Shown piece after piece: positions 1 through 64,000 of a DNA stretch of 64,000 nucleotides. A program made the translations under genes and the position numbers. Each line of letters opens with the position of its first letter. The stretch's first letter is position 1. The notes beneath the pieces are model-generated. The model saw only the letters and a list, made by a program, of their open reading frames with translations, searched no databases and had not been told where the DNA came from. Origin of the DNA: Bacteroidota bacterium (GTDB lineage Bacteria > Bacteroidota > Bacteroidia > UBA4408); the NCBI GenBank assembly GCA_963169745.1, contig CAUJCU010000002.1, positions 124,001-188,000 on the forward strand, written 5' to 3'.

Positions 1-330
1 TATGGACATGGCGCCCGAAAACTATCGGTAATTTTCAGTGGTCAAGAAATTCAGTTTATGGATCCAATAGGTATTGGAGCAAATTTATCATTTTACATGG
101 CTGCTTTTGCAGAAGGAATTTGTGCTATTTTACTTGTTTTAGGATTGTTTTCACGAATTTCTTCTTTGGTTCTTACAGTAAACTTCATTGTAATATTCTT
201 TTTTCATCTTAAGGATGGGTTTGATGCATTGGAGCTTATTTTTTTGTACCTGCTGCCATTTCTTGCATTAACTTTTAGTGGTGCCGGTAAATATGCTTTA
301 GACCAGTTTTTATTTAACAGTAAGAAATAG
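1..330 (+). CDS. DoxX-family membrane protein, 5' end outside window
   Basis: The reading frame is open from base 1 (HGARKLSVIFSGQ...) into the ATG at 58, so that ATG is internal and the gene begins before the window. The visible 109 residues show the HG-x-x-K-L stretch followed by F-x-D-P-I-G-I-G and hydrophobic helices, as in DoxX/DoxD small membrane proteins. Members usually have about 130-150 residues and four helices, so a short N-terminal part is missing. Family function is poorly defined (redox or thiosulfate-linked roles have been proposed). Family assignment is fairly safe; a precise function is not supported. Confidence 0.75.
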   Translation, partial: YGHGARKLSVIFSGQEIQFMDPIGIGANLSFYMAAFAEGICAILLVLGLFSRISSLVLTVNFIVIFFFHLKDGFDALELIFLYLLPFLALTFSGAGKYALDQFLFNSKK

Positions 331-471
331 TGCTTTAATATACTCCTGAAAGCTTTTTATAATTGTGAAATTACCATCTAAATTAAAGATCAATACAATG
401 CCATGTTTAATGATTGAAAAAACCTGCCCCAATTAATTAAAAAAATAACTAGTAATAAACACATACTACAC

Positions 472-882
472 GTGAAAAAAAACATCATTAAAATTACCTC
501 ATTAGCATTTACTGTAATGCTATTTGCTTCTTGCACCCCGCGTATTATTGGATCTTGGGATATACAAAAATTTGAAACTTTGAAAGCTGGTGAGCAAAGT
601 ATTTCATTGAATAATATTGGGACAATTGAATTTCATAAAAATGGAACGGGAACCAAGAATATTAATTATTCAATACTGGGTATTTCACATAGTGATCCAA
701 ATTCATTTACATGGAAATGGTCAGAGAATAAATTTGTAACCTTAGAAGGTGAAGGCTCAGACATTACAAAAACCTGGATTATTATAGCCAACAAGAAAAA
801 ATTTCAAAAATGGAAATCTACTGATGGTGCTAACCAAGTTCAAACATTAGAATTGAAGAAGCAACAGGTTAAAGTAAAATAA
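472..882 (+). CDS. Small lipoprotein with lipocalin-like domain
   Basis: 136 residues with a GTG start. A lysine-rich N-terminus and hydrophobic stretch end in the lipobox LFAS-C with Cys21, so it should be lipid-anchored after Sec export. The mature part begins with IIGSWDIQKFE, the G-x-W opening strand typical of lipocalin-like proteins common in Bacteroidota, followed by alternating beta-like segments. The C-terminus is lysine-rich. The gene stands alone, 141 bp after the DoxX-like gene. Ligand and role are unknown. A similar layout occurs in the small lipoprotein at 42334. Confidence 0.7.
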   Translation: MKKNIIKITSLAFTVMLFASCTPRIIGSWDIQKFETLKAGEQSISLNNIGTIEFHKNGTGTKNINYSILGISHSDPNSFTWKWSENKFVTLEGEGSDITKTWIIIANKKKFQKWKSTDGANQVQTLELKKQQVKVK

Positions 883-1107
883 AGAGTGTAAATACGATAC
901 GAATTTCAAAAAATTAATGCTCATTTGTATATCCTAATTTAAGACATATTTCTTTTGTAATGGCAGATGACTTTGTTTTTTAATGATTTGTTTTAGTGGA
1001 TTGTATTGAGATATTTTTTATAAAAGAAGTTTAATTAATTAGTGTGAGAATAAAACATAAGTGAGCTAATTATAGTAACCCATTTTGATACATATTAAAA
1101 TAAACAA

Positions 1108-2022
1108 ATGCCCCAATTTGTTATTGATGCCCGGACAGCTGCTCTAAATACGGGTTTATTTGTAAAACGAATTTTGCCATTTCGAAGAAAGCGAATGGTA
1201 GGTCCATTTATTTTTCTAGACCATGCTGGTCCTCTAGAAGTACCCGTATCCAATTTATCAGATTTGGATGTGTTGCCGCACCCACATATTGGTTTGTCAA
1301 CCATTACTTATTTATTGAATGGGCAAGTAACTCATAGAGATAGCTTAGGTGTTGAGCAAATTATTCGTCCGGGCGAAGTAAACTGGATGACAGCCGGCAG
1401 CGGCATATCCCATTCTGAGCGATTTGAAAACCCTGATTTACTGGCAAAGGCTCAATTGGAGATGCTGCAAACATGGGTGGCTTTGCCCGAAAAATATGAA
1501 GAAGTTGATCCGACATTTACAAATTTGTCCCCAGAGGAGCTGCCGGTTATTACTGATAAGGGAATTTGGATGCGATTGATAGCCGGTAATGCTTATGGAC
1601 TTAAAAACAATGTAAAAACACACTCACCTCTATTTTATATCCATAATGAGTTGGAGCAAAATGCCCTAACAACACTTCCTACCGGTTATACTGAAAGGGC
1701 AGTTTATATTATAAATGGGAGTATTGAAATAAATCATCAAACATATAAAGCCGGGCAAATGCTGATTTTTAACACTACTGAAGAGCCTGTAATATTGGCC
1801 AAAGAAAAGACAACCCTAATTCTATTAGGCGGAGAACCTTTAGGTGAGAGATACATCTGGTGGAATTTTGTTTCGTCTAGAAAAGAACGGATTGAGCAGG
1901 CAAAAAACGATTGGATAACAGGTAAAATCATACTGCCTCCCAACGATAACTTAGAGTTTGTACCTTTGCCCAATGATAAATCAAGATCTTCTGAACCTCC
2001 TGAAGCCAATGTATTATCCTAA
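1108..2022 (+). CDS. Pirin family protein
   Basis: 304 residues of double-cupin pirin type. The N-terminal cupin carries the metal-binding set: H58 and H60 in PHPHIGLST, then H102 and E104 in GISHSER, matching the iron ligands of pirins. The MTAGSGISHSER stretch is nearly diagnostic. Bacterial pirins bind Fe(II); some act as quercetin 2,3-dioxygenases and others as redox-sensitive regulators of enzymes such as pyruvate dehydrogenase. The sequence cannot separate these. It opens a four-gene run, with the next gene 15 bp downstream, suggesting co-transcription with the flavin reductase. Confidence 0.93.
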   Translation: MPQFVIDARTAALNTGLFVKRILPFRRKRMVGPFIFLDHAGPLEVPVSNLSDLDVLPHPHIGLSTITYLLNGQVTHRDSLGVEQIIRPGEVNWMTAGSGISHSERFENPDLLAKAQLEMLQTWVALPEKYEEVDPTFTNLSPEELPVITDKGIWMRLIAGNAYGLKNNVKTHSPLFYIHNELEQNALTTLPTGYTERAVYIINGSIEINHQTYKAGQMLIFNTTEEPVILAKEKTTLILLGGEPLGERYIWWNFVSSRKERIEQAKNDWITGKIILPPNDNLEFVPLPNDKSRSSEPPEANVLS

Positions 2023-2037
2023 ACTAAACTGAATACA

Positions 2038-2601
2038 ATGAAATTAAAAATTATAACCTCTACAACTAGAGAAGGCCGACATGGAATTGCTATTGAAAAA
2101 TGGATTACTCAATTTGCTAAATCAAATACTGATTTTGAAGTAGAGCTTTTAGATTTAGCTGTAATTAATCTGCCTTTTATGAATGAGCCCAATCACCCGC
2201 GCATGCAGAAATACCAGCATGAACACACTAAAGCATGGAGTGTAAAAATTAATGAAGCAGATGCCTACCTTATCGTATTGGCCGAGTATAATTATGGTTT
2301 TCCGGCTCCTATAAAAAACGCAATAGATTATTTATTTAATGAATGGATGCATAAACCTGTTGCTTTTGTAAGCTATGGTGGTGTTTCGGGAGGCTTAAGG
2401 TCAACACAAATGTTAAAACAAGTAGTAACCACATTGAGTATGATGCCTATTTCTGCACAAGTAAATATTCCTTTTTTTGCAAAGCTGATTAATGAGGACG
2501 GAATTTTCCAGGCCAATGAAGTTATTGTCAAATCGGCAGAGCATACTTTGGCTGAACTTCAAAAATGGAGTATGGCATTAAAAAACATGAGAGGGCAATA
2601 A
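2038..2601 (+). CDS. NADPH-dependent FMN reductase family protein
   Basis: 187 residues with a flavodoxin-like fold. The N-terminus (MKLKIITSTTREGRHG) is the phosphate-binding loop for FMN, and AEYNYGFPAPIKNAIDYL is the signature of the FMN_red family (azoreductase, chromate and quinone reductases). Such proteins pass electrons from NAD(P)H through FMN to quinones or other acceptors in the cytosol. It lies 15 bp after pirin and 32 bp before the carbonic anhydrase. A redox pairing with pirin is plausible but inferred only from position. The natural acceptor is unknown. Confidence 0.88.
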   Translation: MKLKIITSTTREGRHGIAIEKWITQFAKSNTDFEVELLDLAVINLPFMNEPNHPRMQKYQHEHTKAWSVKINEADAYLIVLAEYNYGFPAPIKNAIDYLFNEWMHKPVAFVSYGGVSGGLRSTQMLKQVVTTLSMMPISAQVNIPFFAKLINEDGIFQANEVIVKSAEHTLAELQKWSMALKNMRGQ

Positions 2602-2633
2602 TTAAAATAAACCTATTTTTGATTGTATTGAAT

Positions 2634-3296
2634 ATGAAATCAAGTTTTAAAGAAATATTTGAGTATAATGAAAAATGGATAACCGATAATTTAGCTGCTG
2701 ATCCAAATTTTTTTAAAAATTTATCCCTTGAACAAAAGCCCGATTATCTTTTTATTGGCTGCTCTGATAGTCGAGTTGACCCTGATACATTTACCGGGTT
2801 CAAAGTAGGTGATGTGTTTGTACACCGCAATGTTTCGAACATAGTTAATCCTATTGATTTGAATGTTACCTCGGTAATACAATATGCTATACTTAATTTA
2901 AAGATAAAGCATATAATTGTATGTGGTCATTATGGTTGTGGAGGCATAAAAGCTGCCATGGAGGAAAAAGGAATAGGTAAGAACAGTCCTTGGCTACAAA
3001 TTATCAAAGACATTTATCGTATTCACAAAACCGAATTAGAAAAAATTAAAGATGAGAGCAAACGTTATGATCGGTTAGTAGAGCTCAATGTAAAAGAACA
3101 AGCTGAAAATGTGATGAAAATGGATTGTTTGCAACCTCTAGTAGGCACCTTGGACTATCCTCAAATTCACGGCTGGGTTTTTGATATGAGAACCGGGAGA
3201 ATAATTGATTTAAAATTAAATCATCAAATAGAAAGTAAAGTGGAGCATCGGTCATTATTTAATAAACTAAAATTAATATTTAAAAACAACACATAA
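2634..3296 (+). CDS. Beta-class carbonic anhydrase
   Basis: Interconverts CO2 and bicarbonate in the cytosol. The ATG at 2634 (MKSSFKEIFEYNEKW) is taken as the start because the in-frame extension back to 2565 overlaps the previous gene and has no family similarity. The 220 residues hold the zinc site C43-x-D45-x-R47 (GCSDSR) plus H99 and C102 (CGHYGCGG), the standard type of beta-CA. Its TAA is followed at once by the ATG of the DUF808 gene (taaatg), so the two are very likely translationally coupled. This raises the possibility that the membrane neighbour handles bicarbonate or a related ion, which is inference. Confidence 0.95.
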   Translation: MKSSFKEIFEYNEKWITDNLAADPNFFKNLSLEQKPDYLFIGCSDSRVDPDTFTGFKVGDVFVHRNVSNIVNPIDLNVTSVIQYAILNLKIKHIIVCGHYGCGGIKAAMEEKGIGKNSPWLQIIKDIYRIHKTELEKIKDESKRYDRLVELNVKEQAENVMKMDCLQPLVGTLDYPQIHGWVFDMRTGRIIDLKLNHQIESKVEHRSLFNKLKLIFKNNT

Positions 3297-4184
3297 ATGG
3301 CATCAGGATTTTTTGCAGTTTTAGATGATATTACCGTCTTACTTGATGATGTAGCCACGATGGGAAAGGTGGCTGCCAAAAAAACATCTTCTATTTTAGG
3401 AGATGACTTAGCCGTAAACGCTGAAAAAGCTTCAGGTTTTGCTTCCGAGCGAGAACTTCCGGTACTTTGGGCTATTTCTAAAGGGTCATTTCTAAATAAA
3501 GTCATTATACTTCCTATTGCATTTTTGCTTAGCGCATATATGCCTCTAACCATCATCATCATACTCCTGATTGGTGGTGCTTATCTTGGATACGAAGGTG
3601 TAGAAAAAATTATTTCTTGGATTTTTCATAAAGGTCATCAAGAAAGCCAAATAAACATTAGCGAGATGACCGAGCAAGATTTTATAGAGCATGAAAAAAG
3701 TCGTGTAAAATCAGCTATTCTAACCGATTTTATTCTCTCTATTGAAATTATCATCATAGCTCTTGGCAGTGTTCTTAAACAACCGTTACTCACTCAAATC
3801 TTAGTTGTAAGTTTAATCGCCTTAGTGGCAACGGTTGGTGTTTACGGGTTAGTGGCAATAATAGTTCGTATGGATGAAGTAGGATTTAAGCTCATTCAAA
3901 AAAGTAAGGGTAAGAATAGTTTGCAAGCCAAACTAGGTTTAATGTTGGTTAATGCACTCCCCAAAGTTATTCAGCTTTTGAGTGTTATAGGTACTGTTGC
4001 CTTGATTTTTGTTGCTGGAGGAATTTTTGTTCATAACGTACCTTATATTCACCATCTATTTCATAGTGTAAATAATATTGTTTTAGAAATAATAACCGGT
4101 CTTTCAGTAGGGTTTGTGACCTTTCTTATAGTTGAGGGTGTTAAATCACTAAAATTCTTCAGAAAAGGAAAAAGCAAAGCATAA
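3297..4184 (+). CDS. DUF808 (YedI-like) membrane protein
   Basis: 295 residues. The N-terminus MASGFFAVLDDITVLLDDVA and the following K-K-T-S-x-I-L-G-D-D-L-A-V-N are the hallmark of the DUF808/YedI family of inner-membrane proteins, whose function is unknown. Hydrophobic segments lie roughly at residues 65-105, 140-200 and 225-285. The start codon directly abuts the carbonic anhydrase stop, which is unusually tight and implies coupled translation. No transport motif is evident. It ends the four-gene + strand run and faces the convergent RNA methyltransferase gene. Confidence 0.88.
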   Translation: MASGFFAVLDDITVLLDDVATMGKVAAKKTSSILGDDLAVNAEKASGFASERELPVLWAISKGSFLNKVIILPIAFLLSAYMPLTIIIILLIGGAYLGYEGVEKIISWIFHKGHQESQINISEMTEQDFIEHEKSRVKSAILTDFILSIEIIIIALGSVLKQPLLTQILVVSLIALVATVGVYGLVAIIVRMDEVGFKLIQKSKGKNSLQAKLGLMLVNALPKVIQLLSVIGTVALIFVAGGIFVHNVPYIHHLFHSVNNIVLEIITGLSVGFVTFLIVEGVKSLKFFRKGKSKA

Positions 4185-4278
4185 ATCTGCACTCAAAAAA
4201 GGTAGCTTCCTAACTAATTTACCATTATTTTTGATACAAAATTGTGTGTCGTTTATACTATATTCAGTGTGGCTCATT

Positions 4279-5055
4279 CTAATGCTGAGCAAATACTCCA
4301 CAAATAACGGCAGTGGCAATAGCAACATTTAACGAGTCGGGCGACAGACTAACTTTGTTTGGATTTGAGCTTTGTAAAAGCCCAGAAGGAATACTTATGG
4401 GATATTGAATTTCAGAAATTATATTAGGGCTGATGCCATGAGATTCACTCCCTAACACAATAAGCCCCTGTTTATTTAACTTTTGGGTGTATAAATTCTT
4501 ACCGTTTAAAACAGCACCATACACAGGGATTTGAAGTAATTTAATTGATTTAATAAAAGAAACCAATTCAGTAAAACAAATTTTTACTCGTAAAAAAGAC
4601 CCCATAGTGGCTTGTAAGGTTTTAGAATTGTACAAATCAACAGTATCGGGCGAACAAACAATATTTTCAATTCCAAACCAATCAGCAATACGGATAATGG
4701 TTCCCAAATTACCAGGGTCACGAATGCCATCTAAGCACAGGCTTAGCTTATTCATAAAAAGCGATGGAGAAGAATCCCATTCTTTTTGATGAACTACAGC
4801 CAATATACCGGACGGTGTGCTTAAGCACGATAGTTTAGAAAAGTGTTTATCGTCAAGCTCAACTACATTTATTGTCTTTTTTGCATATTTAGGGTAGTAC
4901 TCTTTGTTCACCAGAAGAAATTGTATTTTCCAGTCGGACAGCAGTAGCTCGTCAATTATCTTTTCGCCTTCTACAAGAAAAAGACCCGTTTGCTTTCGAT
5001 ATTTTTTTATATGTAAAGAGGCAATTTCTGAAAGCTTTTGTTTACTCAACTCCAT
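4279..5055 (-). CDS. TrmH/SpoU-type RNA 2'-O-methyltransferase
   Basis: 258 residues. An N-terminal L30e-like substrate-binding domain (about 1-100) is followed by a SPOUT methyltransferase domain. The SpoU motifs are visible: DGIRDPGNLGTIIR near residue 110, LIVLGSESHGIS near 195 and SLNVAIATAV near 243. These bind S-adenosylmethionine in a knot and methylate ribose 2'-OH groups of tRNA or rRNA. Which nucleotide is modified cannot be told from sequence. It lies 35 bp after a T9SS cargo gene on the same strand and may be read through from it. Confidence 0.9.
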   Translation of the reverse strand: MELSKQKLSEIASLHIKKYRKQTGLFLVEGEKIIDELLLSDWKIQFLLVNKEYYPKYAKKTINVVELDDKHFSKLSCLSTPSGILAVVHQKEWDSSPSLFMNKLSLCLDGIRDPGNLGTIIRIADWFGIENIVCSPDTVDLYNSKTLQATMGSFLRVKICFTELVSFIKSIKLLQIPVYGAVLNGKNLYTQKLNKQGLIVLGSESHGISPNIISEIQYPISIPSGLLQSSNPNKVSLSPDSLNVAIATAVICGVFAQH

Positions 5056-5090
5056 ATTGACCTCATGATGTAAAACTGTATTAGCCTATA

Positions 5091-6188
5091 CTACAGAATA
5101 TGAAGTTTTGCAGCAGCTGTTTGCCCCTTTTGTGTAATTTTTAATATATACAAACCCGAAGCTAATGATTGCACGTTTAAACGATATAAATTATTCTGAG
5201 CTGCAATACAAGTTTGAGTTTCTGAATAAACTTCTTCGCCAGAAAGGTTGCTTATACTTATTTGTACATCTCCCGGTATTGGAGTGTAGTAATGCAACTG
5301 AAGTAAATCTACAACCGGATTAGGAAAAACGTCTAGTGAAGTGTTTAGCAGGTTCATTGTTTTTATACCTGAGGGTTCATGATGCTTATAGTTAACACCT
5401 GAAATTATTTGTGTTCCGAGAGCGCTTGTGGCTGTAACAGTAAGTACAGGCTCGCCTTCACCAACAGCATACCACTTATATTCTAATGTGGTTGATGGAA
5501 TACCAAAGCCATTACTTAGCTGATCAATGTATATTGTGTCAACTCCTTCAATTGTACTTTTTACTCTTAGGACATCATAAGTTCCACCATTTGGTAACTT
5601 TAATGTTCCCCAGCCATCCACCTCAACGGTGCGGGTTTTTCTTTGCCCGTAGTAGCCAATATTCGGGATTGACATACCCCACTCAAAAGGATTGCTTTCG
5701 TTCACTCCAAAAGTGCAGGGTAAAGGAAAAACCTTATCGCGTGGTGTATATTTATTTGATGTCGGAATGCTGCTTATTGTAGCGCCAAAGCCGGTTTGGT
5801 AATAAGCATCATTGGCTATTTTAAAATAATTTATCACATTAGTAACCGTAATAGGCACATTCGGTATAGTAGGAAAATCCATTCCCTCTATAGCCAAATC
5901 AGAATTGTAATTAGGTTGAAGCGGATTATTAAAGTAAAGCTGATAGGCAAAATTTGTAGATGAAACAGAACTATACTTAATGGTATCCATTCCAGAGCTG
6001 TTTAATGTAGTATAGTCCCAAGTACTGTTAGGCCCGGTTACGTTTAAGTCAATAACACTGGTGTTAGAGGCCTTATCTCTAATATAGGGATGATTAACTA
6101 CAGGCAAATCGTTGCCACTAATAGTAATTTGAGCCATTGTATTGGTAGCATAGGCCAGTGCTATTAAAGTGAGTAGTTTTTTTGACAT
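5091..6188 (-). CDS. T9SS type A sorting domain protein, function unknown
   Basis: 365 residues. A signal peptide (about 1-19, ending TMAQ) is followed by a beta-rich region with no recognised domain and a C-terminal sorting domain from about residue 285 (LDVFPNPVVDLLQL ... SGLYILKI). Such proteins pass the outer membrane through the type IX system and are attached to the surface or released. The segment G-W-G-T-L-K-L-P-x-G-x-Y resembles G-F-G-T-L-I-L-P-G-G-x-Y in the protein at 12452, and both have the same architecture, so they look like paralogues. It starts 33 bp after the response regulator gene. Confidence 0.85.
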   Translation of the reverse strand: MSKKLLTLIALAYATNTMAQITISGNDLPVVNHPYIRDKASNTSVIDLNVTGPNSTWDYTTLNSSGMDTIKYSSVSSTNFAYQLYFNNPLQPNYNSDLAIEGMDFPTIPNVPITVTNVINYFKIANDAYYQTGFGATISSIPTSNKYTPRDKVFPLPCTFGVNESNPFEWGMSIPNIGYYGQRKTRTVEVDGWGTLKLPNGGTYDVLRVKSTIEGVDTIYIDQLSNGFGIPSTTLEYKWYAVGEGEPVLTVTATSALGTQIISGVNYKHHEPSGIKTMNLLNTSLDVFPNPVVDLLQLHYYTPIPGDVQISISNLSGEEVYSETQTCIAAQNNLYRLNVQSLASGLYILKITQKGQTAAAKLHIL

Positions 6189-6221
6189 TTTAATGTTTAA
6201 TTGAATTGTAAAAGTAGTTAT

Positions 6222-6932
6222 TTATTCATTATTTATTTCATGGTTTATAAATTTATATCCTACCCCGCGTATAGAAATAAAGCATTTGGGGTGTGCGGGG
6301 TCGCTTTCAAAATTCTTACGAAAAGATAAGATAAAATTATCAATAGTGCGCCCTGTTGGAAATACTTCATAATTCCAGACTTCATTTAAGATTTCATCTC
6401 TTGATACAACTTGATTTTCGCGTTCAATTAGTAATTTTAACACCTGCGCTTCTTTTTTGCTTAAAGAATCGGTTTGTCCTAAAATATTAGTAAATTCATA
6501 GGTTATAAAATTTACAGCACAGCCGTTAATGGTGAAGCTTTGGGAAAGGGGATCGGATAGTGTTGTTTTTTTTCGCTTTAATAATATTTCAATGCGCAAC
6601 AGTAATTCTTCTAAGTTAAAAGGTTTAGACAAATAATCATCTGCCCCAGCTTTTAAGCCCTCTACCCTTTCAGAGCCTAAATTTCGAGCCGAAAGAAATA
6701 AAATAAATACCTTTTTATTTTCTTTGCGTATCTCATGACAAATATCAATCCCATTAATCTCTGGGAGCATAATATCTAAAATTATCAAGTCAAATTTACT
6801 GGTTTTAAAAAGTTGTAAAGCCTCTCTCCCATTTGCTGTACTTACAACTTCATAACCCTCTAACTCTAAATTCAGAGAAAGAGTAGAACGTAAACTCTCT
6901 TCGTCTTCAACCAATAAAATTCTTGCTTTCAT
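6222..6932 (-). CDS. OmpR/PhoB-family response regulator
   Basis: 236 residues. The receiver domain (1-120) has the acidic pair E9/D10, phospho-acceptor D53 (LDIMLPE), S81 and K103 (LSKPF). A winged-helix DNA-binding domain follows (about 135-232; R-x-V-S-R-D-E-I-L and RGVGYKF). It should act as a phosphorylation-dependent transcription factor. No histidine kinase is adjacent; instead it follows the lipase gene by 9 bp in the NlpC-lipase-regulator run. The nearest kinase in the window is the one at 25379, of a different type, so pairing is not supported. Confidence 0.93.
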   Translation of the reverse strand: MKARILLVEDEESLRSTLSLNLELEGYEVVSTANGREALQLFKTSKFDLIILDIMLPEINGIDICHEIRKENKKVFILFLSARNLGSERVEGLKAGADDYLSKPFNLEELLLRIEILLKRKKTTLSDPLSQSFTINGCAVNFITYEFTNILGQTDSLSKKEAQVLKLLIERENQVVSRDEILNEVWNYEVFPTGRTIDNFILSFRKNFESDPAHPKCFISIRGVGYKFINHEINNE

Positions 6933-6941
6933 GTGATATGG

Positions 6942-8033
6942 TTAGTGATATTCATAATGATCAATAAGATATAAATATGAGTCCCATAAATGATGAATAA
7001 ATATTTTTTTGGGGTCTTGAGGAAAAAGGGAATAATATGCCGAATCACCAGTAAGGGTAATATAATTTCCAGCACGGGTGTAATTAGACGTATTAGCAAA
7101 AGTCGAAATTTTAAGTTCGGGGAGTGTTTTTTTTACTAGTTTGGTCATTTTATTACCCAAATATTTTTGATTTTTTCGTTGTGCTTTGTATGTTGGGTTT
7201 ACCAAATTACGATACACAATTTTGGATACAATCCTAAAGCCCAATTTTTGTTTTTTTATTGAGCTTTTCATATCGCTAAACGGATTTACCTTATTGAAAT
7301 CATCTTTTGTTTGTACTGCGGTAGGTGTTTCGGGCACCCAGTCGTCAGCATTAATTACATTATAAGCCCACCCATGCTGAGTATAACTTTCGTAATCATA
7401 AGCAAAGTAAAGATTTCCTGGTTTTGGAGCAGCACTGCAATACGTTTTGAAACGTATATCGGCTGGTAGTTTTCCGTCATTTTGCAAATAATGAAAATGA
7501 GCAGAAAGTAAATATGCAAGGCCACCTCCCTGGCTATGACCAATAATTAAAAACTGTGTGACACCGTGGTTATATAATGAATCAATTTTAGCTACAATAT
7601 CAGGAGCCAAGCAAGCAGTTCCTATGAGCCATCCGGTGTGTACAGCAGCACGTGGATTAATGGCCAGTTTGTAATTAAAGGTATATGTTTTACTGATAAC
7701 TAAAGAGCCTTGAGCGGGAAGCATAGCTGCATAAAAATTTTCGATCCAGCTTACAGGGTTTCGTGTAGTGCCACGAATGCTTATAATTGCGATACGGCTT
7801 TGATTTATCCATAAGTCCCAGCGATTGTCTAATCCTACAACAGGGCTTCGATATATCATGTTATAACCTTCCGGAATTGGGATCTTAGCATTAGTCCAAG
7901 GATCGTCCACTTGCTTGGAGGAAATTTGCAATAAACTTTTGTACTCTTCTTTATCGAAGCCGGGTTTTAAATTCTGTGAATAGCACGATACACCCCAGAA
8001 AACTATAAAAAAAAACAAGTTCATCAAGCGCAT
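6942..8033 (-). CDS. Exported class-3-type lipase/esterase
   Basis: 363 residues from the ATG at 8033; the frame can be extended to a TTG at 8042, but the ATG puts a proper signal sequence (MRLMNLFFFIVFWGVSCYSQ) at the N-terminus. The alpha/beta-hydrolase nucleophile elbow GHSQGG puts Ser167 as nucleophile, and IRGTT (from about residue 87) matches the oxyanion-region motif of class 3 lipases. It probably hydrolyses lipid or other esters in the periplasm or outside the cell. Cleavage after CYSQ seems likelier than lipidation, since GVSC is a poor lipobox. It lies 12 bp after the NlpC/P60 gene. Confidence 0.82.
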   Translation of the reverse strand: MRLMNLFFFIVFWGVSCYSQNLKPGFDKEEYKSLLQISSKQVDDPWTNAKIPIPEGYNMIYRSPVVGLDNRWDLWINQSRIAIISIRGTTRNPVSWIENFYAAMLPAQGSLVISKTYTFNYKLAINPRAAVHTGWLIGTACLAPDIVAKIDSLYNHGVTQFLIIGHSQGGGLAYLLSAHFHYLQNDGKLPADIRFKTYCSAAPKPGNLYFAYDYESYTQHGWAYNVINADDWVPETPTAVQTKDDFNKVNPFSDMKSSIKKQKLGFRIVSKIVYRNLVNPTYKAQRKNQKYLGNKMTKLVKKTLPELKISTFANTSNYTRAGNYITLTGDSAYYSLFPQDPKKIFIHHLWDSYLYLIDHYEYH

Positions 8034-8045
8034 AAGCAACAATAA

Positions 8046-8831
8046 TTAATCGCTAAGTATATTTTTTATAACCCGTAAGTTGTGGGTATATTTTTTTTGC
8101 TCTTGATTGTATATGCCTTGATGATCCAAGCTATCAATACGAACGCATCCACTAGCGTGAATAATGCATTGATTTTTGAGAACTATTCCCGTATGAATGA
8201 TTTTCCCTTCACTATTATCAAAAAAGGCTAAATCGCCCGGTAAAGCCTCTTCAATAAAACTCAACGAAGTACCTAGTTGCGCTTGTTGCGAAGCATCGCG
8301 CCAAATTGTAAGACCACAAAGTTTATATACCATTTGTGTAAAGCCACTGCAATCAATTCCAAAAGGTGTTTTCCCGCCCCATAAATAAGGGCTATACAAA
8401 TATAAATAGGCCGTTTCTATAAGGGCATGTCGCAAATTCTTTGACGATACGCTTTCCTGAACAGTCCCTTCATACTTATACTTTTGAATACCCAAAAGAA
8501 AGGCCTCTTCTTTATAACCTGGGAGCATACTTCCCAATACAACGGTTTGTATCTCATGGGTATCTTGATGTGTTATGACACTAGCCATATCACCAACCAT
8601 AGATGTATTTTTATTTTTAAATTCTAAATAAAATTGTTCCGAAATGGGAGTATATTGTTTGGTAGATATCCAACCTATGTATTCATCAAAAGAGTTCTGG
8701 ATTTGCATCCAAGCTTCTTGCTTTTCGAGGATCAAAAACATGTCGCCTAAAAGTAATTGGGTTACCATTTCACTTCGGTCATCAGGCTCTAATCTGACCG
8801 GAACAATACTTAAATTACAGATTCCGTACAT
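8046..8831 (-). CDS. NlpC/P60 (C40) cell-wall peptide hydrolase, SH3b domain
   Basis: 261 residues. The N-terminal SH3b-like part (about 1-110) precedes an NlpC/P60 papain-like domain. Catalytic residues are visible: C161 in GIDCSGF, H213 in IHTGIV and H225 in IIHASG. The family cuts D-Glu-diamino-acid bonds in peptidoglycan peptides. There is no signal peptide, so it resembles the cytosolic YkfC type that trims recycled muropeptides rather than a secreted wall hydrolase. It heads an operon with a lipase and a response regulator, and a -7 box lies 26 bp upstream of the start. Confidence 0.9.
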   Translation of the reverse strand: MYGICNLSIVPVRLEPDDRSEMVTQLLLGDMFLILEKQEAWMQIQNSFDEYIGWISTKQYTPISEQFYLEFKNKNTSMVGDMASVITHQDTHEIQTVVLGSMLPGYKEEAFLLGIQKYKYEGTVQESVSSKNLRHALIETAYLYLYSPYLWGGKTPFGIDCSGFTQMVYKLCGLTIWRDASQQAQLGTSLSFIEEALPGDLAFFDNSEGKIIHTGIVLKNQCIIHASGCVRIDSLDHQGIYNQEQKKYTHNLRVIKNILSD

Positions 8832-8856
8832 AGATATAAAAATAAAAAGCAGGTTT

Positions 8857-8864
8857 CAAAGATA
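8857..8864 (-). promoter_or_regulatory. -7 box TAtcTTTG for NlpC-lipase-regulator operon
   Basis: Exact match to the Bacteroidota -7 consensus TAnnTTTG on the minus strand, placed to give a leader of about 22 nt. No convincing -33 TTG is seen. A six-base motif occurs by chance every 1-2 kb per strand in DNA this AT-rich, so position is the main support. Confidence 0.5.
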
Positions 8865-8899
8865 ATGAAACACTGCCTTACTTTTACAGAATAATAAAA

Positions 8900-10078
8900 T
8901 TAACACCTTTCGATAACCATGGCAGTAGCACCACCTCCTCCATTGCAAATGCCAGCAACACCAATTTTGGCATTGTTTTGTTGCAACACGTGAACTAAAG
9001 TAACCAAAATACGACACCCAGAAGAGCCCAAAGGGTGACCTAATGAGACAGCGCCTCCGTTAACATTTACTTTAGCCGGGTCAAGTTTCATTTCGCGGTT
9101 GTTTGCTATACTTACAACCGAAAAGGCTTCATTAATTTCAAAAAATGAAACATCAGCCAAGGTTAATCCGGCTTTGGCTAAAGCCTTAGGAATAGCTTTG
9201 CTCGGAGTGGTTGTAAACCATTCAGGAGCCTGTTCGGCATCAGCAAAACTTACAATTTTAGCCAATGGTTTAATTCCTAATGATTCCATCTTTTCTTTAC
9301 TCATTAAAATTACTGCCGATGCCCCATCGTTAATTGTTGATGCATTAGCAGCCGTAACAGTACCATCTTTTTTAAAAACCGGATTAAGTGACGGAATTTT
9401 ATCAAATTTCACATTATTGTATTCTTCATCCTGAGCAAAAACAATCGGGTCGCCTTTTCTTTGCGGAATTTCAACCGATACAACTTCTTGATTAAATTTT
9501 CCTGACTTCCATGCCTGAGCACTTCGGGTATATGATTCAACAGCATAATTATCTTGATCTTGGCGCGAAATATTAAGCTCACTGGCACACAACTCAGCAG
9601 CTACACCCATTGGGTAGTTATGGTAAACATCTTGTAATCCATCTTTAGAAATACCATCAATAATTGTATTATTTCCAAATTTATATCCGTAGCGACCCTG
9701 CTCTAAGTAATAGGGGACCATACTCATATTTTCCATTCCTCCGGCAACAACCACATCACTTTCACCAAGCATAATAGATTGCGCAGCTATGCTTACCGAT
9801 TTTAAACCCGAAGCACATACTTTGTTTATTGTTGTGCAAATTACCGTATCAGGTAATCCTGCAAATTTAGCTGCCTGTCGGGCTGGTGCCTGTCCTATAT
9901 TGGCTTGTAATACACAGCCCATATACACTTCTTGAACTTCGGCTGCGTTTAATTTTATTTTTTCCAGAGCTCCTTTAATAGCAGTAGCCCCTAATTTTGT
10001 TGCTGAAACTAAACTTAAACTTCCACCAAAACTACCAATTGGAGTACGTACTGCCGATACTATATATACTTCTTTCAT
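8900..10078 (-). CDS. Acetyl-CoA C-acyltransferase (thiolase)
   Basis: 392 residues, the normal length for thiolases. It has the nucleophilic C88 in NKVCASGLKSV, the N-E-A-F motif, GHPLGSSGCR with the catalytic His, and C378 in CNGGGG as the second cysteine. It either condenses two acetyl-CoA to acetoacetyl-CoA or cleaves 3-ketoacyl-CoA in beta-oxidation; the motif set fits an acetyl-CoA acetyltransferase, but specificity is not decided by these residues. It stands alone, divergent from the PgpH-like gene, with its own -7 box upstream. Confidence 0.95.
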   Translation of the reverse strand: MKEVYIVSAVRTPIGSFGGSLSLVSATKLGATAIKGALEKIKLNAAEVQEVYMGCVLQANIGQAPARQAAKFAGLPDTVICTTINKVCASGLKSVSIAAQSIMLGESDVVVAGGMENMSMVPYYLEQGRYGYKFGNNTIIDGISKDGLQDVYHNYPMGVAAELCASELNISRQDQDNYAVESYTRSAQAWKSGKFNQEVVSVEIPQRKGDPIVFAQDEEYNNVKFDKIPSLNPVFKKDGTVTAANASTINDGASAVILMSKEKMESLGIKPLAKIVSFADAEQAPEWFTTTPSKAIPKALAKAGLTLADVSFFEINEAFSVVSIANNREMKLDPAKVNVNGGAVSLGHPLGSSGCRILVTLVHVLQQNNAKIGVAGICNGGGGATAMVIERC

Positions 10079-10106
10079 GAATTTAATTTTTAATAAAATT
10101 TTGGCG

Positions 10107-10114
10107 CAAATGTA
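10107..10114 (-). promoter_or_regulatory. -7 box TAcaTTTG for thiolase gene
   Basis: Exact consensus on the minus strand, implying a start near 10103 and a leader of about 25 nt. No clear -33 element. Confidence 0.5.
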
Positions 10115-10259
10115 CTCTTTTTATTGACAGAAGGCTGTGCTAAAGTCAATTTATTTTAAGAGCTCTTATCCAATTTAAAATATGAGGATAATGAAATACT
10201 CCAAAGAGATTACATGCTGATGTAAAAAAACTATTTACTTTTATAGCGAAATATTATTT

Positions 10260-12329
10260 ATGCTTGAAACATTTAAAGATTACGTTAGTAATAAACATGA
10301 CGTATTATACAAAATAGTACTGATTTTGTTTTGTGTATCGGTAGTGGTATATACTTTTCCTAATGTGGTAAAGTTTAAGTACAGCTATAATAAAGATAAG
10401 CCCTGGGAGCATGAAGATTTAATTGCTCCTTTTGACTTTGGGATAAATAAAACAGATAAAGAAATAAAAGTCGAGCAAGATGAATTAAGTAAAAACATTA
10501 AGCCGTATTTTAAAGCTGATAATAGCGTGTATCGTAGAGTTTTAAAGAACTTTTCAAAGGTTTTTGATAAAGAAGCCGCGGTACAGATGATCAAACCAGG
10601 TGAAAAAAAATATCAGCAAAACAAAGAATTTTGTTTACGAATACTAAATGAAATATATGGTAAAGGTATTTTAGAAACCACACCTCAACTTGACAATAAA
10701 CCGGGTGAATACACCATTTATATTGTAAACAAAAATATAGCAGATGAAGTAGCACTTAAGCAAGTTTTTACAATAGTAACTGCCTTTGATTTTATTCGAG
10801 AAAATATCAAAAATACACCACAAGTGCAAGGGGTTTTAGTTTTAAAGGTATTTGAAAATTTGTTACAACAAAATATTTTATTTGATCCGGCTACCACTAC
10901 AAAAGTTCAAAAAGAACAATTCGATAACATTTCCTTAAGCCGCGATATGAAACAAAAAGGCGAACGCATTATTGGTCGTGGAGAAATTGTTAATTACGAG
11001 AAGTATAAAATACTGGAATCTTTAAAAGCCGAAAGTATTGCTCAAAGTGGAAGCACTTCGAACCAATACATTATTTTAGGAGGTCAGTTTGTGTTGGTGC
11101 TTTTGAGCGTTCTCATACTCATACTGTTTTTGTATTTGTTTCGAAAAACAATGCTGGCAGAAAATAGAGTAATGATATTTCTGTTGCTCAATATTGTTTT
11201 AACCGCATTTATGTTCGCAATTGCTGTTAAATTTAAAATTGCTAATATTTACATTCTCCCTTTTTGTATTTTCCCCATATTAGTACGGTCTTTTTTTGAC
11301 ACACGAGTGGCCATGTTCTTGCATTTGGTAAACACCTTGATTATTGGCTTGGTGGCCCCCAACCCTTTTGAATTTATTTTTATTGAGATTATTGCAGGTT
11401 TTTTTGCTGTGTTTAGTGTTATGGATTTACACCATCGTTCACAGTTATTTGTAACAGTTGGAATTATATTCTTTACCTATTGCCTTACTTATATTTCTTA
11501 TTCGGTTATGCTCGAAGGGTCATTCAATAACATGGATTGGAGGACTATACAATGGTTTGGGATTAGTGCCGTTTCGGTTCTTTTTGTTTACCCTGCCATA
11601 TTTATTTTCGAAAAGCTATTTGGTTTTATTTCTGAAGTTACCTTGATGGAGTTAAGTGATATAAATACCCCCTTGCTTCGTTTGTTGGCTTTAAAGGCTC
11701 CCGGAACTTTTCAACACTCTTTGCAAGTTGCTAATTTAGCCGAAGAGGCTATTTTTGCTATAGGTGGCTCAGGTTTACTCGTGCGAACCGGGGCTTTATA
11801 TCATGATATTGGGAAAATGGAAATGCCCATGTACTTTATCGAGAACCAGCAGCAAGGAGTAAATCCACACAATGAACTAAGTTTTGAAGATAGTGCCGCC
11901 ATAATTACCGGGCATGTGGCCAAAGGAATAGAAATTGCCAAAAACAATAAGCTTCCGGACCAATTAATTGATTTTATCAGAACACATCACGGAACTACAA
12001 AAGCGCAATATTTTTACCAGTCATTTTTAAAAAATTTTCCTGACGAGGAAATAGATGTAAGTGTATTTCAATATCCTGGTCCCATTCCATTCAGTAAAGA
12101 AACGGCAGTGCTCATGATGAGCGACTCGGTAGAAGCGGCTTCTCGAAGCTTAAAACATTATGACGCAGAAAGTTTAGAGAAAATTGTGGATCGTGTTATT
12201 GATTCACAAATTGCACAAAATCAATTTGCCAATTCAGATATTACTTTTAAAGATATTACTATCATTAAACATATATTTAAAAAGAAACTGAGTAATATCT
12301 ATCATCTCCGAATAGAGTATCCCCAATAG
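10260..12329 (+). CDS. PgpH-like 7TM-HD domain protein (c-di-AMP phosphodiesterase family)
   Basis: 689 residues. One N-terminal membrane helix (about 18-38) precedes an extracytoplasmic 7TM-HD extracellular-type domain (to about 270). A block of seven hydrophobic segments follows (about 275-475), then a cytosolic HD domain with H486 (FQHSLQVANLAEE) and H515-D516 (LYHDIGKM). This is the architecture of PgpH, which hydrolyses cyclic di-AMP at the membrane. The HD metal-binding residues look intact. The gene is monocistronic and divergent from the thiolase; a one-mismatch -7 box (TActTTTA, 10236-10243) precedes it. Function is inferred from the family. Confidence 0.9.
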   Translation: MLETFKDYVSNKHDVLYKIVLILFCVSVVVYTFPNVVKFKYSYNKDKPWEHEDLIAPFDFGINKTDKEIKVEQDELSKNIKPYFKADNSVYRRVLKNFSKVFDKEAAVQMIKPGEKKYQQNKEFCLRILNEIYGKGILETTPQLDNKPGEYTIYIVNKNIADEVALKQVFTIVTAFDFIRENIKNTPQVQGVLVLKVFENLLQQNILFDPATTTKVQKEQFDNISLSRDMKQKGERIIGRGEIVNYEKYKILESLKAESIAQSGSTSNQYIILGGQFVLVLLSVLILILFLYLFRKTMLAENRVMIFLLLNIVLTAFMFAIAVKFKIANIYILPFCIFPILVRSFFDTRVAMFLHLVNTLIIGLVAPNPFEFIFIEIIAGFFAVFSVMDLHHRSQLFVTVGIIFFTYCLTYISYSVMLEGSFNNMDWRTIQWFGISAVSVLFVYPAIFIFEKLFGFISEVTLMELSDINTPLLRLLALKAPGTFQHSLQVANLAEEAIFAIGGSGLLVRTGALYHDIGKMEMPMYFIENQQQGVNPHNELSFEDSAAIITGHVAKGIEIAKNNKLPDQLIDFIRTHHGTTKAQYFYQSFLKNFPDEEIDVSVFQYPGPIPFSKETAVLMMSDSVEAASRSLKHYDAESLEKIVDRVIDSQIAQNQFANSDITFKDITIIKHIFKKKLSNIYHLRIEYPQ

Positions 12330-12339
12330 TGCATCAAAT

Positions 12340-12372
12340 TTCGTTATTCATTTTTATAGATTAACGAAGGGT
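12340..12372 (+). terminator. Weak candidate terminator after PgpH-like gene
   Basis: TTCGTTA (12340-12346) pairs with TAACGAA (12362-12368) across a 15-nt loop, followed by GGG and only four T. It starts 11 nt after the stop codon. Confidence 0.3.
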
Positions 12373-12420
12373 TTTCTATAATAAGTATAAAATAAATCTC
12401 GACAAATAAAATTTATTTTT

Positions 12421-12428
12421 TAAGTTTG
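12421..12428 (+). promoter_or_regulatory. -7 box TAagTTTG for T9SS cargo gene
   Basis: Exact consensus 23 nt before the ATG at 12452, implying a leader of about 20 nt. No TTG at the -33 position. Confidence 0.5.
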
Positions 12429-12451
12429 AATAATCTTAAAACTTATTAAAC

Positions 12452-13441
12452 ATGAAAAAAACTCTTACTCTTCTTTGTGCATTGGGTGTTTCGTCATTCT
12501 TAACGGCTCAAACACTTACTTATGCTAATTTTAGTAATTCATTAACATCAACTACTAACGTTGCTGTGGCTAACCAATCTTCATTCAATGTAACTTTAAC
12601 TACTATTACAGGAACAGGAGTAACCTGGGACGCATCTGGCCTAACACAACAAAATGGGACTCCTTTAATTCATGCTATTTTTGGAGATCCGTCAAATACT
12701 CCGAATGGCTCCCTTTTTCCATTAAGTAATTATGTACTTTATGACCCAGCCCTAACTTCTTTATTATCTTATGAGTATTACACTATTAATGCCGACAGCT
12801 TGGTTATGGAAGGTGAGTATGGCGCCAATACAGCTCATGAAATTTATCAAAACCCGGATAAGCGTTTGGTCTTTCCATTTAGTTATTTAGATTCGTTTAG
12901 CGACACCTATGCTAAAACAAATTATAGTGATGCTACTACTATAAGCAGTTTTCAAACCGGCTCTCGTACTGTTAACTTTAGCGGATTTGGCACTCTTATT
13001 TTACCGGGTGGCACCTACAATAACGTAGCATTAATTACAGAATTGCGCACAAATAGTCTTGGTCCAAATTCAAATACTTATACTTGGTATAATTTAAATT
13101 CAGGGAAGCGATTATTACTTTACTCAAGCAATGATGGAAATGTTACAGTAGCTTATAATACAGATGTAGTAAGCAGTACGTCATCATTAAACAAGCATAA
13201 CACGATAACCCTTTCGCCTAATCCGGCTAGTGAAAGCATTACGTTACATATCGCTTCTGAAATTAAATTAAATCATCACGATTTGCGTATTTTTGACCTT
13301 TTAGGGCAGCAACAACAACATGTACAGTTTGAAGGTAGTATGATAAATATTAAACGTAATGAATTACCATCAGGAACCTATTTCTATCAATTAGATACCA
13401 ATTCAGGGCAAATAATTAGCGGAAAAATCATTTTCGAATAG
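12452..13441 (+). CDS. T9SS type A sorting domain protein, function unknown
   Basis: 329 residues: signal peptide (about 1-19, ending LTAQ), a beta-rich middle rich in Ser, Thr and Asn, and a C-terminal sorting domain from about 250 (TITLSPNPASESITL ... PSGTYFYQL). It is predicted to be exported by the type IX system and attached or released at the surface. No catalytic motif was recognised. It resembles the protein at 5091 in layout and in a G-F-G-T-L-x-L-P-x-G-x-Y segment near residue 180. It is followed 29 bp later by a strong hairpin with a T-run. Confidence 0.85.
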   Translation: MKKTLTLLCALGVSSFLTAQTLTYANFSNSLTSTTNVAVANQSSFNVTLTTITGTGVTWDASGLTQQNGTPLIHAIFGDPSNTPNGSLFPLSNYVLYDPALTSLLSYEYYTINADSLVMEGEYGANTAHEIYQNPDKRLVFPFSYLDSFSDTYAKTNYSDATTISSFQTGSRTVNFSGFGTLILPGGTYNNVALITELRTNSLGPNSNTYTWYNLNSGKRLLLYSSNDGNVTVAYNTDVVSSTSSLNKHNTITLSPNPASESITLHIASEIKLNHHDLRIFDLLGQQQQHVQFEGSMINIKRNELPSGTYFYQLDTNSGQIISGKIIFE

Positions 13442-13455
13442 TCCTATATTTTATG

Positions 13456-13463
13456 TATATTTG
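13456..13463 (+). promoter_or_regulatory. -7 box TAtaTTTG upstream of globin gene
   Basis: Exact consensus just before the terminator hairpin at 13471. Transcription would start near 13467, so the hairpin would be the first thing made. No -33 TTG is seen. Confidence 0.4.
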
Positions 13464-13470
13464 CAAAATG

Positions 13471-13497
13471 GAGGCAATTAGCGTTGCCTCTTTTTTT
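13471..13497 (+). terminator. Intrinsic terminator, possible globin-leader attenuator
   Basis: GAGGCAA (13471-13477) pairs perfectly with TTGCCTC (13484-13490) across a 6-nt loop, followed at once by seven T. This is the clearest intrinsic terminator in the window. It lies between the T9SS cargo stop (13441) and the globin ATG (13505), with a -7 box just upstream of it and none between it and the ATG. Confidence 0.85.
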
Positions 13498-13504
13498 ATA
13501 TCGT

Positions 13505-13900
13505 ATGGAAACACGAAACGACATTCAAAATATTGAAGACATTAAGCTTTTAGTTGATACTTTTTACGGAAGAGTGAGAGAAGATGAACAATTGAAAGAA
13601 ATTTTCAATACTGTTATTCAGAATCGTTGGCCCGAACATTTGAATAAAATGTATCGTTTTTGGCAAACGGTGTTACTAGATGAGCATACTTATCACGGCT
13701 CTCCTTTTGTGCCACATGCCAAACTTCCAGTAAGCGAAACTCATTTTGAGCAATGGATTAAACTGTTTAATGAAACAGTTGACACCCATTTTTGTGGAAC
13801 AAAAGCAGAACGTGCCAAGTGGCAGGGAAGTCGTATGGCCGAAATGTTTTTAATAAAGATTAATTATTTCAAAAACAGCCAAACCATACCCCTTGTTTAA
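13505..13900 (+). CDS. Group III truncated haemoglobin
   Basis: 131 residues from the ATG at 13505 (METRNDIQNIEDIK). An upstream TTG at 13484 would start inside the terminator stem and is rejected. Features fit the truncated globins of group III: the short 2-over-2 helix pattern, I-x-x-L-V-D-x-F-Y-G-x-V-R-x-D near the start, the F-W-Q-T-V-L segment, and the proximal His in ETHFEQWIKLF. Such globins bind O2 or NO and are tied to NO or oxygen handling; the exact role is unknown. It is followed by an Rnk-like gene and a hemerythrin gene on the same strand. Confidence 0.9.
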   Translation: METRNDIQNIEDIKLLVDTFYGRVREDEQLKEIFNTVIQNRWPEHLNKMYRFWQTVLLDEHTYHGSPFVPHAKLPVSETHFEQWIKLFNETVDTHFCGTKAERAKWQGSRMAEMFLIKINYFKNSQTIPLV

Positions 13901-13997
13901 ATTTATATTTTTAGTTTTCCTAAAATATAGATAATGAATCAGGTACCTTTTTTCAACATATTTATTTCATACATTTACCCTTTATAAATTCAGAATT

Positions 13998-14408
13998 ATG
14001 AGTAAAATAATTATTACTAGTTTAGATTACAATCGAATTAAAAACTGTATTAGTGACGCTAAGCAGCTAAAATCAATAAATGCCACAGAAGCCACCAAGC
14101 TTATGCAAGAGTTAAGTGCAGCCAAGATAGTAGATCCTGAAGCGGTACCCGCAAATGTAGTTACTATGAACTCTATTGTAAAACTCAGTTTCTTAACAAA
14201 TAACAAACAACTAGAGTTTCAAATTGTTTACCCCAATCAAGCCAATTTTAAAGAAAACAAAATTTCCATTTTATCGCCTATTGCAACAGCACTCATTGGC
14301 TATAAAACAGGAGATGAGATTGAATGGATGGTACCAGCAGGTGTTACACGAGTTAAAATTGATGAAATTATTTATCAACCTGAAGCCTCCGGTAATTACG
14401 AGTTATAA
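13998..14408 (+). CDS. rnk: Rnk-like / GreA-GreB C-terminal domain protein
   Basis: 136 residues. A short N-terminal helical part is followed by a GreA/GreB C-terminal FKBP-like domain. The segments V-P-x-N-V-V-T-M-N-S, V-Y-P-x-x-A, I-S-I-L-S-P-I-A-T-A-L-I-G and Y-Q-P-E-A match the Rnk family, which binds RNA polymerase's secondary channel region without the acidic cleavage-inducing tip of GreA. Rnk was first described as a regulator of nucleoside diphosphate kinase in pseudomonads. It lies between the globin (97 bp upstream) and the hemerythrin gene (35 bp downstream). Confidence 0.85.
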   Translation: MSKIIITSLDYNRIKNCISDAKQLKSINATEATKLMQELSAAKIVDPEAVPANVVTMNSIVKLSFLTNNKQLEFQIVYPNQANFKENKISILSPIATALIGYKTGDEIEWMVPAGVTRVKIDEIIYQPEASGNYEL

Positions 14409-14443
14409 GCTCTTGTTCAATTCTAATTCTATTTTCGAAAAAG

Positions 14444-14950
14444 ATGAGTAAAATTATTTCCGATTTCTTTACGTGTGATCATCAGCGTATTGAAGGGTTT
14501 CTTAACGAAGCTTTGAAGGATCCGATGAATATAAATCAGGAGCTGTATCAAAAATTTAGAGTGGGTTTACTAACTCATATAAAAATGGAAGAGAGTATTT
14601 TGTTTCCAGCAGCACTTAAAGCAAACAATGGAACGCCTATTCCACTGGCAGCACAGCTTAAACTTGATCATGGAGCTTTAACTTCATTAATGGTACCACC
14701 TCCCAGTATTCCTTTGATAAATGCAGTACGCTATATTTTACGTATTCATGATGAGTTAGAGGAGAAGCCCGGTGGCATGTATGATATTTGCGAATCGCTT
14801 ACTCAAGAACAAACTCATCAATTATTAGAGCAATTGCATAAGCAGCCTGATGTACCTGTTCACCCCAACAATCATGCTCCATTTGCTTTGGATGTTGCAA
14901 AAAGAACTTTGCTTAGAGCCGGTTACAACTATGATGAAATATCACAATAG
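14444..14950 (+). CDS. Hemerythrin HHE domain protein
   Basis: 168 residues. The ligand pattern of the HHE cation-binding domain is visible: H14 in CDHQRIEGFL, then H-I-K-M-E-E-S-I-L-F-P with His and Glu ligands, L-D-H-G-A-L, and a later I-H-D-E-L-E-E. A di-iron site that binds O2 or takes part in NO or iron-sulfur repair chemistry is expected. The last third (T-H-Q-L-L-E-Q-L-H-K-Q ... ) is family-unusual and of unknown use. It lies 35 bp after the Rnk-like gene, completing a group of gas-binding proteins. Confidence 0.85.
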   Translation: MSKIISDFFTCDHQRIEGFLNEALKDPMNINQELYQKFRVGLLTHIKMEESILFPAALKANNGTPIPLAAQLKLDHGALTSLMVPPPSIPLINAVRYILRIHDELEEKPGGMYDICESLTQEQTHQLLEQLHKQPDVPVHPNNHAPFALDVAKRTLLRAGYNYDEISQ

Positions 14951-14967
14951 CAAGAACAGAGAAAAAC

Positions 14968-15891
14968 TTACTTTAGAACCATAATTTTCATAAGTAAATT
15001 ATAGGTCACATCTGTTAAATCATACTCATCTTGTTTATAATACACGCCACCCCACTCAAACTGAATTTTACGGAATACTTTTTTTTCGCCATTTTCAAAT
15101 AGCACTTGAGTAATTGTAGATTTATAGTTTTGCCCTTCAAGGGTATCGGTACTCATTGATTTTACAAAAATTAGCTTAGGGGCATCGTAGTCTTTATTAA
15201 ACGACTCTAATGCCTCTTTGCGCATGGCCTCCTTATAAGCTTCGTCATCTTTTCGTTGCGCTTCACGTTCAAGCGCTCTCTTTTCAGCATCTAACTTCTT
15301 CTTTTGCAAGCGATCAATTTCTTTTTTTCCTTCTTCCTGTATTGACTTTTTTTTGTTCTTCTCTTGTACTTTTCTCTTCTCTACTCTACTTTCCTTCAGA
15401 GTCTCTTCTTTTTGCTTAGCGTCCGGATTGGGCATCCAAATAAAATCCTTTTTGCTTTCATCATAATAAATTTGACCAAACACTTGTCTAAATGCACTAT
15501 AGTCTTCATTTGGTAATTCCATAAATATTTCTGAAGAAACTTCAAAAATATAATTTGGTATGGTTTTGTCTGAAACCCGAACATTACGAGTACTTATAGA
15601 AATGGTTTTACTCAAGTAGCCATTTTTGGCAATTTTCAAAATATAATCGTTACCGGGATTTAAATTGAGTTTAACTTTCTGGTCGGCATTACTCAGGACA
15701 GAATAAACTTTTGCCCCGGTAATTTTTTCAGTAATAATAATGTTTGCCCCATCAACAGGTGACTTTGTTTCAATATCTTTTACGTCAACATTAACCGAAA
15801 AAGTCCAATCGGTTTGTGCCAATAACGGAGAAGAACACCATACCAGAATGATTAAAACAGGTATTATCTTAGTATAAATCTTCGATCTCAA
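14968..15891 (-). CDS. Exported protein with CarboxypepD-like domain and charged coiled coil
   Basis: 307 residues with a TTG start at 15891: an in-frame stop lies two codons upstream and no ATG precedes the signal peptide (about 1-26, ending LLAQ). Residues 30-115 look like a carboxypeptidase-regulatory/PEGA-type beta domain (PVDGANIIITEKITGAK ... NPGNDYILKIAKNGY). Residues about 160-235 are almost all Lys, Glu, Arg, Asp and Gln and should form a coiled coil. The C-terminus is again folded and hydrophobic. It is probably a periplasmic or cell-surface structural protein. I do not recognise a specific function. Its own -7 box lies upstream. Confidence 0.7.
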   Translation of the reverse strand: MRSKIYTKIIPVLIILVWCSSPLLAQTDWTFSVNVDVKDIETKSPVDGANIIITEKITGAKVYSVLSNADQKVKLNLNPGNDYILKIAKNGYLSKTISISTRNVRVSDKTIPNYIFEVSSEIFMELPNEDYSAFRQVFGQIYYDESKKDFIWMPNPDAKQKEETLKESRVEKRKVQEKNKKKSIQEEGKKEIDRLQKKKLDAEKRALEREAQRKDDEAYKEAMRKEALESFNKDYDAPKLIFVKSMSTDTLEGQNYKSTITQVLFENGEKKVFRKIQFEWGGVYYKQDEYDLTDVTYNLLMKIMVLK

Positions 15892-15918
15892 GAGTTATTG
15901 GTATGAGTTTTGGGCTCA

Positions 15919-15926
15919 CAAATATA
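15919..15926 (-). promoter_or_regulatory. -7 box TAtaTTTG for coiled-coil protein gene
   Basis: Exact consensus on the minus strand, giving a leader of about 24 nt before the TTG start; a TTTG lies about 14 bp further upstream, closer than the usual spacing. Confidence 0.5.
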
Positions 15927-16132
15927 TAGTATCCTGCAATCAAATTTGAAGCTTAATGGTTCAATTTTGAACATTTTGTTATTTTATATAACTTTTTTGA
16001 CAGTTCGTCTATTTTCAATTTCATTTCGTAGAGTTAATAAAAATCGTATTAAATACACATAATTATAACTCTTATAATAAATACTCAATACTTTTTTTGG
16101 GGATAGAAATATTTTAAGCCGTATAATTATAT

Positions 16133-16140
16133 TAATTTTG
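16133..16140 (+). promoter_or_regulatory. -7 box TAatTTTG for purF
   Basis: Exact consensus 19 nt before the purF ATG, implying a leader of about 15 nt. No purine-repressor site is recognisable. Confidence 0.5.
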
Positions 16141-16159
16141 TTGACTAATATTAAACTCC

Positions 16160-18061
16160 ATGAGTGACAAAATAAAGCATGAGTGTGGAATAGCTTTGCT
16201 AAAACTACGTCAGCCATTAACTTATTATTACCAAAAGTACGGAACTTCATTTTATGGTTTAAATAAAATGTACTTACTTATGGAAAAGCAGCATAATCGT
16301 GGGCAAGATGGGGCAGGTTTAGTAAACATAAAAATAGATTTGGAACCCGGAAAACGCTATATCAGTCGTCATCGAAGCAATCAAAGTTCTCCGCTCAAAG
16401 ATATTTTTTCAAAAATAAACAGCCGTTTTATTGAGTTACAACAAAGTCATCCTGAAAAACTGCAAGACCCCGAATGGTTAAAACAAAACGTAGCTTTTAC
16501 CGGAGAAGTATTTTTAGGACACCTTCGTTATGGCACATTTGGAAATAATGGAATTGAGAGCTGTCATCCCTTTTTAAGGCTCAATAACTGGCAAACACGA
16601 AATTTAGCAGTAGCCGGAAACTTTAATTTAACCAATGTGGATGAGCTTTTTAACCAATTGGTTGAGTTAGGGCAACACCCCAAAGAAAAGGCCGATACCG
16701 TTACTGTTATGGAACGTATTGGTCATTTTTTAGATAAAGAAAATGACCGCTTATTTAAAGATTTTAAACAACAAGGATTTGACAATCGTGAAATTTCGAA
16801 CAAAATTTCGGAGCATTTGAATTTAACAAGCATCTTAAAAGAATCAAGTAAGAAATGGGACGGTGGATATGCCATGGCCGGTATTATTGGGAATGGTGAC
16901 AGTTTTGTGTTACGCGACCCGCACGGAATAAGACCTGCTTATTATTATGCAGATGATGAAATAGTGGTGGTTTGTTCGGAAAGACCAGTTATTCAAACAG
17001 CATTTAATGTTCCGTTTGAAATGGTTAAAGAATTAGGACCGGGCAATGCTATAATTATAAAGAAAAATAATTATATTGAAGAGGTCGTTATTAACGAGCC
17101 CGGTGTTCGTAGTTCATGTTCTTTTGAACGTATTTACTTTTCGCGAGGCAGCGATGCAGATATTTACAAGGAACGTAAGCAATTGGGTTATCAATTATGT
17201 CCGGCTATTTTACCGGCAATAAATAATGATTTGAAGAATACTGTTTTTTCTTATATTCCTAATACGGCAGAGGTTTCTTTTTATGGTTTAATGAAAGGCC
17301 TTGAAGACTATATTAATACCGTAAAAAAGAGAAAAATTAAAGAAGCGGGGCCCAACATCAGTGATGTTGAGTTGGAAAGAATTTTAAATTTCCGTCCACG
17401 GGCCGAAAAAATTGCAATTAAAGATGCAAAACTACGAACTTTTATAACCGATGATGCCCACCGGGGTGATATGGTTGCTCATGTTTATGATGTAACTTAT
17501 GGAGTTATTCAAAAGGGAGTAGATACTTTAGTGGTAATTGATGACTCTATAGTGCGTGGCACTACACTAAAGCAAAGTATTATCAAAATGCTTGATCGTT
17601 TAGAGCCTAAAAAAATTATTATAGTTTCGTCTGCTCCTCAAATACGATATCCAGATTGTTATGGTATAGATATGGCTAAAATGGGTGATTTTATTGCTTT
17701 TCAGGCAGCAGTTGAGCTGCTTAAAGAGAACAATCAAATAACCTTATTGGACGACATATACCATAAGGCTAAAACACAGCAGTTATTACCTGATGAGCAA
17801 ATTGTGAATGTTGTAAAGGAAGTGTATAAACCTTTTAGTACTCAAGAATTAAGTGCTAAAATTGCTCATTTACTTACCCCTTCAGAGACCAAAGCTGATG
17901 TAAGCATTGTATATCAAACCATAGAAGGCCTGCATAAAGCGTGTCCAAATAACAACGGAGACTGGTACTTTACAGGAAATTACCCAACGCCAGGCGGAAA
18001 CAAAGTAGTTAACAAGTCATTTATGAATTATATGGAAGGTAAAAATGTAAGAGGTTATTAG
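16160..18061 (+). CDS. purF: Amidophosphoribosyltransferase, long form
   Basis: First committed step of purine synthesis: PRPP plus glutamine gives phosphoribosylamine. The 633 residues start MSDKIKHE-C9-GIALL; C9 is the class II glutaminase nucleophile, so an eight-residue propeptide must be removed, as in Bacillus PurF. Glutaminase motifs H-N-R-G-Q-D-G-A-G and F-L-G-H-L-R-Y-G-T follow, and the PRPP loop is V-V-I-D-D-S-I-V-R-G-T-T near residue 460. It is about 130 residues longer than the E. coli enzyme (505), mainly in the middle and C-terminus. The following gene starts 43 bp later with a GTG. Confidence 0.93.
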   Translation: MSDKIKHECGIALLKLRQPLTYYYQKYGTSFYGLNKMYLLMEKQHNRGQDGAGLVNIKIDLEPGKRYISRHRSNQSSPLKDIFSKINSRFIELQQSHPEKLQDPEWLKQNVAFTGEVFLGHLRYGTFGNNGIESCHPFLRLNNWQTRNLAVAGNFNLTNVDELFNQLVELGQHPKEKADTVTVMERIGHFLDKENDRLFKDFKQQGFDNREISNKISEHLNLTSILKESSKKWDGGYAMAGIIGNGDSFVLRDPHGIRPAYYYADDEIVVVCSERPVIQTAFNVPFEMVKELGPGNAIIIKKNNYIEEVVINEPGVRSSCSFERIYFSRGSDADIYKERKQLGYQLCPAILPAINNDLKNTVFSYIPNTAEVSFYGLMKGLEDYINTVKKRKIKEAGPNISDVELERILNFRPRAEKIAIKDAKLRTFITDDAHRGDMVAHVYDVTYGVIQKGVDTLVVIDDSIVRGTTLKQSIIKMLDRLEPKKIIIVSSAPQIRYPDCYGIDMAKMGDFIAFQAAVELLKENNQITLLDDIYHKAKTQQLLPDEQIVNVVKEVYKPFSTQELSAKIAHLLTPSETKADVSIVYQTIEGLHKACPNNNGDWYFTGNYPTPGGNKVVNKSFMNYMEGKNVRGY

Positions 18062-18104
18062 ACTGTAATGATTCATCTTCTTCAAAAAATAACAAACAAT
18101 TATT

Positions 18105-19520
18105 GTGTATAATTTTACCGACTTTAAAAATAGTTTTTATTCCCGAGTTAAGGATTTATCCTTATTTGACTCAACATGTGGCAATTTATTAAAGGTAGTT
18201 TTAGATGGCCTGAAAGTAGATTATGTATCAAAGTTTAAAGTTCAACCTGAACTATTTTATCCCCTACCTGCTTTTTTAATTATTCAAAAAATTAGGTATT
18301 TGAGATACAAACCTCAAAGCAATTTTTCTTTTGCCTCTTTTAAACAAAGAGAAACGTTGATTTTTGATGTTTCGGGAAGGTATGTGAGAGATGCCCAAAA
18401 TCAAGCATTCTCGTTTTATTTTCACAAAATTATAGCTGAAATAGGTGTTAAAAATATTATTCATTTTGTGCGTACTTTAAAAACCAATGACATTGGTTAT
18501 GATGTAAAAATGTCACAAACAGATTATTTAAAACACGCTGCCCCTACTCGCAATGAGCTTCAACTTCGAAAAGAGTTGATTCGTGTTTATAAACGGATTA
18601 AATTAAGTGGTTTGTTTAATGCACAAGAGTTGAAAAACATTCAAATTGCCTTTTCCTCTTTTTTTACTCAACGCATATACTGGCGTTGTGTTTTTGATCA
18701 GTTGCCCGATTTAAAGCAAGTAATAACTATTGTGCATTATCACAACGAAGCTATGATTTCTATGTCGAAAGAACGTGGTTTACGGGTATATGAACTGCAA
18801 CATGGAATTATTTCAACTAAAGATATTTTTTATGCGCTCCCGATGGCAGTTTCGCCTATCATAGACAAAGCTTTTTTTCCTGATAAAATTTTTGTTTATG
18901 GAGCTTACTGGAAGCACATTTTAATGAAGGGGGGTGAGTATTTTCATAGAGAAAATGATATTGTTGTTTTGGGGAATTATTTTTACCAAACCAATTTGGC
19001 TAATCTAAATGAAGAGCGCACTTTTAATACCTTTAAAGAATCAAATAAAATTATTTTGATAACTACGCAAACATTCATGCATGAAGAGTTTATTGAATAT
19101 ATTTTGTGGCTTTCAAATGATTTAATTAAGCACAACTTGCCCTACAAAATAGTATTAAAGAGACACCCTAGTGAAAAGGGCGAATTGTATGATTGCTTTT
19201 TAAAGAGTAAGAACGTACTTATTTGTGATTTTAACTTATCTTTCCTTTTTAAAAATAGCGATATTCATATCTCTATATACTCAACTACTTTATTTGATGC
19301 CCTTCAATACGGTTTACCAAATTTTTCTTTAGCATCTTATCATTCTGAAGATTACCGTGAAGAAATATTACAGGAAAAAATTGCTTTACCTTTAGGAAAG
19401 AAAGAAAACCCTGTGTTTTTACTGGAACAAAGCCCAAAAGAAAATTTCGATTATAAGTACTATTTCGATGATTTTGAAGCTTTAAAACAAAGTCTAACAC
19501 GAACTTTAAATACCCCTTAA
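18105..19520 (+). CDS. Putative surface-polysaccharide glycosyltransferase-like protein
   Basis: 471 residues with a GTG start; no in-frame ATG lies upstream. I do not recognise a named family with certainty. The C-terminal half resembles GT-B-type capsule and teichoic-acid enzymes: Y-E-L-Q-H-G-I-I near residue 230, V-L-K-R-H-P-S-E near 350 and I-S-I-Y-S-T-T-L-F-D-A-L-Q-Y-G-L-P near 390, the last typical of a nucleotide-binding region. The N-terminal half has no recognisable motif. No signal peptide, so cytosolic or membrane-associated. It is on the opposite strand from the sugar operon at 21052-25164 but may serve the same pathway. Confidence 0.55.
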   Translation: MYNFTDFKNSFYSRVKDLSLFDSTCGNLLKVVLDGLKVDYVSKFKVQPELFYPLPAFLIIQKIRYLRYKPQSNFSFASFKQRETLIFDVSGRYVRDAQNQAFSFYFHKIIAEIGVKNIIHFVRTLKTNDIGYDVKMSQTDYLKHAAPTRNELQLRKELIRVYKRIKLSGLFNAQELKNIQIAFSSFFTQRIYWRCVFDQLPDLKQVITIVHYHNEAMISMSKERGLRVYELQHGIISTKDIFYALPMAVSPIIDKAFFPDKIFVYGAYWKHILMKGGEYFHRENDIVVLGNYFYQTNLANLNEERTFNTFKESNKIILITTQTFMHEEFIEYILWLSNDLIKHNLPYKIVLKRHPSEKGELYDCFLKSKNVLICDFNLSFLFKNSDIHISIYSTTLFDALQYGLPNFSLASYHSEDYREEILQEKIALPLGKKENPVFLLEQSPKENFDYKYYFDDFEALKQSLTRTLNTP

Positions 19521-19535
19521 AAGTGATGGGGTTTT
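19512..19535 (+). terminator. Candidate terminator at end of glycosyltransferase-like gene
   Basis: ACCCC (19512-19516) pairs with GGGGT (19528-19532) across an 11-nt loop, then TTTA. The left arm overlaps the stop codon region. The T-run is short. Confidence 0.4.
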
Positions 19536-19595
19536 ACGAAGAGTAATCAAGATTCTATTTAGCCTTAAAAAAATAAAAATATTCCAATTAAAAAT

Positions 19596-19603
19596 TACTT
19601 TTG
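19596..19603 (+). promoter_or_regulatory. -7 box TActTTTG for TolC-family gene
   Basis: Exact consensus 28 nt before the ATG at 19632; leader of about 25 nt. Confidence 0.5.
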
Positions 19604-19631
19604 TAGGGAAATAAATTCTGACCTTAAAATA

Positions 19632-21035
19632 ATGAGGCAATTTTGGATTATTTGTTTTGTTTTGATTGGTTTGCAATCACAAGCCCAGCAGTCATGGTCT
19701 TTACAGCAATGTATAGATTATGCTATGAAAAACAATTTACAAGTACGTATTGCTTTTTTAAATAATGAATTAAACAAAATCAATCTCCAACAAAGTAAAG
19801 CCAATGCTTTACCCAACCTTAACATTGGGGGAAGCAACTCCTACAACTTCGGAAAAACTATTGATCGTTATACCAATCAGTTTGCCAACACGCGTGTTCA
19901 ATCAATAAACCTTGGGTTACAGTCGCAATGGAATTTATTTCATGGTTTACAAAATTACCATACGATTAAGCAAAATGAAATGAATTTTTTATCGGGGAAG
20001 TATGATGCTGAAAAAGCAAAAAATGATGTTTCACTAAATATTGTGAATGCTTTTTTGCAAATAGTCATGTCTCAGGAACTCATTAGCATTGCCCAAAATC
20101 AGATAAATACATCACAAGCATTGCTGCATCAAACAAAAAAAATGGTAGAGGCCGGTTCGTTGCCAAAATTTAATCAGTATGATGTTGAATCACAACTGGC
20201 CAATGAAGAACTTAATTTAGTGAATGTACAAAACCAACATCAGATAGCTCGTGTAAATTTAGCTTTATTACTGAATGTAGAACCCAATAATTTTTCTGTT
20301 AGTGTTCCGCCATTGCCCAATCTTGACAGCCTACCACCAAATTATGATGTAGGAAAAATATATCAGGAAGCCTTAAACAACCAGCCGGTAATTTTAGCTG
20401 CAGAATATCGTGTAAAAAGTGCCGAACGTGGTTTAAAAATAGCCAAAAGTAATATCAGTCCTAGTATTAATTTTAGTGGTTCATTAGGAACAGGTTATTC
20501 TGGATTGGCTCAGCAAATAGATCACTATGATTCCATTGTCCGCTCAGTTGGTTACACCGCTTTGGGTGACAAAGTTTATAGTTTATTCGTAAATCCGGTA
20601 TATGCCAAAACTCCCTATGCCAAACAATTTAGTGACAACTTAAATCGCTCTCTTGGAATAAACATCAGTATTCCTTTGTTCAATGGTTTGCAAACACATG
20701 CCGGAATTTCGAGGGCTAAAATTAGCTTAGAAACATCTCGATTACAATTGGTTCAAACAAAGCTTGATTTACAAAACATCATCGTACAAGCATATAATGA
20801 CGCTACAGGATCGTTAAAGAAATATAAAGCTACCGAAAAATCGGTAAAGTCACTGCAAGAGTCATTTAAATATGCTGAGCAGCGCTATAAGGTTGGAGCA
20901 ACAAACTCGGTGGACTACACTACACAGAAAAACAATCTTACCAATGCACAAGCCCAACTTTTACAAGCCAAATACGAGTATATTTTTAAAGTAAAAATAC
21001 TCGATTTTTATATGGGTAAACCCCTGGTTTTATAA
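19632..21035 (+). CDS. TolC family outer-membrane efflux protein
   Basis: 467 residues. The signal peptide (about 1-18, ending QSQAQ) is followed by W-S-L-Q-Q-C-I-D-Y-A-M-K-N-N, the usual opening of Bacteroidota TolC proteins, then two long helical repeats each ending in a beta hairpin pair (S-L-G-I-N-I-S-I-P-L-F-N-G near residue 345). It should trimerise into an outer-membrane exit duct. No membrane-fusion protein or RND/ABC pump is adjacent, so its partner is encoded elsewhere, or possibly is the unlinked ABC exporter at 39550, for which nothing in the sequence argues. Confidence 0.92.
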   Translation: MRQFWIICFVLIGLQSQAQQSWSLQQCIDYAMKNNLQVRIAFLNNELNKINLQQSKANALPNLNIGGSNSYNFGKTIDRYTNQFANTRVQSINLGLQSQWNLFHGLQNYHTIKQNEMNFLSGKYDAEKAKNDVSLNIVNAFLQIVMSQELISIAQNQINTSQALLHQTKKMVEAGSLPKFNQYDVESQLANEELNLVNVQNQHQIARVNLALLLNVEPNNFSVSVPPLPNLDSLPPNYDVGKIYQEALNNQPVILAAEYRVKSAERGLKIAKSNISPSINFSGSLGTGYSGLAQQIDHYDSIVRSVGYTALGDKVYSLFVNPVYAKTPYAKQFSDNLNRSLGINISIPLFNGLQTHAGISRAKISLETSRLQLVQTKLDLQNIIVQAYNDATGSLKKYKATEKSVKSLQESFKYAEQRYKVGATNSVDYTTQKNNLTNAQAQLLQAKYEYIFKVKILDFYMGKPLVL

Positions 21036-21051
21036 TGGTAAAATTTGTGGC

Positions 21052-21876
21052 TTACCACACGGTCCAACCGCCATCTACTTTCAAATTATCTCCAGTTACA
21101 TAGCTTGAGGCATCACTTAAAAGATAAATTAAAGCTCCGGCTACTTCATGGTTAAAGCTTAGGCGCTGTAAGGGAGAAAAGTTAGCAAAGTTTTTTTCAA
21201 ACTGCTCTTCGTGATGATTCCAAACACCATGTGGTGTAATCATATTAACCCTTACCCCTTTTGCCGCCCAATAACTGGCCAAATAACGTGATAGCGCATC
21301 AACACCACCTTTTGAAGAGCTGTACTCAGCAGGACAACCTAAACTAGTACCCTTATATAAATTTTGATTGGGCGCCACCACACTATACGTTGATGGTATA
21401 TTTACAATACTTCCCTTTCCCTGCTGTGCCATGTAAGAGCCAATAATTTGGCAGGTTAAAAAGGTTCCTTTTAAGTTTATTTGTACAACAGTATCCCAAT
21501 TTTCATCCTGAATATTTTCGAAAGGAACAAATTTAAGATGGGTTTTATTTTGATGTCCATTGACTAGGCCATCAATAGTGCCAAATGTTTCCAAAGTTTT
21601 CTTTTTCAATTGTTCTACATCCTGCCTGGAGCTTACATCAATAGCCACTCCTAGCATTTTACGCTGATAGCGCTCAGCCAACGCTAGTGCAAACTCTTCG
21701 GGATTAGCCAAAGCTATATCGGCAACAACAATATGTGCTCCGTATTGTGCTACAGCTTCACAAAAAGCACGTCCTACAAGGCCGCAAGCTCCGGTAATGA
21801 CAATAACCTTATCTGTAAGTTCAAATTTCTTTCTGAAATCTATTTCAGAAGCATTTGTTGTTTTAAGTACTGACAT
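21052..21876 (-). CDS. SDR oxidoreductase, PtmA-like, surface-sugar operon
   Basis: 274 residues. Rossmann motif T-G-A-C-G-L-V-G (28-35) and catalytic S162, Y185 and K189 (AEYSSSKGG) are intact, so it is a working NAD(P)-dependent dehydrogenase or reductase. The usual N-N-A-G is N-G-H-Q here. The closest recognised pattern is the PtmA-type SDR found with nonulosonic-acid and other surface-glycan genes. It is the last gene of a five-gene operon with an aminotransferase, cytidylyltransferase, GNAT and GT2. The sugar acted on is unknown. The gap to the aminotransferase gene is 9 bp. Confidence 0.85.
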   Translation of the reverse strand: MSVLKTTNASEIDFRKKFELTDKVIVITGACGLVGRAFCEAVAQYGAHIVVADIALANPEEFALALAERYQRKMLGVAIDVSSRQDVEQLKKKTLETFGTIDGLVNGHQNKTHLKFVPFENIQDENWDTVVQINLKGTFLTCQIIGSYMAQQGKGSIVNIPSTYSVVAPNQNLYKGTSLGCPAEYSSSKGGVDALSRYLASYWAAKGVRVNMITPHGVWNHHEEQFEKNFANFSPLQRLSFNHEVAGALIYLLSDASSYVTGDNLKVDGGWTVW

Positions 21877-21885
21877 ATATTGAAA

Positions 21886-23229
21886 TTAGATATATTTTCT
21901 GAATACTGGCTTTATAGCTTCTCCTTGTAAATACTTTTCCCAACCTTCATCAAGTGCTTTTTTCATAACCGGAAGGCTGTCGTTCATGGCCTCAACAATA
22001 GCGTTTACATGTTCTTCCTGATGGCTGAAATTAGGACAAAAAATACCTTGAAACAGAATGCCACGTTTAATAAGTTCCTGATGAAAAAGTGTACGTAACC
22101 CAAAACTGTTATTTCCTTCATTATCAAAATATCCTAATGAAGCATGCCAATTAAACTGCATGTTACGAATATTGTTTTCTATTTTATGCTCTGTAAATAA
22201 AGCACGGGTTTTATCTATAAAAAGCTGCCCCATTTTTTGATTATGTTCTACAACTTGATGCTTTTCAAATTCATCCATAGTAGCTATAGCAGCAGCAATA
22301 CTACATGTTTCACCGCCATGTGTGGTACTTACCAAAAATAATTTTTCTGCACCTGTTTTCTTAATGCTTCCTAAATCCATAATTTCTTTCTTTCCGGTTA
22401 GGCAGCAAAAAGAAAAACCATTGGCTATGCCTTTGCCCCAAGTGGCTAAATCAGGCACCACATCATACTTTGTCATAGAGCCCGGATAAGCTGTTTTGTA
22501 TCCGGTAATCATCTCATCCATAATCCAAAGTGCCCCGTTTTTATGTGTTAAGTTTATGGCATCTTTAAGATAATGGTCAGGTAATACATTAAATTTCTCA
22601 GGTTCGGCAATGATACACGCAATTTGATTAGGATATTGATCGAATAAGTGCTGTAATGATTGTAAATTATCGGCCGAGTAAGTTACTGTTAGCGCCTGAA
22701 TGTCTGTAGGAATACCGCTTTTTACATCTGTTGAACCTATGAACCAGTCATCATAACTAAAAAAAGGGTGTTCTATAGGGCGAGCCACCAATTTTCTTCC
22801 GGTGTAGGCTCGTGCTAGTTTTACAGCTGCAGTAGTTACAACCGAACCATTTTTAGCAAACTTAATCATATCGTGCACTCCTACAAGGTTAAGGAAACGC
22901 TCCGCAACTTCCATTTCTATGATGGCCGGGCGTGAAAAATTATTCCCTTTATAGAGTTCCTGAACCACACGATCTACAACAGGTTTATACGCATGACCTA
23001 AGCTTACCGAGGCCAGTCCACTTAAACATTCAATATATTTGTTGCCATCAGGATCAAAAACGTAACAACCGTCACCATGGGTTATAGCAGCAGGTGAAAG
23101 CTCCGGAAACTGGTCATCACCTTTGGAGTAAGTATGAGCTCCGCCCGGAATTAAGTGATGAATTTTGGCTCGATACTCGTTTGATTTATTAAAATTAGTT
23201 ATCGTTTTTTTATGCGCTTGGATTTCCAT
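21886..23229 (-). CDS. Class III PLP aminotransferase, GSA-aminomutase-like
   Basis: 447 residues. PLP-binding motifs are present: D238 in W-I-M-D-E-M-I-T-G and Schiff-base K266 in TWGKGIANG. The overall pattern resembles glutamate-1-semialdehyde aminomutase, but context points to a sugar or sugar-acid aminotransferase in surface-glycan synthesis rather than to haem synthesis. The residues usually reading N-S-G-T-E-A are K-N-G-S-V-V here (127-132), so the substrate pocket may differ from true HemL. Its start overlaps the last base of the cytidylyltransferase stop, implying coupled translation. Confidence 0.85.
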   Translation of the reverse strand: MEIQAHKKTITNFNKSNEYRAKIHHLIPGGAHTYSKGDDQFPELSPAAITHGDGCYVFDPDGNKYIECLSGLASVSLGHAYKPVVDRVVQELYKGNNFSRPAIIEMEVAERFLNLVGVHDMIKFAKNGSVVTTAAVKLARAYTGRKLVARPIEHPFFSYDDWFIGSTDVKSGIPTDIQALTVTYSADNLQSLQHLFDQYPNQIACIIAEPEKFNVLPDHYLKDAINLTHKNGALWIMDEMITGYKTAYPGSMTKYDVVPDLATWGKGIANGFSFCCLTGKKEIMDLGSIKKTGAEKLFLVSTTHGGETCSIAAAIATMDEFEKHQVVEHNQKMGQLFIDKTRALFTEHKIENNIRNMQFNWHASLGYFDNEGNNSFGLRTLFHQELIKRGILFQGIFCPNFSHQEEHVNAIVEAMNDSLPVMKKALDEGWEKYLQGEAIKPVFRKYI

Positions 23230-23987
23230 TATTTTACAATTTTATCATTTGCTATTGTTTTCTGAAAGCCGCTATTTGCTATGCTCTCTTTATTTTTTTC
23301 GAGAATTTCGGGGTGTTTCTTTAATAGTTCTACAACGTCTTCAATACTAAAATTTGGAATATTTTTTAAGGCTTCGAAAATAGCTTGTACAGCCTCAAAA
23401 TCCTGAGGGGAATCTACACTCATTTTATAGGTATATTCAGAACAAGATTTTTTCCAACCACACATAAACAAACCACTAAATTTAATATACGGAGTAACGT
23501 GTTCTCTTTCTGATAATAGCTTTGCATTTTCCCACGCCTTTTTTAAACTTTGCAAAGAAAACACCTCAACATCAAAGCCATCTTCCAAATAATCAGGTTC
23601 ATTATTAGAGTTAGAAAAATAATCTTTCCCAGATTTTTGATATTCATCAATTACAAAATCAACAACTTTAAAGGAATGAAGCGGACAATCAGAAGTAAGT
23701 CGTACTATAGTCTTAACGTCATTGTAATTTAGAGTTGCCTTATAAAAACGATCCAAAACATCCCAATCGCTACCTCTATAACAATCGTATCCTCTGTTCT
23801 TACACAAGGTCTCTATGGCATCATCTTCAGGATTAGTAGAAGTAACTATTACAAAGCGATCGACAAAACGAGAGGGCTGTACTCTTTCCATTAGATTTTC
23901 TAAAATACTCTGATGATTTATTTTTTTGAGTACTTTACCGGGCAATCTGGTACTGCCCATTCGTGCCTGAATAAGCGCTAATATCAT
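23229..23987 (-). CDS. SpsF-like cytidylyltransferase
   Basis: 252 residues. The N-terminal nucleotide-binding signature Q-A-R-M-G-S-T-R-L-P-G-K (7-18) is that of NeuA/SpsF-type CMP-sugar synthetases. V-T-S-T-N-x-E-D-D-A-I and D-C-Y-R-G-S follow. SpsF proteins are thought to activate an acidic sugar with CTP for surface polysaccharides. No NeuB-type condensing enzyme is in the operon, so the sugar is unknown. It overlaps the GNAT stop by 4 bp and the aminotransferase start by 1 bp. Confidence 0.88.
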   Translation of the reverse strand: MILALIQARMGSTRLPGKVLKKINHQSILENLMERVQPSRFVDRFVIVTSTNPEDDAIETLCKNRGYDCYRGSDWDVLDRFYKATLNYNDVKTIVRLTSDCPLHSFKVVDFVIDEYQKSGKDYFSNSNNEPDYLEDGFDVEVFSLQSLKKAWENAKLLSEREHVTPYIKFSGLFMCGWKKSCSEYTYKMSVDSPQDFEAVQAIFEALKNIPNFSIEDVVELLKKHPEILEKNKESIANSGFQKTIANDKIVK

Positions 23988-24523
23988 TTTCCTTTAAGCG
24001 GATTAAACAGTCCCATAAAATGCTTATCAATATACGCACCATTTTGCCAAATTTGGTCTTTTAAGGTCCCTTCGTTGTTAAATCCAAGTTTTTGATATAC
24101 CTTAATTGCAGCCATATTATTAGCATATACTGCCAATAAAATTTTACGAATGTTGAGTTGTGAAAAAGCGTAATCAATAGTAAGTTTACATACTTCGTAT
24201 CCTATTCCTTTTCCCCAAAAGGATGTATCGCCAATTAAGACACCTAGTTCACACGTGCTACTTACCCAATCAAAATTATCTAACTTAATGTTGCCAATGT
24301 GTTTGTTGGTTTTTTGGTCACAAATTGCAAGCATTACTGTGTTTTTATCGGTTGATTTTTGTTCAACATAGCTTTTTAAAGCTGTTAAAGTACTTGGAAA
24401 TGTACCACTTGCAAGGCCAGCTGTAATTTGAGGTTCATTGAGCCACTTGAGATAATTTTCGTTGGCATCTTCACGCTCAATAGCTCGCAGGTAAATAAGT
24501 TTACCTTCTAAAAACTTTATCAT
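23984..24523 (-). CDS. GNAT N-acetyltransferase, RimJ/PseH-like
   Basis: 179 residues. The GNAT fold is visible: Y-L-R-A-I-E-R-E-D beta1, then acetyl-CoA loop F-W-G-K-G-I-G-Y-E-V near residue 115 and N-x-A-A-I-K-V-Y-Q-K-L-G-F in motif B. It carries acetyl groups from acetyl-CoA to an amine; in this setting the acceptor is probably an amino-sugar made by the neighbouring aminotransferase, as PseH does in pseudaminic acid synthesis. That link is inference. ATGA-type 4-bp overlaps join it to both neighbours. Confidence 0.88.
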   Translation of the reverse strand: MIKFLEGKLIYLRAIEREDANENYLKWLNEPQITAGLASGTFPSTLTALKSYVEQKSTDKNTVMLAICDQKTNKHIGNIKLDNFDWVSSTCELGVLIGDTSFWGKGIGYEVCKLTIDYAFSQLNIRKILLAVYANNMAAIKVYQKLGFNNEGTLKDQIWQNGAYIDKHFMGLFNPLKGK

Positions 24524-25164
24524 GGTTGGTGTTTTTTGTTCAACATTTGTGCATGTTTGTCCATTTCGGTCTTGTTTTTTGTCAAATTGTTATCATGCAT
24601 TCTGTAACGATATAAGGGCAAAGGAATGTGATGGATGTGATGATTTACCAAAAATCTTTTCCTTAAATCTTCTTCTTCTCTAGCTCTAAATTTTTCATCA
24701 TACAAGCCAATGTCAAAGAGCAAGTCTTTACGGAACATGATTCCGCAGGCTATAGGTTTCTTGCTTGAATCTACCCACTCTATGTGATCGCCAAATTCAT
24801 TTACAAGGTAGTAATCAACTGCCACAGCATCCAACTTATTGTTCTCATTTAAAAATACAGAAAGCACTTTAAGTAGGTCTGATTGGATATAATCATCAGC
24901 ATCTAAGAAGATAACATATTGACCTTTGGCTTTTTTAATGCCTGTATTTCGAGCAACAGAGAGACCTGAATTTTTCTCTAACTTGATTACTTTAATATCT
25001 GAGGAGTAGTTATCCAATATGGAATGGCTTTCATCGGTTGAGCAGTCATCTACAACAATTACTTCGTAGTTTTCGGAGGGAAGTGTCTGATTGAGGGTGC
25101 TTCTGATGGCTCTTTCCAAATAACGTGCATAGTTATAAGAAGTAATAATTAAAGAAACGAGCAT
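24520..25164 (-). CDS. Family 2 glycosyltransferase
   Basis: 214 residues, a minimal GT-A fold. V-S-L-I-I-T-S-Y-N-Y at the start, V-D-D-C-S-T-D near 38, the D-x-D motif D-A-D-D at about 87-90 and R-E-E-E-D-L near 165 are all in place. It transfers a sugar from a nucleotide donor at the cytosolic side of the inner membrane; there is no membrane helix. It is short for the family (usually 250-330) and lacks any C-terminal extension. First gene of the surface-sugar operon, with a -7 box about 18 bp upstream of the start. Confidence 0.9.
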   Translation of the reverse strand: MLVSLIITSYNYARYLERAIRSTLNQTLPSENYEVIVVDDCSTDESHSILDNYSSDIKVIKLEKNSGLSVARNTGIKKAKGQYVIFLDADDYIQSDLLKVLSVFLNENNKLDAVAVDYYLVNEFGDHIEWVDSSKKPIACGIMFRKDLLFDIGLYDEKFRAREEEDLRKRFLVNHHIHHIPLPLYRYRMHDNNLTKNKTEMDKHAQMLNKKHQP

Positions 25165-25181
25165 AAGCTTGAAAATTTATG

Positions 25182-25189
25182 CAAAATTA
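25182..25189 (-). promoter_or_regulatory. -7 box TAatTTTG for surface-sugar operon
   Basis: Exact consensus on the minus strand, giving a leader of about 14 nt before the GT2 ATG. It is divergent from the kinase promoter at 25366. Confidence 0.5.
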
Positions 25190-25365
25190 GTTTTTTTATT
25201 GGAAACCATAGGAATATTTACCTAAAATGAGTTATAAAAATTGACGTGTATGGCATAAGATTGCTCTATTAGAAGGCCATTTTTATTATTACTTAAATTT
25301 ATTTAAGAATTGAGCAAACACAAAACAGTTTCAATATTTTAACCGTTAAAAATAAATGGAGTCAT

Positions 25366-25373
25366 TATATTTG
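25366..25373 (+). promoter_or_regulatory. -7 box TAtaTTTG at the kinase start (near-leaderless)
   Basis: Exact consensus ending 5 nt before the ATG at 25379. If transcription begins about 4 nt past the box, the leader is 0-3 nt. The next in-frame Met is more than 30 codons away and would remove the first membrane helix. Confidence 0.55.
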
Positions 25374-25378
25374 CTTTA

Positions 25379-28300
25379 ATGATTTCATTAAAATCTTTTT
25401 TATCGGATACCCGAAAAATACTCTGGGGTTTTAGTATAACCTTATTGGTTTGCCTGCTTTTGAGTGCTCTTGTTCCCTATCTGGAATCAGAACAAATGCA
25501 TATAAAACTTTTTCAGAATAAGCTTCATGAAAAGGAAACAATTATTGAAAATCACATACGAAGTTTAGATGCGGATTTGAAAAGTATTAGTTATGCTGAT
25601 TTATTTAAGGATCGTTTAAGCGATTATGAATCGTTATATGAAAAAGAAGGACTCGTATTACTTATCTATGAGAATGATTCCCTAAAATTTTGGTCAGACA
25701 ATCATATTCCTGTTGAAAATCACATTTTAAAAATTTGTCTTGATAGTAAAATAGCCAAATTAAACAATGGGATTTATGAAGTTCGAAAAAAAGCAAGTGG
25801 AAACAAAACTATAATTGGTTTAATTCTTATTAAAAACACCTACTCATTTAATAATGATTATCTTCAAGATGGCTTTGCTGTTGGATTTCATCTTCCGGAA
25901 ACGACAGAAATAAGTGACCTAAAAAGCCATTCCAATTATGACATAACCAGTAAAGAGCACCAGTATCTATTTACACTAGGTAAGATAAAACACGAAACAC
26001 ATTTATGGATTGATTATTTTCAAATTATCAGTTTTGTAATTTTTTTATTCTTTTTAATTCTTCTACTTGAAAGAATTTGTTTTATATGGCTTCATTCCAG
26101 AGGCTTTTACCTCTACTATTTTGTATTGGGACTATCGTTGTCTGCTCTACGAATTGTGATGATAAAGTTTGGTTTTCCTGAAATTATATACAATACCGAT
26201 TTATTCAGTCCTTTGGTTTATGCCCATTCTTCAATAGTACCTTCATTAGGCGACTTAATACTTCATACTTCCTTAATTTCAATGTATGCCTTTGGGTTCT
26301 ATAAGTATGAAAGAAACAATAAAAAAACCAGTACTATAGGTTTTCCTGTTGTTCTTGGTTTCATTCTCATATATGCTACACTAATTTGGCTAAGTATAAA
26401 CGTGGTTGTAAGTTTAGTTAACGATTCAAAAATAAATATGAATGTTAACAATGTAACATCGTTAAGCCAGTACAGTTATATGAGCTATGTGAGCATTGGG
26501 TTACTTTTGATTGCCCTTTATTTTACCGGACTTATTCTTATTTCTAAACAAAAAATTAAAAAGATTCACCCTTTATTGAGTTTAACCGTCTTGGGTTTAG
26601 TTTTGGTGCTTCTCTCCTTTAGTTTTAAAATCCCCTTTTTATATCTGTTCATTCCGCTGCTTGGATTTGGCCTTCAACAGGGTGCTGAATATCAAATTTT
26701 TGAAAGCAGTAATATAACCAAATCAATTCTTTTCTTATCCATAGCCAGTATCTTTACTACCCTTGTTGTTAGAAATGAAATAAAGAAAAGTAACGAGCAA
26801 AAATTAAAGTTTTTGGCCGAAAATCTGGCCTTTGAAAGAGATCCGGTAGCCGAATACCTCTCAATTGACTTAACCGTAAAAATACCACGTGATTCAACTC
26901 TCATCAACTCACTAATACACAGCAGTACTGATCAAGATGCATTTTTAGGCCGATTAAAACAGCGTTACTTTAATGGTTACTGGGAAAAATTTGATATTAG
27001 TTTTTATGCTTACGACTCCCTTTGTAACCCAATTAGCAAATCACCCGGAGCGGTATTTGACAAGTACAGTTTTTTTGAAGATTTATTTGCTCATGACAGC
27101 CTGCGCCATTTTTCATATTTACCGGCCGAAAAGAGTCCTAAATCAGGATTTCTGTTAAAATACGACTTATATAAAAACATTAATAATCATAAAAAGTTTG
27201 TAGCTCATGTCTTTATAGAGGCCGATTCAAAATACCTTTCAGATGAAATTGGTTTTCCAATTCTGTTACTTGACAATAAAGTGGACAATCAAAAAGAATA
27301 TAGTAACTTTTCTTTTGCCGTTTACAAAAACAACCAATTAAGTAAACATCATGGTAAATTCATATACAATTCACAACTCGATTTTTATAATCATTTTAAA
27401 TTACAACATGACTTTTTTGAGTTTAATCAATACAAACATTATCGTTTAAATACCGCTCAAGGAACTTATCTTATTAGCGTTAAAAGTGAAGGATGGTTTC
27501 AGGAACTGACGTTTTTTTCTTATCTATTTTCAATTTTCTCAATTCTTACCTTATTGCTACTCACTTTAACAAATCCAATACGGGTGCTTTCTATAAGGCA
27601 ATATACTTTAAAAAATCGCATCCAATCATTGCCCATAATTATGGTGTTGGTTTCATTAATTTTTTTTGGAGGTGGTACAGTTTATTACTTGGTTAATCAA
27701 TACGAACAAAAAAATGCTGCAAGTTTAACTGAAAGAATGCACTCGGTATTACGCGAAGTGGAGTATAATTTAGGTGATGAGAAAAATATATCTTTCTCTT
27801 CTTCAGATTATCTTACGTATTTGCTCTCCAAATTTTCAAATATTTTCTTGACTGATATTAATTTTTATGACCCTGAAGGCAATCTTATAGCCTTGTCACG
27901 ACCAAAAATAATTGAAGAAGGTTTAATTTCAGCCAAAATGAATCCTGAAGCTTATTTGCATATCGTTATTAATAAACAAGCGCAGTTTATCAATAAAGAA
28001 CAAATAGGAAACCTGAACTATTTATCTGCCTACATTCCATTTGTAAACAATAGCAATAAATTAATGGGCTATCTAAATATCCCCTATTTTGCTAAACAAA
28101 CAGAGTTAGAATCAGAAATATCAACACTTCTTGTAACACTCATAAATATTTATGTTTTCTTAATTGTAATTTCTATGCTGGTAACTTTAATTCTAGCTAA
28201 TAAAATTACAGGCCCTTTGCAAATGTTACAACAAAAGCTGGCTAATATTAGCTTGGGTAAAAAGAACGAAACTATAGAATGGAGGAATAATGATGAAATA

Positions 28301-29053
28301 GGAAGTTTAATTATTGAGTACAACCGTATGATTGTGGCTCTTGCTGAAAGCGCAGAACGATTGGCCAAAAGTGAAAGAGAAAGTGCTTGGCGCGAAATGG
28401 CTAAACAAGTTGCACATGAAATTAAAAATCCGTTAACACCATTACGGTTAAATGCCCAACTTTTGCAACGAGCATTTGATGAAAAAAATTCTCAGTTTGA
28501 CGAAAAATTTAAAAAATTTACCGCTATGCTCATTGAGCAGGTAGATACCTTAGCCCAAATTGCCAGTGAGTTTAGTAACTTTGCATTAATGCCAAAACCC
28601 AATTTAGTTCGGGTTAATTTATCCGAGATTATTCAAAACTCCATAACTCTTTTTAGAACTACCACTGCTCACGAAATAAGTTTTAATAATTTAAGTTCAA
28701 ACAACACTTTTGAAGCCGACAAAGAACAGTTGTTACGCACTTTTAATAATCTAATAAAAAATGCTTTGCAAGCTATTGAAGAGAAGAAAGACGGTAAGGT
28801 AGAAATTTTGTTGAAGGAAGAAAAAAATTATTTGTTAGTACAAATAGCAGATAATGGAAAGGGGATAAAAGAAGAACAGAAAAAAATGATATTTGTTCCG
28901 AACTATACTACTAAAACCGGTGGTATGGGTTTAGGATTAGCTATGGTAAAGAGTATGTTACATAGTATTCATGCTGAAATTAGCTTTAGCTCTGTTGAAA
29001 ACGAAGGGTCGGTATTTGAAATAAAATTTCCCTTACCGGATCCCCAAAAATAA
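25379..29053 (+). CDS. Large membrane sensor histidine kinase, NtrY-like core
   Basis: 1224 residues, very long for a kinase. A first helix (about 15-35) precedes an extracytoplasmic stretch, then a cluster of helices between about 215 and 460, a long extracytoplasmic region (about 475-725), helices near 730 and 765, a second sensing region, and a last helix near 925. The cytosolic end has HAMP (about 945-1000), phospho-acceptor H1013 in VAHEIKNPLTP, N-box N-N-L-I-K-N-A-L-Q-A-I, and G-boxes D-N-G-K-G-I and G-M-G-L-G-L. The H-box resembles NtrY. No response regulator is adjacent; rsmE follows by 8 bp. The signal is unknown. Confidence 0.9.
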   Translation: MISLKSFLSDTRKILWGFSITLLVCLLLSALVPYLESEQMHIKLFQNKLHEKETIIENHIRSLDADLKSISYADLFKDRLSDYESLYEKEGLVLLIYENDSLKFWSDNHIPVENHILKICLDSKIAKLNNGIYEVRKKASGNKTIIGLILIKNTYSFNNDYLQDGFAVGFHLPETTEISDLKSHSNYDITSKEHQYLFTLGKIKHETHLWIDYFQIISFVIFLFFLILLLERICFIWLHSRGFYLYYFVLGLSLSALRIVMIKFGFPEIIYNTDLFSPLVYAHSSIVPSLGDLILHTSLISMYAFGFYKYERNNKKTSTIGFPVVLGFILIYATLIWLSINVVVSLVNDSKINMNVNNVTSLSQYSYMSYVSIGLLLIALYFTGLILISKQKIKKIHPLLSLTVLGLVLVLLSFSFKIPFLYLFIPLLGFGLQQGAEYQIFESSNITKSILFLSIASIFTTLVVRNEIKKSNEQKLKFLAENLAFERDPVAEYLSIDLTVKIPRDSTLINSLIHSSTDQDAFLGRLKQRYFNGYWEKFDISFYAYDSLCNPISKSPGAVFDKYSFFEDLFAHDSLRHFSYLPAEKSPKSGFLLKYDLYKNINNHKKFVAHVFIEADSKYLSDEIGFPILLLDNKVDNQKEYSNFSFAVYKNNQLSKHHGKFIYNSQLDFYNHFKLQHDFFEFNQYKHYRLNTAQGTYLISVKSEGWFQELTFFSYLFSIFSILTLLLLTLTNPIRVLSIRQYTLKNRIQSLPIIMVLVSLIFFGGGTVYYLVNQYEQKNAASLTERMHSVLREVEYNLGDEKNISFSSSDYLTYLLSKFSNIFLTDINFYDPEGNLIALSRPKIIEEGLISAKMNPEAYLHIVINKQAQFINKEQIGNLNYLSAYIPFVNNSNKLMGYLNIPYFAKQTELESEISTLLVTLINIYVFLIVISMLVTLILANKITGPLQMLQQKLANISLGKKNETIEWRNNDEIGSLIIEYNRMIVALAESAERLAKSERESAWREMAKQVAHEIKNPLTPLRLNAQLLQRAFDEKNSQFDEKFKKFTAMLIEQVDTLAQIASEFSNFALMPKPNLVRVNLSEIIQNSITLFRTTTAHEISFNNLSSNNTFEADKEQLLRTFNNLIKNALQAIEEKKDGKVEILLKEEKNYLLVQIADNGKGIKEEQKKMIFVPNYTTKTGGMGLGLAMVKSMLHSIHAEISFSSVENEGSVFEIKFPLPDPQK

Positions 29054-29061
29054 AATGACTT

Positions 29062-29772
29062 ATGAACTTATTTTATCAACCTGAATTATCTACCGAAGCA
29101 ACCTATTTTCTGAATGAAGAAGAATCGCGACACTGCACACAAGTACTACGCTTAAAAAAAGGTCATATTATTCATATTACAAATGGCCATGGAGTTTTTT
29201 TTACAGCAGAGATACTCGAACCCGGGCAAAAAAAATGCTTGATTCGTATCATTAGCGAAAAAACAACTGAAAAAGATAAAAATTTTTCGTTGCACGTAGC
29301 AATAGCACCAACCAAAAATATGGACCGTATGGAATGGTTAATAGAAAAGGCCGTTGAACTTGGAATTGATGAAATTACGCCTCTTATTTGTTCGCGTTCG
29401 GAACGTAAAATAATTAAAACAGATAGGCTTGAAAAAATAGCTGTAGCAGCTTTAAAGCAATCCTTAAAATTTTTTTTACCTCAAATAAACCAAGCCGTTC
29501 CAATACATGAGTTTATAGCACAAGCGTCCGAAAAAAATCGTTTTATATGTTTTGGGGAAGCCCCTCCCGAAAATAACTTACATCGTTTCACTACAGTTTC
29601 GAAAAATAATTTATTTTTAATTGGACCCGAAGGTGATTTTTCGTCTGAAGAAATACAATTAGCCGTTAAAAATAATTTCATTCCACTTCATTTAGGAAAT
29701 GCACGCCTTAGGTCTGAAACAGCAGCTTTACATGTAATCAGTATTGTAAATTTTGTTCTGAATAAAGTATAA
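29062..29772 (+). CDS. rsmE: 16S rRNA m3U1498 methyltransferase
   Basis: 236 residues, normal for RsmE. An N-terminal PUA-like RNA-binding domain (1-70) is followed by a SPOUT methyltransferase domain with E-W-L-I-E-K-A-V-E-L-G, L-I-G-P-E-G-D-F-S near residue 190 and L-G-N-A-R-L-R-S-E-T-A near 212, the last being the SAM-binding knot. It methylates N3 of U1498 in the decoding region of the small subunit. The gene lies 8 bp after the histidine kinase gene and is probably co-transcribed, a link with no obvious functional meaning. Confidence 0.95.
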   Translation: MNLFYQPELSTEATYFLNEEESRHCTQVLRLKKGHIIHITNGHGVFFTAEILEPGQKKCLIRIISEKTTEKDKNFSLHVAIAPTKNMDRMEWLIEKAVELGIDEITPLICSRSERKIIKTDRLEKIAVAALKQSLKFFLPQINQAVPIHEFIAQASEKNRFICFGEAPPENNLHRFTTVSKNNLFLIGPEGDFSSEEIQLAVKNNFIPLHLGNARLRSETAALHVISIVNFVLNKV

Positions 29773-29914
29773 TCAATCCGTCCATTAATTTTTAATTCCA
29801 ATATTTTCTTTGTGTTTTAGTACATAATGGAAACTTCTGTCATTTTTTAGTTTCAATTACTAAAATGTGTTTTTTACTAATAGACTATACAACTTGAATT
29901 GAAGTTCATGAAAC

Positions 29915-29947
29915 TTGATAAATTACGGCTGTTTTTTGTTATATTTG
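29915..29947 (+). promoter_or_regulatory. Two-part promoter for fused E1 gene
   Basis: TTG at 29915-29917 and the -7 box TAtaTTTG at 29940-29947 are 22 bp apart, close to the usual Bacteroidota spacing. Transcription near 29951 gives a leader of about 32 nt before the ATG at 29983. Confidence 0.6.
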
Positions 29948-29982
29948 TCAACTTAGGAAGTTTAATTATTTAAAATAATAAT

Positions 29983-32394
29983 ATGTCAGCAGAAACCTCG
30001 AAAGTTAAAAACCAAGCTTTTGAAGAATATAAAAATGAGGTTATAAATGATTATCGTATAGCGATGGAAAGCCGTGAAGCGAGCTTATTGGGGCGAAAAG
30101 AGGTATTGAGTGGGAAAGCAAAATTCGGCATATTTGGAGATGGTAAAGAAGTAGCGCAACTGGCTATGGCCAGAAGTTTTAAGCCGGGTGATTTTCGTTC
30201 GGGCTATTACCGTGATCAAACTTTTATGTTTGCCACAGGTAACTTAAACATTCAACAGTGGTTTGCGGGTTTGTATGCACATGCTGATGTACAAGCAGAT
30301 CCTACTTCGGGTGGACGGCAAATGGGTGGACATTTTGCCACTCGTAGTTTGAATGAAGACGGCACTTGGAAAGATTTAACACAAATAAAGAACTCTTCGG
30401 CTGATATTTCTCCAACAGCCGGTCAAATGCCCCGTTTATTAGGATTGGCCCAAGCTTCAAAAATATACCGCAATGTCCCCGGTCTTGAAGGATTTTCACA
30501 TTTTTCGAGAAATGGTGATGAAGTAGCATTTGGAACTATTGGGGATGCCAGTACATCTGAAGGGTTATTTTGGGAAAGCATTAATGCAGCCGGAGTGCTA
30601 CAAATACCTATGGTGGTTTGTGTATGGGATGATGGGCATGGAATTTCGGTACCCAAAAAATACCAAACCACGAAAGAAAGCATCTCAGAAGTACTAAAAG
30701 GGTTTCAGCGTGAAAACGGCTGCAATGGATTTGAAATTTTTAAAACCAAAGGCTGGGACTATGTAAGTTTAGTTGAAACTTTTGATAAAGCTACAAGTGT
30801 TGCACGTGAGTTTCATGTTCCCGTACTAATACATGTTGAGGAAGTAACTCAACCTCAAGGACACAGCACCTCTGGCAGCCATGAACGCTATAAAAGTAAG
30901 GAGCGCTTGCAATGGGAGGCCGAATACGACTGTATAAAGCAAATGCGTAACTGGATACTAAAAAGTGCCATTGCCACTGAAGAAGAATTAAGTGCGATTG
31001 ACCTACAGGCTAAAAATACGGTAAGAGAAGCTAAAAATGCTGCCTGGAAAGCTTTTATTGAACCTATCAAGAGCGAAATTAATATTTTCAATAATTTGAT
31101 GGACGAAGCCGCTTCGAAAAGTCAATTTTCTCAAGAATTAAACACACTTAAACACCAATTAAACGCTGCTCTGGATCCTACCAGACGGGATATGCATATT
31201 TCCTTACGCAAAGCGCTTCGTGTTACACGTAGTGAAGGTACTGTTGTAAACAGAAATCTGAAACAATTTTATGAGGCTTGTCTTCAAGATTGCCGAGACC
31301 GGTACAGCAGTTATTTAACCAGTTGCTCTGTTCAAGCCCTTTCGCAAATAAGCGGAATTGCCCCGCAATACACCGAATCGTCAAAAATGGTTGATGCACG
31401 AGAAATTATACGAGATAATTTTGAGTCCATTCTCACTAGTCGTCCAGAGGTCTTAATTTTTGGAGAAGATGTAGGAAAAATAGGCGATGTGAACCAGGGT
31501 TGTGAGAAGTTACAGGAAAAATTTGGTAGTCTTCGTGTAAGCGATACCGGGATTCGTGAGGCAACCATTATGGGGCAAGCTATTGGACTTGCTATGAGAG
31601 GTTTGCGACCGATTGCTGAAATACAATATTTAGATTACTTCTTGTATGCCTTACAAATATTAAGTGACGATTTGGCTACTTTACAATACCGTACCAAAGG
31701 GGGTCAAAAGGCCCCTGTAATTATTCGTACACGGGGGCACCGTTTGGAAGGAATTTGGCATAGTGGTTCACCCATGGGAACTCTAATTCATGCCTTACGT
31801 GGTGTAACTATTTGTGTTCCGCGAAATATGACCCAGGCAGCCGGTTTTTATAACCTTTTGCTTGAAGGTGATGAACCTGGAGTGATTGTAGAGCCACTTA
31901 ACGGATATCGCTTAAAAGAAAAAATGCCTGAAAATATGGGGTGCTTTAAAACACCTGTTGGGATACCTGAAGTGCTTCGCTCCGGAACAGATGTAACTTT
32001 GGTAACCTATGGTAGTACTTGTCGTTTGGCTGCAGAAGCATGTGAACAACTACAAGCAGAGGGAATAAATGTTGAACTTATTGATATTCAAACTTTATTA
32101 CCTTTTGATGTAAACCATATTATTGTTGATTCAATAAAGCGTACAAATCGTTTATTAATTGTAGATGAAGATGTTCCCGGAGGCGCGTCAGCATTTATAT
32201 TACAGCAACTTTTGGAAACGCAGAATGCATTTCGCTATCTTGATTCTCAGCCAAGAACTTTAACTGCTCAGGCACATCGTCCGGCTTATGGTTCAGATGG
32301 AGATTATTTTAGTAAACCTGCTGTGGAAGATATTTTTGATGCCGTTTATGACATAATGCATGAATCGCGCCCTGAACAGTTTCCTCAATTTTAA
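29983..32394 (+). CDS. 2-oxoacid dehydrogenase E1, fused alpha and beta subunits
   Basis: 803 residues. The alpha part (about 1-370) has the thiamine-diphosphate motif G-D-A-S-T-S-E-G (G-D-x24-N type) and H-G-I-S-V-P. A linker follows to about 460, then a beta part (about 465-803) with F-G-E-D-V-G and A-E-I-Q-Y-L-D-Y. It decarboxylates a 2-oxoacid, probably branched-chain 2-oxoacids or pyruvate, and passes the acyl group to an E2 not encoded here. Single-chain E1 proteins of this size are common in Bacteroidota. A two-part promoter lies upstream. Confidence 0.92.
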   Translation: MSAETSKVKNQAFEEYKNEVINDYRIAMESREASLLGRKEVLSGKAKFGIFGDGKEVAQLAMARSFKPGDFRSGYYRDQTFMFATGNLNIQQWFAGLYAHADVQADPTSGGRQMGGHFATRSLNEDGTWKDLTQIKNSSADISPTAGQMPRLLGLAQASKIYRNVPGLEGFSHFSRNGDEVAFGTIGDASTSEGLFWESINAAGVLQIPMVVCVWDDGHGISVPKKYQTTKESISEVLKGFQRENGCNGFEIFKTKGWDYVSLVETFDKATSVAREFHVPVLIHVEEVTQPQGHSTSGSHERYKSKERLQWEAEYDCIKQMRNWILKSAIATEEELSAIDLQAKNTVREAKNAAWKAFIEPIKSEINIFNNLMDEAASKSQFSQELNTLKHQLNAALDPTRRDMHISLRKALRVTRSEGTVVNRNLKQFYEACLQDCRDRYSSYLTSCSVQALSQISGIAPQYTESSKMVDAREIIRDNFESILTSRPEVLIFGEDVGKIGDVNQGCEKLQEKFGSLRVSDTGIREATIMGQAIGLAMRGLRPIAEIQYLDYFLYALQILSDDLATLQYRTKGGQKAPVIIRTRGHRLEGIWHSGSPMGTLIHALRGVTICVPRNMTQAAGFYNLLLEGDEPGVIVEPLNGYRLKEKMPENMGCFKTPVGIPEVLRSGTDVTLVTYGSTCRLAAEACEQLQAEGINVELIDIQTLLPFDVNHIIVDSIKRTNRLLIVDEDVPGGASAFILQQLLETQNAFRYLDSQPRTLTAQAHRPAYGSDGDYFSKPAVEDIFDAVYDIMHESRPEQFPQF

Positions 32395-32448
32395 TTTTAA
32401 TTCTTTGTTTTAAGAGAATTTTAATTTGTAATCGGTAATCAACACACG

Positions 32449-33033
32449 TTACTTTTTGGAAAAAAGTATAAAAAGCTCGTTGTTTTCGCGTGGTTTAATA
32501 GAATTATAAGCCGGTGTGAAATGTACAAAATTAAAATAGGGCTCAAAGTATTTTTCATATTCCTTTTTACTACCCCCAAAAGGAGGATGCGATTCATTTA
32601 GAGGAATATTAAAAAGCAAACCAACCAGTTTCCCATTAGGGTTTAACATATCTGATACCTTTGGGGCATAAGATGAACGCAAATGGGGATTAAGGGCACA
32701 AAAAAAAGTTTGTTCTACAATTAAATCATACGTTTTATTATGATTAAAAAAATCAGCACAAATTAAATGTGATTGAGGAAATTGAGGCACTCGTTTAGAA
32801 AATGAATCGAGTGCTTGTTGTGTTATATCCAATACAAAAACATTTGAAAATCCTGACTCCCACAGGTATTCAGCTTCATAGGCATTTCCACATCCGGGAA
32901 TTAATATCCGTAAATTCTTATTTTGAATCTGATCAAAATAAGTTTTTAATGGGGTTGTAATAGCCCCCACGTCCCAGCCAATTTCTTTAGTGTTCCAACG
33001 CTTTTCCCAAAAATTTTTATCAATCTTTTCCAT
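32449..33033 (-). CDS. TPMT-like SAM-dependent methyltransferase
   Basis: 194 residues. It begins F-W-E-K-R-W-x-x-K-E-I-G-W-D, as thiopurine S-methyltransferase-like proteins do, and has the SAM-binding motif I-L-I-P-G-C-G-N-A-Y-E-A (43-54) and D-L-I-V-E-Q-T-F-F-C-A-L. Members methylate small thiols, thiocyanate, tellurite or halide-like ions; the substrate here cannot be set. Its start overlaps the end of rlmD by 14 bp, and it is the last gene of the pyrG-to-rlmD run on the minus strand. Confidence 0.88.
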   Translation of the reverse strand: MEKIDKNFWEKRWNTKEIGWDVGAITTPLKTYFDQIQNKNLRILIPGCGNAYEAEYLWESGFSNVFVLDITQQALDSFSKRVPQFPQSHLICADFFNHNKTYDLIVEQTFFCALNPHLRSSYAPKVSDMLNPNGKLVGLLFNIPLNESHPPFGGSKKEYEKYFEPYFNFVHFTPAYNSIKPRENNELFILFSKK

Positions 33034-34477
33034 GTAATTCTAATTTAATAATACATTCCACATGATGTGTATGCGGAAACATGTCAACCGGTTGTATTGC
33101 AGTAATTTTATACTGTGGAGCCAATAAAGCAATGTCGCGTGCTTGCGAAGCAGGATTACAGCTTACATAAACAATAGTATGTGGTTTTATTTCCCTAATT
33201 TTTTGAACTACATCTGCGTGCATCCCAGCACGGGGTGGGTCTGTAATGATTACTTCCGGATAACCATGGGTTTGAATAAAATCATCATTCAAAACATCTT
33301 TCATATCTCCAGCAAAAAACTCCGTGTTACACACCTTGTTTTGAAGAGCATTTAGTTTGGCATCCTCTATGGCTTCTGTAACATACTCAACACCTACTAC
33401 TTTTTTACAATGTGCCGCTACAAAATTAGCAATTGTGCCTGTTCCGGTGTATAAATCATATACGGTTTCAGTGCCTTTTAATGCAGCGTATTCTTTCGTA
33501 ATTTTATACAAAACACTGGCTTGGTTGGCATTGGTTTGATAAAAAGATTTGGGACCAATTTTATAATTTAACCCTTCCATATTTTCATTTATATGGCTCT
33601 TTCCTTTCCAATTAAAAACCTCTAAATCATTATAGGTGTCGTTCTTTTTTGGATTGATAATATACAACAAAGACGTTATTTGTGGAAAACGTGCAGCAAT
33701 ATGTTCAAGGAGCTGTTTTATTTGAACCGCTTGGTTATCGAAAAAAATTATGACAACCATAAGTTCACCGGTATTAGAAGTTCTGATAACCACATTTCGC
33801 ATAAGCCCGATTTGTGCTTTAATATCAAAGAATTCAAATTGTTTCTCGAGGCAATAATCTCTTATTTCATTTCTAATTTCATTACTCAACTCACTTTGCA
33901 ACCAACATTTTTCAATGTTTAGCACTTTATCATACAATCCCGGAATATGAAAACCCAAGGCACCCGAATGTCCCTGTGCATCAGTAAATAGCTGCTTTTC
34001 ATGCTGTACATCTTGTTTTGCTATTGCCTTATCGTAATCTTCTTTACTGAGCCATTTTTTATTGCTAAACGTAAATTCCAGTTTATTGCGGTAAAATGTG
34101 GTTGAAGCTGAAGGTATAATTGGTCGTATTTCGGGAAAAGGAACTTTGGCAATTCGTTTTAAAGCATCTTCCACTTGTTTTTGTTTATAAAACAACTGCC
34201 ATGTGTAATCAAGATATTGCCATTTACAGCCGCCACACACCCCAAAATGTTGACAAAATGGAGCTACTCTTTTTTCAGAATATTGAATGAAACGGGTAAT
34301 TATGCCTTCGGCATATTTATTTTTTTTGCGTGTGAGTTGAATGTCACAAACATCACCCGGAACAGCTCCTTTTACAAAAATTACCCAATCATTATAGCGT
34401 CCTAAAGCTTGACCTTCTGAACCTATATCCACAATTGCAACATGCTCGAGTAAAGGTAATTTTTTCTTTTTTGTCAT
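33020..34477 (-). CDS. rlmD: 23S rRNA m5U1939 methyltransferase (RlmD/RumA type)
   Basis: 485 residues from the ATG at 34477; a GTG three codons earlier is possible but unneeded. An N-terminal TRAM domain (about 5-60) binds RNA. C75-x5-C81-x2-C84 with a later Cys (IEKCWLQ) forms the [4Fe-4S] site, and the catalytic Cys440 lies in V-S-C-N-P with D-P-P-R-A-G before it. It makes 5-methyluridine in rRNA; the iron-sulfur motif fits RlmD rather than TrmA, though related RlmCD types in this phylum may have a different target set. The lipoprotein gene stop is 14 bp upstream. Confidence 0.93.
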   Translation of the reverse strand: MTKKKKLPLLEHVAIVDIGSEGQALGRYNDWVIFVKGAVPGDVCDIQLTRKKNKYAEGIITRFIQYSEKRVAPFCQHFGVCGGCKWQYLDYTWQLFYKQKQVEDALKRIAKVPFPEIRPIIPSASTTFYRNKLEFTFSNKKWLSKEDYDKAIAKQDVQHEKQLFTDAQGHSGALGFHIPGLYDKVLNIEKCWLQSELSNEIRNEIRDYCLEKQFEFFDIKAQIGLMRNVVIRTSNTGELMVVIIFFDNQAVQIKQLLEHIAARFPQITSLLYIINPKKNDTYNDLEVFNWKGKSHINENMEGLNYKIGPKSFYQTNANQASVLYKITKEYAALKGTETVYDLYTGTGTIANFVAAHCKKVVGVEYVTEAIEDAKLNALQNKVCNTEFFAGDMKDVLNDDFIQTHGYPEVIITDPPRAGMHADVVQKIREIKPHTIVYVSCNPASQARDIALLAPQYKITAIQPVDMFPHTHHVECIIKLELHGKD

Positions 34478-34491
34478 GGTATTCACACGAG

Positions 34492-35061
34492 TTACTTTCT
34501 TGTTGAAGTGTTTTGTTTGCTTTCAAACTCACGAATAATTTCTTCGGTACTTTTTCCAAGATTTTCAATACTGGCGCGGGCATCAATATCTAGTTGTGTT
34601 CCCGGATATTTTTCACTTATGCTTTGATATACTTGACGCGCTTTGGTTGTATCATTAAGCTGGTCGCCATAAACCATAGCTTGCATAAACAAAGCGTAGG
34701 GAATATTTTTATAATCAGGGTACTTGTTTATTAATCTATTGAAATAGTTTAAAGCGGGCTGTGGCATTTGAAGGCTGTTGGCTAACTCGCCTGCTTTAAA
34801 TAAATACACCGGTGCATTTTTTTCATTTGGAAAGTAAGAAGCATATTCTTCATATAATTTCATTGCAAACATAGCTGTAGCATGGTCTATGGGCAAATTA
34901 CGTGTGGCGTGCATTTTATTCTCAAGAGAATCAATTGCAGCTTGATACTTTTCTATGGGGAGTATTTGTTGTTCGTGTGGGTTTTTCTTATTTTCTTGAC
35001 AAGCTGTGAACAGCAGTATTGCGCTTGCAAAATAAATTTTTCGTATCGATAAGAACTTCAT
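34492..35061 (-). CDS. TPR-repeat lipoprotein
   Basis: 189 residues. The lipobox L-L-F-T-A-C puts Cys21 as lipid anchor. Helical repeats of TPR type run from about 60 to 165 (A-P-V-Y-L-F-K-A-G-E-L-A, A-L-N-Y-F-N-R-L-I-N-K-Y-P, A-R-Q-V-Y-Q-S-I-S-E-K-Y-P), resembling the repeats of YbgF and BamD-type proteins. It is likely a periplasmic-facing scaffold at the outer membrane. The partner is unknown. It lies between def (10 bp) and rlmD (14 bp) in a tight operon. Confidence 0.8.
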   Translation of the reverse strand: MKFLSIRKIYFASAILLFTACQENKKNPHEQQILPIEKYQAAIDSLENKMHATRNLPIDHATAMFAMKLYEEYASYFPNEKNAPVYLFKAGELANSLQMPQPALNYFNRLINKYPDYKNIPYALFMQAMVYGDQLNDTTKARQVYQSISEKYPGTQLDIDARASIENLGKSTEEIIREFESKQNTSTRK

Positions 35062-35071
35062 ACTGTAAGTA

Positions 35072-35626
35072 TTATTTAGGGAATTTCATTTTATAATCAA
35101 CCTCAACCTTACCTTTTGATATATCATTAAGTTTTCCTTTAATTAAGGTTTTTTTAAATGCATTTAGACGATCGGTAAATAGTTTTCCTTCAATATGGTC
35201 ATACTCATGCTGAATAACACGTGCCGCAAGACCTTCAAACTCTTCTTCATAATATTCAAAATTCTCATCAAAATAACGGATCAGAATTTTTGGTTTCCGA
35301 GTAATGTCTTCGCGAACACCGGGTATGCTTAAACAGCCTTCGTTAAATATCCATTCATTACCTTGCTCTTCAATAATTTGCGGATTGATAAAAACCTGAA
35401 CAAAATCTTGTAAATCCGGTTCTTTATCTTCAAAAGGGCTTGCATCAACAATAAACAAACGTATCGATTTTCCAATTTGTGGAGCTGCCAAGCCCACACC
35501 ATTGGCATTATACATGGTATCAAACATATTATTTATAAGCTCCTTCAAGCCTTTATAATGAGCATCAATTTCCACTCCTTTTTTTCTCAAAACAGGATCG
35601 CCATAGGCAACAATAGGTAAAATCAT
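35072..35626 (-). CDS. def: Peptide deformylase
   Basis: 184 residues. All three family motifs are present: G-V-G-L-A-A-P-Q-I-G, E-G-C-L-S-I-P-G with the metal-binding Cys, and H-E-Y-D-H-I-E-G with two metal-binding His and the catalytic Glu. It removes the formyl group from new N-terminal methionines. Ten bases separate it from ruvX upstream and from the TPR lipoprotein downstream. Bacteroidota genes in this order (ruvX, def, lipoprotein) look like a stable housekeeping operon here. Confidence 0.97.
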   Translation of the reverse strand: MILPIVAYGDPVLRKKGVEIDAHYKGLKELINNMFDTMYNANGVGLAAPQIGKSIRLFIVDASPFEDKEPDLQDFVQVFINPQIIEEQGNEWIFNEGCLSIPGVREDITRKPKILIRYFDENFEYYEEEFEGLAARVIQHEYDHIEGKLFTDRLNAFKKTLIKGKLNDISKGKVEVDYKMKFPK

Positions 35627-35636
35627 ATTTTAAAAT

Positions 35637-36056
35637 TCATATATTTTTATTCGCTTTCATATAGTTTTGCAGCATAATTACCGCACTGGTTTGGTCAACA
35701 AGAGCCTTATTTTTTCTATCCTTTTTTTTTAACCCACTCATCAATAAACTTTGTTGAGCTATTTTAGATGTATATCTTTCATCTATTCGCAGTACCGGAA
35801 TGTGAGGAAATTTTGTATTTAAGCGTTTTACAAATCCTTTTATATAGCGTTCTACTTCATTTAGTGAGCCATCAGCATGTTTTGGCAAGCCCACAACAAA
35901 TTCTGACACCTCCTCTGTTTTTAGGTAGTTATCCATAAAAGTTTCAATTTCATTGGGATGCACGGTACACAATGCAGTAGCTATTAACTGTAGAGAATCA
36001 GTAACTGCAATTCCTACCCTTTTGGTTCCATAATCAAAACACATAATACGTGACAT
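35637..36056 (-). CDS. ruvX: YqgF/RuvX family pre-16S rRNA nuclease / putative Holliday junction resolvase
   Basis: 139 residues with an RNase H-like fold. C-F-D-Y-G-T-K-R-V-G-I-A at residues 5-16 carries the first catalytic Asp (D7), D-E-R-Y-T-S the middle one and D-Q-T-S-A-V-I the last. The family was named as a putative Holliday-junction resolvase, but in E. coli YqgF matures the 5' end of 16S rRNA. The ATG lies only about 3 nt past the expected transcription start, so the mRNA should be nearly leaderless. Its promoter is inside direct-repeat copy 1 of the R-M insertion. Confidence 0.95.
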   Translation of the reverse strand: MSRIMCFDYGTKRVGIAVTDSLQLIATALCTVHPNEIETFMDNYLKTEEVSEFVVGLPKHADGSLNEVERYIKGFVKRLNTKFPHIPVLRIDERYTSKIAQQSLLMSGLKKKDRKNKALVDQTSAVIMLQNYMKANKNI

Positions 36057-36062
36057 ACCTTA

Positions 36063-36070
36063 CAAATATA
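36063..36070 (-). promoter_or_regulatory. -7 box TAtaTTTG of ruvX (near-leaderless)
   Basis: Exact consensus on the minus strand, ending 6 nt before the ATG. A TTTG about 16 bp upstream may serve as -33. The same box is duplicated at 37753-37760 in the other repeat copy. Confidence 0.6.
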
Positions 36071-36135
36071 CGTACTAATTTTTATCCAAATAAAGGTTTA
36101 AAGAGTGTTTAAGCTTTAAGTGCAGCAGCCACAAA

Positions 36136-36165
36136 GCTAATAAAAAGCGGGTGAGGTTATGATAC
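36136..36165 (-). pseudogene. pyrG: pyrG 3'-end remnant
   Basis: The distal part of repeat copy 1 encodes a C-terminal scrap of CTP synthase with no upstream part. Compared with the intact gene it has two synonymous changes (two Pro codons), one Val-to-Ile, one Ala-to-Ser and one Gln-to-stop. It is dead sequence left or brought by the R-M insertion. Confidence 0.75.
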
Positions 36166-36173
36166 TTTTTTCG

Positions 36174-36665
36174 TCATTTGTTGAAGGTCTTGTTTGCCCA
36201 AGTGAAAAATTCTGTCAAATTAAACACCAAAATTTCTTTACTCTTAGTTTCTTCTGTTGTGTATTTCTTTTGTTTTACTGCTTCTTTTAACCACTTGATT
36301 GCACCAGCTTTCCAACCTGCACCGTCAATCAAAATCATAATTGAATTTTCAGGCATTGCCTCTATGGTGTTTAAATATAAATAAGGCAATTTTTCGTCAA
36401 CAGAACCTGCTACTTGTTGCCATTTGCACTCAATGCGAATTTGTAAATTGTATTTTTTTGAAATGAGTAAAAATTCTGTGTTGCCTTTATGTTCGTAAAC
36501 TGTTGTAAAAGGAACATTTTCGAGAAGTAACTCTTCACCGTATTTCTCTTTTTTCTTTTCCCAAACACGATAATTTATTAACTCAAATCCTTTACCAGTC
36601 AATACAGTCTTTACAGCTACTTCAAGCTGATTGCCTGTTACATTACTCTTAGTTCCTTTTTCCAT
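36174..36665 (-). CDS. PD-(D/E)XK type II restriction endonuclease (putative)
   Basis: 163 residues. T-G-N-Q-L-E near the start, acidic E64 and R-I-E79-C-K81-W-Q-Q form a PD-(D/E)XK nuclease core, followed by G-S-V-D-E-K-L-P-Y-L-Y-L-N, a stretch seen in several restriction-enzyme families. It would cut DNA unless the partner methylase has modified it. Its ATG directly follows the TAG of the methylase gene with no gap, so expression is coupled, methylase first. The stop lies 9 bp from repeat copy 1. The recognition sequence cannot be read off. Confidence 0.8.
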   Translation of the reverse strand: MEKGTKSNVTGNQLEVAVKTVLTGKGFELINYRVWEKKKEKYGEELLLENVPFTTVYEHKGNTEFLLISKKYNLQIRIECKWQQVAGSVDEKLPYLYLNTIEAMPENSIMILIDGAGWKAGAIKWLKEAVKQKKYTTEETKSKEILVFNLTEFFTWANKTFNK

Positions 36666-37655
36666 CTATACGATTGAATAGTTTGTAACAACGATTTCAT
36701 TAATAGCTCCGCGTTTTGTTGGATCGGAATTAATCATCCGTCTTGCAGGAACTCGTGTGATGTTATAGTCGCTATATATATCGTCAAAAAAATTGTCCAA
36801 TGGATCGTTGTTTTTTGGGTCTGAGTTGCTCAACATTACTTTTATACCTTCCTTGTCAAGCTCTCTGAATAATTTTGAAAGTTCGACTTGTTTGTTATCG
36901 GCAAAGTCATGTTTACTGTATGCTTTGAAACTTGCAGTCTTGCTTATCGGTCTGTATGGTGGGTCAAAGTAAACGAATGACTTAGCTTTTAAGTCTGTTA
37001 TGATTTCTTTGAAGTCAGCTTTTTTTATTTCGGCAATTTGTAATACTTGATGAACTGCAATTAAATTTTGTTCGTCACAAATTGTAGGGTTGTCATAGTC
37101 GCCTGCCGGTGAATTAAATTCTCCTTTGGAGTTAACACGATAAAGTCCGTTGAAGCAAGTCCGATTTAAGAAAATCAGTTGTGCTGCTCTTGGAAACCAT
37201 TGTTCTGAATACTTGTCATAGTCTATGTTAAAGCGTTGCAAGTTGTAATTTGTCCGTTGGTCGTAGAAAAACTCTTGGCGTTGCTTCTTGTCAAGTTTGA
37301 TGTAATTTTTTTGATAGCGATAAAGAAAGTCAAGCAGTTTTGCCACATCATTTTGAATGACTTTGTAAGTTAAAATAAGTTCATCGTTTATGTCATAGAG
37401 GTAGGCGCTTTCAATGTTGTAGTGTTGTGCAATGTCAAAAAAAACCGCACCGCTGCCCAAAAATGGCTCATAAAAGGATTTAATCTTTTTTTGTTTGAGT
37501 TGTTTTGGATAAAGTTCTTGGAATTTGTCGAGCAACTGTCCCTTGCCGCCAGCCCATTTTAAAAATGGTCTTGCCCCAACATTGTAAGGATTGAAAAGGT
37601 CTTCAACTGTCAAAACGTTGTTATCCTTGATTTTATATTTTGTTACTGTCGCCAT
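36666..37655 (-). CDS. Dam/DpnII-type (D12 class) adenine-N6 DNA methyltransferase
   Basis: 329 residues from the ATG at 37655; a TTG at 37670 is the only reason for a longer frame. Motif I-type F-L-K-W-A-G-G-K-G-Q is at 31-40, motif IV D-P-P-Y at 231-234, and F-N-G-L-Y-R-V-N near 168 is typical of the D12 class that includes Dam and M.DpnII. It methylates adenine N6, protecting sites from the partner nuclease. GATC recognition is likely by family but not proven. It has its own -7 box and a second one in repeat copy 2. Confidence 0.93.
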   Translation of the reverse strand: MATVTKYKIKDNNVLTVEDLFNPYNVGARPFLKWAGGKGQLLDKFQELYPKQLKQKKIKSFYEPFLGSGAVFFDIAQHYNIESAYLYDINDELILTYKVIQNDVAKLLDFLYRYQKNYIKLDKKQRQEFFYDQRTNYNLQRFNIDYDKYSEQWFPRAAQLIFLNRTCFNGLYRVNSKGEFNSPAGDYDNPTICDEQNLIAVHQVLQIAEIKKADFKEIITDLKAKSFVYFDPPYRPISKTASFKAYSKHDFADNKQVELSKLFRELDKEGIKVMLSNSDPKNNDPLDNFFDDIYSDYNITRVPARRMINSDPTKRGAINEIVVTNYSIV

Positions 37656-37674
37656 ATTACAAAAAGCCAATGTC

Positions 37675-37682
37675 CAAATTTA
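37675..37682 (-). promoter_or_regulatory. -7 box TAaaTTTG of methylase gene, GATC at -33
   Basis: Exact consensus on the minus strand with a leader of about 16 nt to the ATG at 37655. A GATC (37702-37705) lies 19 bp upstream of the box, in the -33 region. Confidence 0.5.
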
Positions 37683-37752
37683 GCCAAAAAGTTTAATAAT
37701 CGATCCGAAAGTTTTGAGTTTTAAGATTTGCCAAAGCAATACGCCAAGCATG

Positions 37753-37854
37753 CAAATATACGTACTAATTTTATCCAAATAAAGGTTTAAAGAGTGTTTA
37801 AGCTTTAAGTGCAGCAGCCACAAAGCTAACAAAAAGAGGGTGTGGTTGTGCTAC
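37753..37854. repeat. Direct repeat copy 2, includes native pyrG 3' end
   Basis: Partner of 36063-36165. This copy is continuous with the intact pyrG gene (stop at 37798-37800) and ends in a spare copy of the ruvX -7 box (37753-37760) that could drive the methylase gene. Confidence 0.92.
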
Positions 37855-39399
37855 TGTACTCTTATATTCGGGATGAAACTGCACTCCAATAAAAAAAGGA
37901 TGAGAAGGTATTTCAACAATTTCAACTAAATGGGCCTTCGTATTCATACCGCTATTAATCATTCCGGCATTTACAAAATCATGAAGGTATTCATTGTTGA
38001 ACTCAAACCTATGACGATGACGTTCTGAGATTAAATCTGACTTATAGATACGATGTGCTAATGTATTTTCTTTAATTTGGCAGTCATAAGCACCCAAGCG
38101 CATTGTGCCTCCTTTGTGTACTACCCTTTTTTGTTCTTCAATTAAGCTAATTACCGGGTGCGTGGTTTCACTATTCATTTCGGTGCTGTGAGCATCTTCA
38201 AAGCCAATAACATTGCGGGCAAATTCAATTACGGCACATTGCATACCTAAACAAATTCCTAGAAAAGGAATATTATTTTCACGCACATATTTAATAGTTG
38301 CAATTTTTCCGTCTATCCCTCTCTCGCCAAAACCAGGAGCTACCAATACAGCCCCTACACCTATAAGGCGATCAGCTATATTCTCATTGGTAATTTTTTC
38401 GCTGCTTAACCATATTAGATTGACTTTAGTATTGTTAGCAACTCCGGCATGAATAAAGGCTTCTGTAATTGACTTATAAGCATCTTTTAGTTCGGTATAT
38501 TTTCCTACTAAGGCTATATTTACTTCAAACTGCGGATTTTTTAGTTTTTTAATAAACTTATTCCATAAGCCTAACTCGTGCTTTTGCTCGACCTTTATAT
38601 GTAACTTTCTAAGAACAACTTCATCTAGTTTCTCTTCTTTCATTAAAAACGGAACATCATAAATTGTTGAAGCATCAATACTTTCAATTACGGCATCAGG
38701 TTCCACATTACAAAACAAGGCTATTTTTTTTCGAATGTCCTTATTTAACTCATGTTCGGTACGGCAAACTAAAATGTCGGGCTGAATACCGTATTCTAAT
38801 AATGCTTTTACCGAGTGTTGGGTAGGTTTTGTTTTTAGTTCACCTGCTGCCGATAAAAAAGGGACAAGGGTTAAATGGATTACTAAAGAGTTTTTTCCCA
38901 TTTCCCATTTCATCTGCCGAACTGCTTCAATATATGGGAGTGATTCTATATCGCCTACGGTTCCTCCAATTTCGGTAATAACAAAATCGTAGAGTTTATT
39001 TTTAGCGAGTAGCTTTATACTGTTCTTAATTTCATCAGTAATATGCGGTATAACTTGAACTGTTTTGCCTAAATAAACTCCCTTACGCTCTTTATCGATA
39101 ACCGATTTGTAAATGCGTCCTGTAGTAATACTATTGGCTCGAGATGTTGGAACATTTAGAAACCTTTCATAATGTCCTAAATCTAAATCGGTTTCGGCCC
39201 CATCGTTAGTTACATAACATTCGCCATGCTCATAAGGGTTAAGCGTACCAGGATCAACATTGATATAGGGATCTAACTTTTGGATGGTAACCGAAAAACC
39301 TCTTGATTGAAGTAGGGTGGCCAATGATGCTGAAATTATTCCTTTTCCTAATGATGACGTAACCCCACCGGTTACAAAAATATATTTAGCATTTGGCAT
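37798..39399 (-). CDS. pyrG: CTP synthase
   Basis: 533 residues from the ATG at 39399 ([16 protein letters not shown]); the frame extends nine codons to a TTG with no support. The synthase domain opens with [11 protein letters not shown], and the glutaminase domain has the nucleophile in G-I-C-L-G-M-Q and the catalytic H-P-E near the end (F-H-P-E-Y). It makes CTP from UTP, ATP and glutamine. The last 18 or so codons lie in direct repeat copy 2. Before the R-M insertion it would have been next to ruvX. Confidence 0.97.
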
Positions 39400-39423
39400 T
39401 GCAAGAAGTTTAAATAACGGGCA

Positions 39424-39431
39424 CAAAAATA
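39424..39431 (-). promoter_or_regulatory. -7 box TAttTTTG of pyrG
   Basis: Exact consensus on the minus strand, leader of about 20 nt to the ATG at 39399. It overlaps the rejected TTG start, which supports the shorter protein. Confidence 0.55.
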
Positions 39432-39549
39432 GCTAATACAATTTACTAAATAAAGCAGAAAGCGTGTATTTGTTAATTAATTTTCAGGGGCTCTACCAAG
39501 GGCTTAGAAAATAGGCTAAAGTAATTTTACAATTTTCTGATAATCAACT

Positions 39550-41301
39550 TTATACATATTCTTTGTTATGGGCTTGATAGAGTTTAAAATAAAACCCTTC
39601 TGTTTCCATTAACTGAGCATGTGTTCCAGATTCTTTCAAATAGCCTTTATCAAGTACCATAATAACATGTGCATCTTTAATGGTGCTAAGGCGATGGGCA
39701 ATAATTATGGAAGTTCGATGGGCGGTAAGCTGCTCAGTAGCCAACTGTATAAGTCGTTCTGACTCTGAATCAATGGAAGATGTAGCCTCATCCAAAATCA
39801 TTATAGAAGGGTTATAAAGGTAGGCTCTTAAAAAAGAAATAAGCTGTCTTTGTCCGGTACTTAACAAAGAGCCACGTTCCATAACTTGATAATCAATTCC
39901 GCCCGGTAATTTGGAAATAAATTGAATCATCCCGGTTTCGGTAGCTGCTTCAATCACTCTTTGCTTTGTAAGCGATGTTTCATTTAAAATTACATTTTCA
40001 TATATACTGCCCGGAAATAAAAAAACATCTTGCATAATGGTTCCAATGAGTTTTCGCAAATGATTAAGCTCATACTCCATAATGTCAATACCATCAATTT
40101 TAATTTCTCCTTTTTGAATTTCATAGTAGCGGCAAAGTAATGCAGCTATGGTTGTTTTTCCAGATCCGGTAGCCCCGACAAAGGCTACTCGTTGCCCGGG
40201 TTCAATCACAAAAGAAACATCTTTAATTACCCAGTCTTCATTTTTATAAGCAAACCAAACCCGATTAAATTCTATTTTTCCTTTAATGGTATTGGGCTTA
40301 AACGTTCCATTATTGGAGTTATATGCATCGGTTTCAATTACCTGAATTACCCTTTCGCTGCACACCATGCCCATTTGTAAGGTATTAAACCTATCGGCCA
40401 ATTGCCGAATAGGTTTAAAAAGCATATTTATATACATAATAAAAGCCACAATTACCCCGGTTGTAATTTCGTGCTGTAGCGTTTCTTTGGCTCCCCACCA
40501 TACAAGTAAACCAATACTGGTAGCCGATAAGATTTCAACCACCGGAAAAAAAACCGAATAATGCCAAACTGAACGATTGTTTGCGTTACGGTGTTTGTTA
40601 TTGATTGTTTTAAATTTCAGGTATTCTTGTTCCTGACGGTTAAATATCTGTACTAAACTCATTCCGTTAATGTGTTCCTGAACAAAGGCATTTAACGAAG
40701 CCACATGTGTTCTAACATCATTAAAAGCAGCGCGTATTGCATTTTTAAAAATATAGGTAGCTAATAAAAGTAAGGGAATGATGCTTAAACATAAAAAAGT
40801 TATTTTCCAGTTGGTATAAAACATGACCAAAATTATAATCAAAAGTTTCAGTAAGTCACCTGCAATATCTAAGAATCCTTGAGAAAACACCTCTGAGATA
40901 TTTTGAATATCACTAATACAACGTGTGACTAAAGTACCTACCGGGGTTTTATCATAATATTCTAACTTAAAATGTATAAGCTTTTTATACAGTTTCATAC
41001 GAATTTCATGAACAATATGCAATGCCAGCAGGTTACTTAAATAACCCGAAAGGTACTGTACCGATACTTCCAAAAACAGAACGGCAACAATAACTAGCAT
41101 CATTCGTCCCAAACCGGGTAAATCGCTCTTTACAATATACTCATCAAATGCATACTGAACCAAATACGGTCTCAGCGGGGCTAAAAATGCCCCTAAGAGG
41201 GTAAGTAGTATGGCTCCACGTAAAAGCCATTTATACCCCTTCGTAAAGGACAATAATTTCTTAAACAAATGAAAATCAAATGCTTTTCCAGCAACAGACA
41301 T
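39550..41301 (-). CDS. ABC exporter, fused membrane and ATPase domains (MsbA-like)
   Basis: 583 residues, a half-transporter that works as a dimer. Six membrane helices fill about 20-310. The ATPase domain has Walker A G-A-T-G-S-G-K-T, signature L-S-T-G-Q-R-Q (canonical L-S-G-G-Q with Thr in third place), Walker B M-I-L-D-E-A and the H-loop I-A-H-R-L-S. It exports lipids, peptides or drugs; the substrate is unknown. The changed signature is common in heterodimeric exporters, so a partner may exist elsewhere. The truA stop is 2 bp upstream, so the two are one operon. Confidence 0.92.
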   Translation of the reverse strand: MSVAGKAFDFHLFKKLLSFTKGYKWLLRGAILLTLLGAFLAPLRPYLVQYAFDEYIVKSDLPGLGRMMLVIVAVLFLEVSVQYLSGYLSNLLALHIVHEIRMKLYKKLIHFKLEYYDKTPVGTLVTRCISDIQNISEVFSQGFLDIAGDLLKLLIIILVMFYTNWKITFLCLSIIPLLLLATYIFKNAIRAAFNDVRTHVASLNAFVQEHINGMSLVQIFNRQEQEYLKFKTINNKHRNANNRSVWHYSVFFPVVEILSATSIGLLVWWGAKETLQHEITTGVIVAFIMYINMLFKPIRQLADRFNTLQMGMVCSERVIQVIETDAYNSNNGTFKPNTIKGKIEFNRVWFAYKNEDWVIKDVSFVIEPGQRVAFVGATGSGKTTIAALLCRYYEIQKGEIKIDGIDIMEYELNHLRKLIGTIMQDVFLFPGSIYENVILNETSLTKQRVIEAATETGMIQFISKLPGGIDYQVMERGSLLSTGQRQLISFLRAYLYNPSIMILDEATSSIDSESERLIQLATEQLTAHRTSIIIAHRLSTIKDAHVIMVLDKGYLKESGTHAQLMETEGFYFKLYQAHNKEYV

Positions 41302-41303
41302 AA

Positions 41304-42086
41304 TTAGATTTGATAATTAGTAAATAATTTTTCTTGTGTACTGAAATAGTTGTTGGGATATGTAACCTGAGTTAAAAAGAGTCCACGGGCAGGTACAGAG
41401 AGGCCGGCCTTACTTCTATTCTTGCTTTCAATAATTTTCACAAATTGTTCTAAGTCTAGTTTCTTTTTTCCTAGATCAATCATAGTTCCTACAACAGCAC
41501 GTACCATATTCCGCAAAAAACGATTGGCTTCAATAGTAAAAATAAGACAATTGTTATCTTCTGTCCAAACAGCACGAATTATATGGCAGTTGTTTGTAAA
41601 AACCTGTGTATTGCTTTTGCTGAATGAAGAAAAGTCAGTAAATTTCATTAACTCTGCACAGCCTAGCTGCATAATTTCAATATCTAAAGGATAGTTAAAA
41701 AGCCATGCATTTTTTACAAAGGGGTCTTTTTGACGTAGAATATAGTATTTGTATGTTCTGCTAGTGGCATCGAACCGAGCATGAGCAGTAGCACCTGTTT
41801 TGTAAATATTATTTACTACTATGTCGCTGGGTAACACCCGGTTAAGCTTGTATAAAAAATTAGTTTCATTATCAATAGGTGTTGAAACATCAAAATGAGC
41901 ATAAAACTCGCTCGAATGAACCCCTGTATCTGTTCGCCCGCAGCCTGTTATATCACCTTCTAAGTCAGCAAACATCTTAATACTTTCTTGTAATTTTTGC
42001 TGTACTGTAGGAACACCGGGCTGTATTTGCCACCCGTTATATAAAGTTCCTTCGTAGGCTATTTTAATAAAATACCTGAAAAGCAT
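41304..42086 (-). CDS. truA: tRNA pseudouridine38-40 synthase
   Basis: 260 residues, normal for TruA. The catalytic Asp53 is in G-R-T-D-T-G-V-H. R-Y-F-I-K-I-A-Y-E-G-T near the start and F-L-R-N-M-V-R-A-V-V-G-T near residue 190 are diagnostic. It isomerises uridines 38-40 in the anticodon stem. The -7 box ends only 5 nt before the ATG, so the mRNA should be nearly leaderless. The ABC exporter gene follows after 2 bp. Confidence 0.96.
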   Translation of the reverse strand: MLFRYFIKIAYEGTLYNGWQIQPGVPTVQQKLQESIKMFADLEGDITGCGRTDTGVHSSEFYAHFDVSTPIDNETNFLYKLNRVLPSDIVVNNIYKTGATAHARFDATSRTYKYYILRQKDPFVKNAWLFNYPLDIEIMQLGCAELMKFTDFSSFSKSNTQVFTNNCHIIRAVWTEDNNCLIFTIEANRFLRNMVRAVVGTMIDLGKKKLDLEQFVKIIESKNRSKAGLSVPARGLFLTQVTYPNNYFSTQEKLFTNYQI

Positions 42087-42091
42087 GGTCG

Positions 42092-42099
42092 CAAAGTTA
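42092..42099 (-). promoter_or_regulatory. -7 box TAacTTTG of truA (near-leaderless)
   Basis: Exact consensus on the minus strand. The expected start at about 42088 leaves a leader of about 2 nt before the ATG at 42086. No clear -33 TTG. Confidence 0.55.
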
Positions 42100-42333
42100 G
42101 GTATAAAATTACTCCCATACGAATTTTGGCTTTAGGCTGCTGTTAAGCATTGTCAATTAGACTAATTTTTAGTTTTTAAAGGAATTGTAAAAAACTCATA
42201 CAGTCACAGCCTTTAAATTATAAATATAATTTTGCTTTAATACTTTATATTTACATTTATAAAATATGACTTAGCCTTTAAGTGATTTTAAGGCTCGATT
42301 TTTGAGTATGAAGTTTTATTAACAGTATTGATT

Positions 42334-42768
42334 ATGACTATTTCATTGGTTCAAAAAAGAATTTCACAGTTGGTTTTGGTTGCATTAGTTAGTTTTATGG
42401 CTGCTTGTGCTCCAGAAGATACTAAAGATGTTGAGGCCGATTTTTCAGGAACTTGGGCTTGTAATGAGACTACCTCAAACCCAGCAGGAACAACAAATTT
42501 TACAGTCAATATTAAAAAAGACGGCAGCAGCGGAAATTCGTACAAAATAAGTAATTTTTACAATTTGGGCTACAGCCACGAAGCTTTGGTAACTATAAGT
42601 TCAAGCAGCGTTTCGCTGTCTTCACAAACTATAGGTTCAGGAAATTCGGCCTACTCAGCAAGCGGGAGTGGAACAGTAAGCAGCAGTACCAAGTTTAGTA
42701 TGAGCTATAAAATGGATGATGGCAGCGGTGCGGCTGATAATTGCAACGCTACTTTTACCAAAAATTAA
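42334..42768 (+). CDS. Small lipoprotein, lipocalin-like, serine-rich
   Basis: 144 residues from the ATG at 42334 (two codons after a TTG that also fits). Signal peptide with lipobox S-F-M-A-A-C, Cys25 as anchor. The mature part has D-F-S-G-T-W-A-C and alternating strands as in small lipocalin-like lipoproteins, and is unusually rich in Ser (near residues 90-125 almost every second residue). Function unknown. It stops 2 bp before the convergent SDR gene end. Confidence 0.7.
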   Translation: MTISLVQKRISQLVLVALVSFMAACAPEDTKDVEADFSGTWACNETTSNPAGTTNFTVNIKKDGSSGNSYKISNFYNLGYSHEALVTISSSSVSLSSQTIGSGNSAYSASGSGTVSSSTKFSMSYKMDDGSGAADNCNATFTKN

Positions 42769-42770
42769 CC

Positions 42771-43559
42771 CTATAAACAGGCTGTTCTGCCTCCGTCAAC
42801 TGGCAAATTAATTCCATTAATATATCCGGCAGCCGGGCTTGCTAAAAAAGCAATGGCAGAGGCAATTTCTTCGGGTGCAGCAAACCGTCCAGCAGGAATC
42901 TCATGAAGCATTTCATGCGTAACCCCATCTGATGAATCATTGCTTTTTTGAACTTTGTTTAAAATAATTTCTTGTAAACGTGATGTGTATGTGGCCCCCG
43001 GCAGCACATTATTAACCGTTATGCCGAAAGCAGCCACTTCAGACGAAAGTGTTTTGCTCCAATTAGCCACAGCAGCTCTTATGGTATTAGAAACACCTAA
43101 GCCTTTAATTGGTTGTTTCACAGAGGTAGATATAATATTTATAATACGACCATAGCCTTCTTTCTTCATAAAAGGTAATACCGCTTTAGCCAAAATATGA
43201 TTACAAACCAAATGATTATTAAAGGCATTTAGAAAATCCGGAACAAGCGCATCGCTTATTTTTCCGGCAGGTGGACCACCCGTATTATTTATCATTATAT
43301 GAGCGGCATCATTTTGTGCTATATATTTATCAATAGCATTTTGTAACGTTTCGGGCTTAGAAAAATCAGCAACGATATACTCATTCTGAATATTATTAAC
43401 CCTGTTAATTTCACCTAGTGTTACTTTCAACTTCTCTTCATTTCGGGCTATTAAAATTATTTTAGCACCTAAAGCAGCCAGTTCTATGGCAGTTGCTTTT
43501 CCAATACCTTGCGTGCTACCACACACAAAAGCTCTTTTATTTTGTAAACTTAAGTTCAT
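42771..43559 (-). CDS. SDR-family protein with altered catalytic motif
   Basis: 262 residues. The cofactor loop G-S-T-Q-G-I-G (14-20), N-N-T-G near 91 and S144 are present, but the Y-x-x-x-K motif is replaced: aligned positions read S157-N-T-I-R161. SDRs normally need that Tyr and Lys. A divergent subgroup with S-N-x-I-R is known to me from annotated genomes, but its reaction is not. It may use other residues or be a binding protein. Often annotated as 3-oxoacyl-ACP reductase, which I would not assume. It is convergent with the lipoprotein gene and divergent from the M43 protease gene. Confidence 0.82.
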   Translation of the reverse strand: MNLSLQNKRAFVCGSTQGIGKATAIELAALGAKIILIARNEEKLKVTLGEINRVNNIQNEYIVADFSKPETLQNAIDKYIAQNDAAHIMINNTGGPPAGKISDALVPDFLNAFNNHLVCNHILAKAVLPFMKKEGYGRIINIISTSVKQPIKGLGVSNTIRAAVANWSKTLSSEVAAFGITVNNVLPGATYTSRLQEIILNKVQKSNDSSDGVTHEMLHEIPAGRFAAPEEIASAIAFLASPAAGYINGINLPVDGGRTACL

Positions 43560-43632
43560 TGGGCTAAATTACAAGCAACAATGCATTGAAAAAAATATTT
43601 TTTACATTAGTGCAAAAAAATTACGCTAAAAA

Positions 43633-44949
43633 ATGAAAATAAAATTAACATCTCTTCTTTTTTTGTCAATGGCTTTTGGTATGCCTAAATTAGAGGCTCA
43701 AAATATACAAAAATGTGCTTCATTTGATGCTATGCATTTACAAGAACAAGTGCAGCCTGGCTATATTCAGAGTACACAAAATTTATTTCAAGATTTTTAC
43801 AGTATTCCGTCCAACCGTGCTGCTTCTGATACCTTTTTATATGTAAGAGTAGTTGTTCATATTGTGTATAATAAGCCCGAAGAAAATTTAGCCGATTCCG
43901 TTGTTTATAATCAAATTCAAGTGCTTAATGAAGATTACGGCAGGCTCAACCCCGACTCTGTTAATCTTCGTCCTGTTTTTCAACCTGTAACCGGTGTTGA
44001 TTCTCGAATTCGTTTTTTGTTGGCTGATACCGATCCACAGGGAAACCCAACTAACGGTATTACCCGTACACAAACAAGTACAACCTCCTTCTTTAACCTT
44101 GGAGGCAGTGGCATTGCAGAAGGAGTAAAATCTACAGCAAGTGGTGGTATTGACCCTTGGGACCAAAGCAGGTTTTTGAATATTTGGGTTTGTAATATGA
44201 GTATTCCGTTTATAGGCCCTGCTGTTTTAGGTTACGCCATTCCACCTGCTGGATTACCGAATTGGGATCCAAATTCTACTACCGGTATTAGTGATGGTGT
44301 GGTTATTCAGTTTCAAGTTTTTGGTGCCAATAACCCAAATATTATTTCAGCCGGAGGTACAACCTATATAGCACGCGGGCGTACACCTGTGCATGAAATA
44401 GGGCACTATTTAGGTCTTAGACATATATGGGGCGATGCCACTAACTGTGCCGGAAATGATGGAATTTTAGATACTCCAAGAGCTACCGACAAATCAAACT
44501 CAGATTGCGATGCCAGTAAAAATACTTGCGTAGATACCATTGCTGGAATTGACATGCCTGATATGATTGAAAACTATATGGATTACAGTGCCGAAACTTG
44601 CCAAAATAGCTTTACTAAAGACCAAATTGATTTTGTACGCTGGGTGCTTCGCAGTAAAAGGCCTGATATTTTTACTGTATCCTTTACCGGTATTCCTGAA
44701 TTAAAAAATCAACATGCTTTTTCTATTTGGCCCAATCCGGCTAACGAAAGTGTAACTATATCTAATGACAATGGTGATGTTATTTCAGAAGTGGCTCTAT
44801 ACAATACTGCCGGACAAAGAATATTAACTCAAAGAAATCATAAATCTGATATTCTTATTCAAACAAGCCAATTAAAACAAGGTATTTACTATATTGAAAT
44901 GTTAACCCCAAATAGTGTTAGTCGCAGTAAACTATTTGTAACACATTAA
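43633..44949 (+). CDS. M43-type zinc metalloprotease with T9SS sorting domain
   Basis: 438 residues. Signal peptide (about 1-22, ending LEAQ), propeptide, then the zinc motif H254-E-I-G-H-Y-L-G-L-R-H264 of pappalysin/cytophagalysin (M43) proteases and a later N-Y-M-D-Y-S Met-turn. The C-terminal T9SS domain starts near 358 (F-S-I-W-P-N-P-A-N). Cysteines in C-A-G-N, S-D-C-D and N-T-C could form disulfides. It is predicted to be a secreted or surface endopeptidase. It converges with the M60-like protease gene across a shared terminator. Confidence 0.93.
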   Translation: MKIKLTSLLFLSMAFGMPKLEAQNIQKCASFDAMHLQEQVQPGYIQSTQNLFQDFYSIPSNRAASDTFLYVRVVVHIVYNKPEENLADSVVYNQIQVLNEDYGRLNPDSVNLRPVFQPVTGVDSRIRFLLADTDPQGNPTNGITRTQTSTTSFFNLGGSGIAEGVKSTASGGIDPWDQSRFLNIWVCNMSIPFIGPAVLGYAIPPAGLPNWDPNSTTGISDGVVIQFQVFGANNPNIISAGGTTYIARGRTPVHEIGHYLGLRHIWGDATNCAGNDGILDTPRATDKSNSDCDASKNTCVDTIAGIDMPDMIENYMDYSAETCQNSFTKDQIDFVRWVLRSKRPDIFTVSFTGIPELKNQHAFSIWPNPANESVTISNDNGDVISEVALYNTAGQRILTQRNHKSDILIQTSQLKQGIYYIEMLTPNSVSRSKLFVTH

Positions 44950-44962
44950 CACTGCACAATAC

Positions 44963-44995
44963 CAGAAAGACAATAACAGAAAGACAATAACAGAA
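44963..44995. repeat. Short tandem repeat, 14-nt unit
   Basis: The unit cagaaagacaataa is repeated 2.3 times between the M43 stop and the terminator hairpin. The copies are identical. Likely a recent slippage duplication. Confidence 0.85.
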
Positions 44996-45020
44996 GCCCT
45001 ATGTTTAAAGGGCTTTTGTT
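44994..45020. terminator. Bidirectional terminator between convergent protease genes
   Basis: AAGCCCT (44994-45000) pairs with AGGGCTT (45009-45015) over an 8-nt loop, followed on the + strand by a T-rich run. The right arm and loop include the last codons and stop of the minus-strand M60-like gene. Confidence 0.6.
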
Positions 45021-48000
45021 ATTTTTACAGTATATCTTTCTCCGGAATTATTTTTTAAATCAAGAAAATACATACCGGGATATAGATGCACTAGTTGTTC
45101 ATTTAATTTTCTTTCTATTTGTGTTTTATTTCCTGAATAAAGTATTTGTTCTGTACCTGTGAGTGAGTATAGTACAGCTTCATATATTTGATTGTTTTCA
45201 ATACCCGATAAGTGTAAATACTGTCCTGTATTAAGCGGATTTGGATACACGCTTAAAGCAACATTCTTTTCTGTATTTTTTAAAGAGGTTAAATTTGGGT
45301 AAACCAATATTTTTTGACCGTCAAAGCCTACTGCATATACTTTATGTGCATTTGCAGGATAATAAATGGTAGTTGTTTGCATGGCTGTATTCCCAGTACC
45401 TACAATGCATACGTGCATTAATGTGTCTAAAGTATCATATACCTCAAAAGCAACAGCATTAGGCCAAAGTGAATTTTGCACTAATAAGGTAGTACCGTTC
45501 AAACTAACGCCAATTCCTGTAGTACCAGCAAGTGGGAGTTGATTTTTGAACACATTAACACTATGTGCTGATATATAGTTCATAACAGGCGAAACAGGTG
45601 TAGGATAGTTTTTACTTTGAATGTAAGCCATAGTTTGATTAATTTGACTTTGTGTTACGGTCAGTTGTCCAATTCCATAATCGTCAATAGTTACATCTAC
45701 CGGTTTTAGAAATCCCGTATTGATAAAAAAATTGGTTAAATCTTCTTCAACTGCATCGCAAGTGTTTTTTACAAAGTTAAGGAGCAGCTCACCGTTGGTG
45801 AGGTTACTCGAATTGGTATTTCTGGATAGTTCTGAAACAGTACCATACCATCGTGCATAATCTATTCCTGTGTAAGTTCCGGGATATTGAAAAGAAAGTT
45901 CAGGGGCATTTTTACAGGCACCGGCTATCTGGTAGTAAAGCTCTAATTGCCAAAACGGAACTAAAATTTTAAACACATCATATAAGGTATCTTGTTGTAA
46001 TGCTTTACCATTGACATAAGTTGCGTTAATAGCTCCATTAATAGTACCTCCTGCGGCTGCCGGTATATTTGGGGCTGCTTGATCTACTCCACTTTCTAAT
46101 CGAGTAAAAGAATCACCCTGAGAATTCATTTTATATTGTACCCAAACCGAATAAATATTATTGGTTACTTCTGTGGTACCTATCCAATTTAAGTCTGGAT
46201 GCATTTGATTTACATGACCAAACTCATGTGGTATTCCCCAAACATCAAGTTGATTAGGATTGGTAATACTACTTACCCCCCAATCTAAATCTAAATGAAT
46301 TCCTAAACCTCCTGCATACCAACCCCCACCTGATTCGGTATAAGCAAGTTGATGATTTTTTGGAGAGATGTTGTATTTAAACCAACCCATAAGGACGCGT
46401 TCATGTTTTATTATTTCATCATATTTATCAATTAAATCAAAAGCTTCAAATGGACACTCTGCCTTTAGTGCATTACGGTCAAAAACTAAATGAGCAAACT
46501 CACCGCGTACATCTATTTTAGGGTAATTCGTGTTTTCCAAAAGCTCGGGCCACTCGCTTAGTTGAGAGGCAACTTTATCGTAATACCCATTAATTTTTCC
46601 CGAAACTATATTCAATTTAACGTTAGGTAAGGCAAGGTTAAGATGAAAATAACTGATATATCCAAGACCGCTATTATCTACCTTAAAAACATTCAGTCCA
46701 TTTTTTAATAAATAGAAGCTTTGAGCACCATAAAGACTCACTGCAAAATCTTTAATACATAAGTAAACAGGAGTTCCGGTAGGAAGATTTTCGGCAAAAA
46801 GAGCTATTGTGTCATTGGCATTAAACGCAATACCGGTTGGGTTTTCATAAGGATCGTACCCGCCCACCTTCATATCTTGACTTATTTTTTGAGTAGGCCA
46901 ATAAACTTCAAATTCTTGTACCCTATATTTGTGATTGTAGCTTTGGTTATACAAGCACTGCGCAAGCTCTTTATAAAAAGGAGAAACAATGGCAGTAATT
47001 TGACTTTGACTAACACCCGGTAAAAGTTCAGAACATAAAGAGTCGGAAAAAATACCTGTAGGTGGTGTCATTGCAGCAGAAGGGTTCTGTTTATAAAATT
47101 CCATTTCGGCACAGCTCGCAAAGTTATTATATCCACTTTGTACTACTATTTGTATGTTATAGGGGGTTATAGTGTTCGGAAAATTTACAATAACAGGTAA
47201 TGCAGACATTGCAAAATCGTATGTAAGAAGTGTTTGAAAGGTTGGATTTACTAAGGTATTATACTGAATCAAAACTTCTCCAAAATTTCCATTATAACCG
47301 CCATCGTTACGTGGAATATATTTTAAATAATCAATTGCTGAGGTGCCGTCAAAACGATAATTTAGTGTTACCGGAAAAATGGTATTGTTGTAAGAGGAAT
47401 GATACAATGAATTTAAATCATTATCGAATGATTTTTCAATATTTTCTCCGGGTTGGTAACTTGATGCCGTAGTATTATTTGTTTGAATATTTATTTTAAT
47501 ATCATTGGCTCCGTTAAGTGTTAAAGTTCCTGTTGGAGCAGTGCAATCTACATTGTTTGCAACAAAAGGGTCGTCAGAAAAAAACTGCATTTCGGCACAA
47601 CTAGAAAAATTACCAACAGCTGCATTTATAACAAATTTAATAACAGCAACATCTGCCAAAGCTATGGGTAAGGTAATCACTTTATCTTGATTATCGGCAG
47701 TCCAACTTAAATTGGCACTTATAGAAATAAAGTTTGTTGGCTGAGTTTGTGTGGCATAAAGTACATCAACATTTGTCCAAATACCATTATAGCCCGATTG
47801 TCGAGGGCTATAAACTATTTTCTTGATACTTTGGGCCTGAGCGGTAAAATAAAATTTAAGTTCATCAGGTATTGCATTGGCATTCCAATCAGAGTGATAC
47901 ATCGTATTCACATCTCCATCAATTGTTTTATAGGGCTCTTCGCCAGGTTCCGGTGTTTGCAATGAGCTTACGGTATAAACCGGCACTAAATAAGATTGGG

Positions 48001-48055
48001 CTTTTATGGGAACCCATATCAGAAGTGAGAATAGGAATAGTATAAGATTTTTCAT
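45005..48055 (-). CDS. M60-like metallopeptidase with duplicated discoidin-type domains and T9SS domain
   Basis: 1016 residues. Signal peptide (about 1-19), two similar discoidin/F5-8C-like domains (about 25-165 and 185-330; each has Y-H-S near its start and S-C-A-E-M near its end), then a gluzincin domain with H610-E-F-G-H614 and E629 (spacing as in M60/enhancin-type peptidases that cut glycoproteins such as mucins), and a C-terminal sorting domain (Y-P-N-P-L-N-T-G) near 935. It is predicted to be secreted and to bind and cut glycosylated protein. M60-type activity is inferred from the motif and domain mix. Confidence 0.9.
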   Translation of the reverse strand: MKNLILFLFSLLIWVPIKAQSYLVPVYTVSSLQTPEPGEEPYKTIDGDVNTMYHSDWNANAIPDELKFYFTAQAQSIKKIVYSPRQSGYNGIWTNVDVLYATQTQPTNFISISANLSWTADNQDKVITLPIALADVAVIKFVINAAVGNFSSCAEMQFFSDDPFVANNVDCTAPTGTLTLNGANDIKINIQTNNTTASSYQPGENIEKSFDNDLNSLYHSSYNNTIFPVTLNYRFDGTSAIDYLKYIPRNDGGYNGNFGEVLIQYNTLVNPTFQTLLTYDFAMSALPVIVNFPNTITPYNIQIVVQSGYNNFASCAEMEFYKQNPSAAMTPPTGIFSDSLCSELLPGVSQSQITAIVSPFYKELAQCLYNQSYNHKYRVQEFEVYWPTQKISQDMKVGGYDPYENPTGIAFNANDTIALFAENLPTGTPVYLCIKDFAVSLYGAQSFYLLKNGLNVFKVDNSGLGYISYFHLNLALPNVKLNIVSGKINGYYDKVASQLSEWPELLENTNYPKIDVRGEFAHLVFDRNALKAECPFEAFDLIDKYDEIIKHERVLMGWFKYNISPKNHQLAYTESGGGWYAGGLGIHLDLDWGVSSITNPNQLDVWGIPHEFGHVNQMHPDLNWIGTTEVTNNIYSVWVQYKMNSQGDSFTRLESGVDQAAPNIPAAAGGTINGAINATYVNGKALQQDTLYDVFKILVPFWQLELYYQIAGACKNAPELSFQYPGTYTGIDYARWYGTVSELSRNTNSSNLTNGELLLNFVKNTCDAVEEDLTNFFINTGFLKPVDVTIDDYGIGQLTVTQSQINQTMAYIQSKNYPTPVSPVMNYISAHSVNVFKNQLPLAGTTGIGVSLNGTTLLVQNSLWPNAVAFEVYDTLDTLMHVCIVGTGNTAMQTTTIYYPANAHKVYAVGFDGQKILVYPNLTSLKNTEKNVALSVYPNPLNTGQYLHLSGIENNQIYEAVLYSLTGTEQILYSGNKTQIERKLNEQLVHLYPGMYFLDLKNNSGERYTVKITKAL

Positions 48056-48214
48056 GGTACTTAATTAAAAGTATAAAAGTAAAAAGAATTTACTACCCAA
48101 TCTTTTTGTTTCTATTTTTTTGACAAATTGATTTCACCAAGCTAAGTTTCGTTATAAACTTTAAAAACTGCTTTTTCTTTTGTATCTTTAAAGGCAATAA
48201 TAAAATTTTATTTT

Positions 48215-48718
48215 ATGAATTTACCAGAATATGAATGTCCTGCTTATTTTAGGCCGTATTTAGAATTGGTATCTGAAGATATTTTGACCGAATTAGAAAC
48301 GCAGTTGCTACAATATCCTGGTTTTCTAAGAAGTATTCCAATTGACAAAGAATTATACCGCTATGCTCAAAATAAATGGAGTATCAAAGAGATAGTAGGA
48401 CATAATACCGATACAGAAAGAATAATAGTTAGTCGTGCTTTGCGTATTGCCCGAAATGATCAAACTCCTATACCCGGTTTTAATGAAGATGCTTATGTGG
48501 CAGCTACTCATTTTGATGATACATCAATGCTTGCACTTATTGAAGATTTTACATTTATGCGAAAAGGCACTATAAGTTTTTATAAATCGCTGCAATTGGA
48601 TGAGTTGAAACGTATTGGGACTGCTTCCAGCAAGCGTGTTAGTGTAAGAAGTTTGTTTTACTTTATGGTAGGTCATATTCGTCATCACGAAAAAATAATT
48701 AAAGAAAAATACTTGTAA
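48215..48718 (+). CDS. DinB-family four-helix protein
   Basis: 167 residues. The DinB_2 pattern is visible: K-W-S-I-K-E-I-V-G-H-N-T-D-T-E-R-I near residue 50 with one metal-binding His, and a late H-I-R-H-H-E-K-I near 153 supplying the other two. Such proteins bind a divalent metal and act in thiol transfer or are of unknown use. Monocistronic. A one-mismatch -7 box (TTctTTTG) lies just upstream. It stops 6 bp before the convergent mfd end. Confidence 0.85.
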   Translation: MNLPEYECPAYFRPYLELVSEDILTELETQLLQYPGFLRSIPIDKELYRYAQNKWSIKEIVGHNTDTERIIVSRALRIARNDQTPIPGFNEDAYVAATHFDDTSMLALIEDFTFMRKGTISFYKSLQLDELKRIGTASSKRVSVRSLFYFMVGHIRHHEKIIKEKYL

Positions 48719-48724
48719 AATAGA

Positions 48725-51700
48725 TTACCCTGTAATTTGTTTTCCGGCTTTAAGTGCATCTTTCAAGCTTGAAACCTGATCAAAAATTAAAGTGAGTTTA
48801 TTACCCGAAGTTTCTTTAAGTTGTACTTTATTTGTGTTTTGTTTAACGAATTCAATAATACGGTTAAAAGCTGGGCTCTCATAAAATGGGCTATCTTGCT
48901 TAGCAATAAAATAACCTATCATTTTATTTTTTTTGAGTACTACTTTTTCAAAGCCAATATCTTCTGCAACCCATCGCAGTCTAATGGCATTTAGCAATTC
49001 TTGAGCTTCTTGAGGTAAAGGTCCAAAGCGGTCTATCAGGTTTTTCTCGAAAAGCTGTAATTGTTCTTCAGATTCTAAGTCATCGAGTTCTTTATACAAA
49101 CTCATACGTTCGGTAATATTGCTGATGTATTCATCTGTAAACAAAATTTCCATATCCGTATCAATTTGGCAATCTCTTACAAAACTACGGCCACTTACTT
49201 TATGCATCATTTGCTGTACGCCTGATGTATCTTCATACAAATCTTTAAACTCCGTTTCTTTAAGTTCTTCAATGGCTTCATTTAGTATTTTCATATACGT
49301 TTCGAAACCAATTTCCGAAATAAAACCACTTTGCTCAGCACCTAATAAATTTCCGGCTCCTCGTATGTCTAAGTCGCGTAAGGCTATATTGAATCCTGAG
49401 CCTAAATCAGCAAATTCCTCAATCGCTTTTAATCTTTTACGGGCTTCGGGAGTAAGCACACTTAAAGGAGGAGCCAATAAATAACAAAACGCTTTCCTAT
49501 TACTACGCCCAACTCTACCGCGCATTTGATGTAAATCACTTAATCCAAAAAGATGCGCTCCGTTAATAATAATCGTATTGGCGTTGCTAATATCTAAACC
49601 AGCTTCAATAATTGTGGTGGCTACCAGCACATCAAATTGGCCATCAATAAAATCCATCATAGTAAGTTCTAACTTGTCTCCATCCATTTGTCCATGGGCA
49701 CATGCTACACGCACATCGGGACAAAGTCTTTGAATCATACCGGAAACTTCGTGAATATTTTGTACCCTATTATGCACAAAAAAAACTTGTCCGCCTCGTG
49801 CTATTTCAAAGGAAATAGCATCTCTAATAATTTCTTCGTTAAACGGATGCAACTCTGTTTGCACCGGATAACGATTAGGTGGTGGTGTTACAATTACAGA
49901 CAAATCACGTGCTCCCATCATGCTAAATTGTAAAGTCCGTGGAATAGGTGTGGCCGTTAATGTTAGTGTATCAATATTGGCTTTTAAAGTTTTGAGTTTA
50001 TCTTTTACAGCTACTCCAAATTTTTGTTCTTCATCAACAATCATTAATCCCAAATCTTTAAATTTAATGTCTTTGGCAACAATGCGATGTGTCCCAATAA
50101 GTATATCTATTTTCCCTTCAGATAATTTTTGAATTGTTTCTTTCTGCTCTTTACTGCTTTTAAAACGATTGATATAATCAACAGTACATGGAAAATCTTT
50201 TAATCTCTCTTTAAAAGTTTTATAATGTTGTAAAGCCAAAATAGTAGTAGGCACCAATACCACCACTTGCTTATTATCGCATACAGCCTTAAATGCAGCG
50301 CGTATAGCAATTTCTGTTTTTCCAAAGCCTACATCTCCACATATAAGCCGATCCATCGGAAAAGGAGCTTCCATATCTTTTTTTACAGCAGCCGTTGACT
50401 TTACCTGATCGGGTGTATCTTCATAAACAAAAGAAGCTTCTAACTCTGTTTGTAAATAATTATCAGGCGAAAATTCAAAGCCTTTTTGGGCCTTTCTTTT
50501 AGCATACAGTTTTATTAAATCGTAAGCAATTTGTTTTACCTTAACTTTTGTTTTTTGTTTTAAGGTATTCCAGGTATTACTTCCTAATTTGTTTAACTTA
50601 GGGAGCGTTCCTTCTTGTCCACTGTACCGTGCAATGCGATGTAAAGACTGTATATTAATGTATAAAATATCATTATCACGATACACGAGCCTAATGGCTT
50701 CTTGCTGTTTTCCGTTTACTTCAATTTTCTCTAGCCCTGCAAAACGGCCTATTCCATGGTCAATATGAGTCACAAAATCTCCGGGTTTTAGTGATTGCAG
50801 TTCTTTTAATGTTATTGCTTCGCTCTTCGATTTAAATTGGTCTTTAAGGCGGAATCTGTGATATCGGTTAAATATTTGATGGTCGGTAAAACAAGCTATT
50901 TTGAGGTCTTTATCTTCAAAACCTTCACTAAAGGCTTGTATAACTGTATTTAAAGTTTCGGCTGAATAACGTATTTGGTTTATCTTGGTAGTGTCTTCAA
51001 TGATGCTCAACAAGCGCTCATTTTGCTTTTTTGAATCTGAAAATAGTACATTGTTTATTTCTTTTTCTTCATTTTGCTTCAAATGCCCTATCAACATTTC
51101 CATGTTTTTATTGAAACTAGGTTGAGGAAAAATATTAAACTCAATGCTTTTTTGCGCTGAGTAAGTATTGTTATTTCCAAATTCGATACAATTAAATCGA
51201 AGTAAGTCTTGGTAAAAATAATGCTTATCCAAGAAAAGTTCTTCGGGATTAAGCTGTTTAATAATGCCTTGTTCGGCCTTATGATGTGCTACTTGTGCAG
51301 CTTCGAATGTTTTCTGAATAACGTCAGAGGAAAAGTTGGTGTGATTTATCCAAATCGTACTCCCATTAGGTATAAAATCAAAGAAACTAGAGCGACTTTC
51401 GACCAATAGTTTTCGACTTACATCAGGAATAATTTGAATAAAATCATAATGTTTAATTGAGAGCTGGGTTTCAATATCAAATGATCTTAGGCTTTCTACC
51501 TCAGTATCAAAAAATTCAATACGATATGGATAATCATTACTAAAAGAAAATACATCAATAATTCCGCCTCTTACACTATATTCACCAGGCTGGGTAACAA
51601 AATCGACACGATTAAACTCATACTCTTCCAAAAACGAAAACATAAAATTAATATCTACCTTTTCTGTACATTTCAGATTAAAGGTATTCGCACTTAAATG

Positions 51701-52111
51701 TTTTTTTGAAACTACCTTTTCTGATAGTGCATGGGGATAAGTAACAACAACAGCGCTTTTATGTTTTGCAGTTAGAAAATTAAGTACTTCGGAACGAAAC
51801 AATATATTTGCATTATCTATTATTTCGGGCTCATAAGGCTTTTTGTAACTCATTGGAAAAAAAACAACATATTTATTTCCTAACAAGTTTTCTAAATCAT
51901 TAAGCACATAAGCCGCCTGTTCTTTATCAGGTAAAATAAAAACATGCCATCCGCCTATGTGTTGTAAAGTTGCCTCGGCAATAAAAGCTAAACTGCTTCC
52001 CGAAATCCCTTTCAACTGAGCTTTCCCGGTACTATTTTGTTTTAAAAAATCAGCTAATTCAACAACTTGAGAGCTGTTGTAATATTTTTGCCTTATGGCA
52101 TTAATGTCCAT
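48725..52111 (-). CDS. mfd: Transcription-repair coupling factor
   Basis: 1128 residues from the ATG at 52111; a GTG three codons upstream also fits. The UvrB-like N-terminal part, the RNA-polymerase-interacting domain (about 470-540: K-P-G-D-F-V-T-H-I-D-H-G-I-G-R-F) and the RecG-like translocase with Walker A G-D-V-G-F-G-K-T, D-E-E-Q and the TRG-type R-G-R-V-G-R-S are all present, with the C-terminal D7 region at the end. It removes stalled RNA polymerase and recruits excision repair. Confidence 0.96.
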   Translation of the reverse strand: MDINAIRQKYYNSSQVVELADFLKQNSTGKAQLKGISGSSLAFIAEATLQHIGGWHVFILPDKEQAAYVLNDLENLLGNKYVVFFPMSYKKPYEPEIIDNANILFRSEVLNFLTAKHKSAVVVTYPHALSEKVVSKKHLSANTFNLKCTEKVDINFMFSFLEEYEFNRVDFVTQPGEYSVRGGIIDVFSFSNDYPYRIEFFDTEVESLRSFDIETQLSIKHYDFIQIIPDVSRKLLVESRSSFFDFIPNGSTIWINHTNFSSDVIQKTFEAAQVAHHKAEQGIIKQLNPEELFLDKHYFYQDLLRFNCIEFGNNNTYSAQKSIEFNIFPQPSFNKNMEMLIGHLKQNEEKEINNVLFSDSKKQNERLLSIIEDTTKINQIRYSAETLNTVIQAFSEGFEDKDLKIACFTDHQIFNRYHRFRLKDQFKSKSEAITLKELQSLKPGDFVTHIDHGIGRFAGLEKIEVNGKQQEAIRLVYRDNDILYINIQSLHRIARYSGQEGTLPKLNKLGSNTWNTLKQKTKVKVKQIAYDLIKLYAKRKAQKGFEFSPDNYLQTELEASFVYEDTPDQVKSTAAVKKDMEAPFPMDRLICGDVGFGKTEIAIRAAFKAVCDNKQVVVLVPTTILALQHYKTFKERLKDFPCTVDYINRFKSSKEQKETIQKLSEGKIDILIGTHRIVAKDIKFKDLGLMIVDEEQKFGVAVKDKLKTLKANIDTLTLTATPIPRTLQFSMMGARDLSVIVTPPPNRYPVQTELHPFNEEIIRDAISFEIARGGQVFFVHNRVQNIHEVSGMIQRLCPDVRVACAHGQMDGDKLELTMMDFIDGQFDVLVATTIIEAGLDISNANTIIINGAHLFGLSDLHQMRGRVGRSNRKAFCYLLAPPLSVLTPEARKRLKAIEEFADLGSGFNIALRDLDIRGAGNLLGAEQSGFISEIGFETYMKILNEAIEELKETEFKDLYEDTSGVQQMMHKVSGRSFVRDCQIDTDMEILFTDEYISNITERMSLYKELDDLESEEQLQLFEKNLIDRFGPLPQEAQELLNAIRLRWVAEDIGFEKVVLKKNKMIGYFIAKQDSPFYESPAFNRIIEFVKQNTNKVQLKETSGNKLTLIFDQVSSLKDALKAGKQITG

Positions 52112-52158
52112 TCGTTGCACTCCTTCTGCTCAATTTCTGAATTTAGTTTTGAGTCTCG

Positions 52159-52166
52159 CAAAAATA
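52159..52166 (-). promoter_or_regulatory. -7 box TAttTTTG of mfd
   Basis: Exact consensus on the minus strand with a TTTG 22 bp upstream as -33. The -33 element lies just before the phoH stop codon region. Leader of about 44 nt to the ATG. Confidence 0.55.
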
Positions 52167-52193
52167 ATAAATTATCAGCTACTCCATACAAAT

Positions 52194-53528
52194 TTAAAGC
52201 ATTAAACTGGCAACATTAGCCAGTTCCGAACGCTCCCCTTTTTCTAAGGTCATGTGGGCATACAGTGGATGATTTTTCATTTTATCAATAAGATAAGACA
52301 AGCCATTACTATGTGTATCCAAATATGGAGTATCTATTTGGAAAATATCTCCTGTAAAAATAATCTTGGTATTTTCTCCGGCACGGGTAATAATCGTTTT
52401 TACTTCATGCGGAGTAAGGTTCTGCGCTTCATCAACAATAAAAACAATATTGCTTAAACTACGCCCTCTAATATAGGCCAATGGTGTAATATGTATCTTT
52501 TCCTTTTCCACCATTTCCCTTATTTTTTGATGTTCTTTATCTGTTTCTTTAAATTGATTTTGAATGAGTTTAAGGTTATCCCATAAAGGTTCCATATAAG
52601 GATTAATTTTAGCTTTAATATCACCTGGTAAAAAGCCAATATCTTTATTACTTAAGGGAACTATTGGGCGCGCCAAGTATATTTGGTGGAAGTTTTGTTT
52701 TTGAGCCATAGCTCCGGCCAGTGCCAACAAGGTTTTTCCGGTGCCTGCAATTCCTTGAATTGTAACGAGCAGTACTTTAGGGTTCATGACAGCATGTAAG
52801 GCAAAAGTTTGCTCTACGTTTCGTGGTTTAATTCCGTAAGCATTTTCTTTGTTTACACGCTCTAATTGCCCTGTTCCATGATTATAATAGGCCAATGTTG
52901 AAGCATCGCCATTGCGCAAAATGTAATAGTGGTTGGCAATAGCATTTTTTAATTTGGCCTCCTTTAGGGAGCAAAACCCCGTAGTGTACATCTTGGTGAT
53001 AACCGTTTGTGACACTTCTAAATAGGTATTTCCTTTATAGAGCTGATCAATATTTTTGACCTTACCTGTTTCATAATCTTCGGCAATAATATTTAAGGAT
53101 CGTGCTTTTAATCGTAAGTTAATATCTTTAGAAACCAAAACTACTGTACTTTCTGGCCTATCTTCTGCAAGTTGTAAAGCAGCATTTAAAATATTGTGAT
53201 CGGCCTTTTTCTCACCAAAAATAAAATTGGTATCAACTTTGCTTTTTTCATTCATCTGCACCTTAAATTTTCCTTTTCCGGGGCCGTTAATAGGAAGCCA
53301 ATCTTGCAAAGAGTTGCTTTGTGATAAATGGTCGAGCATACGAATAAACTCACGTGCTTCAAAATTTATAACATCATTCCCTTTTTTAAAGCGGTCAACT
53401 TCTTCCAAAACTGTAATAGGTATTGCCACATCATGTTCGGCAAAATTTTTAATTGATTTGTGGTCGTATAGCAACACAGATGTGTCCAGCACAAATACTT
53501 TTTTTTCTTTCTTTTTAGCCATTGCCAT
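52194..53528 (-). CDS. PhoH family ATPase with N-terminal PIN domain (PhoH2 type)
   Basis: 444 residues. A PIN RNase domain (about 10-150; V-L-D15-T-S at its first acidic residue) is fused to a PhoH ATPase domain with Walker A G-I-A-G-T-G-K-T at 259-266 and Walker B F-I-V-D-E-A near 370. PIN-PhoH proteins unwind and cut RNA. The lysine-rich start (MAMAKKKEKK) is normal for the group. It stops 74 bp before the mfd gene start on the same strand. Confidence 0.93.
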   Translation of the reverse strand: MAMAKKKEKKVFVLDTSVLLYDHKSIKNFAEHDVAIPITVLEEVDRFKKGNDVINFEAREFIRMLDHLSQSNSLQDWLPINGPGKGKFKVQMNEKSKVDTNFIFGEKKADHNILNAALQLAEDRPESTVVLVSKDINLRLKARSLNIIAEDYETGKVKNIDQLYKGNTYLEVSQTVITKMYTTGFCSLKEAKLKNAIANHYYILRNGDASTLAYYNHGTGQLERVNKENAYGIKPRNVEQTFALHAVMNPKVLLVTIQGIAGTGKTLLALAGAMAQKQNFHQIYLARPIVPLSNKDIGFLPGDIKAKINPYMEPLWDNLKLIQNQFKETDKEHQKIREMVEKEKIHITPLAYIRGRSLSNIVFIVDEAQNLTPHEVKTIITRAGENTKIIFTGDIFQIDTPYLDTHSNGLSYLIDKMKNHPLYAHMTLEKGERSELANVASLML

Positions 53529-53707
53529 GTTTTTTTTAAAATGGTTGGTAGAATATTTTTAAAGAGCACGATAAACTTATTTTTTTCTTGTGCAGGTTGT
53601 TATATTCTATTCAGGAAGTTTTAAACAGATTTATTCACTATTCCATTTTGGAGTACGATAGTGTTCTAAAAAATCAATGTGCTTAAACAGGCGTATAATA
53701 ATCGATA

Positions 53708-54673
53708 CTACATTTTTTGATACTCCCATTTGGGATTTCCTTTTACCCCCGATTGGTTGTAAAAATCAATGAAATGAAGTTTGTAATAAAGTCCATGGCT
53801 GTCCTTTATAATATAAACAATGCGTGGATTAGTAACGTAGGTGCCGTTATCGTATTTTTTCCAATTATAGCCAATGGAATTAACGGCAGAGGTAAAAGTA
53901 TAATCTGATATGTTTTCAAAATTTATTGCTGCGAATGACTTTGATGAATCGCTACAGGCTGATGTTTGAAATTTGTTCAACAAGCAACCCGAAACAAGAT
54001 ATGGTTCAATGGGGTTATTAAAAACATGAGTATATTGGCTAAAAACCAAATCCCATGTATCTTTTGGAGGTTCAACCAAAACAGTTTTAGAATTTTTTAA
54101 GGACAAAAAGGTATAGTTGCAGGTATTATCTTTTATAATTTGCATTGTTGTATCATTTGTTCCATTAATTTTAGAGAAGCGTAGCGTATAAGAGTAATTA
54201 TCAACAGCTAAAAATTGCACCTTATAAAATCCTTGCTGTACTCCGGTTTCACTATAGCCACCATCAACAATATACACTGCTTTATGGTCTTGCCAATAGC
54301 CAATGGCCGTTGAGTCATAATCACCTGAAGGGGCATCCCACCTACGGCCGGGTGAAAAGCCATTGGTATCTACAACTTCTTCAAAAACAGTTTTACCGGT
54401 ATTATAAACGAACATAAATTTGGCTTGATTTAAAATGATATGCCAGCCTTGTGGTCCGGTTTCGAAACCCAAATCCCAAATTGTTTTTAAATTTTGACCA
54501 ACTACCGTGTTTGTTTTTAGGTTATAATAAATTTGCCACTTGTACGTTGCATCTATATTTACTGTTTGTGCTGTTACGTCTCCCGGATCATGCTTAGAAA
54601 CAGGCAATTCTCCTTTATCACAAGAGGTTAACAAAAACAACAGAATTATGCTCAAAAAAACAACCTGTTTCAT
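53708..54673 (-). CDS. HmuY-like haem-binding lipoprotein
   Basis: 321 residues. The lipobox L-L-T-S-C puts Cys18 as anchor with Asp at +2. The mature part has the HmuY-family features T-I-W-D-L-G-F-E and W-D-L-V-F-S-Q-Y-T, followed by P-Y-L-V-S-G-C-L-L-N and I-G-Y-N-W-K. HmuY captures haem at the surface and gives it to the TonB receptor HmuR. The haem ligands (His or Met) cannot be set without a structure. Its start is 1 bp past the receptor gene stop, so the two are coupled. Confidence 0.85.
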   Translation of the reverse strand: MKQVVFLSIILLFLLTSCDKGELPVSKHDPGDVTAQTVNIDATYKWQIYYNLKTNTVVGQNLKTIWDLGFETGPQGWHIILNQAKFMFVYNTGKTVFEEVVDTNGFSPGRRWDAPSGDYDSTAIGYWQDHKAVYIVDGGYSETGVQQGFYKVQFLAVDNYSYTLRFSKINGTNDTTMQIIKDNTCNYTFLSLKNSKTVLVEPPKDTWDLVFSQYTHVFNNPIEPYLVSGCLLNKFQTSACSDSSKSFAAINFENISDYTFTSAVNSIGYNWKKYDNGTYVTNPRIVYIIKDSHGLYYKLHFIDFYNQSGVKGNPKWEYQKM

Positions 54674-54674
54674 T

Positions 54675-56948
54675 TTAGTTTTTTGAATTTATATTTATCG
54701 TTATTTTAAAAAAATAACTGCGGCCCATACCAACTGCCATTGTATTACTTGAAGCCGTATGAGCTGCGCCAGAAGCAATTCCTCGAATATTCTTAACATC
54801 AAATAAATTTTTTGCCCCTGCAGTAAGTATAATACTTTTTTTAATAAACGCTCTGCTTAGTGTAGCATCAGCCGAGTGATAATCTTGTACTTGAATTTTA
54901 TAAAGTTCGTCATTTTCATTTAACGCATAAGCTGCCAGTTTTCCTGTATATTTATAGAATAGGGCAAAGGTCATGTTTTGGCTGTGCCATTCGTAAAAAA
55001 TATTACAACGGGCTTCAGGAGAGTATTCAAAACCATCAGGACTTTTTTTATTGCCCATTTGATTATATCGGCCAATATAAGCTGCTCCGGTTGCTATTTT
55101 AAAATGTTTTATAGCGAATTCATTTTGCAACTGCAAGCCACGAGTTTCATATTTATCTATATTAAAATAAGTATATTGAGTGCCTGATGCTTGTGCTAAT
55201 GCAATCATACTATGAATATAATTGTAAAAAATACTTAAATCAAGCTTTGATACTCTTTGGCTTTTTGTTTTATTTAAACTGATACTTAAATTGTAATTAT
55301 CTGATTGTTCTGCTTTAAGATTTTGATTTCCTGTAATGTTATGGTTGATATCTACAAAATAAAAATAAAGTTCCTTTAGCGAAGGAGATCGAAATCCGCG
55401 TGCATAGGAAAATCGGAATGCCAATGAAGAATTACTTTCTGTACCTATTGGCACATCATATTTTATGTTTAATGAAGGAACTACTGGTGCTTTATAAGAT
55501 GTATTGTAGGTAGCACGCAAACCTGGCCTAAAAGTTAAGAAAGTAAAAGGCTTATATTCGGCACTTCCAAATAATGCATAATCGCCAATAACTTGCTCCA
55601 TATCTTTAATGCGTAGTCCTCGAGCTGTTTCTTGGTTAACATCATACCCCAATTCGTAATTTATCTTAACCGAGTCTCTAGTGCTGCTAATGCTTCCCCT
55701 GGTCATCAGCGTGTTAAACAAACTCGTATCTTGATCGTCAGCATTTTCAGTGAGTACCTGCTCCAATGTTGTTAAATCTTTGAAGTAAGTACTTTTTATT
55801 CTTTCATAATGATTATAGGCTGCTGTAAAATTTAGGTAGTAGTACTTTGACAATTTCCCGTTAAGATTTAAGGTATTGTTCATTCGTTTAGTAGTGTAAT
55901 AATCATCAAGTGCTGTTTCAAAATAAGGTAAGCGAGGTAAACCCCTATTTGTAATTTTCTCAAAAAAATAATCGGCTGCATAGCCCAATTTAAGTTCGTT
56001 AAAAAAGTGGCTATAATATAAGGTACCAAACAATTGTTCTTTAGGCTTCCAGTTTTTATAACGCAAGCTATCGGCTACACGTACTTTTTCTAATTGAAAA
56101 TGTTTTTCATCGGGCCGCCACCCATCAAAGTAATTACGTCCACCGCTTACAGTAATTAAATTTTTCTTATGCTTATATCCTGCTTTACCGCTAAAATTAT
56201 ACTGTCCTATACTCTCGTAATAATTATCCGAAACAAATGAAAGGTTTTGCTTCTGAGATTTTTTAGTTATAATATTTATAGTTCCACCTAAGGCATCAGT
56301 TCCATAATTTACAGACAGTGGTCCTTCTATAATTTCAATACGTTCTACATTGTTCATATTTATTTGAGACAAATCAATATTCCCATTCATACGTCCTGTT
56401 ACCGGCACTCCGTCCAATAAAATCTTTACATTTTGGCCTGAGATGCCTTGCAAACTCATGCTGCTTCCCAAAATATTATCTTGAGAAAGTCTGATGTTTA
56501 GTTCATTGCTTAATACATCATGCAAATTAACAGCTCCAATTGCTTCTATTTTTTTGGAGTCAATAACTTTAATTTTATGAACTGCCTTCTCAGAACTGTT
56601 TGGGGCATATTGAGCAGTAACTACTAACTCATTTAAAATTGTTTTTTCAGGAGCTAACAAATAGGTTTTAGAAGTAAGTCCATTTAATGTATCTGTTAGT
56701 TTCTTAAACCCTATAAATGAAAGCGATAATAAATATTTACCATTTAAATTTTCAAATCCTGATAATTGAGCTTTCCCTTTATCATCCGTCAAAAAGAGTT
56801 TCTCTTCTCCATGTTCTACATCTTTTATAAGTATATGTGCAGCGGGTATAGGTTGTTTATCTTCGACATTTAGAACAGTAATAGTTTGACTTCTTATTAC
56901 TGTTGTCTGTAAAATGAAAAGAATAATTATGAAAAAACTTTTATGCAT
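54675..56948 (-). CDS. TonB-dependent receptor, HmuR-like
   Basis: 757 residues. Signal peptide, a carboxypeptidase-regulatory-like N-terminal domain (about 22-110), a plug domain with L-L-D-G-V-P-V-T-G and Y-G-T-D-A-L-G-G-T-I-N-I-I-T near 215, then a 22-strand barrel to the C-terminus ending in aromatic residues. The position beside HmuY proteins points to haem or another tetrapyrrole as substrate, with TonB providing energy. Co-transcribed with PepSY, chelatase and HmuY genes. Confidence 0.92.
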   Translation of the reverse strand: MHKSFFIIILFILQTTVIRSQTITVLNVEDKQPIPAAHILIKDVEHGEEKLFLTDDKGKAQLSGFENLNGKYLLSLSFIGFKKLTDTLNGLTSKTYLLAPEKTILNELVVTAQYAPNSSEKAVHKIKVIDSKKIEAIGAVNLHDVLSNELNIRLSQDNILGSSMSLQGISGQNVKILLDGVPVTGRMNGNIDLSQINMNNVERIEIIEGPLSVNYGTDALGGTINIITKKSQKQNLSFVSDNYYESIGQYNFSGKAGYKHKKNLITVSGGRNYFDGWRPDEKHFQLEKVRVADSLRYKNWKPKEQLFGTLYYSHFFNELKLGYAADYFFEKITNRGLPRLPYFETALDDYYTTKRMNNTLNLNGKLSKYYYLNFTAAYNHYERIKSTYFKDLTTLEQVLTENADDQDTSLFNTLMTRGSISSTRDSVKINYELGYDVNQETARGLRIKDMEQVIGDYALFGSAEYKPFTFLTFRPGLRATYNTSYKAPVVPSLNIKYDVPIGTESNSSLAFRFSYARGFRSPSLKELYFYFVDINHNITGNQNLKAEQSDNYNLSISLNKTKSQRVSKLDLSIFYNYIHSMIALAQASGTQYTYFNIDKYETRGLQLQNEFAIKHFKIATGAAYIGRYNQMGNKKSPDGFEYSPEARCNIFYEWHSQNMTFALFYKYTGKLAAYALNENDELYKIQVQDYHSADATLSRAFIKKSIILTAGAKNLFDVKNIRGIASGAAHTASSNTMAVGMGRSYFFKITININSKN

Positions 56949-56986
56949 CTAAATTTTACTTGTACCTGTATTTTTTCATTCACAAT

Positions 56987-57559
56987 TTAAAGCCATGCTT
57001 GAATAACAATAGCAACCACCGGTGGAATAAAACCTGCTGTAATGAGCCACTTTCCTCGACCGGTAATTCCATGCTTACCCTTTAGAATAAATAAACCGGT
57101 AAGATTAATCACAATCAGCATTACTGCAAAAACATCTGAAGCCCATTTCCAGCCCTTTAAACTATTTCGATGTAGTACATTAGATTGATAAAAAACAGGA
57201 CGCTTGGATACACTTTCGTAAACCGCCTCTCCCTTATCTAAATACACATGCAGTGAAGCATCTTTGTAGTAAATCTTAACCTGATTGGAAGTAGGGAAAT
57301 CATAAATTTTATAGTTATCTTCTCCTACGCGCTTACTCCATTCGGTTATCACACTATTGTTTACATCTATAAGCTTGAAAGTTTTTTCTATAGAAATTGT
57401 CTTTTTGTTTAAAATAAAATCGGGATTCCAATCATCAACATGGTTTAGCGCTATACCTGAAATGCAATAGACTAAGACTAATGATGAGAAAAAGTACCCC
57501 AAATCACGATGTGTGGCAATATTCAGTCTTCGTAATTTTTTTAAATTAAGTCCCAACAT
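56987..57559 (-). CDS. PepSY-TM family membrane protein
   Basis: 190 residues. Helix 1 (about 18-38, H-R-D-L-G-Y-F-F-S-S) with a His just before it and N-H just after, an extracytoplasmic PepSY-like part, then two helices near 140-160 and 170-190 with L-H-R-N-S and K-H-G-I-T-G-R-G. The His set resembles PepSY-TM proteins, some of which carry haem b and reduce iron in siderophores or haem on the periplasmic side. That role fits the operon but is inferred. It starts 2 bp after the chelatase gene. Confidence 0.8.
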   Translation of the reverse strand: MLGLNLKKLRRLNIATHRDLGYFFSSLVLVYCISGIALNHVDDWNPDFILNKKTISIEKTFKLIDVNNSVITEWSKRVGEDNYKIYDFPTSNQVKIYYKDASLHVYLDKGEAVYESVSKRPVFYQSNVLHRNSLKGWKWASDVFAVMLIVINLTGLFILKGKHGITGRGKWLITAGFIPPVVAIVIQAWL

Positions 57560-57561
57560 GA

Positions 57562-58521
57562 CTATCCGTTATTTTTTCCTCCCTTTATTTTATCAACATA
57601 ACCCGATGTTACATCTATTATCCATTGATCTACATGATTATCAGGTAAAATAGCATCGGGGCGATAGGTTACTTTTTCTTTATTGTTTTTAACCTTAGCT
57701 ATACCATCGCCAATTATTCTTACTTGGAATTCTTCATCATGGGCAACTAGTACCGGAATTACCACTGCATGTTTTTTGTTTTTCAACACTTGATTAATGG
57801 CATCGGTAGTTTTTTGAGGATCATAATGAGCAATATGACCACACCATCCGTATGAATGTTCGCTTATTCCTTGCTCCTGTTTCACATATTCTCCTACCTG
57901 GTTAAACAAATCTCCCCATTCTTTATCATAGGTTTCATCGCCATAACCTATAAGCACTAATCCTTCATTACTTGGGTCTTTAGAGATTTCTTTGACTCTT
58001 CGAGCAACATTTTTCTTTAAGATATCTGTAAAGTCTAAGTTAGGTGTTATATACGTTTTAGCTTTAGGTGTATAGCGTTCAATTTTTTCTATCTTAAGCA
58101 TTTCTTTAGAGTGTGGATCTTCTTTTTGTCCAATAATAGTAGGTATATCTTCAAATGTATGTGGACTTACCGTTAAAAAAACCGGAACCACAATAATATC
58201 GGTGTACCCTTCAGCATCAAACTCTTTTAAACGTGTAGCAATTGACGGCTCGGTATATTCCATATGAGCAGTTTTAATACCTTGTATCTGACCGTCTTTC
58301 ATAATTTCTGGCTGAACGCTTTTTTCTAAATCCATTAATGCTTTACGCCAAGTTTCAGAGCGTGAACCATGGTTTACAAGCAATACCCCTATTTTATGAC
58401 TAGCAGAAGCAGTTGGATCCTGAGGGATATTTTCTTTCTTGTTTTGACATGATTGCAAAACAAATAGGCTATTAAAGATGAATGAAATGAGGAGAATAGA
58501 TTTGATAGTTCTGAGTTTCAT
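57562..58521 (-). CDS. Lipoprotein-type double CbiX/CbiK-like chelatase
   Basis: 319 residues. A hydrophobic start ends in V-L-Q-S-C with Cys25 as likely lipid anchor. Then come two CbiX-like halves: the first with V-N-H51-G-S-R and V-P-V-F-L-T-V-S-P-H121-T-F-E-D-I-P, matching the two metal-binding His of sirohydrochlorin cobaltochelatases; the second with I-P-V-L-V-A-H-D-E-E-F but G-Y-G in place of H-G. It should sit in the periplasm or at the outer membrane and insert or remove metal from a tetrapyrrole. Its place in a haem operon suggests demetallation or metal exchange, which is inference. Confidence 0.83.
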   Translation of the reverse strand: MKLRTIKSILLISFIFNSLFVLQSCQNKKENIPQDPTASASHKIGVLLVNHGSRSETWRKALMDLEKSVQPEIMKDGQIQGIKTAHMEYTEPSIATRLKEFDAEGYTDIIVVPVFLTVSPHTFEDIPTIIGQKEDPHSKEMLKIEKIERYTPKAKTYITPNLDFTDILKKNVARRVKEISKDPSNEGLVLIGYGDETYDKEWGDLFNQVGEYVKQEQGISEHSYGWCGHIAHYDPQKTTDAINQVLKNKKHAVVIPVLVAHDEEFQVRIIGDGIAKVKNNKEKVTYRPDAILPDNHVDQWIIDVTSGYVDKIKGGKNNG

Positions 58522-58559
58522 TAGAAAATTATTGTTGTGTATTTGATTTATTTATTACC

Positions 58560-59813
58560 TTATTCTATTATAAGCTTTTGTTGCAGCACCTGTCCATCAA
58601 CATACATTGAAATAATGTATAGACCTTGTTTTAAGCCTTGTGTAAGCAGCGTATGTTGATATAATCCGGATCCGGAATAAAGAGCTTCACTCAATACCAA
58701 TCTACCACTCATATCATTTATTGTATAGTAAGTGTTTTGATAGTTTTTGTCTATATTATAAATTAGGGTTACTTGATTGTTTTGAGTTGGATTAGGGTAA
58801 ATAGCCAAGCTAATTGATTGACTTTGGTTATATTCTAATATTCCGGCTGTGCTAAGCTTTTCTTTTGAAAAAATAAAGTTTCCGGTGCTACTGCCTCCAA
58901 AACCGGTAAATAATAGTTTCCAAATATCACCTGTTTTACTTTTTACAAAATAAACCGTGTCACTAACTAAGTTCCAACTCCCCCCGGCAAATGCTTTCCA
59001 GTCGCTTCCTATTTCATTAATAGGTGTTACAAAGGTATGAGCCGACCAATTGTTATAGCTTTGCGGGTTGCTTACATCATCAGCTTGAGCTACTCGAACC
59101 CCTTTATTTGATAAAACTCCGGCTACGGTATAGGGTGTTGGTATAAATGCGGTATATTGTGTAAATAATAAATCCCAATTTGCAGAGGCTACTGGTTCAC
59201 GATTAAGTTGAGTATTCGTTTGAATAGAAAAATAGCCAAAATTTTTGCCGCTATAAATTGAATTTTGAATTGATTGGATTTGCAAATTAGAACCATCTAA
59301 ATCGGCATACTGGAAATTATAACCCCCTCCGGCAATTTCCTTAATCCATAATTTTTTATAAACTCCGTTTGCTAATTTAATTACGAAAAGCGAGTCGCCA
59401 GTTATTATATGTGTAATAGGGTTATAAATACCCCATCCCACATCATTTGCATTGGTGGTTACCATATTTTGATCAAATGCTCCAAAAACCCATGAAGTAT
59501 CACTGTTGTACTGAGGAGTCCAGGCATTAATTCCAGTTGTGTCTAATCCAGCCCAACCTGAAGTATCGGCTAAAGGATAGGTCCATAACATAGTTCCAAT
59601 AATTGAGTTAATATGAATAGATGTACCAAAGCCACCAATTTCAAAAGCAATATCCCAATTATCTTTAGGAGCAGCACCCTGCTCGCCATTTTGAAGGCTA
59701 TACCATTTTTGATTGGCATAACCCGCACCTAATGAAACGGTATCAATTATTTGTTGTGCATTGATTGTTCCAATAGTCAACATAACCATAAAAAAAAGTA
59801 GTAGTTTTTTCAT
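58560..59813 (-). CDS. HmuY-like protein exported by T9SS
   Basis: 417 residues. Signal peptide (about 1-19), a HmuY-like domain (W-D-I-A-F-E, later W-D-L-L-F-T-Q-Y-T and P-Y-T-V-A-G-V-L-S-N, I-G-S-D-W-K), then a T9SS sorting domain from about 335 (L-A-I-Y-P-N-P-T-Q-N). The W-D-L-x-F-x-Q-Y-T block also occurs in the lipoprotein at 53708, so the two are paralogues. This one should be carried outside and attached or released, making it a candidate haemophore. First gene of the operon. No clear -7 box was found upstream on the minus strand. Confidence 0.83.
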   Translation of the reverse strand: MKKLLLFFMVMLTIGTINAQQIIDTVSLGAGYANQKWYSLQNGEQGAAPKDNWDIAFEIGGFGTSIHINSIIGTMLWTYPLADTSGWAGLDTTGINAWTPQYNSDTSWVFGAFDQNMVTTNANDVGWGIYNPITHIITGDSLFVIKLANGVYKKLWIKEIAGGGYNFQYADLDGSNLQIQSIQNSIYSGKNFGYFSIQTNTQLNREPVASANWDLLFTQYTAFIPTPYTVAGVLSNKGVRVAQADDVSNPQSYNNWSAHTFVTPINEIGSDWKAFAGGSWNLVSDTVYFVKSKTGDIWKLLFTGFGGSSTGNFIFSKEKLSTAGILEYNQSQSISLAIYPNPTQNNQVTLIYNIDKNYQNTYYTINDMSGRLVLSEALYSGSGLYQHTLLTQGLKQGLYIISMYVDGQVLQQKLIIE

Positions 59814-60075
59814 AATATTTCGTTTTTAATTCTTTGATTTATTTAGGACAACAAAGAACTTATTTAGAATTATTCAAAACAATACCCCAAATAAGGTATT
59901 TAGCTACAAAAATTGTCATTATCAGTTGCAACAAAGAATGTTTTATTAGAATTGAAAACCTGGGTATTTCATTATATTGCATCAATTTTGCAGTGCTTCC
60001 AGCTGTTAGAAAGTGTTAATAACATAACATAAAAATTTAATTATGAGTATGATTGCACATCGGCATATATAGCAA

Positions 60076-61461
60076 ATGACTTTATCAAAACATTTAATAC
60101 TGATTATATTATCCATAGCCCTTTCCAAGCTCTGTAAGGCAGATGTTTTTATTAAGTTAAGGGTTCCTGATTATCCTGAAAAGCCTATCAGAATATTAGC
60201 TTATGAAGACTATTTTACTCAAAAAGAAAAACAGTTAGCAAGCGGAATTACCGATAAAGAAGGGGTATTTAGCACACGTATTCCGGTAAATGAAATTCAA
60301 AAAATTATTATAAAAACAGAGCAAACTCGTACTTTTTTTTATGCCGAACCTGACTCAACATACCATTTAGAGATGGGACTAACAGATACTAATGCTGTTC
60401 AAACTATTGGAGTAGAAAACGTAGTAAGTATTTCATTTTTAAATTTAAATAAACATAGCTTAAATCAACGGATTATATATTTTGAAAAATTACTATCCGA
60501 TTTTTATGCCCAAAACAATGTTTATTTTGTGCAACCACGTATTTTACAAAAAGCTGTTTTAGACTTTAAAAAAAACGTGTTGCTCAAAGAGTTTGAGCAT
60601 GACCAAGCTTTTTTAAAGACCTATATAACCTATAGTATCGCTCCAATTGAAGAGGTCAGTTTTTCAAACCGAGTATATCAATTTAACACCTATTTTAGGG
60701 GACCTATTTTGTATAGTCATCCTTTGTATATACAGTATTTCAGAGCATTTTTCGCACAATACTTAAAACTTCTATCAGATAAAAGTACAGGTAATCTCAT
60801 TTATAACGCAATTAATAATTACCACAGCTATGAAGGAGCCATGGAAGGAATTTTGAAGAATGATACTTTATTAAAAAATGACACCCTTAGAGAACTTGTG
60901 CTTCTTTCGGGATTGCGCGAATGGTATTATTTAAAAGATTGTAATCGTAATCATATAGCTATGCTGATGAATTATATCTCATTAAAAGGGCTGAGCTCAC
61001 AAAACCGAATTATAGCTCGCAACCTGTTGGAAAATATAAATGTTTTGGAGCTTGGCAGTAGCGCTCCAGATTTTGAGTTGGGTAGTGCAAAGTTTAAAAA
61101 ACTATCTGATTTAAAAGGCTATTATTTGTACCTTAATTTTTGGGCTTTATGGGATGCAAATACACTTCAGGAATTAAAATACATTCAAAAATTAGAACAA
61201 AAATACGGCCATCGTGTTCAGTTCATCAGTATTGGAATAGGTGATGATATACAAGCTGAAAAAGCATATTTTGAAAAAAATAAATACCCCTGGATTTTAA
61301 TTTCAGATAAGAATAAGCCCATACGTGAAAAGTATAAAATTAAGAATATCCCCTATTATGTATTAATAGACAAAGATGGTGATATACTTTCGGGGAATGC
61401 ACCAGCTCCCAGTCAAAATATGGATAACTATTTTAAACAACTTATCCGAAAAAATAAATAG
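60076..61461 (+). CDS. TlpA-like thioredoxin-fold protein lacking CxxC
   Basis: 461 residues. A signal peptide (about 1-22), a DUF4369-like or similar N-terminal domain, a helical middle and a TlpA/thioredoxin-like end from about 330 (A-P-D-F-E-L-G ... Y-L-N-F-W-A). Where the active site W-C-x-x-C belongs the sequence reads W356-A-L-W-D360, so both cysteines are absent; the cis-Pro I-P-Y-Y is kept. It cannot do thiol-disulfide exchange and may be a binding or structural protein. Divergent from the haem operon. Confidence 0.8.
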   Translation: MTLSKHLILIILSIALSKLCKADVFIKLRVPDYPEKPIRILAYEDYFTQKEKQLASGITDKEGVFSTRIPVNEIQKIIIKTEQTRTFFYAEPDSTYHLEMGLTDTNAVQTIGVENVVSISFLNLNKHSLNQRIIYFEKLLSDFYAQNNVYFVQPRILQKAVLDFKKNVLLKEFEHDQAFLKTYITYSIAPIEEVSFSNRVYQFNTYFRGPILYSHPLYIQYFRAFFAQYLKLLSDKSTGNLIYNAINNYHSYEGAMEGILKNDTLLKNDTLRELVLLSGLREWYYLKDCNRNHIAMLMNYISLKGLSSQNRIIARNLLENINVLELGSSAPDFELGSAKFKKLSDLKGYYLYLNFWALWDANTLQELKYIQKLEQKYGHRVQFISIGIGDDIQAEKAYFEKNKYPWILISDKNKPIREKYKIKNIPYYVLIDKDGDILSGNAPAPSQNMDNYFKQLIRKNK

Positions 61462-61472
61462 TACTACTGGGG

Positions 61473-62102
61473 TTAAAGCGACTTAATAAAATTTTGAGTT
61501 AGTACCCCTCTAACCGAAGCAAATGTTTGGTTCAGGTTTTGAATTACATCATTAACAGACATCCAGCGTGCATCGGTAATTCCTTCTATGGTTTGAGGAA
61601 TTAAATCAGGTTCATTATCATGGCAGCGCATTAAATACCAGTGCGACACTTTAAGTATTTTTTTTTGGTCTAAAATATAGGTATGGTATGTTTTACCTAA
61701 TGAAGACTCAACTACAAGGTCTTTTACTCCGCACTCTTCAATAACCTCCCTAACAGCAGCCTCCTCGAGAGTTTCATTATTTTCTTTTTTTCCTTTGGGT
61801 AAGTCCCACATGCCATATCGGTGTATTAATAACGCATGTGAAGCTTTATTCAATACCAACCCTCCAGCCGCTTCAACAATGGTGTATAGAGATTGAAAGG
61901 CCTCCCAAACCTCTTCAGCTTGCTGACTGTAAACGTAAAGTGTTTCTACAGATGGAAGTGAGATTAAAGATTGGATTAGTGCTTCTAAAAGTGAAACATT
62001 GTCATATTCGGAATACAAAGTGTTATGGCCATTAAAATTGAATGTGGCTTCATCGGCTATAATCAGTTTCTTTTGCTCAAAGTAAATCGTGTAGTGTACC
62101 AT
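61473..62102 (-). CDS. Nudix hydrolase
   Basis: 209 residues from the ATG at 62102 (MVHYTIYFEQ); the frame can be extended six codons to a TTG without support. The Nudix box G-x5-E-x7-R-E-x2-E-E-x-G is complete (G-K-K-E-N-N-E-T-L-E-E-A-A-V-R-E-V-I-E-E-C-G) with L-P-K-G just before. It cleaves nucleoside-diphosphate-linked compounds; an N-terminal extra domain of about 70 residues is unexplained. Convergent with the TlpA-like gene, divergent from pyrE. Confidence 0.92.
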   Translation of the reverse strand: MVHYTIYFEQKKLIIADEATFNFNGHNTLYSEYDNVSLLEALIQSLISLPSVETLYVYSQQAEEVWEAFQSLYTIVEAAGGLVLNKASHALLIHRYGMWDLPKGKKENNETLEEAAVREVIEECGVKDLVVESSLGKTYHTYILDQKKILKVSHWYLMRCHDNEPDLIPQTIEGITDARWMSVNDVIQNLNQTFASVRGVLTQNFIKSL

Positions 62103-62147
62103 TGTTTTGATTAAGAGCAAAATTAGTAAAATTTACTATGTAACACA

Positions 62148-62176
62148 TTTGTTTTACAAAAATTTATGTAGGTTTG
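62148..62176 (+). promoter_or_regulatory. Two-part promoter of pyrE (near-leaderless)
   Basis: TTTG (62148-62151) and the -7 box TAggTTTG (62169-62176) are 17 bp apart. The box ends 4 nt before the ATG at 62181, so the transcript should begin at or within one base of the start codon. Confidence 0.65.
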
Positions 62177-62180
62177 AGGC

Positions 62181-62822
62181 ATGGTTTTCGATTCAAAAAT
62201 AGCCGAACAAGCAGCTCAATATTTACTGGAAATTAGAGCTGTTAAATTACAGCCACATCAGCCTTTTACTTGGGCATCAGGATGGAAAAGCCCTGTATAT
62301 TGCGACAATCGGGTTTCTTTATCTTATCCGCATATCCGTCAATTTTTTGCTGAAAGTTTTGCCTCACTAACCCAAAAGCATTATTCTGAAGCAACACTTG
62401 TTGCCGGAGTTGCCACAGGAGCAATTGCACACGGTGTTTTAGTAGCCGAACAATTACAGCTTCCTTTTGCATACATACGGTCATCAGCTAAAGGACACGG
62501 TCTTGAAAACTTAATTGAAGGCAAAATTGATGCCGGTGATAAAGTGTTGGTTATTGAAGATCTAATTAGTACCGGAATGAGTAGCCTTAAGGCTGTTCAA
62601 GCTCTTGAAGAAAAGAAAATACACGTTTTGGGAATGGCTGCCATTTTTACCTATAATTTTGAAAAAGCACAACTTGCTTTTGAAGAAAAGAGATGTTCAT
62701 TAATTACCTTAACAGATTACAGCTTTCTTATTAATACAGCCTTAAAAACCGGTTATATCAATGCTGCTGATGTGGACTCCTTAAACCAATGGCGTATGAA
62801 TCCTGCCGAGTGGGGAAAATAA
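62181..62822 (+). CDS. pyrE: Orotate phosphoribosyltransferase
   Basis: 213 residues. The type I PRPP-binding loop V-L-V-I-E-D-L-I-S-T-G-M-S-S (about 121-134) and the N-terminal A-x-x-L-L-E-I-R-A-V family opening are present. It makes orotidine 5'-phosphate from orotate and PRPP. The next gene (SRPBCC protein) starts 31 bp later. The mRNA start is expected at or beside the ATG. An unlinked pyrG lies at 37798. Confidence 0.95.
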   Translation: MVFDSKIAEQAAQYLLEIRAVKLQPHQPFTWASGWKSPVYCDNRVSLSYPHIRQFFAESFASLTQKHYSEATLVAGVATGAIAHGVLVAEQLQLPFAYIRSSAKGHGLENLIEGKIDAGDKVLVIEDLISTGMSSLKAVQALEEKKIHVLGMAAIFTYNFEKAQLAFEEKRCSLITLTDYSFLINTALKTGYINAADVDSLNQWRMNPAEWGK

Positions 62823-62853
62823 TAAACTTTATATACTTATACTATAAATCATT

Positions 62854-63267
62854 ATGAGTCAAACCAAACTTCAATCATCACAAGTTGAGCTACACCAATC
62901 AAGCGAGCGTATTTATGATTTTTTATGCAATTTGAATAACTTTCAAAAATTAATGCCTCCTGAAATAAGTGATTGGAATAGCACAGAAACAGAGTGCTCC
63001 TTTACCTTAAAAGGGATGCCAACTATTGGTTTTATCTTATTTGAGAAAACACCGGTAAGTACCATTGTATATAAAGCAACCGGAAAAGTACCCAGTGATA
63101 TTTACTTAAGAGTGGCCTTGGAATCTGCTGCAGATAATGCATGTAAAGCCCAACTATTCTTGGAAGCAGAGCTTAATCCAATGCTAAAAATGATGGTAGA
63201 AAAACCACTTACAAAATTACTGGAAGTACTGGCAGCTAACCTTTCTAAGCTAAATCCTGAGGCATAA
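62854..63267 (+). CDS. SRPBCC (START-like) domain protein
   Basis: 137 residues. The opening V-E-L-H-Q-S-S-E-R-I-Y-D-F-L-C-N-L-N-N-F-Q-style pattern and the late long helix (M-L-K-M-M-V-E-K-P-L-T-K-L) are typical of the SRPBCC ligand-binding fold. The ligand is unknown. It lies 31 bp after pyrE and is probably co-transcribed with it; the exosortase-family gene follows with its own -7 box. Confidence 0.82.
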   Translation: MSQTKLQSSQVELHQSSERIYDFLCNLNNFQKLMPPEISDWNSTETECSFTLKGMPTIGFILFEKTPVSTIVYKATGKVPSDIYLRVALESAADNACKAQLFLEAELNPMLKMMVEKPLTKLLEVLAANLSKLNPEA

Positions 63268-63326
63268 GTTTCTTGTCTTTGGTCTATTCGGCAATCAAGG
63301 CTTTTTCTAAGTTGATAATTTAAGAC

Positions 63327-63334
63327 TAACTTTG
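63327..63334 (+). promoter_or_regulatory. -7 box TAacTTTG of exosortase-family gene
   Basis: Exact consensus 24 nt before the ATG at 63359, leader of about 21 nt. No good -33 element. Confidence 0.5.
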
Positions 63335-63358
63335 TAACTCAAACCTTTATACCCTATT

Positions 63359-63946
63359 ATGAGTACAAGTACTAACAAAGAAAAAACTTTATCTGAAATG
63401 GTTAAAAATCCTATGGTGCAGTTTATCATAAAAGCTGCTCTGGTTTATGCCCTGTGGGAAATTTTAAACTGGGTGCAGATGCATAATACTTCATTTGGTT
63501 CGGTGTGGATGACTTTACATAATGGTGTACGTGATAATATTGTAGTGGTTAGTTCATGGGTATTACGAACTTTACAGTATGACTTAATTCAATATGATAG
63601 TGTATTAATTATAAAAGGATCAGCAGGAGTTGATGTAGGGCCGGCTTGTGTGGGTTTTGGACTTTTGTTTGGCTTTGCAGGATTAATAATTAGCTATCAA
63701 GGTTCATGGAAATCAAAATTATGGTTTATTCCATTAGGATGGTTAGGCATTCATACTATTAATATTATTCGTATAGTTGTTTTAGCAATTATTTCTCATA
63801 TCAATAACGATTGGGTTGATTTCAATCACAAATATGTTTTTAACACCATAATTTACATTTTTATTTTTTTAATGTGGATGTGGTGGGTACGGTTTGTTGA
63901 GAATCAAGAAAAAAAGGACAGCTTGGTTCAACAAAAAAATAATTAA
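63359..63946 (+). CDS. Exosortase/archaeosortase family protein
   Basis: 195 residues, multi-helix membrane protein. The catalytic triad of the family is visible: C97 in G-P-A-C-V-G-F, R138 in N-I-I-R-I-V and H157 in N-H-K-Y-V-F-N. Members act as transpeptidases that cut and anchor proteins with a C-terminal tripartite sorting tag. In Bacteroidota short exosortases often work on tagged partners encoded nearby, but none is seen in this window. The asd gene starts 3 bp after the stop, so they are co-transcribed. The exact Xrt subtype is not determined. Confidence 0.9.
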   Translation: MSTSTNKEKTLSEMVKNPMVQFIIKAALVYALWEILNWVQMHNTSFGSVWMTLHNGVRDNIVVVSSWVLRTLQYDLIQYDSVLIIKGSAGVDVGPACVGFGLLFGFAGLIISYQGSWKSKLWFIPLGWLGIHTINIIRIVVLAIISHINNDWVDFNHKYVFNTIIYIFIFLMWMWWVRFVENQEKKDSLVQQKNN

Positions 63947-63949
63947 ATT

Positions 63950-64000
63950 ATGAAAGTAGCTGTTATTGGAGCCACCGGTTTGGTTGGCAACAAAATGATA
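63950..64000 (+). CDS. asd: Aspartate-semialdehyde dehydrogenase, 3' end outside window
   Basis: Only 17 codons are visible (MKVAVIGATGLVGNKMI). The G-A-T-G-x-V-G NADP-binding loop directly at the N-terminus and the following residues match aspartate-semialdehyde dehydrogenase, the second step of the lysine, threonine and methionine family; N-acetyl-glutamyl-phosphate reductase starts similarly and is the main alternative. It begins 3 bp after the exosortase-family gene. Confidence 0.7.
   Translation, partial: MKVAVIGATGLVGNKMI

Follow-up and report, generated by a model that had tools for sequence, protein, structure and literature searches.

Release of iron from haem with the ring left intact was disputed for years, and HmuS represents the first firm case. 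The HmuS haem de-chelatase is active under anaerobic conditions, with NADH required as its reductant (PMC12583661). This membrane-associated, CobN-like class I enzyme is encoded in the hmuYRSTUV locus together with HmuY and a haem-type TonB receptor. Class II chelatases such as SirB normally insert metal, and exported members of this class are already known, namely the Desulfovibrio vulgaris CbiK-P and the Porphyromonas gingivalis FetB and IhtB (Iht system), which we take to be the same protein. FetB/IhtB is a CbiK-like lipoprotein that is encoded with a TonB receptor and has been suspected of taking iron from haem (PMC10913741). It has also been reported to insert manganese into protoporphyrin, with its porphyrin products described as accumulating at the surface of the outer membrane (2026 review, PMC13402209). 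A further comparison is provided by the XusABC xenosiderophore system, in which a surface lipoprotein and a TonB receptor are combined with a PepSY protein that reduces ferric iron (PMC13142918). Additionally, T9SS and pepSY genes have been drawn earlier in atypical hmu clusters (PMC12106395).

Here we describe an operon of a Bacteroidota bacterium that shares parts with each of these systems. It lies in a 64,000-nucleotide stretch of DNA (the window) within a 2.99 Mb source genome that is 99.96% complete. A preliminary description made from the letters alone proposed a five-gene operon, and the positions and strand of the open reading frames together with their Pfam and NCBIfam domain matches bear this out: five reading frames occupy 53708-59813, all on the minus strand and 1-38 bp apart. 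The first gene (58560..59813) codes for a HmuY-like protein with a T9SS type A sorting tail (PF14064 at 5.9e-11; PF18962 and TIGR04183 over cut-off) that is likely an extracellular or surface haemophore. It is followed by genes for an exported class II chelatase of the SirB/CbiX_L type and predicted lipoprotein (57562..58521), a PepSY_TM_like_2 inner-membrane protein (56987..57559), a TonB-dependent receptor (54675..56948; PF00593, PF07715) and a HmuY-family lipoprotein (53708..54673; PF14064 at 3.4e-17), the last of which found no useful match in a sequence search of the PDB. There is no ABC transporter gene within the operon. The same gene set was found in other Bacteroidota, and its order is kept in more than 12 independent contigs, so the arrangement is not a product of chance.

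The chelatase matches the CbiX profile PF01903 at 59.4 bits (E=4.9e-16) against a cut-off of 22, and this match covers residues 51-138 only, which constitute the N-terminal half. The initial view of the protein as a double CbiX holds at the level of the fold, as the whole AlphaFold model (pLDDT 88.6, built from 57 relatives) superposes on Bacillus SirB with a Z of 19.8 over 244 residues, although Pfam detects the N-terminal half alone. Weaker structural matches are coproporphyrin ferrochelatase, Desulfovibrio CbiK-P (2xvx, Z 16.7; periplasmic according to its title) and Porphyromonas FetB (9b86, Z 16.5). In sequence the protein is closest to the sirohydrochlorin chelatases CfbA, SirB and CbiX. 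Residues H51, E88 and H121 are invariant in all 76 distinct chelatase sequences and correspond in the alignment to the metal-binding residues of CfbA and SirB (presumably H10, E43 and H76 in SirB), and they are likely the metal ligands of this enzyme. A W226-C227-G228-H229 stretch in the second half is likewise identical in 76/76. Because the ligand residues are invariant and the CbiK profile PF06180 has no match in the source genome at E 0.001, the predicted catalytic equipment is intact and belongs to the SirB/CbiX_L type instead of the CbiK type. The window protein thus shares an overall fold with FetB and CbiK-P but differs from both in type; CbiK-P is not known to have a HmuY or PepSY partner. 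It also shares the two-domain fold and equivalent metal ligands with SirB, yet SirB is a cytoplasmic biosynthetic enzyme whereas the window chelatase is exported and has a membrane redox protein as its partner.

Export is a general property of these chelatases. The window protein carries the lipobox VLQSC, and a leader that ends in a lipobox is common to its Bacteroidota homologues, while the Nitrospira homologues have a cleavable Sec-type leader. One or the other signal is present in every chelatase with a redox partner (71/71), a count that includes as exported, by virtue of their lipobox, two proteins that a crude rule had called unsignalled (one of them the window protein). A cytosolic, unlipidated chelatase was looked for as an alternative and was not borne out, and the partner-linked proteins consequently do not have the cytoplasmic location of enzymes of siroheme or B12 synthesis. 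A leader is entirely absent from five homologues, which come from Anaerolineae, Armatimonadota and Ignavibacteriales (L040, L042, L043, L046 and L060, the last included after its over-long start was corrected by eye). No residue is kept in the exported proteins but altered in these five at the 90% level, so the unsignalled group is not distinct at the active site. These five are 60-65% identical to the exported form and are nested among exported proteins on a midpoint-rooted tree. With regard to location outside the cytoplasm, acidic residues after the lipobox cysteine are a surface-export signal in Bacteroidota. Such residues follow the cysteine of the window HmuY lipoprotein, and at least two of them occur in the next six positions in 72% of the partner HmuY lipoproteins versus 14% of the chelatases. 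Given this difference in frequency, the HmuY lipoprotein probably sits outside while the chelatase probably faces the periplasm. Of the earlier placement in the periplasm or at the outer membrane, the location outside the cytoplasm therefore stands, but leader composition favours the periplasm over the cell surface, where the FetB-made porphyrins are said to accumulate.

The chelatase is consistently accompanied by a membrane protein of the redox kind. A PepSY gene is present within 2.5 kb of 64 of the 76 distinct chelatases, nearly always directly downstream, and in seven others, which form one clade, its slot is taken by a NosR-like protein with an FMN_bind domain and 4Fe-4S motifs that resembles NosR, NapH and RnfG. 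Both the PepSY and the NosR-like families move electrons through the inner membrane. Of the seven NosR-type operons, five retain the T9SS-HmuY, receptor and HmuY genes, indicating that the redox gene alone was exchanged. The five unsignalled chelatases have neither partner (5/5). Each of the two groups, NosR-type and unsignalled, corresponds to a single, fully supported change in the tree. The association of export with a partner gives a Fisher value of 6e-8 that overstates the link and is not taken as proof, since just two independent changes, the partner swap and the signal loss, underlie it. Judged from these gene neighbourhoods, the stable unit is a chelatase plus a membrane redox protein. 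Replacement by a NosR-like electron-transfer protein in one clade supports the early suggestion that PepSY supplies electrons, with electron flow itself being inferred. NosR-like proteins are found directly after the chelatase in, for example, L098:7244-8626, L122:9120-10505 and L124:9798-11210, and the one in L098 has, as read by eye, an SGATxT-like motif at which FMN may be covalently bound.

The PepSY protein of the window is a putative haem-type reductase that scores over cut-off with PF16357 (7.4e-16) and below it with PF03929. In the alignment of PepSY partners the membrane-proximal histidines H40 and H130 are invariant and H17 is near-invariant (at least 90%), and the invariant pair is what a bis-His haem would need. 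Neither its model nor its sequence gave a clear match to a solved reductase when compared with the PDB by Foldseek, VIA-align and a sequence profile. PepSY proteins have been linked to iron reduction (PMC8238504, PMC13142918), and PF16357 is counted among the PepSY-like electron-transfer systems with this link (PMC8238504).

Control of the operon looks iron-dependent and of the Fur type. A Fur-box-like palindrome, GTTTTGAATAATTCTAAAT on the coding strand (59862..59880), lies 48 bp before the first ATG and has 2 mismatches to ATTTAGAATNATTCTAAAT. The palindrome is close to the Riemerella Fur box ATTTAGAATTATTCTAAAT, a consensus with gel-shift support (PMC5609570), and is a predicted site. The window alone is weak evidence with two matches at up to 3 mismatches versus 0.41 expected. 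Across the source genome four places match at up to 2 mismatches and the reversed control gives zero; one of the four precedes the chelatase operon and another a suf operon (gene names read from sequence). Among related Bacteroidota operons, 20/34 have such a site within 300 bp compared with 0.008 expected per region from the same contigs, counts that are non-independent owing to shared ancestry, and in all seven NosR-type operons one lies at the operon start or close to it. There is no match to the cobalamin riboswitch RF00174 in 52000-64000 of the window at E up to 5. Thus the upstream site and the lack of a riboswitch at the operon argue for iron rather than cobalamin control. In several genomes a LuxR-type response regulator gene, itself preceded by a Fur-box-like site, is located directly upstream of the operon (L009:6871-7536, L122:6114-6773). 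A DUF6686-type small Cys-containing protein is also encoded in or near some operons (L019:10495-10824, L098:6927-7241, and as a 111 aa protein near the right end of L020 and L021, which come from the cultured Runella defluvii and R. limosa), and in Runella its gene has its own Fur-box-like site.

The cargo is suggested by the proteins that surround the chelatase. The HmuY family consists of haem binders, and a FRAP-type box, a His and an NPNL-type box together form a haem receptor pattern. This pattern is found in the window receptor as FRSPSLKELYFYFVDINHNITGNQNL and in most Bacteroidota receptors adjoining a chelatase, and the plug of the window receptor resembles BtuB. Chelatase neighbours in other phyla or in distant lineages include iron-dependent repressors, most of them with a FeoA domain, as well as flavodoxin, DUF3793, ferritin and ExbD, and the source genome has FeoAB. 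The source genome also has a HemH ferrochelatase, so haem is more likely an iron source than a cofactor that cannot be made. In Nitrospira, the receptor lacks the His in the FRAP/NPNL stretch and other small secreted proteins replace HmuY, indicating that cargo may vary. Outside Bacteroidota, genes for short secreted proteins precede those of the receptor and chelatase (L029:4616-5383, L048:5377-6090, L055:4178-4810); that of L048 has a PEP-CTERM tail, weaker in L055, and these proteins are possible haemophore analogues.

We consider it somewhat probable that the operon is a Fur-controlled haem-iron acquisition system with reductive iron release by the exported chelatase. Haem, or an iron-tetrapyrrole like it, would be captured by the two HmuY proteins, one secreted by the T9SS and the other a surface lipoprotein, and then passed to the TonB receptor for entry into the periplasm. 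There, PepSY would pass electrons across the inner membrane to reduce Fe(III)-haem, the lipid-anchored SirB-type chelatase acting in the removal direction would release Fe(II) and free porphyrin, and FeoAB would take up the Fe(II). Of these steps, we infer the haem substrate, the removal direction, the periplasmic face, the electron flow from PepSY to haem iron and, from conserved residues, catalysis itself. By analogy with HmuS, a class II enzyme working in reverse would be expected to need ferrous haem, and the PepSY or NosR-like pairing fits the proposal for this reason. Against it, class II enzymes normally insert metal and, with its own ferrochelatase present, the bacterium may not find haem scarce. 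The preliminary description set a CobN-like HmuS in Porphyromonas against a smaller chelatase here. PF02514 has no match in the source genome, and since no CobN/HmuS gene was found the unrelated smaller chelatase could well take the HmuS role; that contrast nevertheless overlooked FetB/IhtB of Porphyromonas. The Iht gene set differs in that its reported members include an ABC transporter but not a PepSY protein, and XusABC differs in being without a chelatase and in having a siderophore as its cargo (PMC13142918).

The fold and the intact ligand set match those of inserting enzymes, and the exported chelatase might instead insert or exchange another metal (Mn, Co, Fe or Zn) into captured free porphyrin, as reported for FetB (PMC13402209), whose structure resembles the model. 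We regard this as unlikely, however, as the conserved electron-transfer partner has no obvious use for divalent metals and the regulation resembles iron starvation. Slightly less likely again is a non-catalytic role, in which a periplasmic haem carrier or tetrapyrrole-binding protein of chelatase origin would present bound haem, or a siderophore, for reduction by PepSY. Chelatases do have the two-domain form of periplasmic binding proteins, and such proteins appear lower in the list of structural matches, but three SirB-type metal ligands without exception among the 76 sequences would be unusual for a mere carrier, and the operon does not encode an ABC transporter to receive the carried haem.

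Two further readings appear highly improbable. Salvage of corrinoids or sirohydrochlorin with cobalt chelation would suit the nearest sequences (CfbA, SirB, CbiX) and the BtuB-like receptor plug; this cobalt or cobalamin system is opposed by the HmuY partners, the Fur-like site and the location of the two cobalamin riboswitches of the source genome, both elsewhere and one of them before another TonB receptor. Copper acquisition has a precedent in the Bordetella CrtA/CrpH system, where TonB receptor and PepSY pairs import copper (PMC12914433, PMC13038864), and CopC/CopD-like (read by eye) and AmoB genes occur near Nitrospira loci. These copper genes probably belong with ammonia monooxygenase rather than with the chelatase, and a tetrapyrrole chelatase fold would be unexpected in a copper system; the Fur-box-like site, the HmuY proteins and neighbours such as an iron-dependent repressor, flavodoxin and ferritin also speak against copper.

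Returning to reductive release of haem iron, the chelatase is rare and patchy, being present in 10/395 genomes drawn from the phylum, 20/395 from the class, and 6/100 near relatives (including 2/4 genomes of the genus), and it occurs in five phyla (Bacteroidota, Chlorobiota, Nitrospirota, Planctomycetota and Verrucomicrobiota). Identity stays at 55-75% between distant taxa despite this patchiness, which suggests lateral spread. We give about even chances to a broader reading, in which an exported SirB-type chelatase and a transmembrane electron donor that can be exchanged (PepSY or a NosR-like protein of the flavin type) form a previously undescribed, laterally spread module for reductive periplasmic removal of iron from haem or iron-tetrapyrroles with the porphyrin left intact, a class II counterpart to HmuS that would be used by free-living members of five or more phyla, Nitrospira and green sulfur bacteria among them. 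Neither the pairing nor its distribution over several phyla seems to have been described: in the literature searched we found no paper joining a SirB-type chelatase or CbiX with PepSY, an absence that is not proof, and none on this module among work on CbiX in Nitrospira. If the broader reading is true, a small class II enzyme does the job of HmuS with a defined electron source, and environmental bacteria hitherto not regarded as haem users would be such users. The two naturally exchanged electron donors also offer a direct test of whether haem-iron reduction is the key step.

Several loci outside Bacteroidota have additional features. A long secreted CbiX-like paralogue (~560-660 aa) with weak motif conservation is encoded near the module in Nitrospira (L029:2508-4196, L034:4994-6763, L024 and others). 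At L024:9879-13098, a comammox-type Nitrospira locus, the chelatase-PepSY pair is ~1.3 kb from the gene for ammonia monooxygenase subunit B. In Chlorobiaceae (L041, L094, L101) there is a tandem chelatase-PepSY-chelatase arrangement, the two chelatases of which occupy separate positions on the tree.
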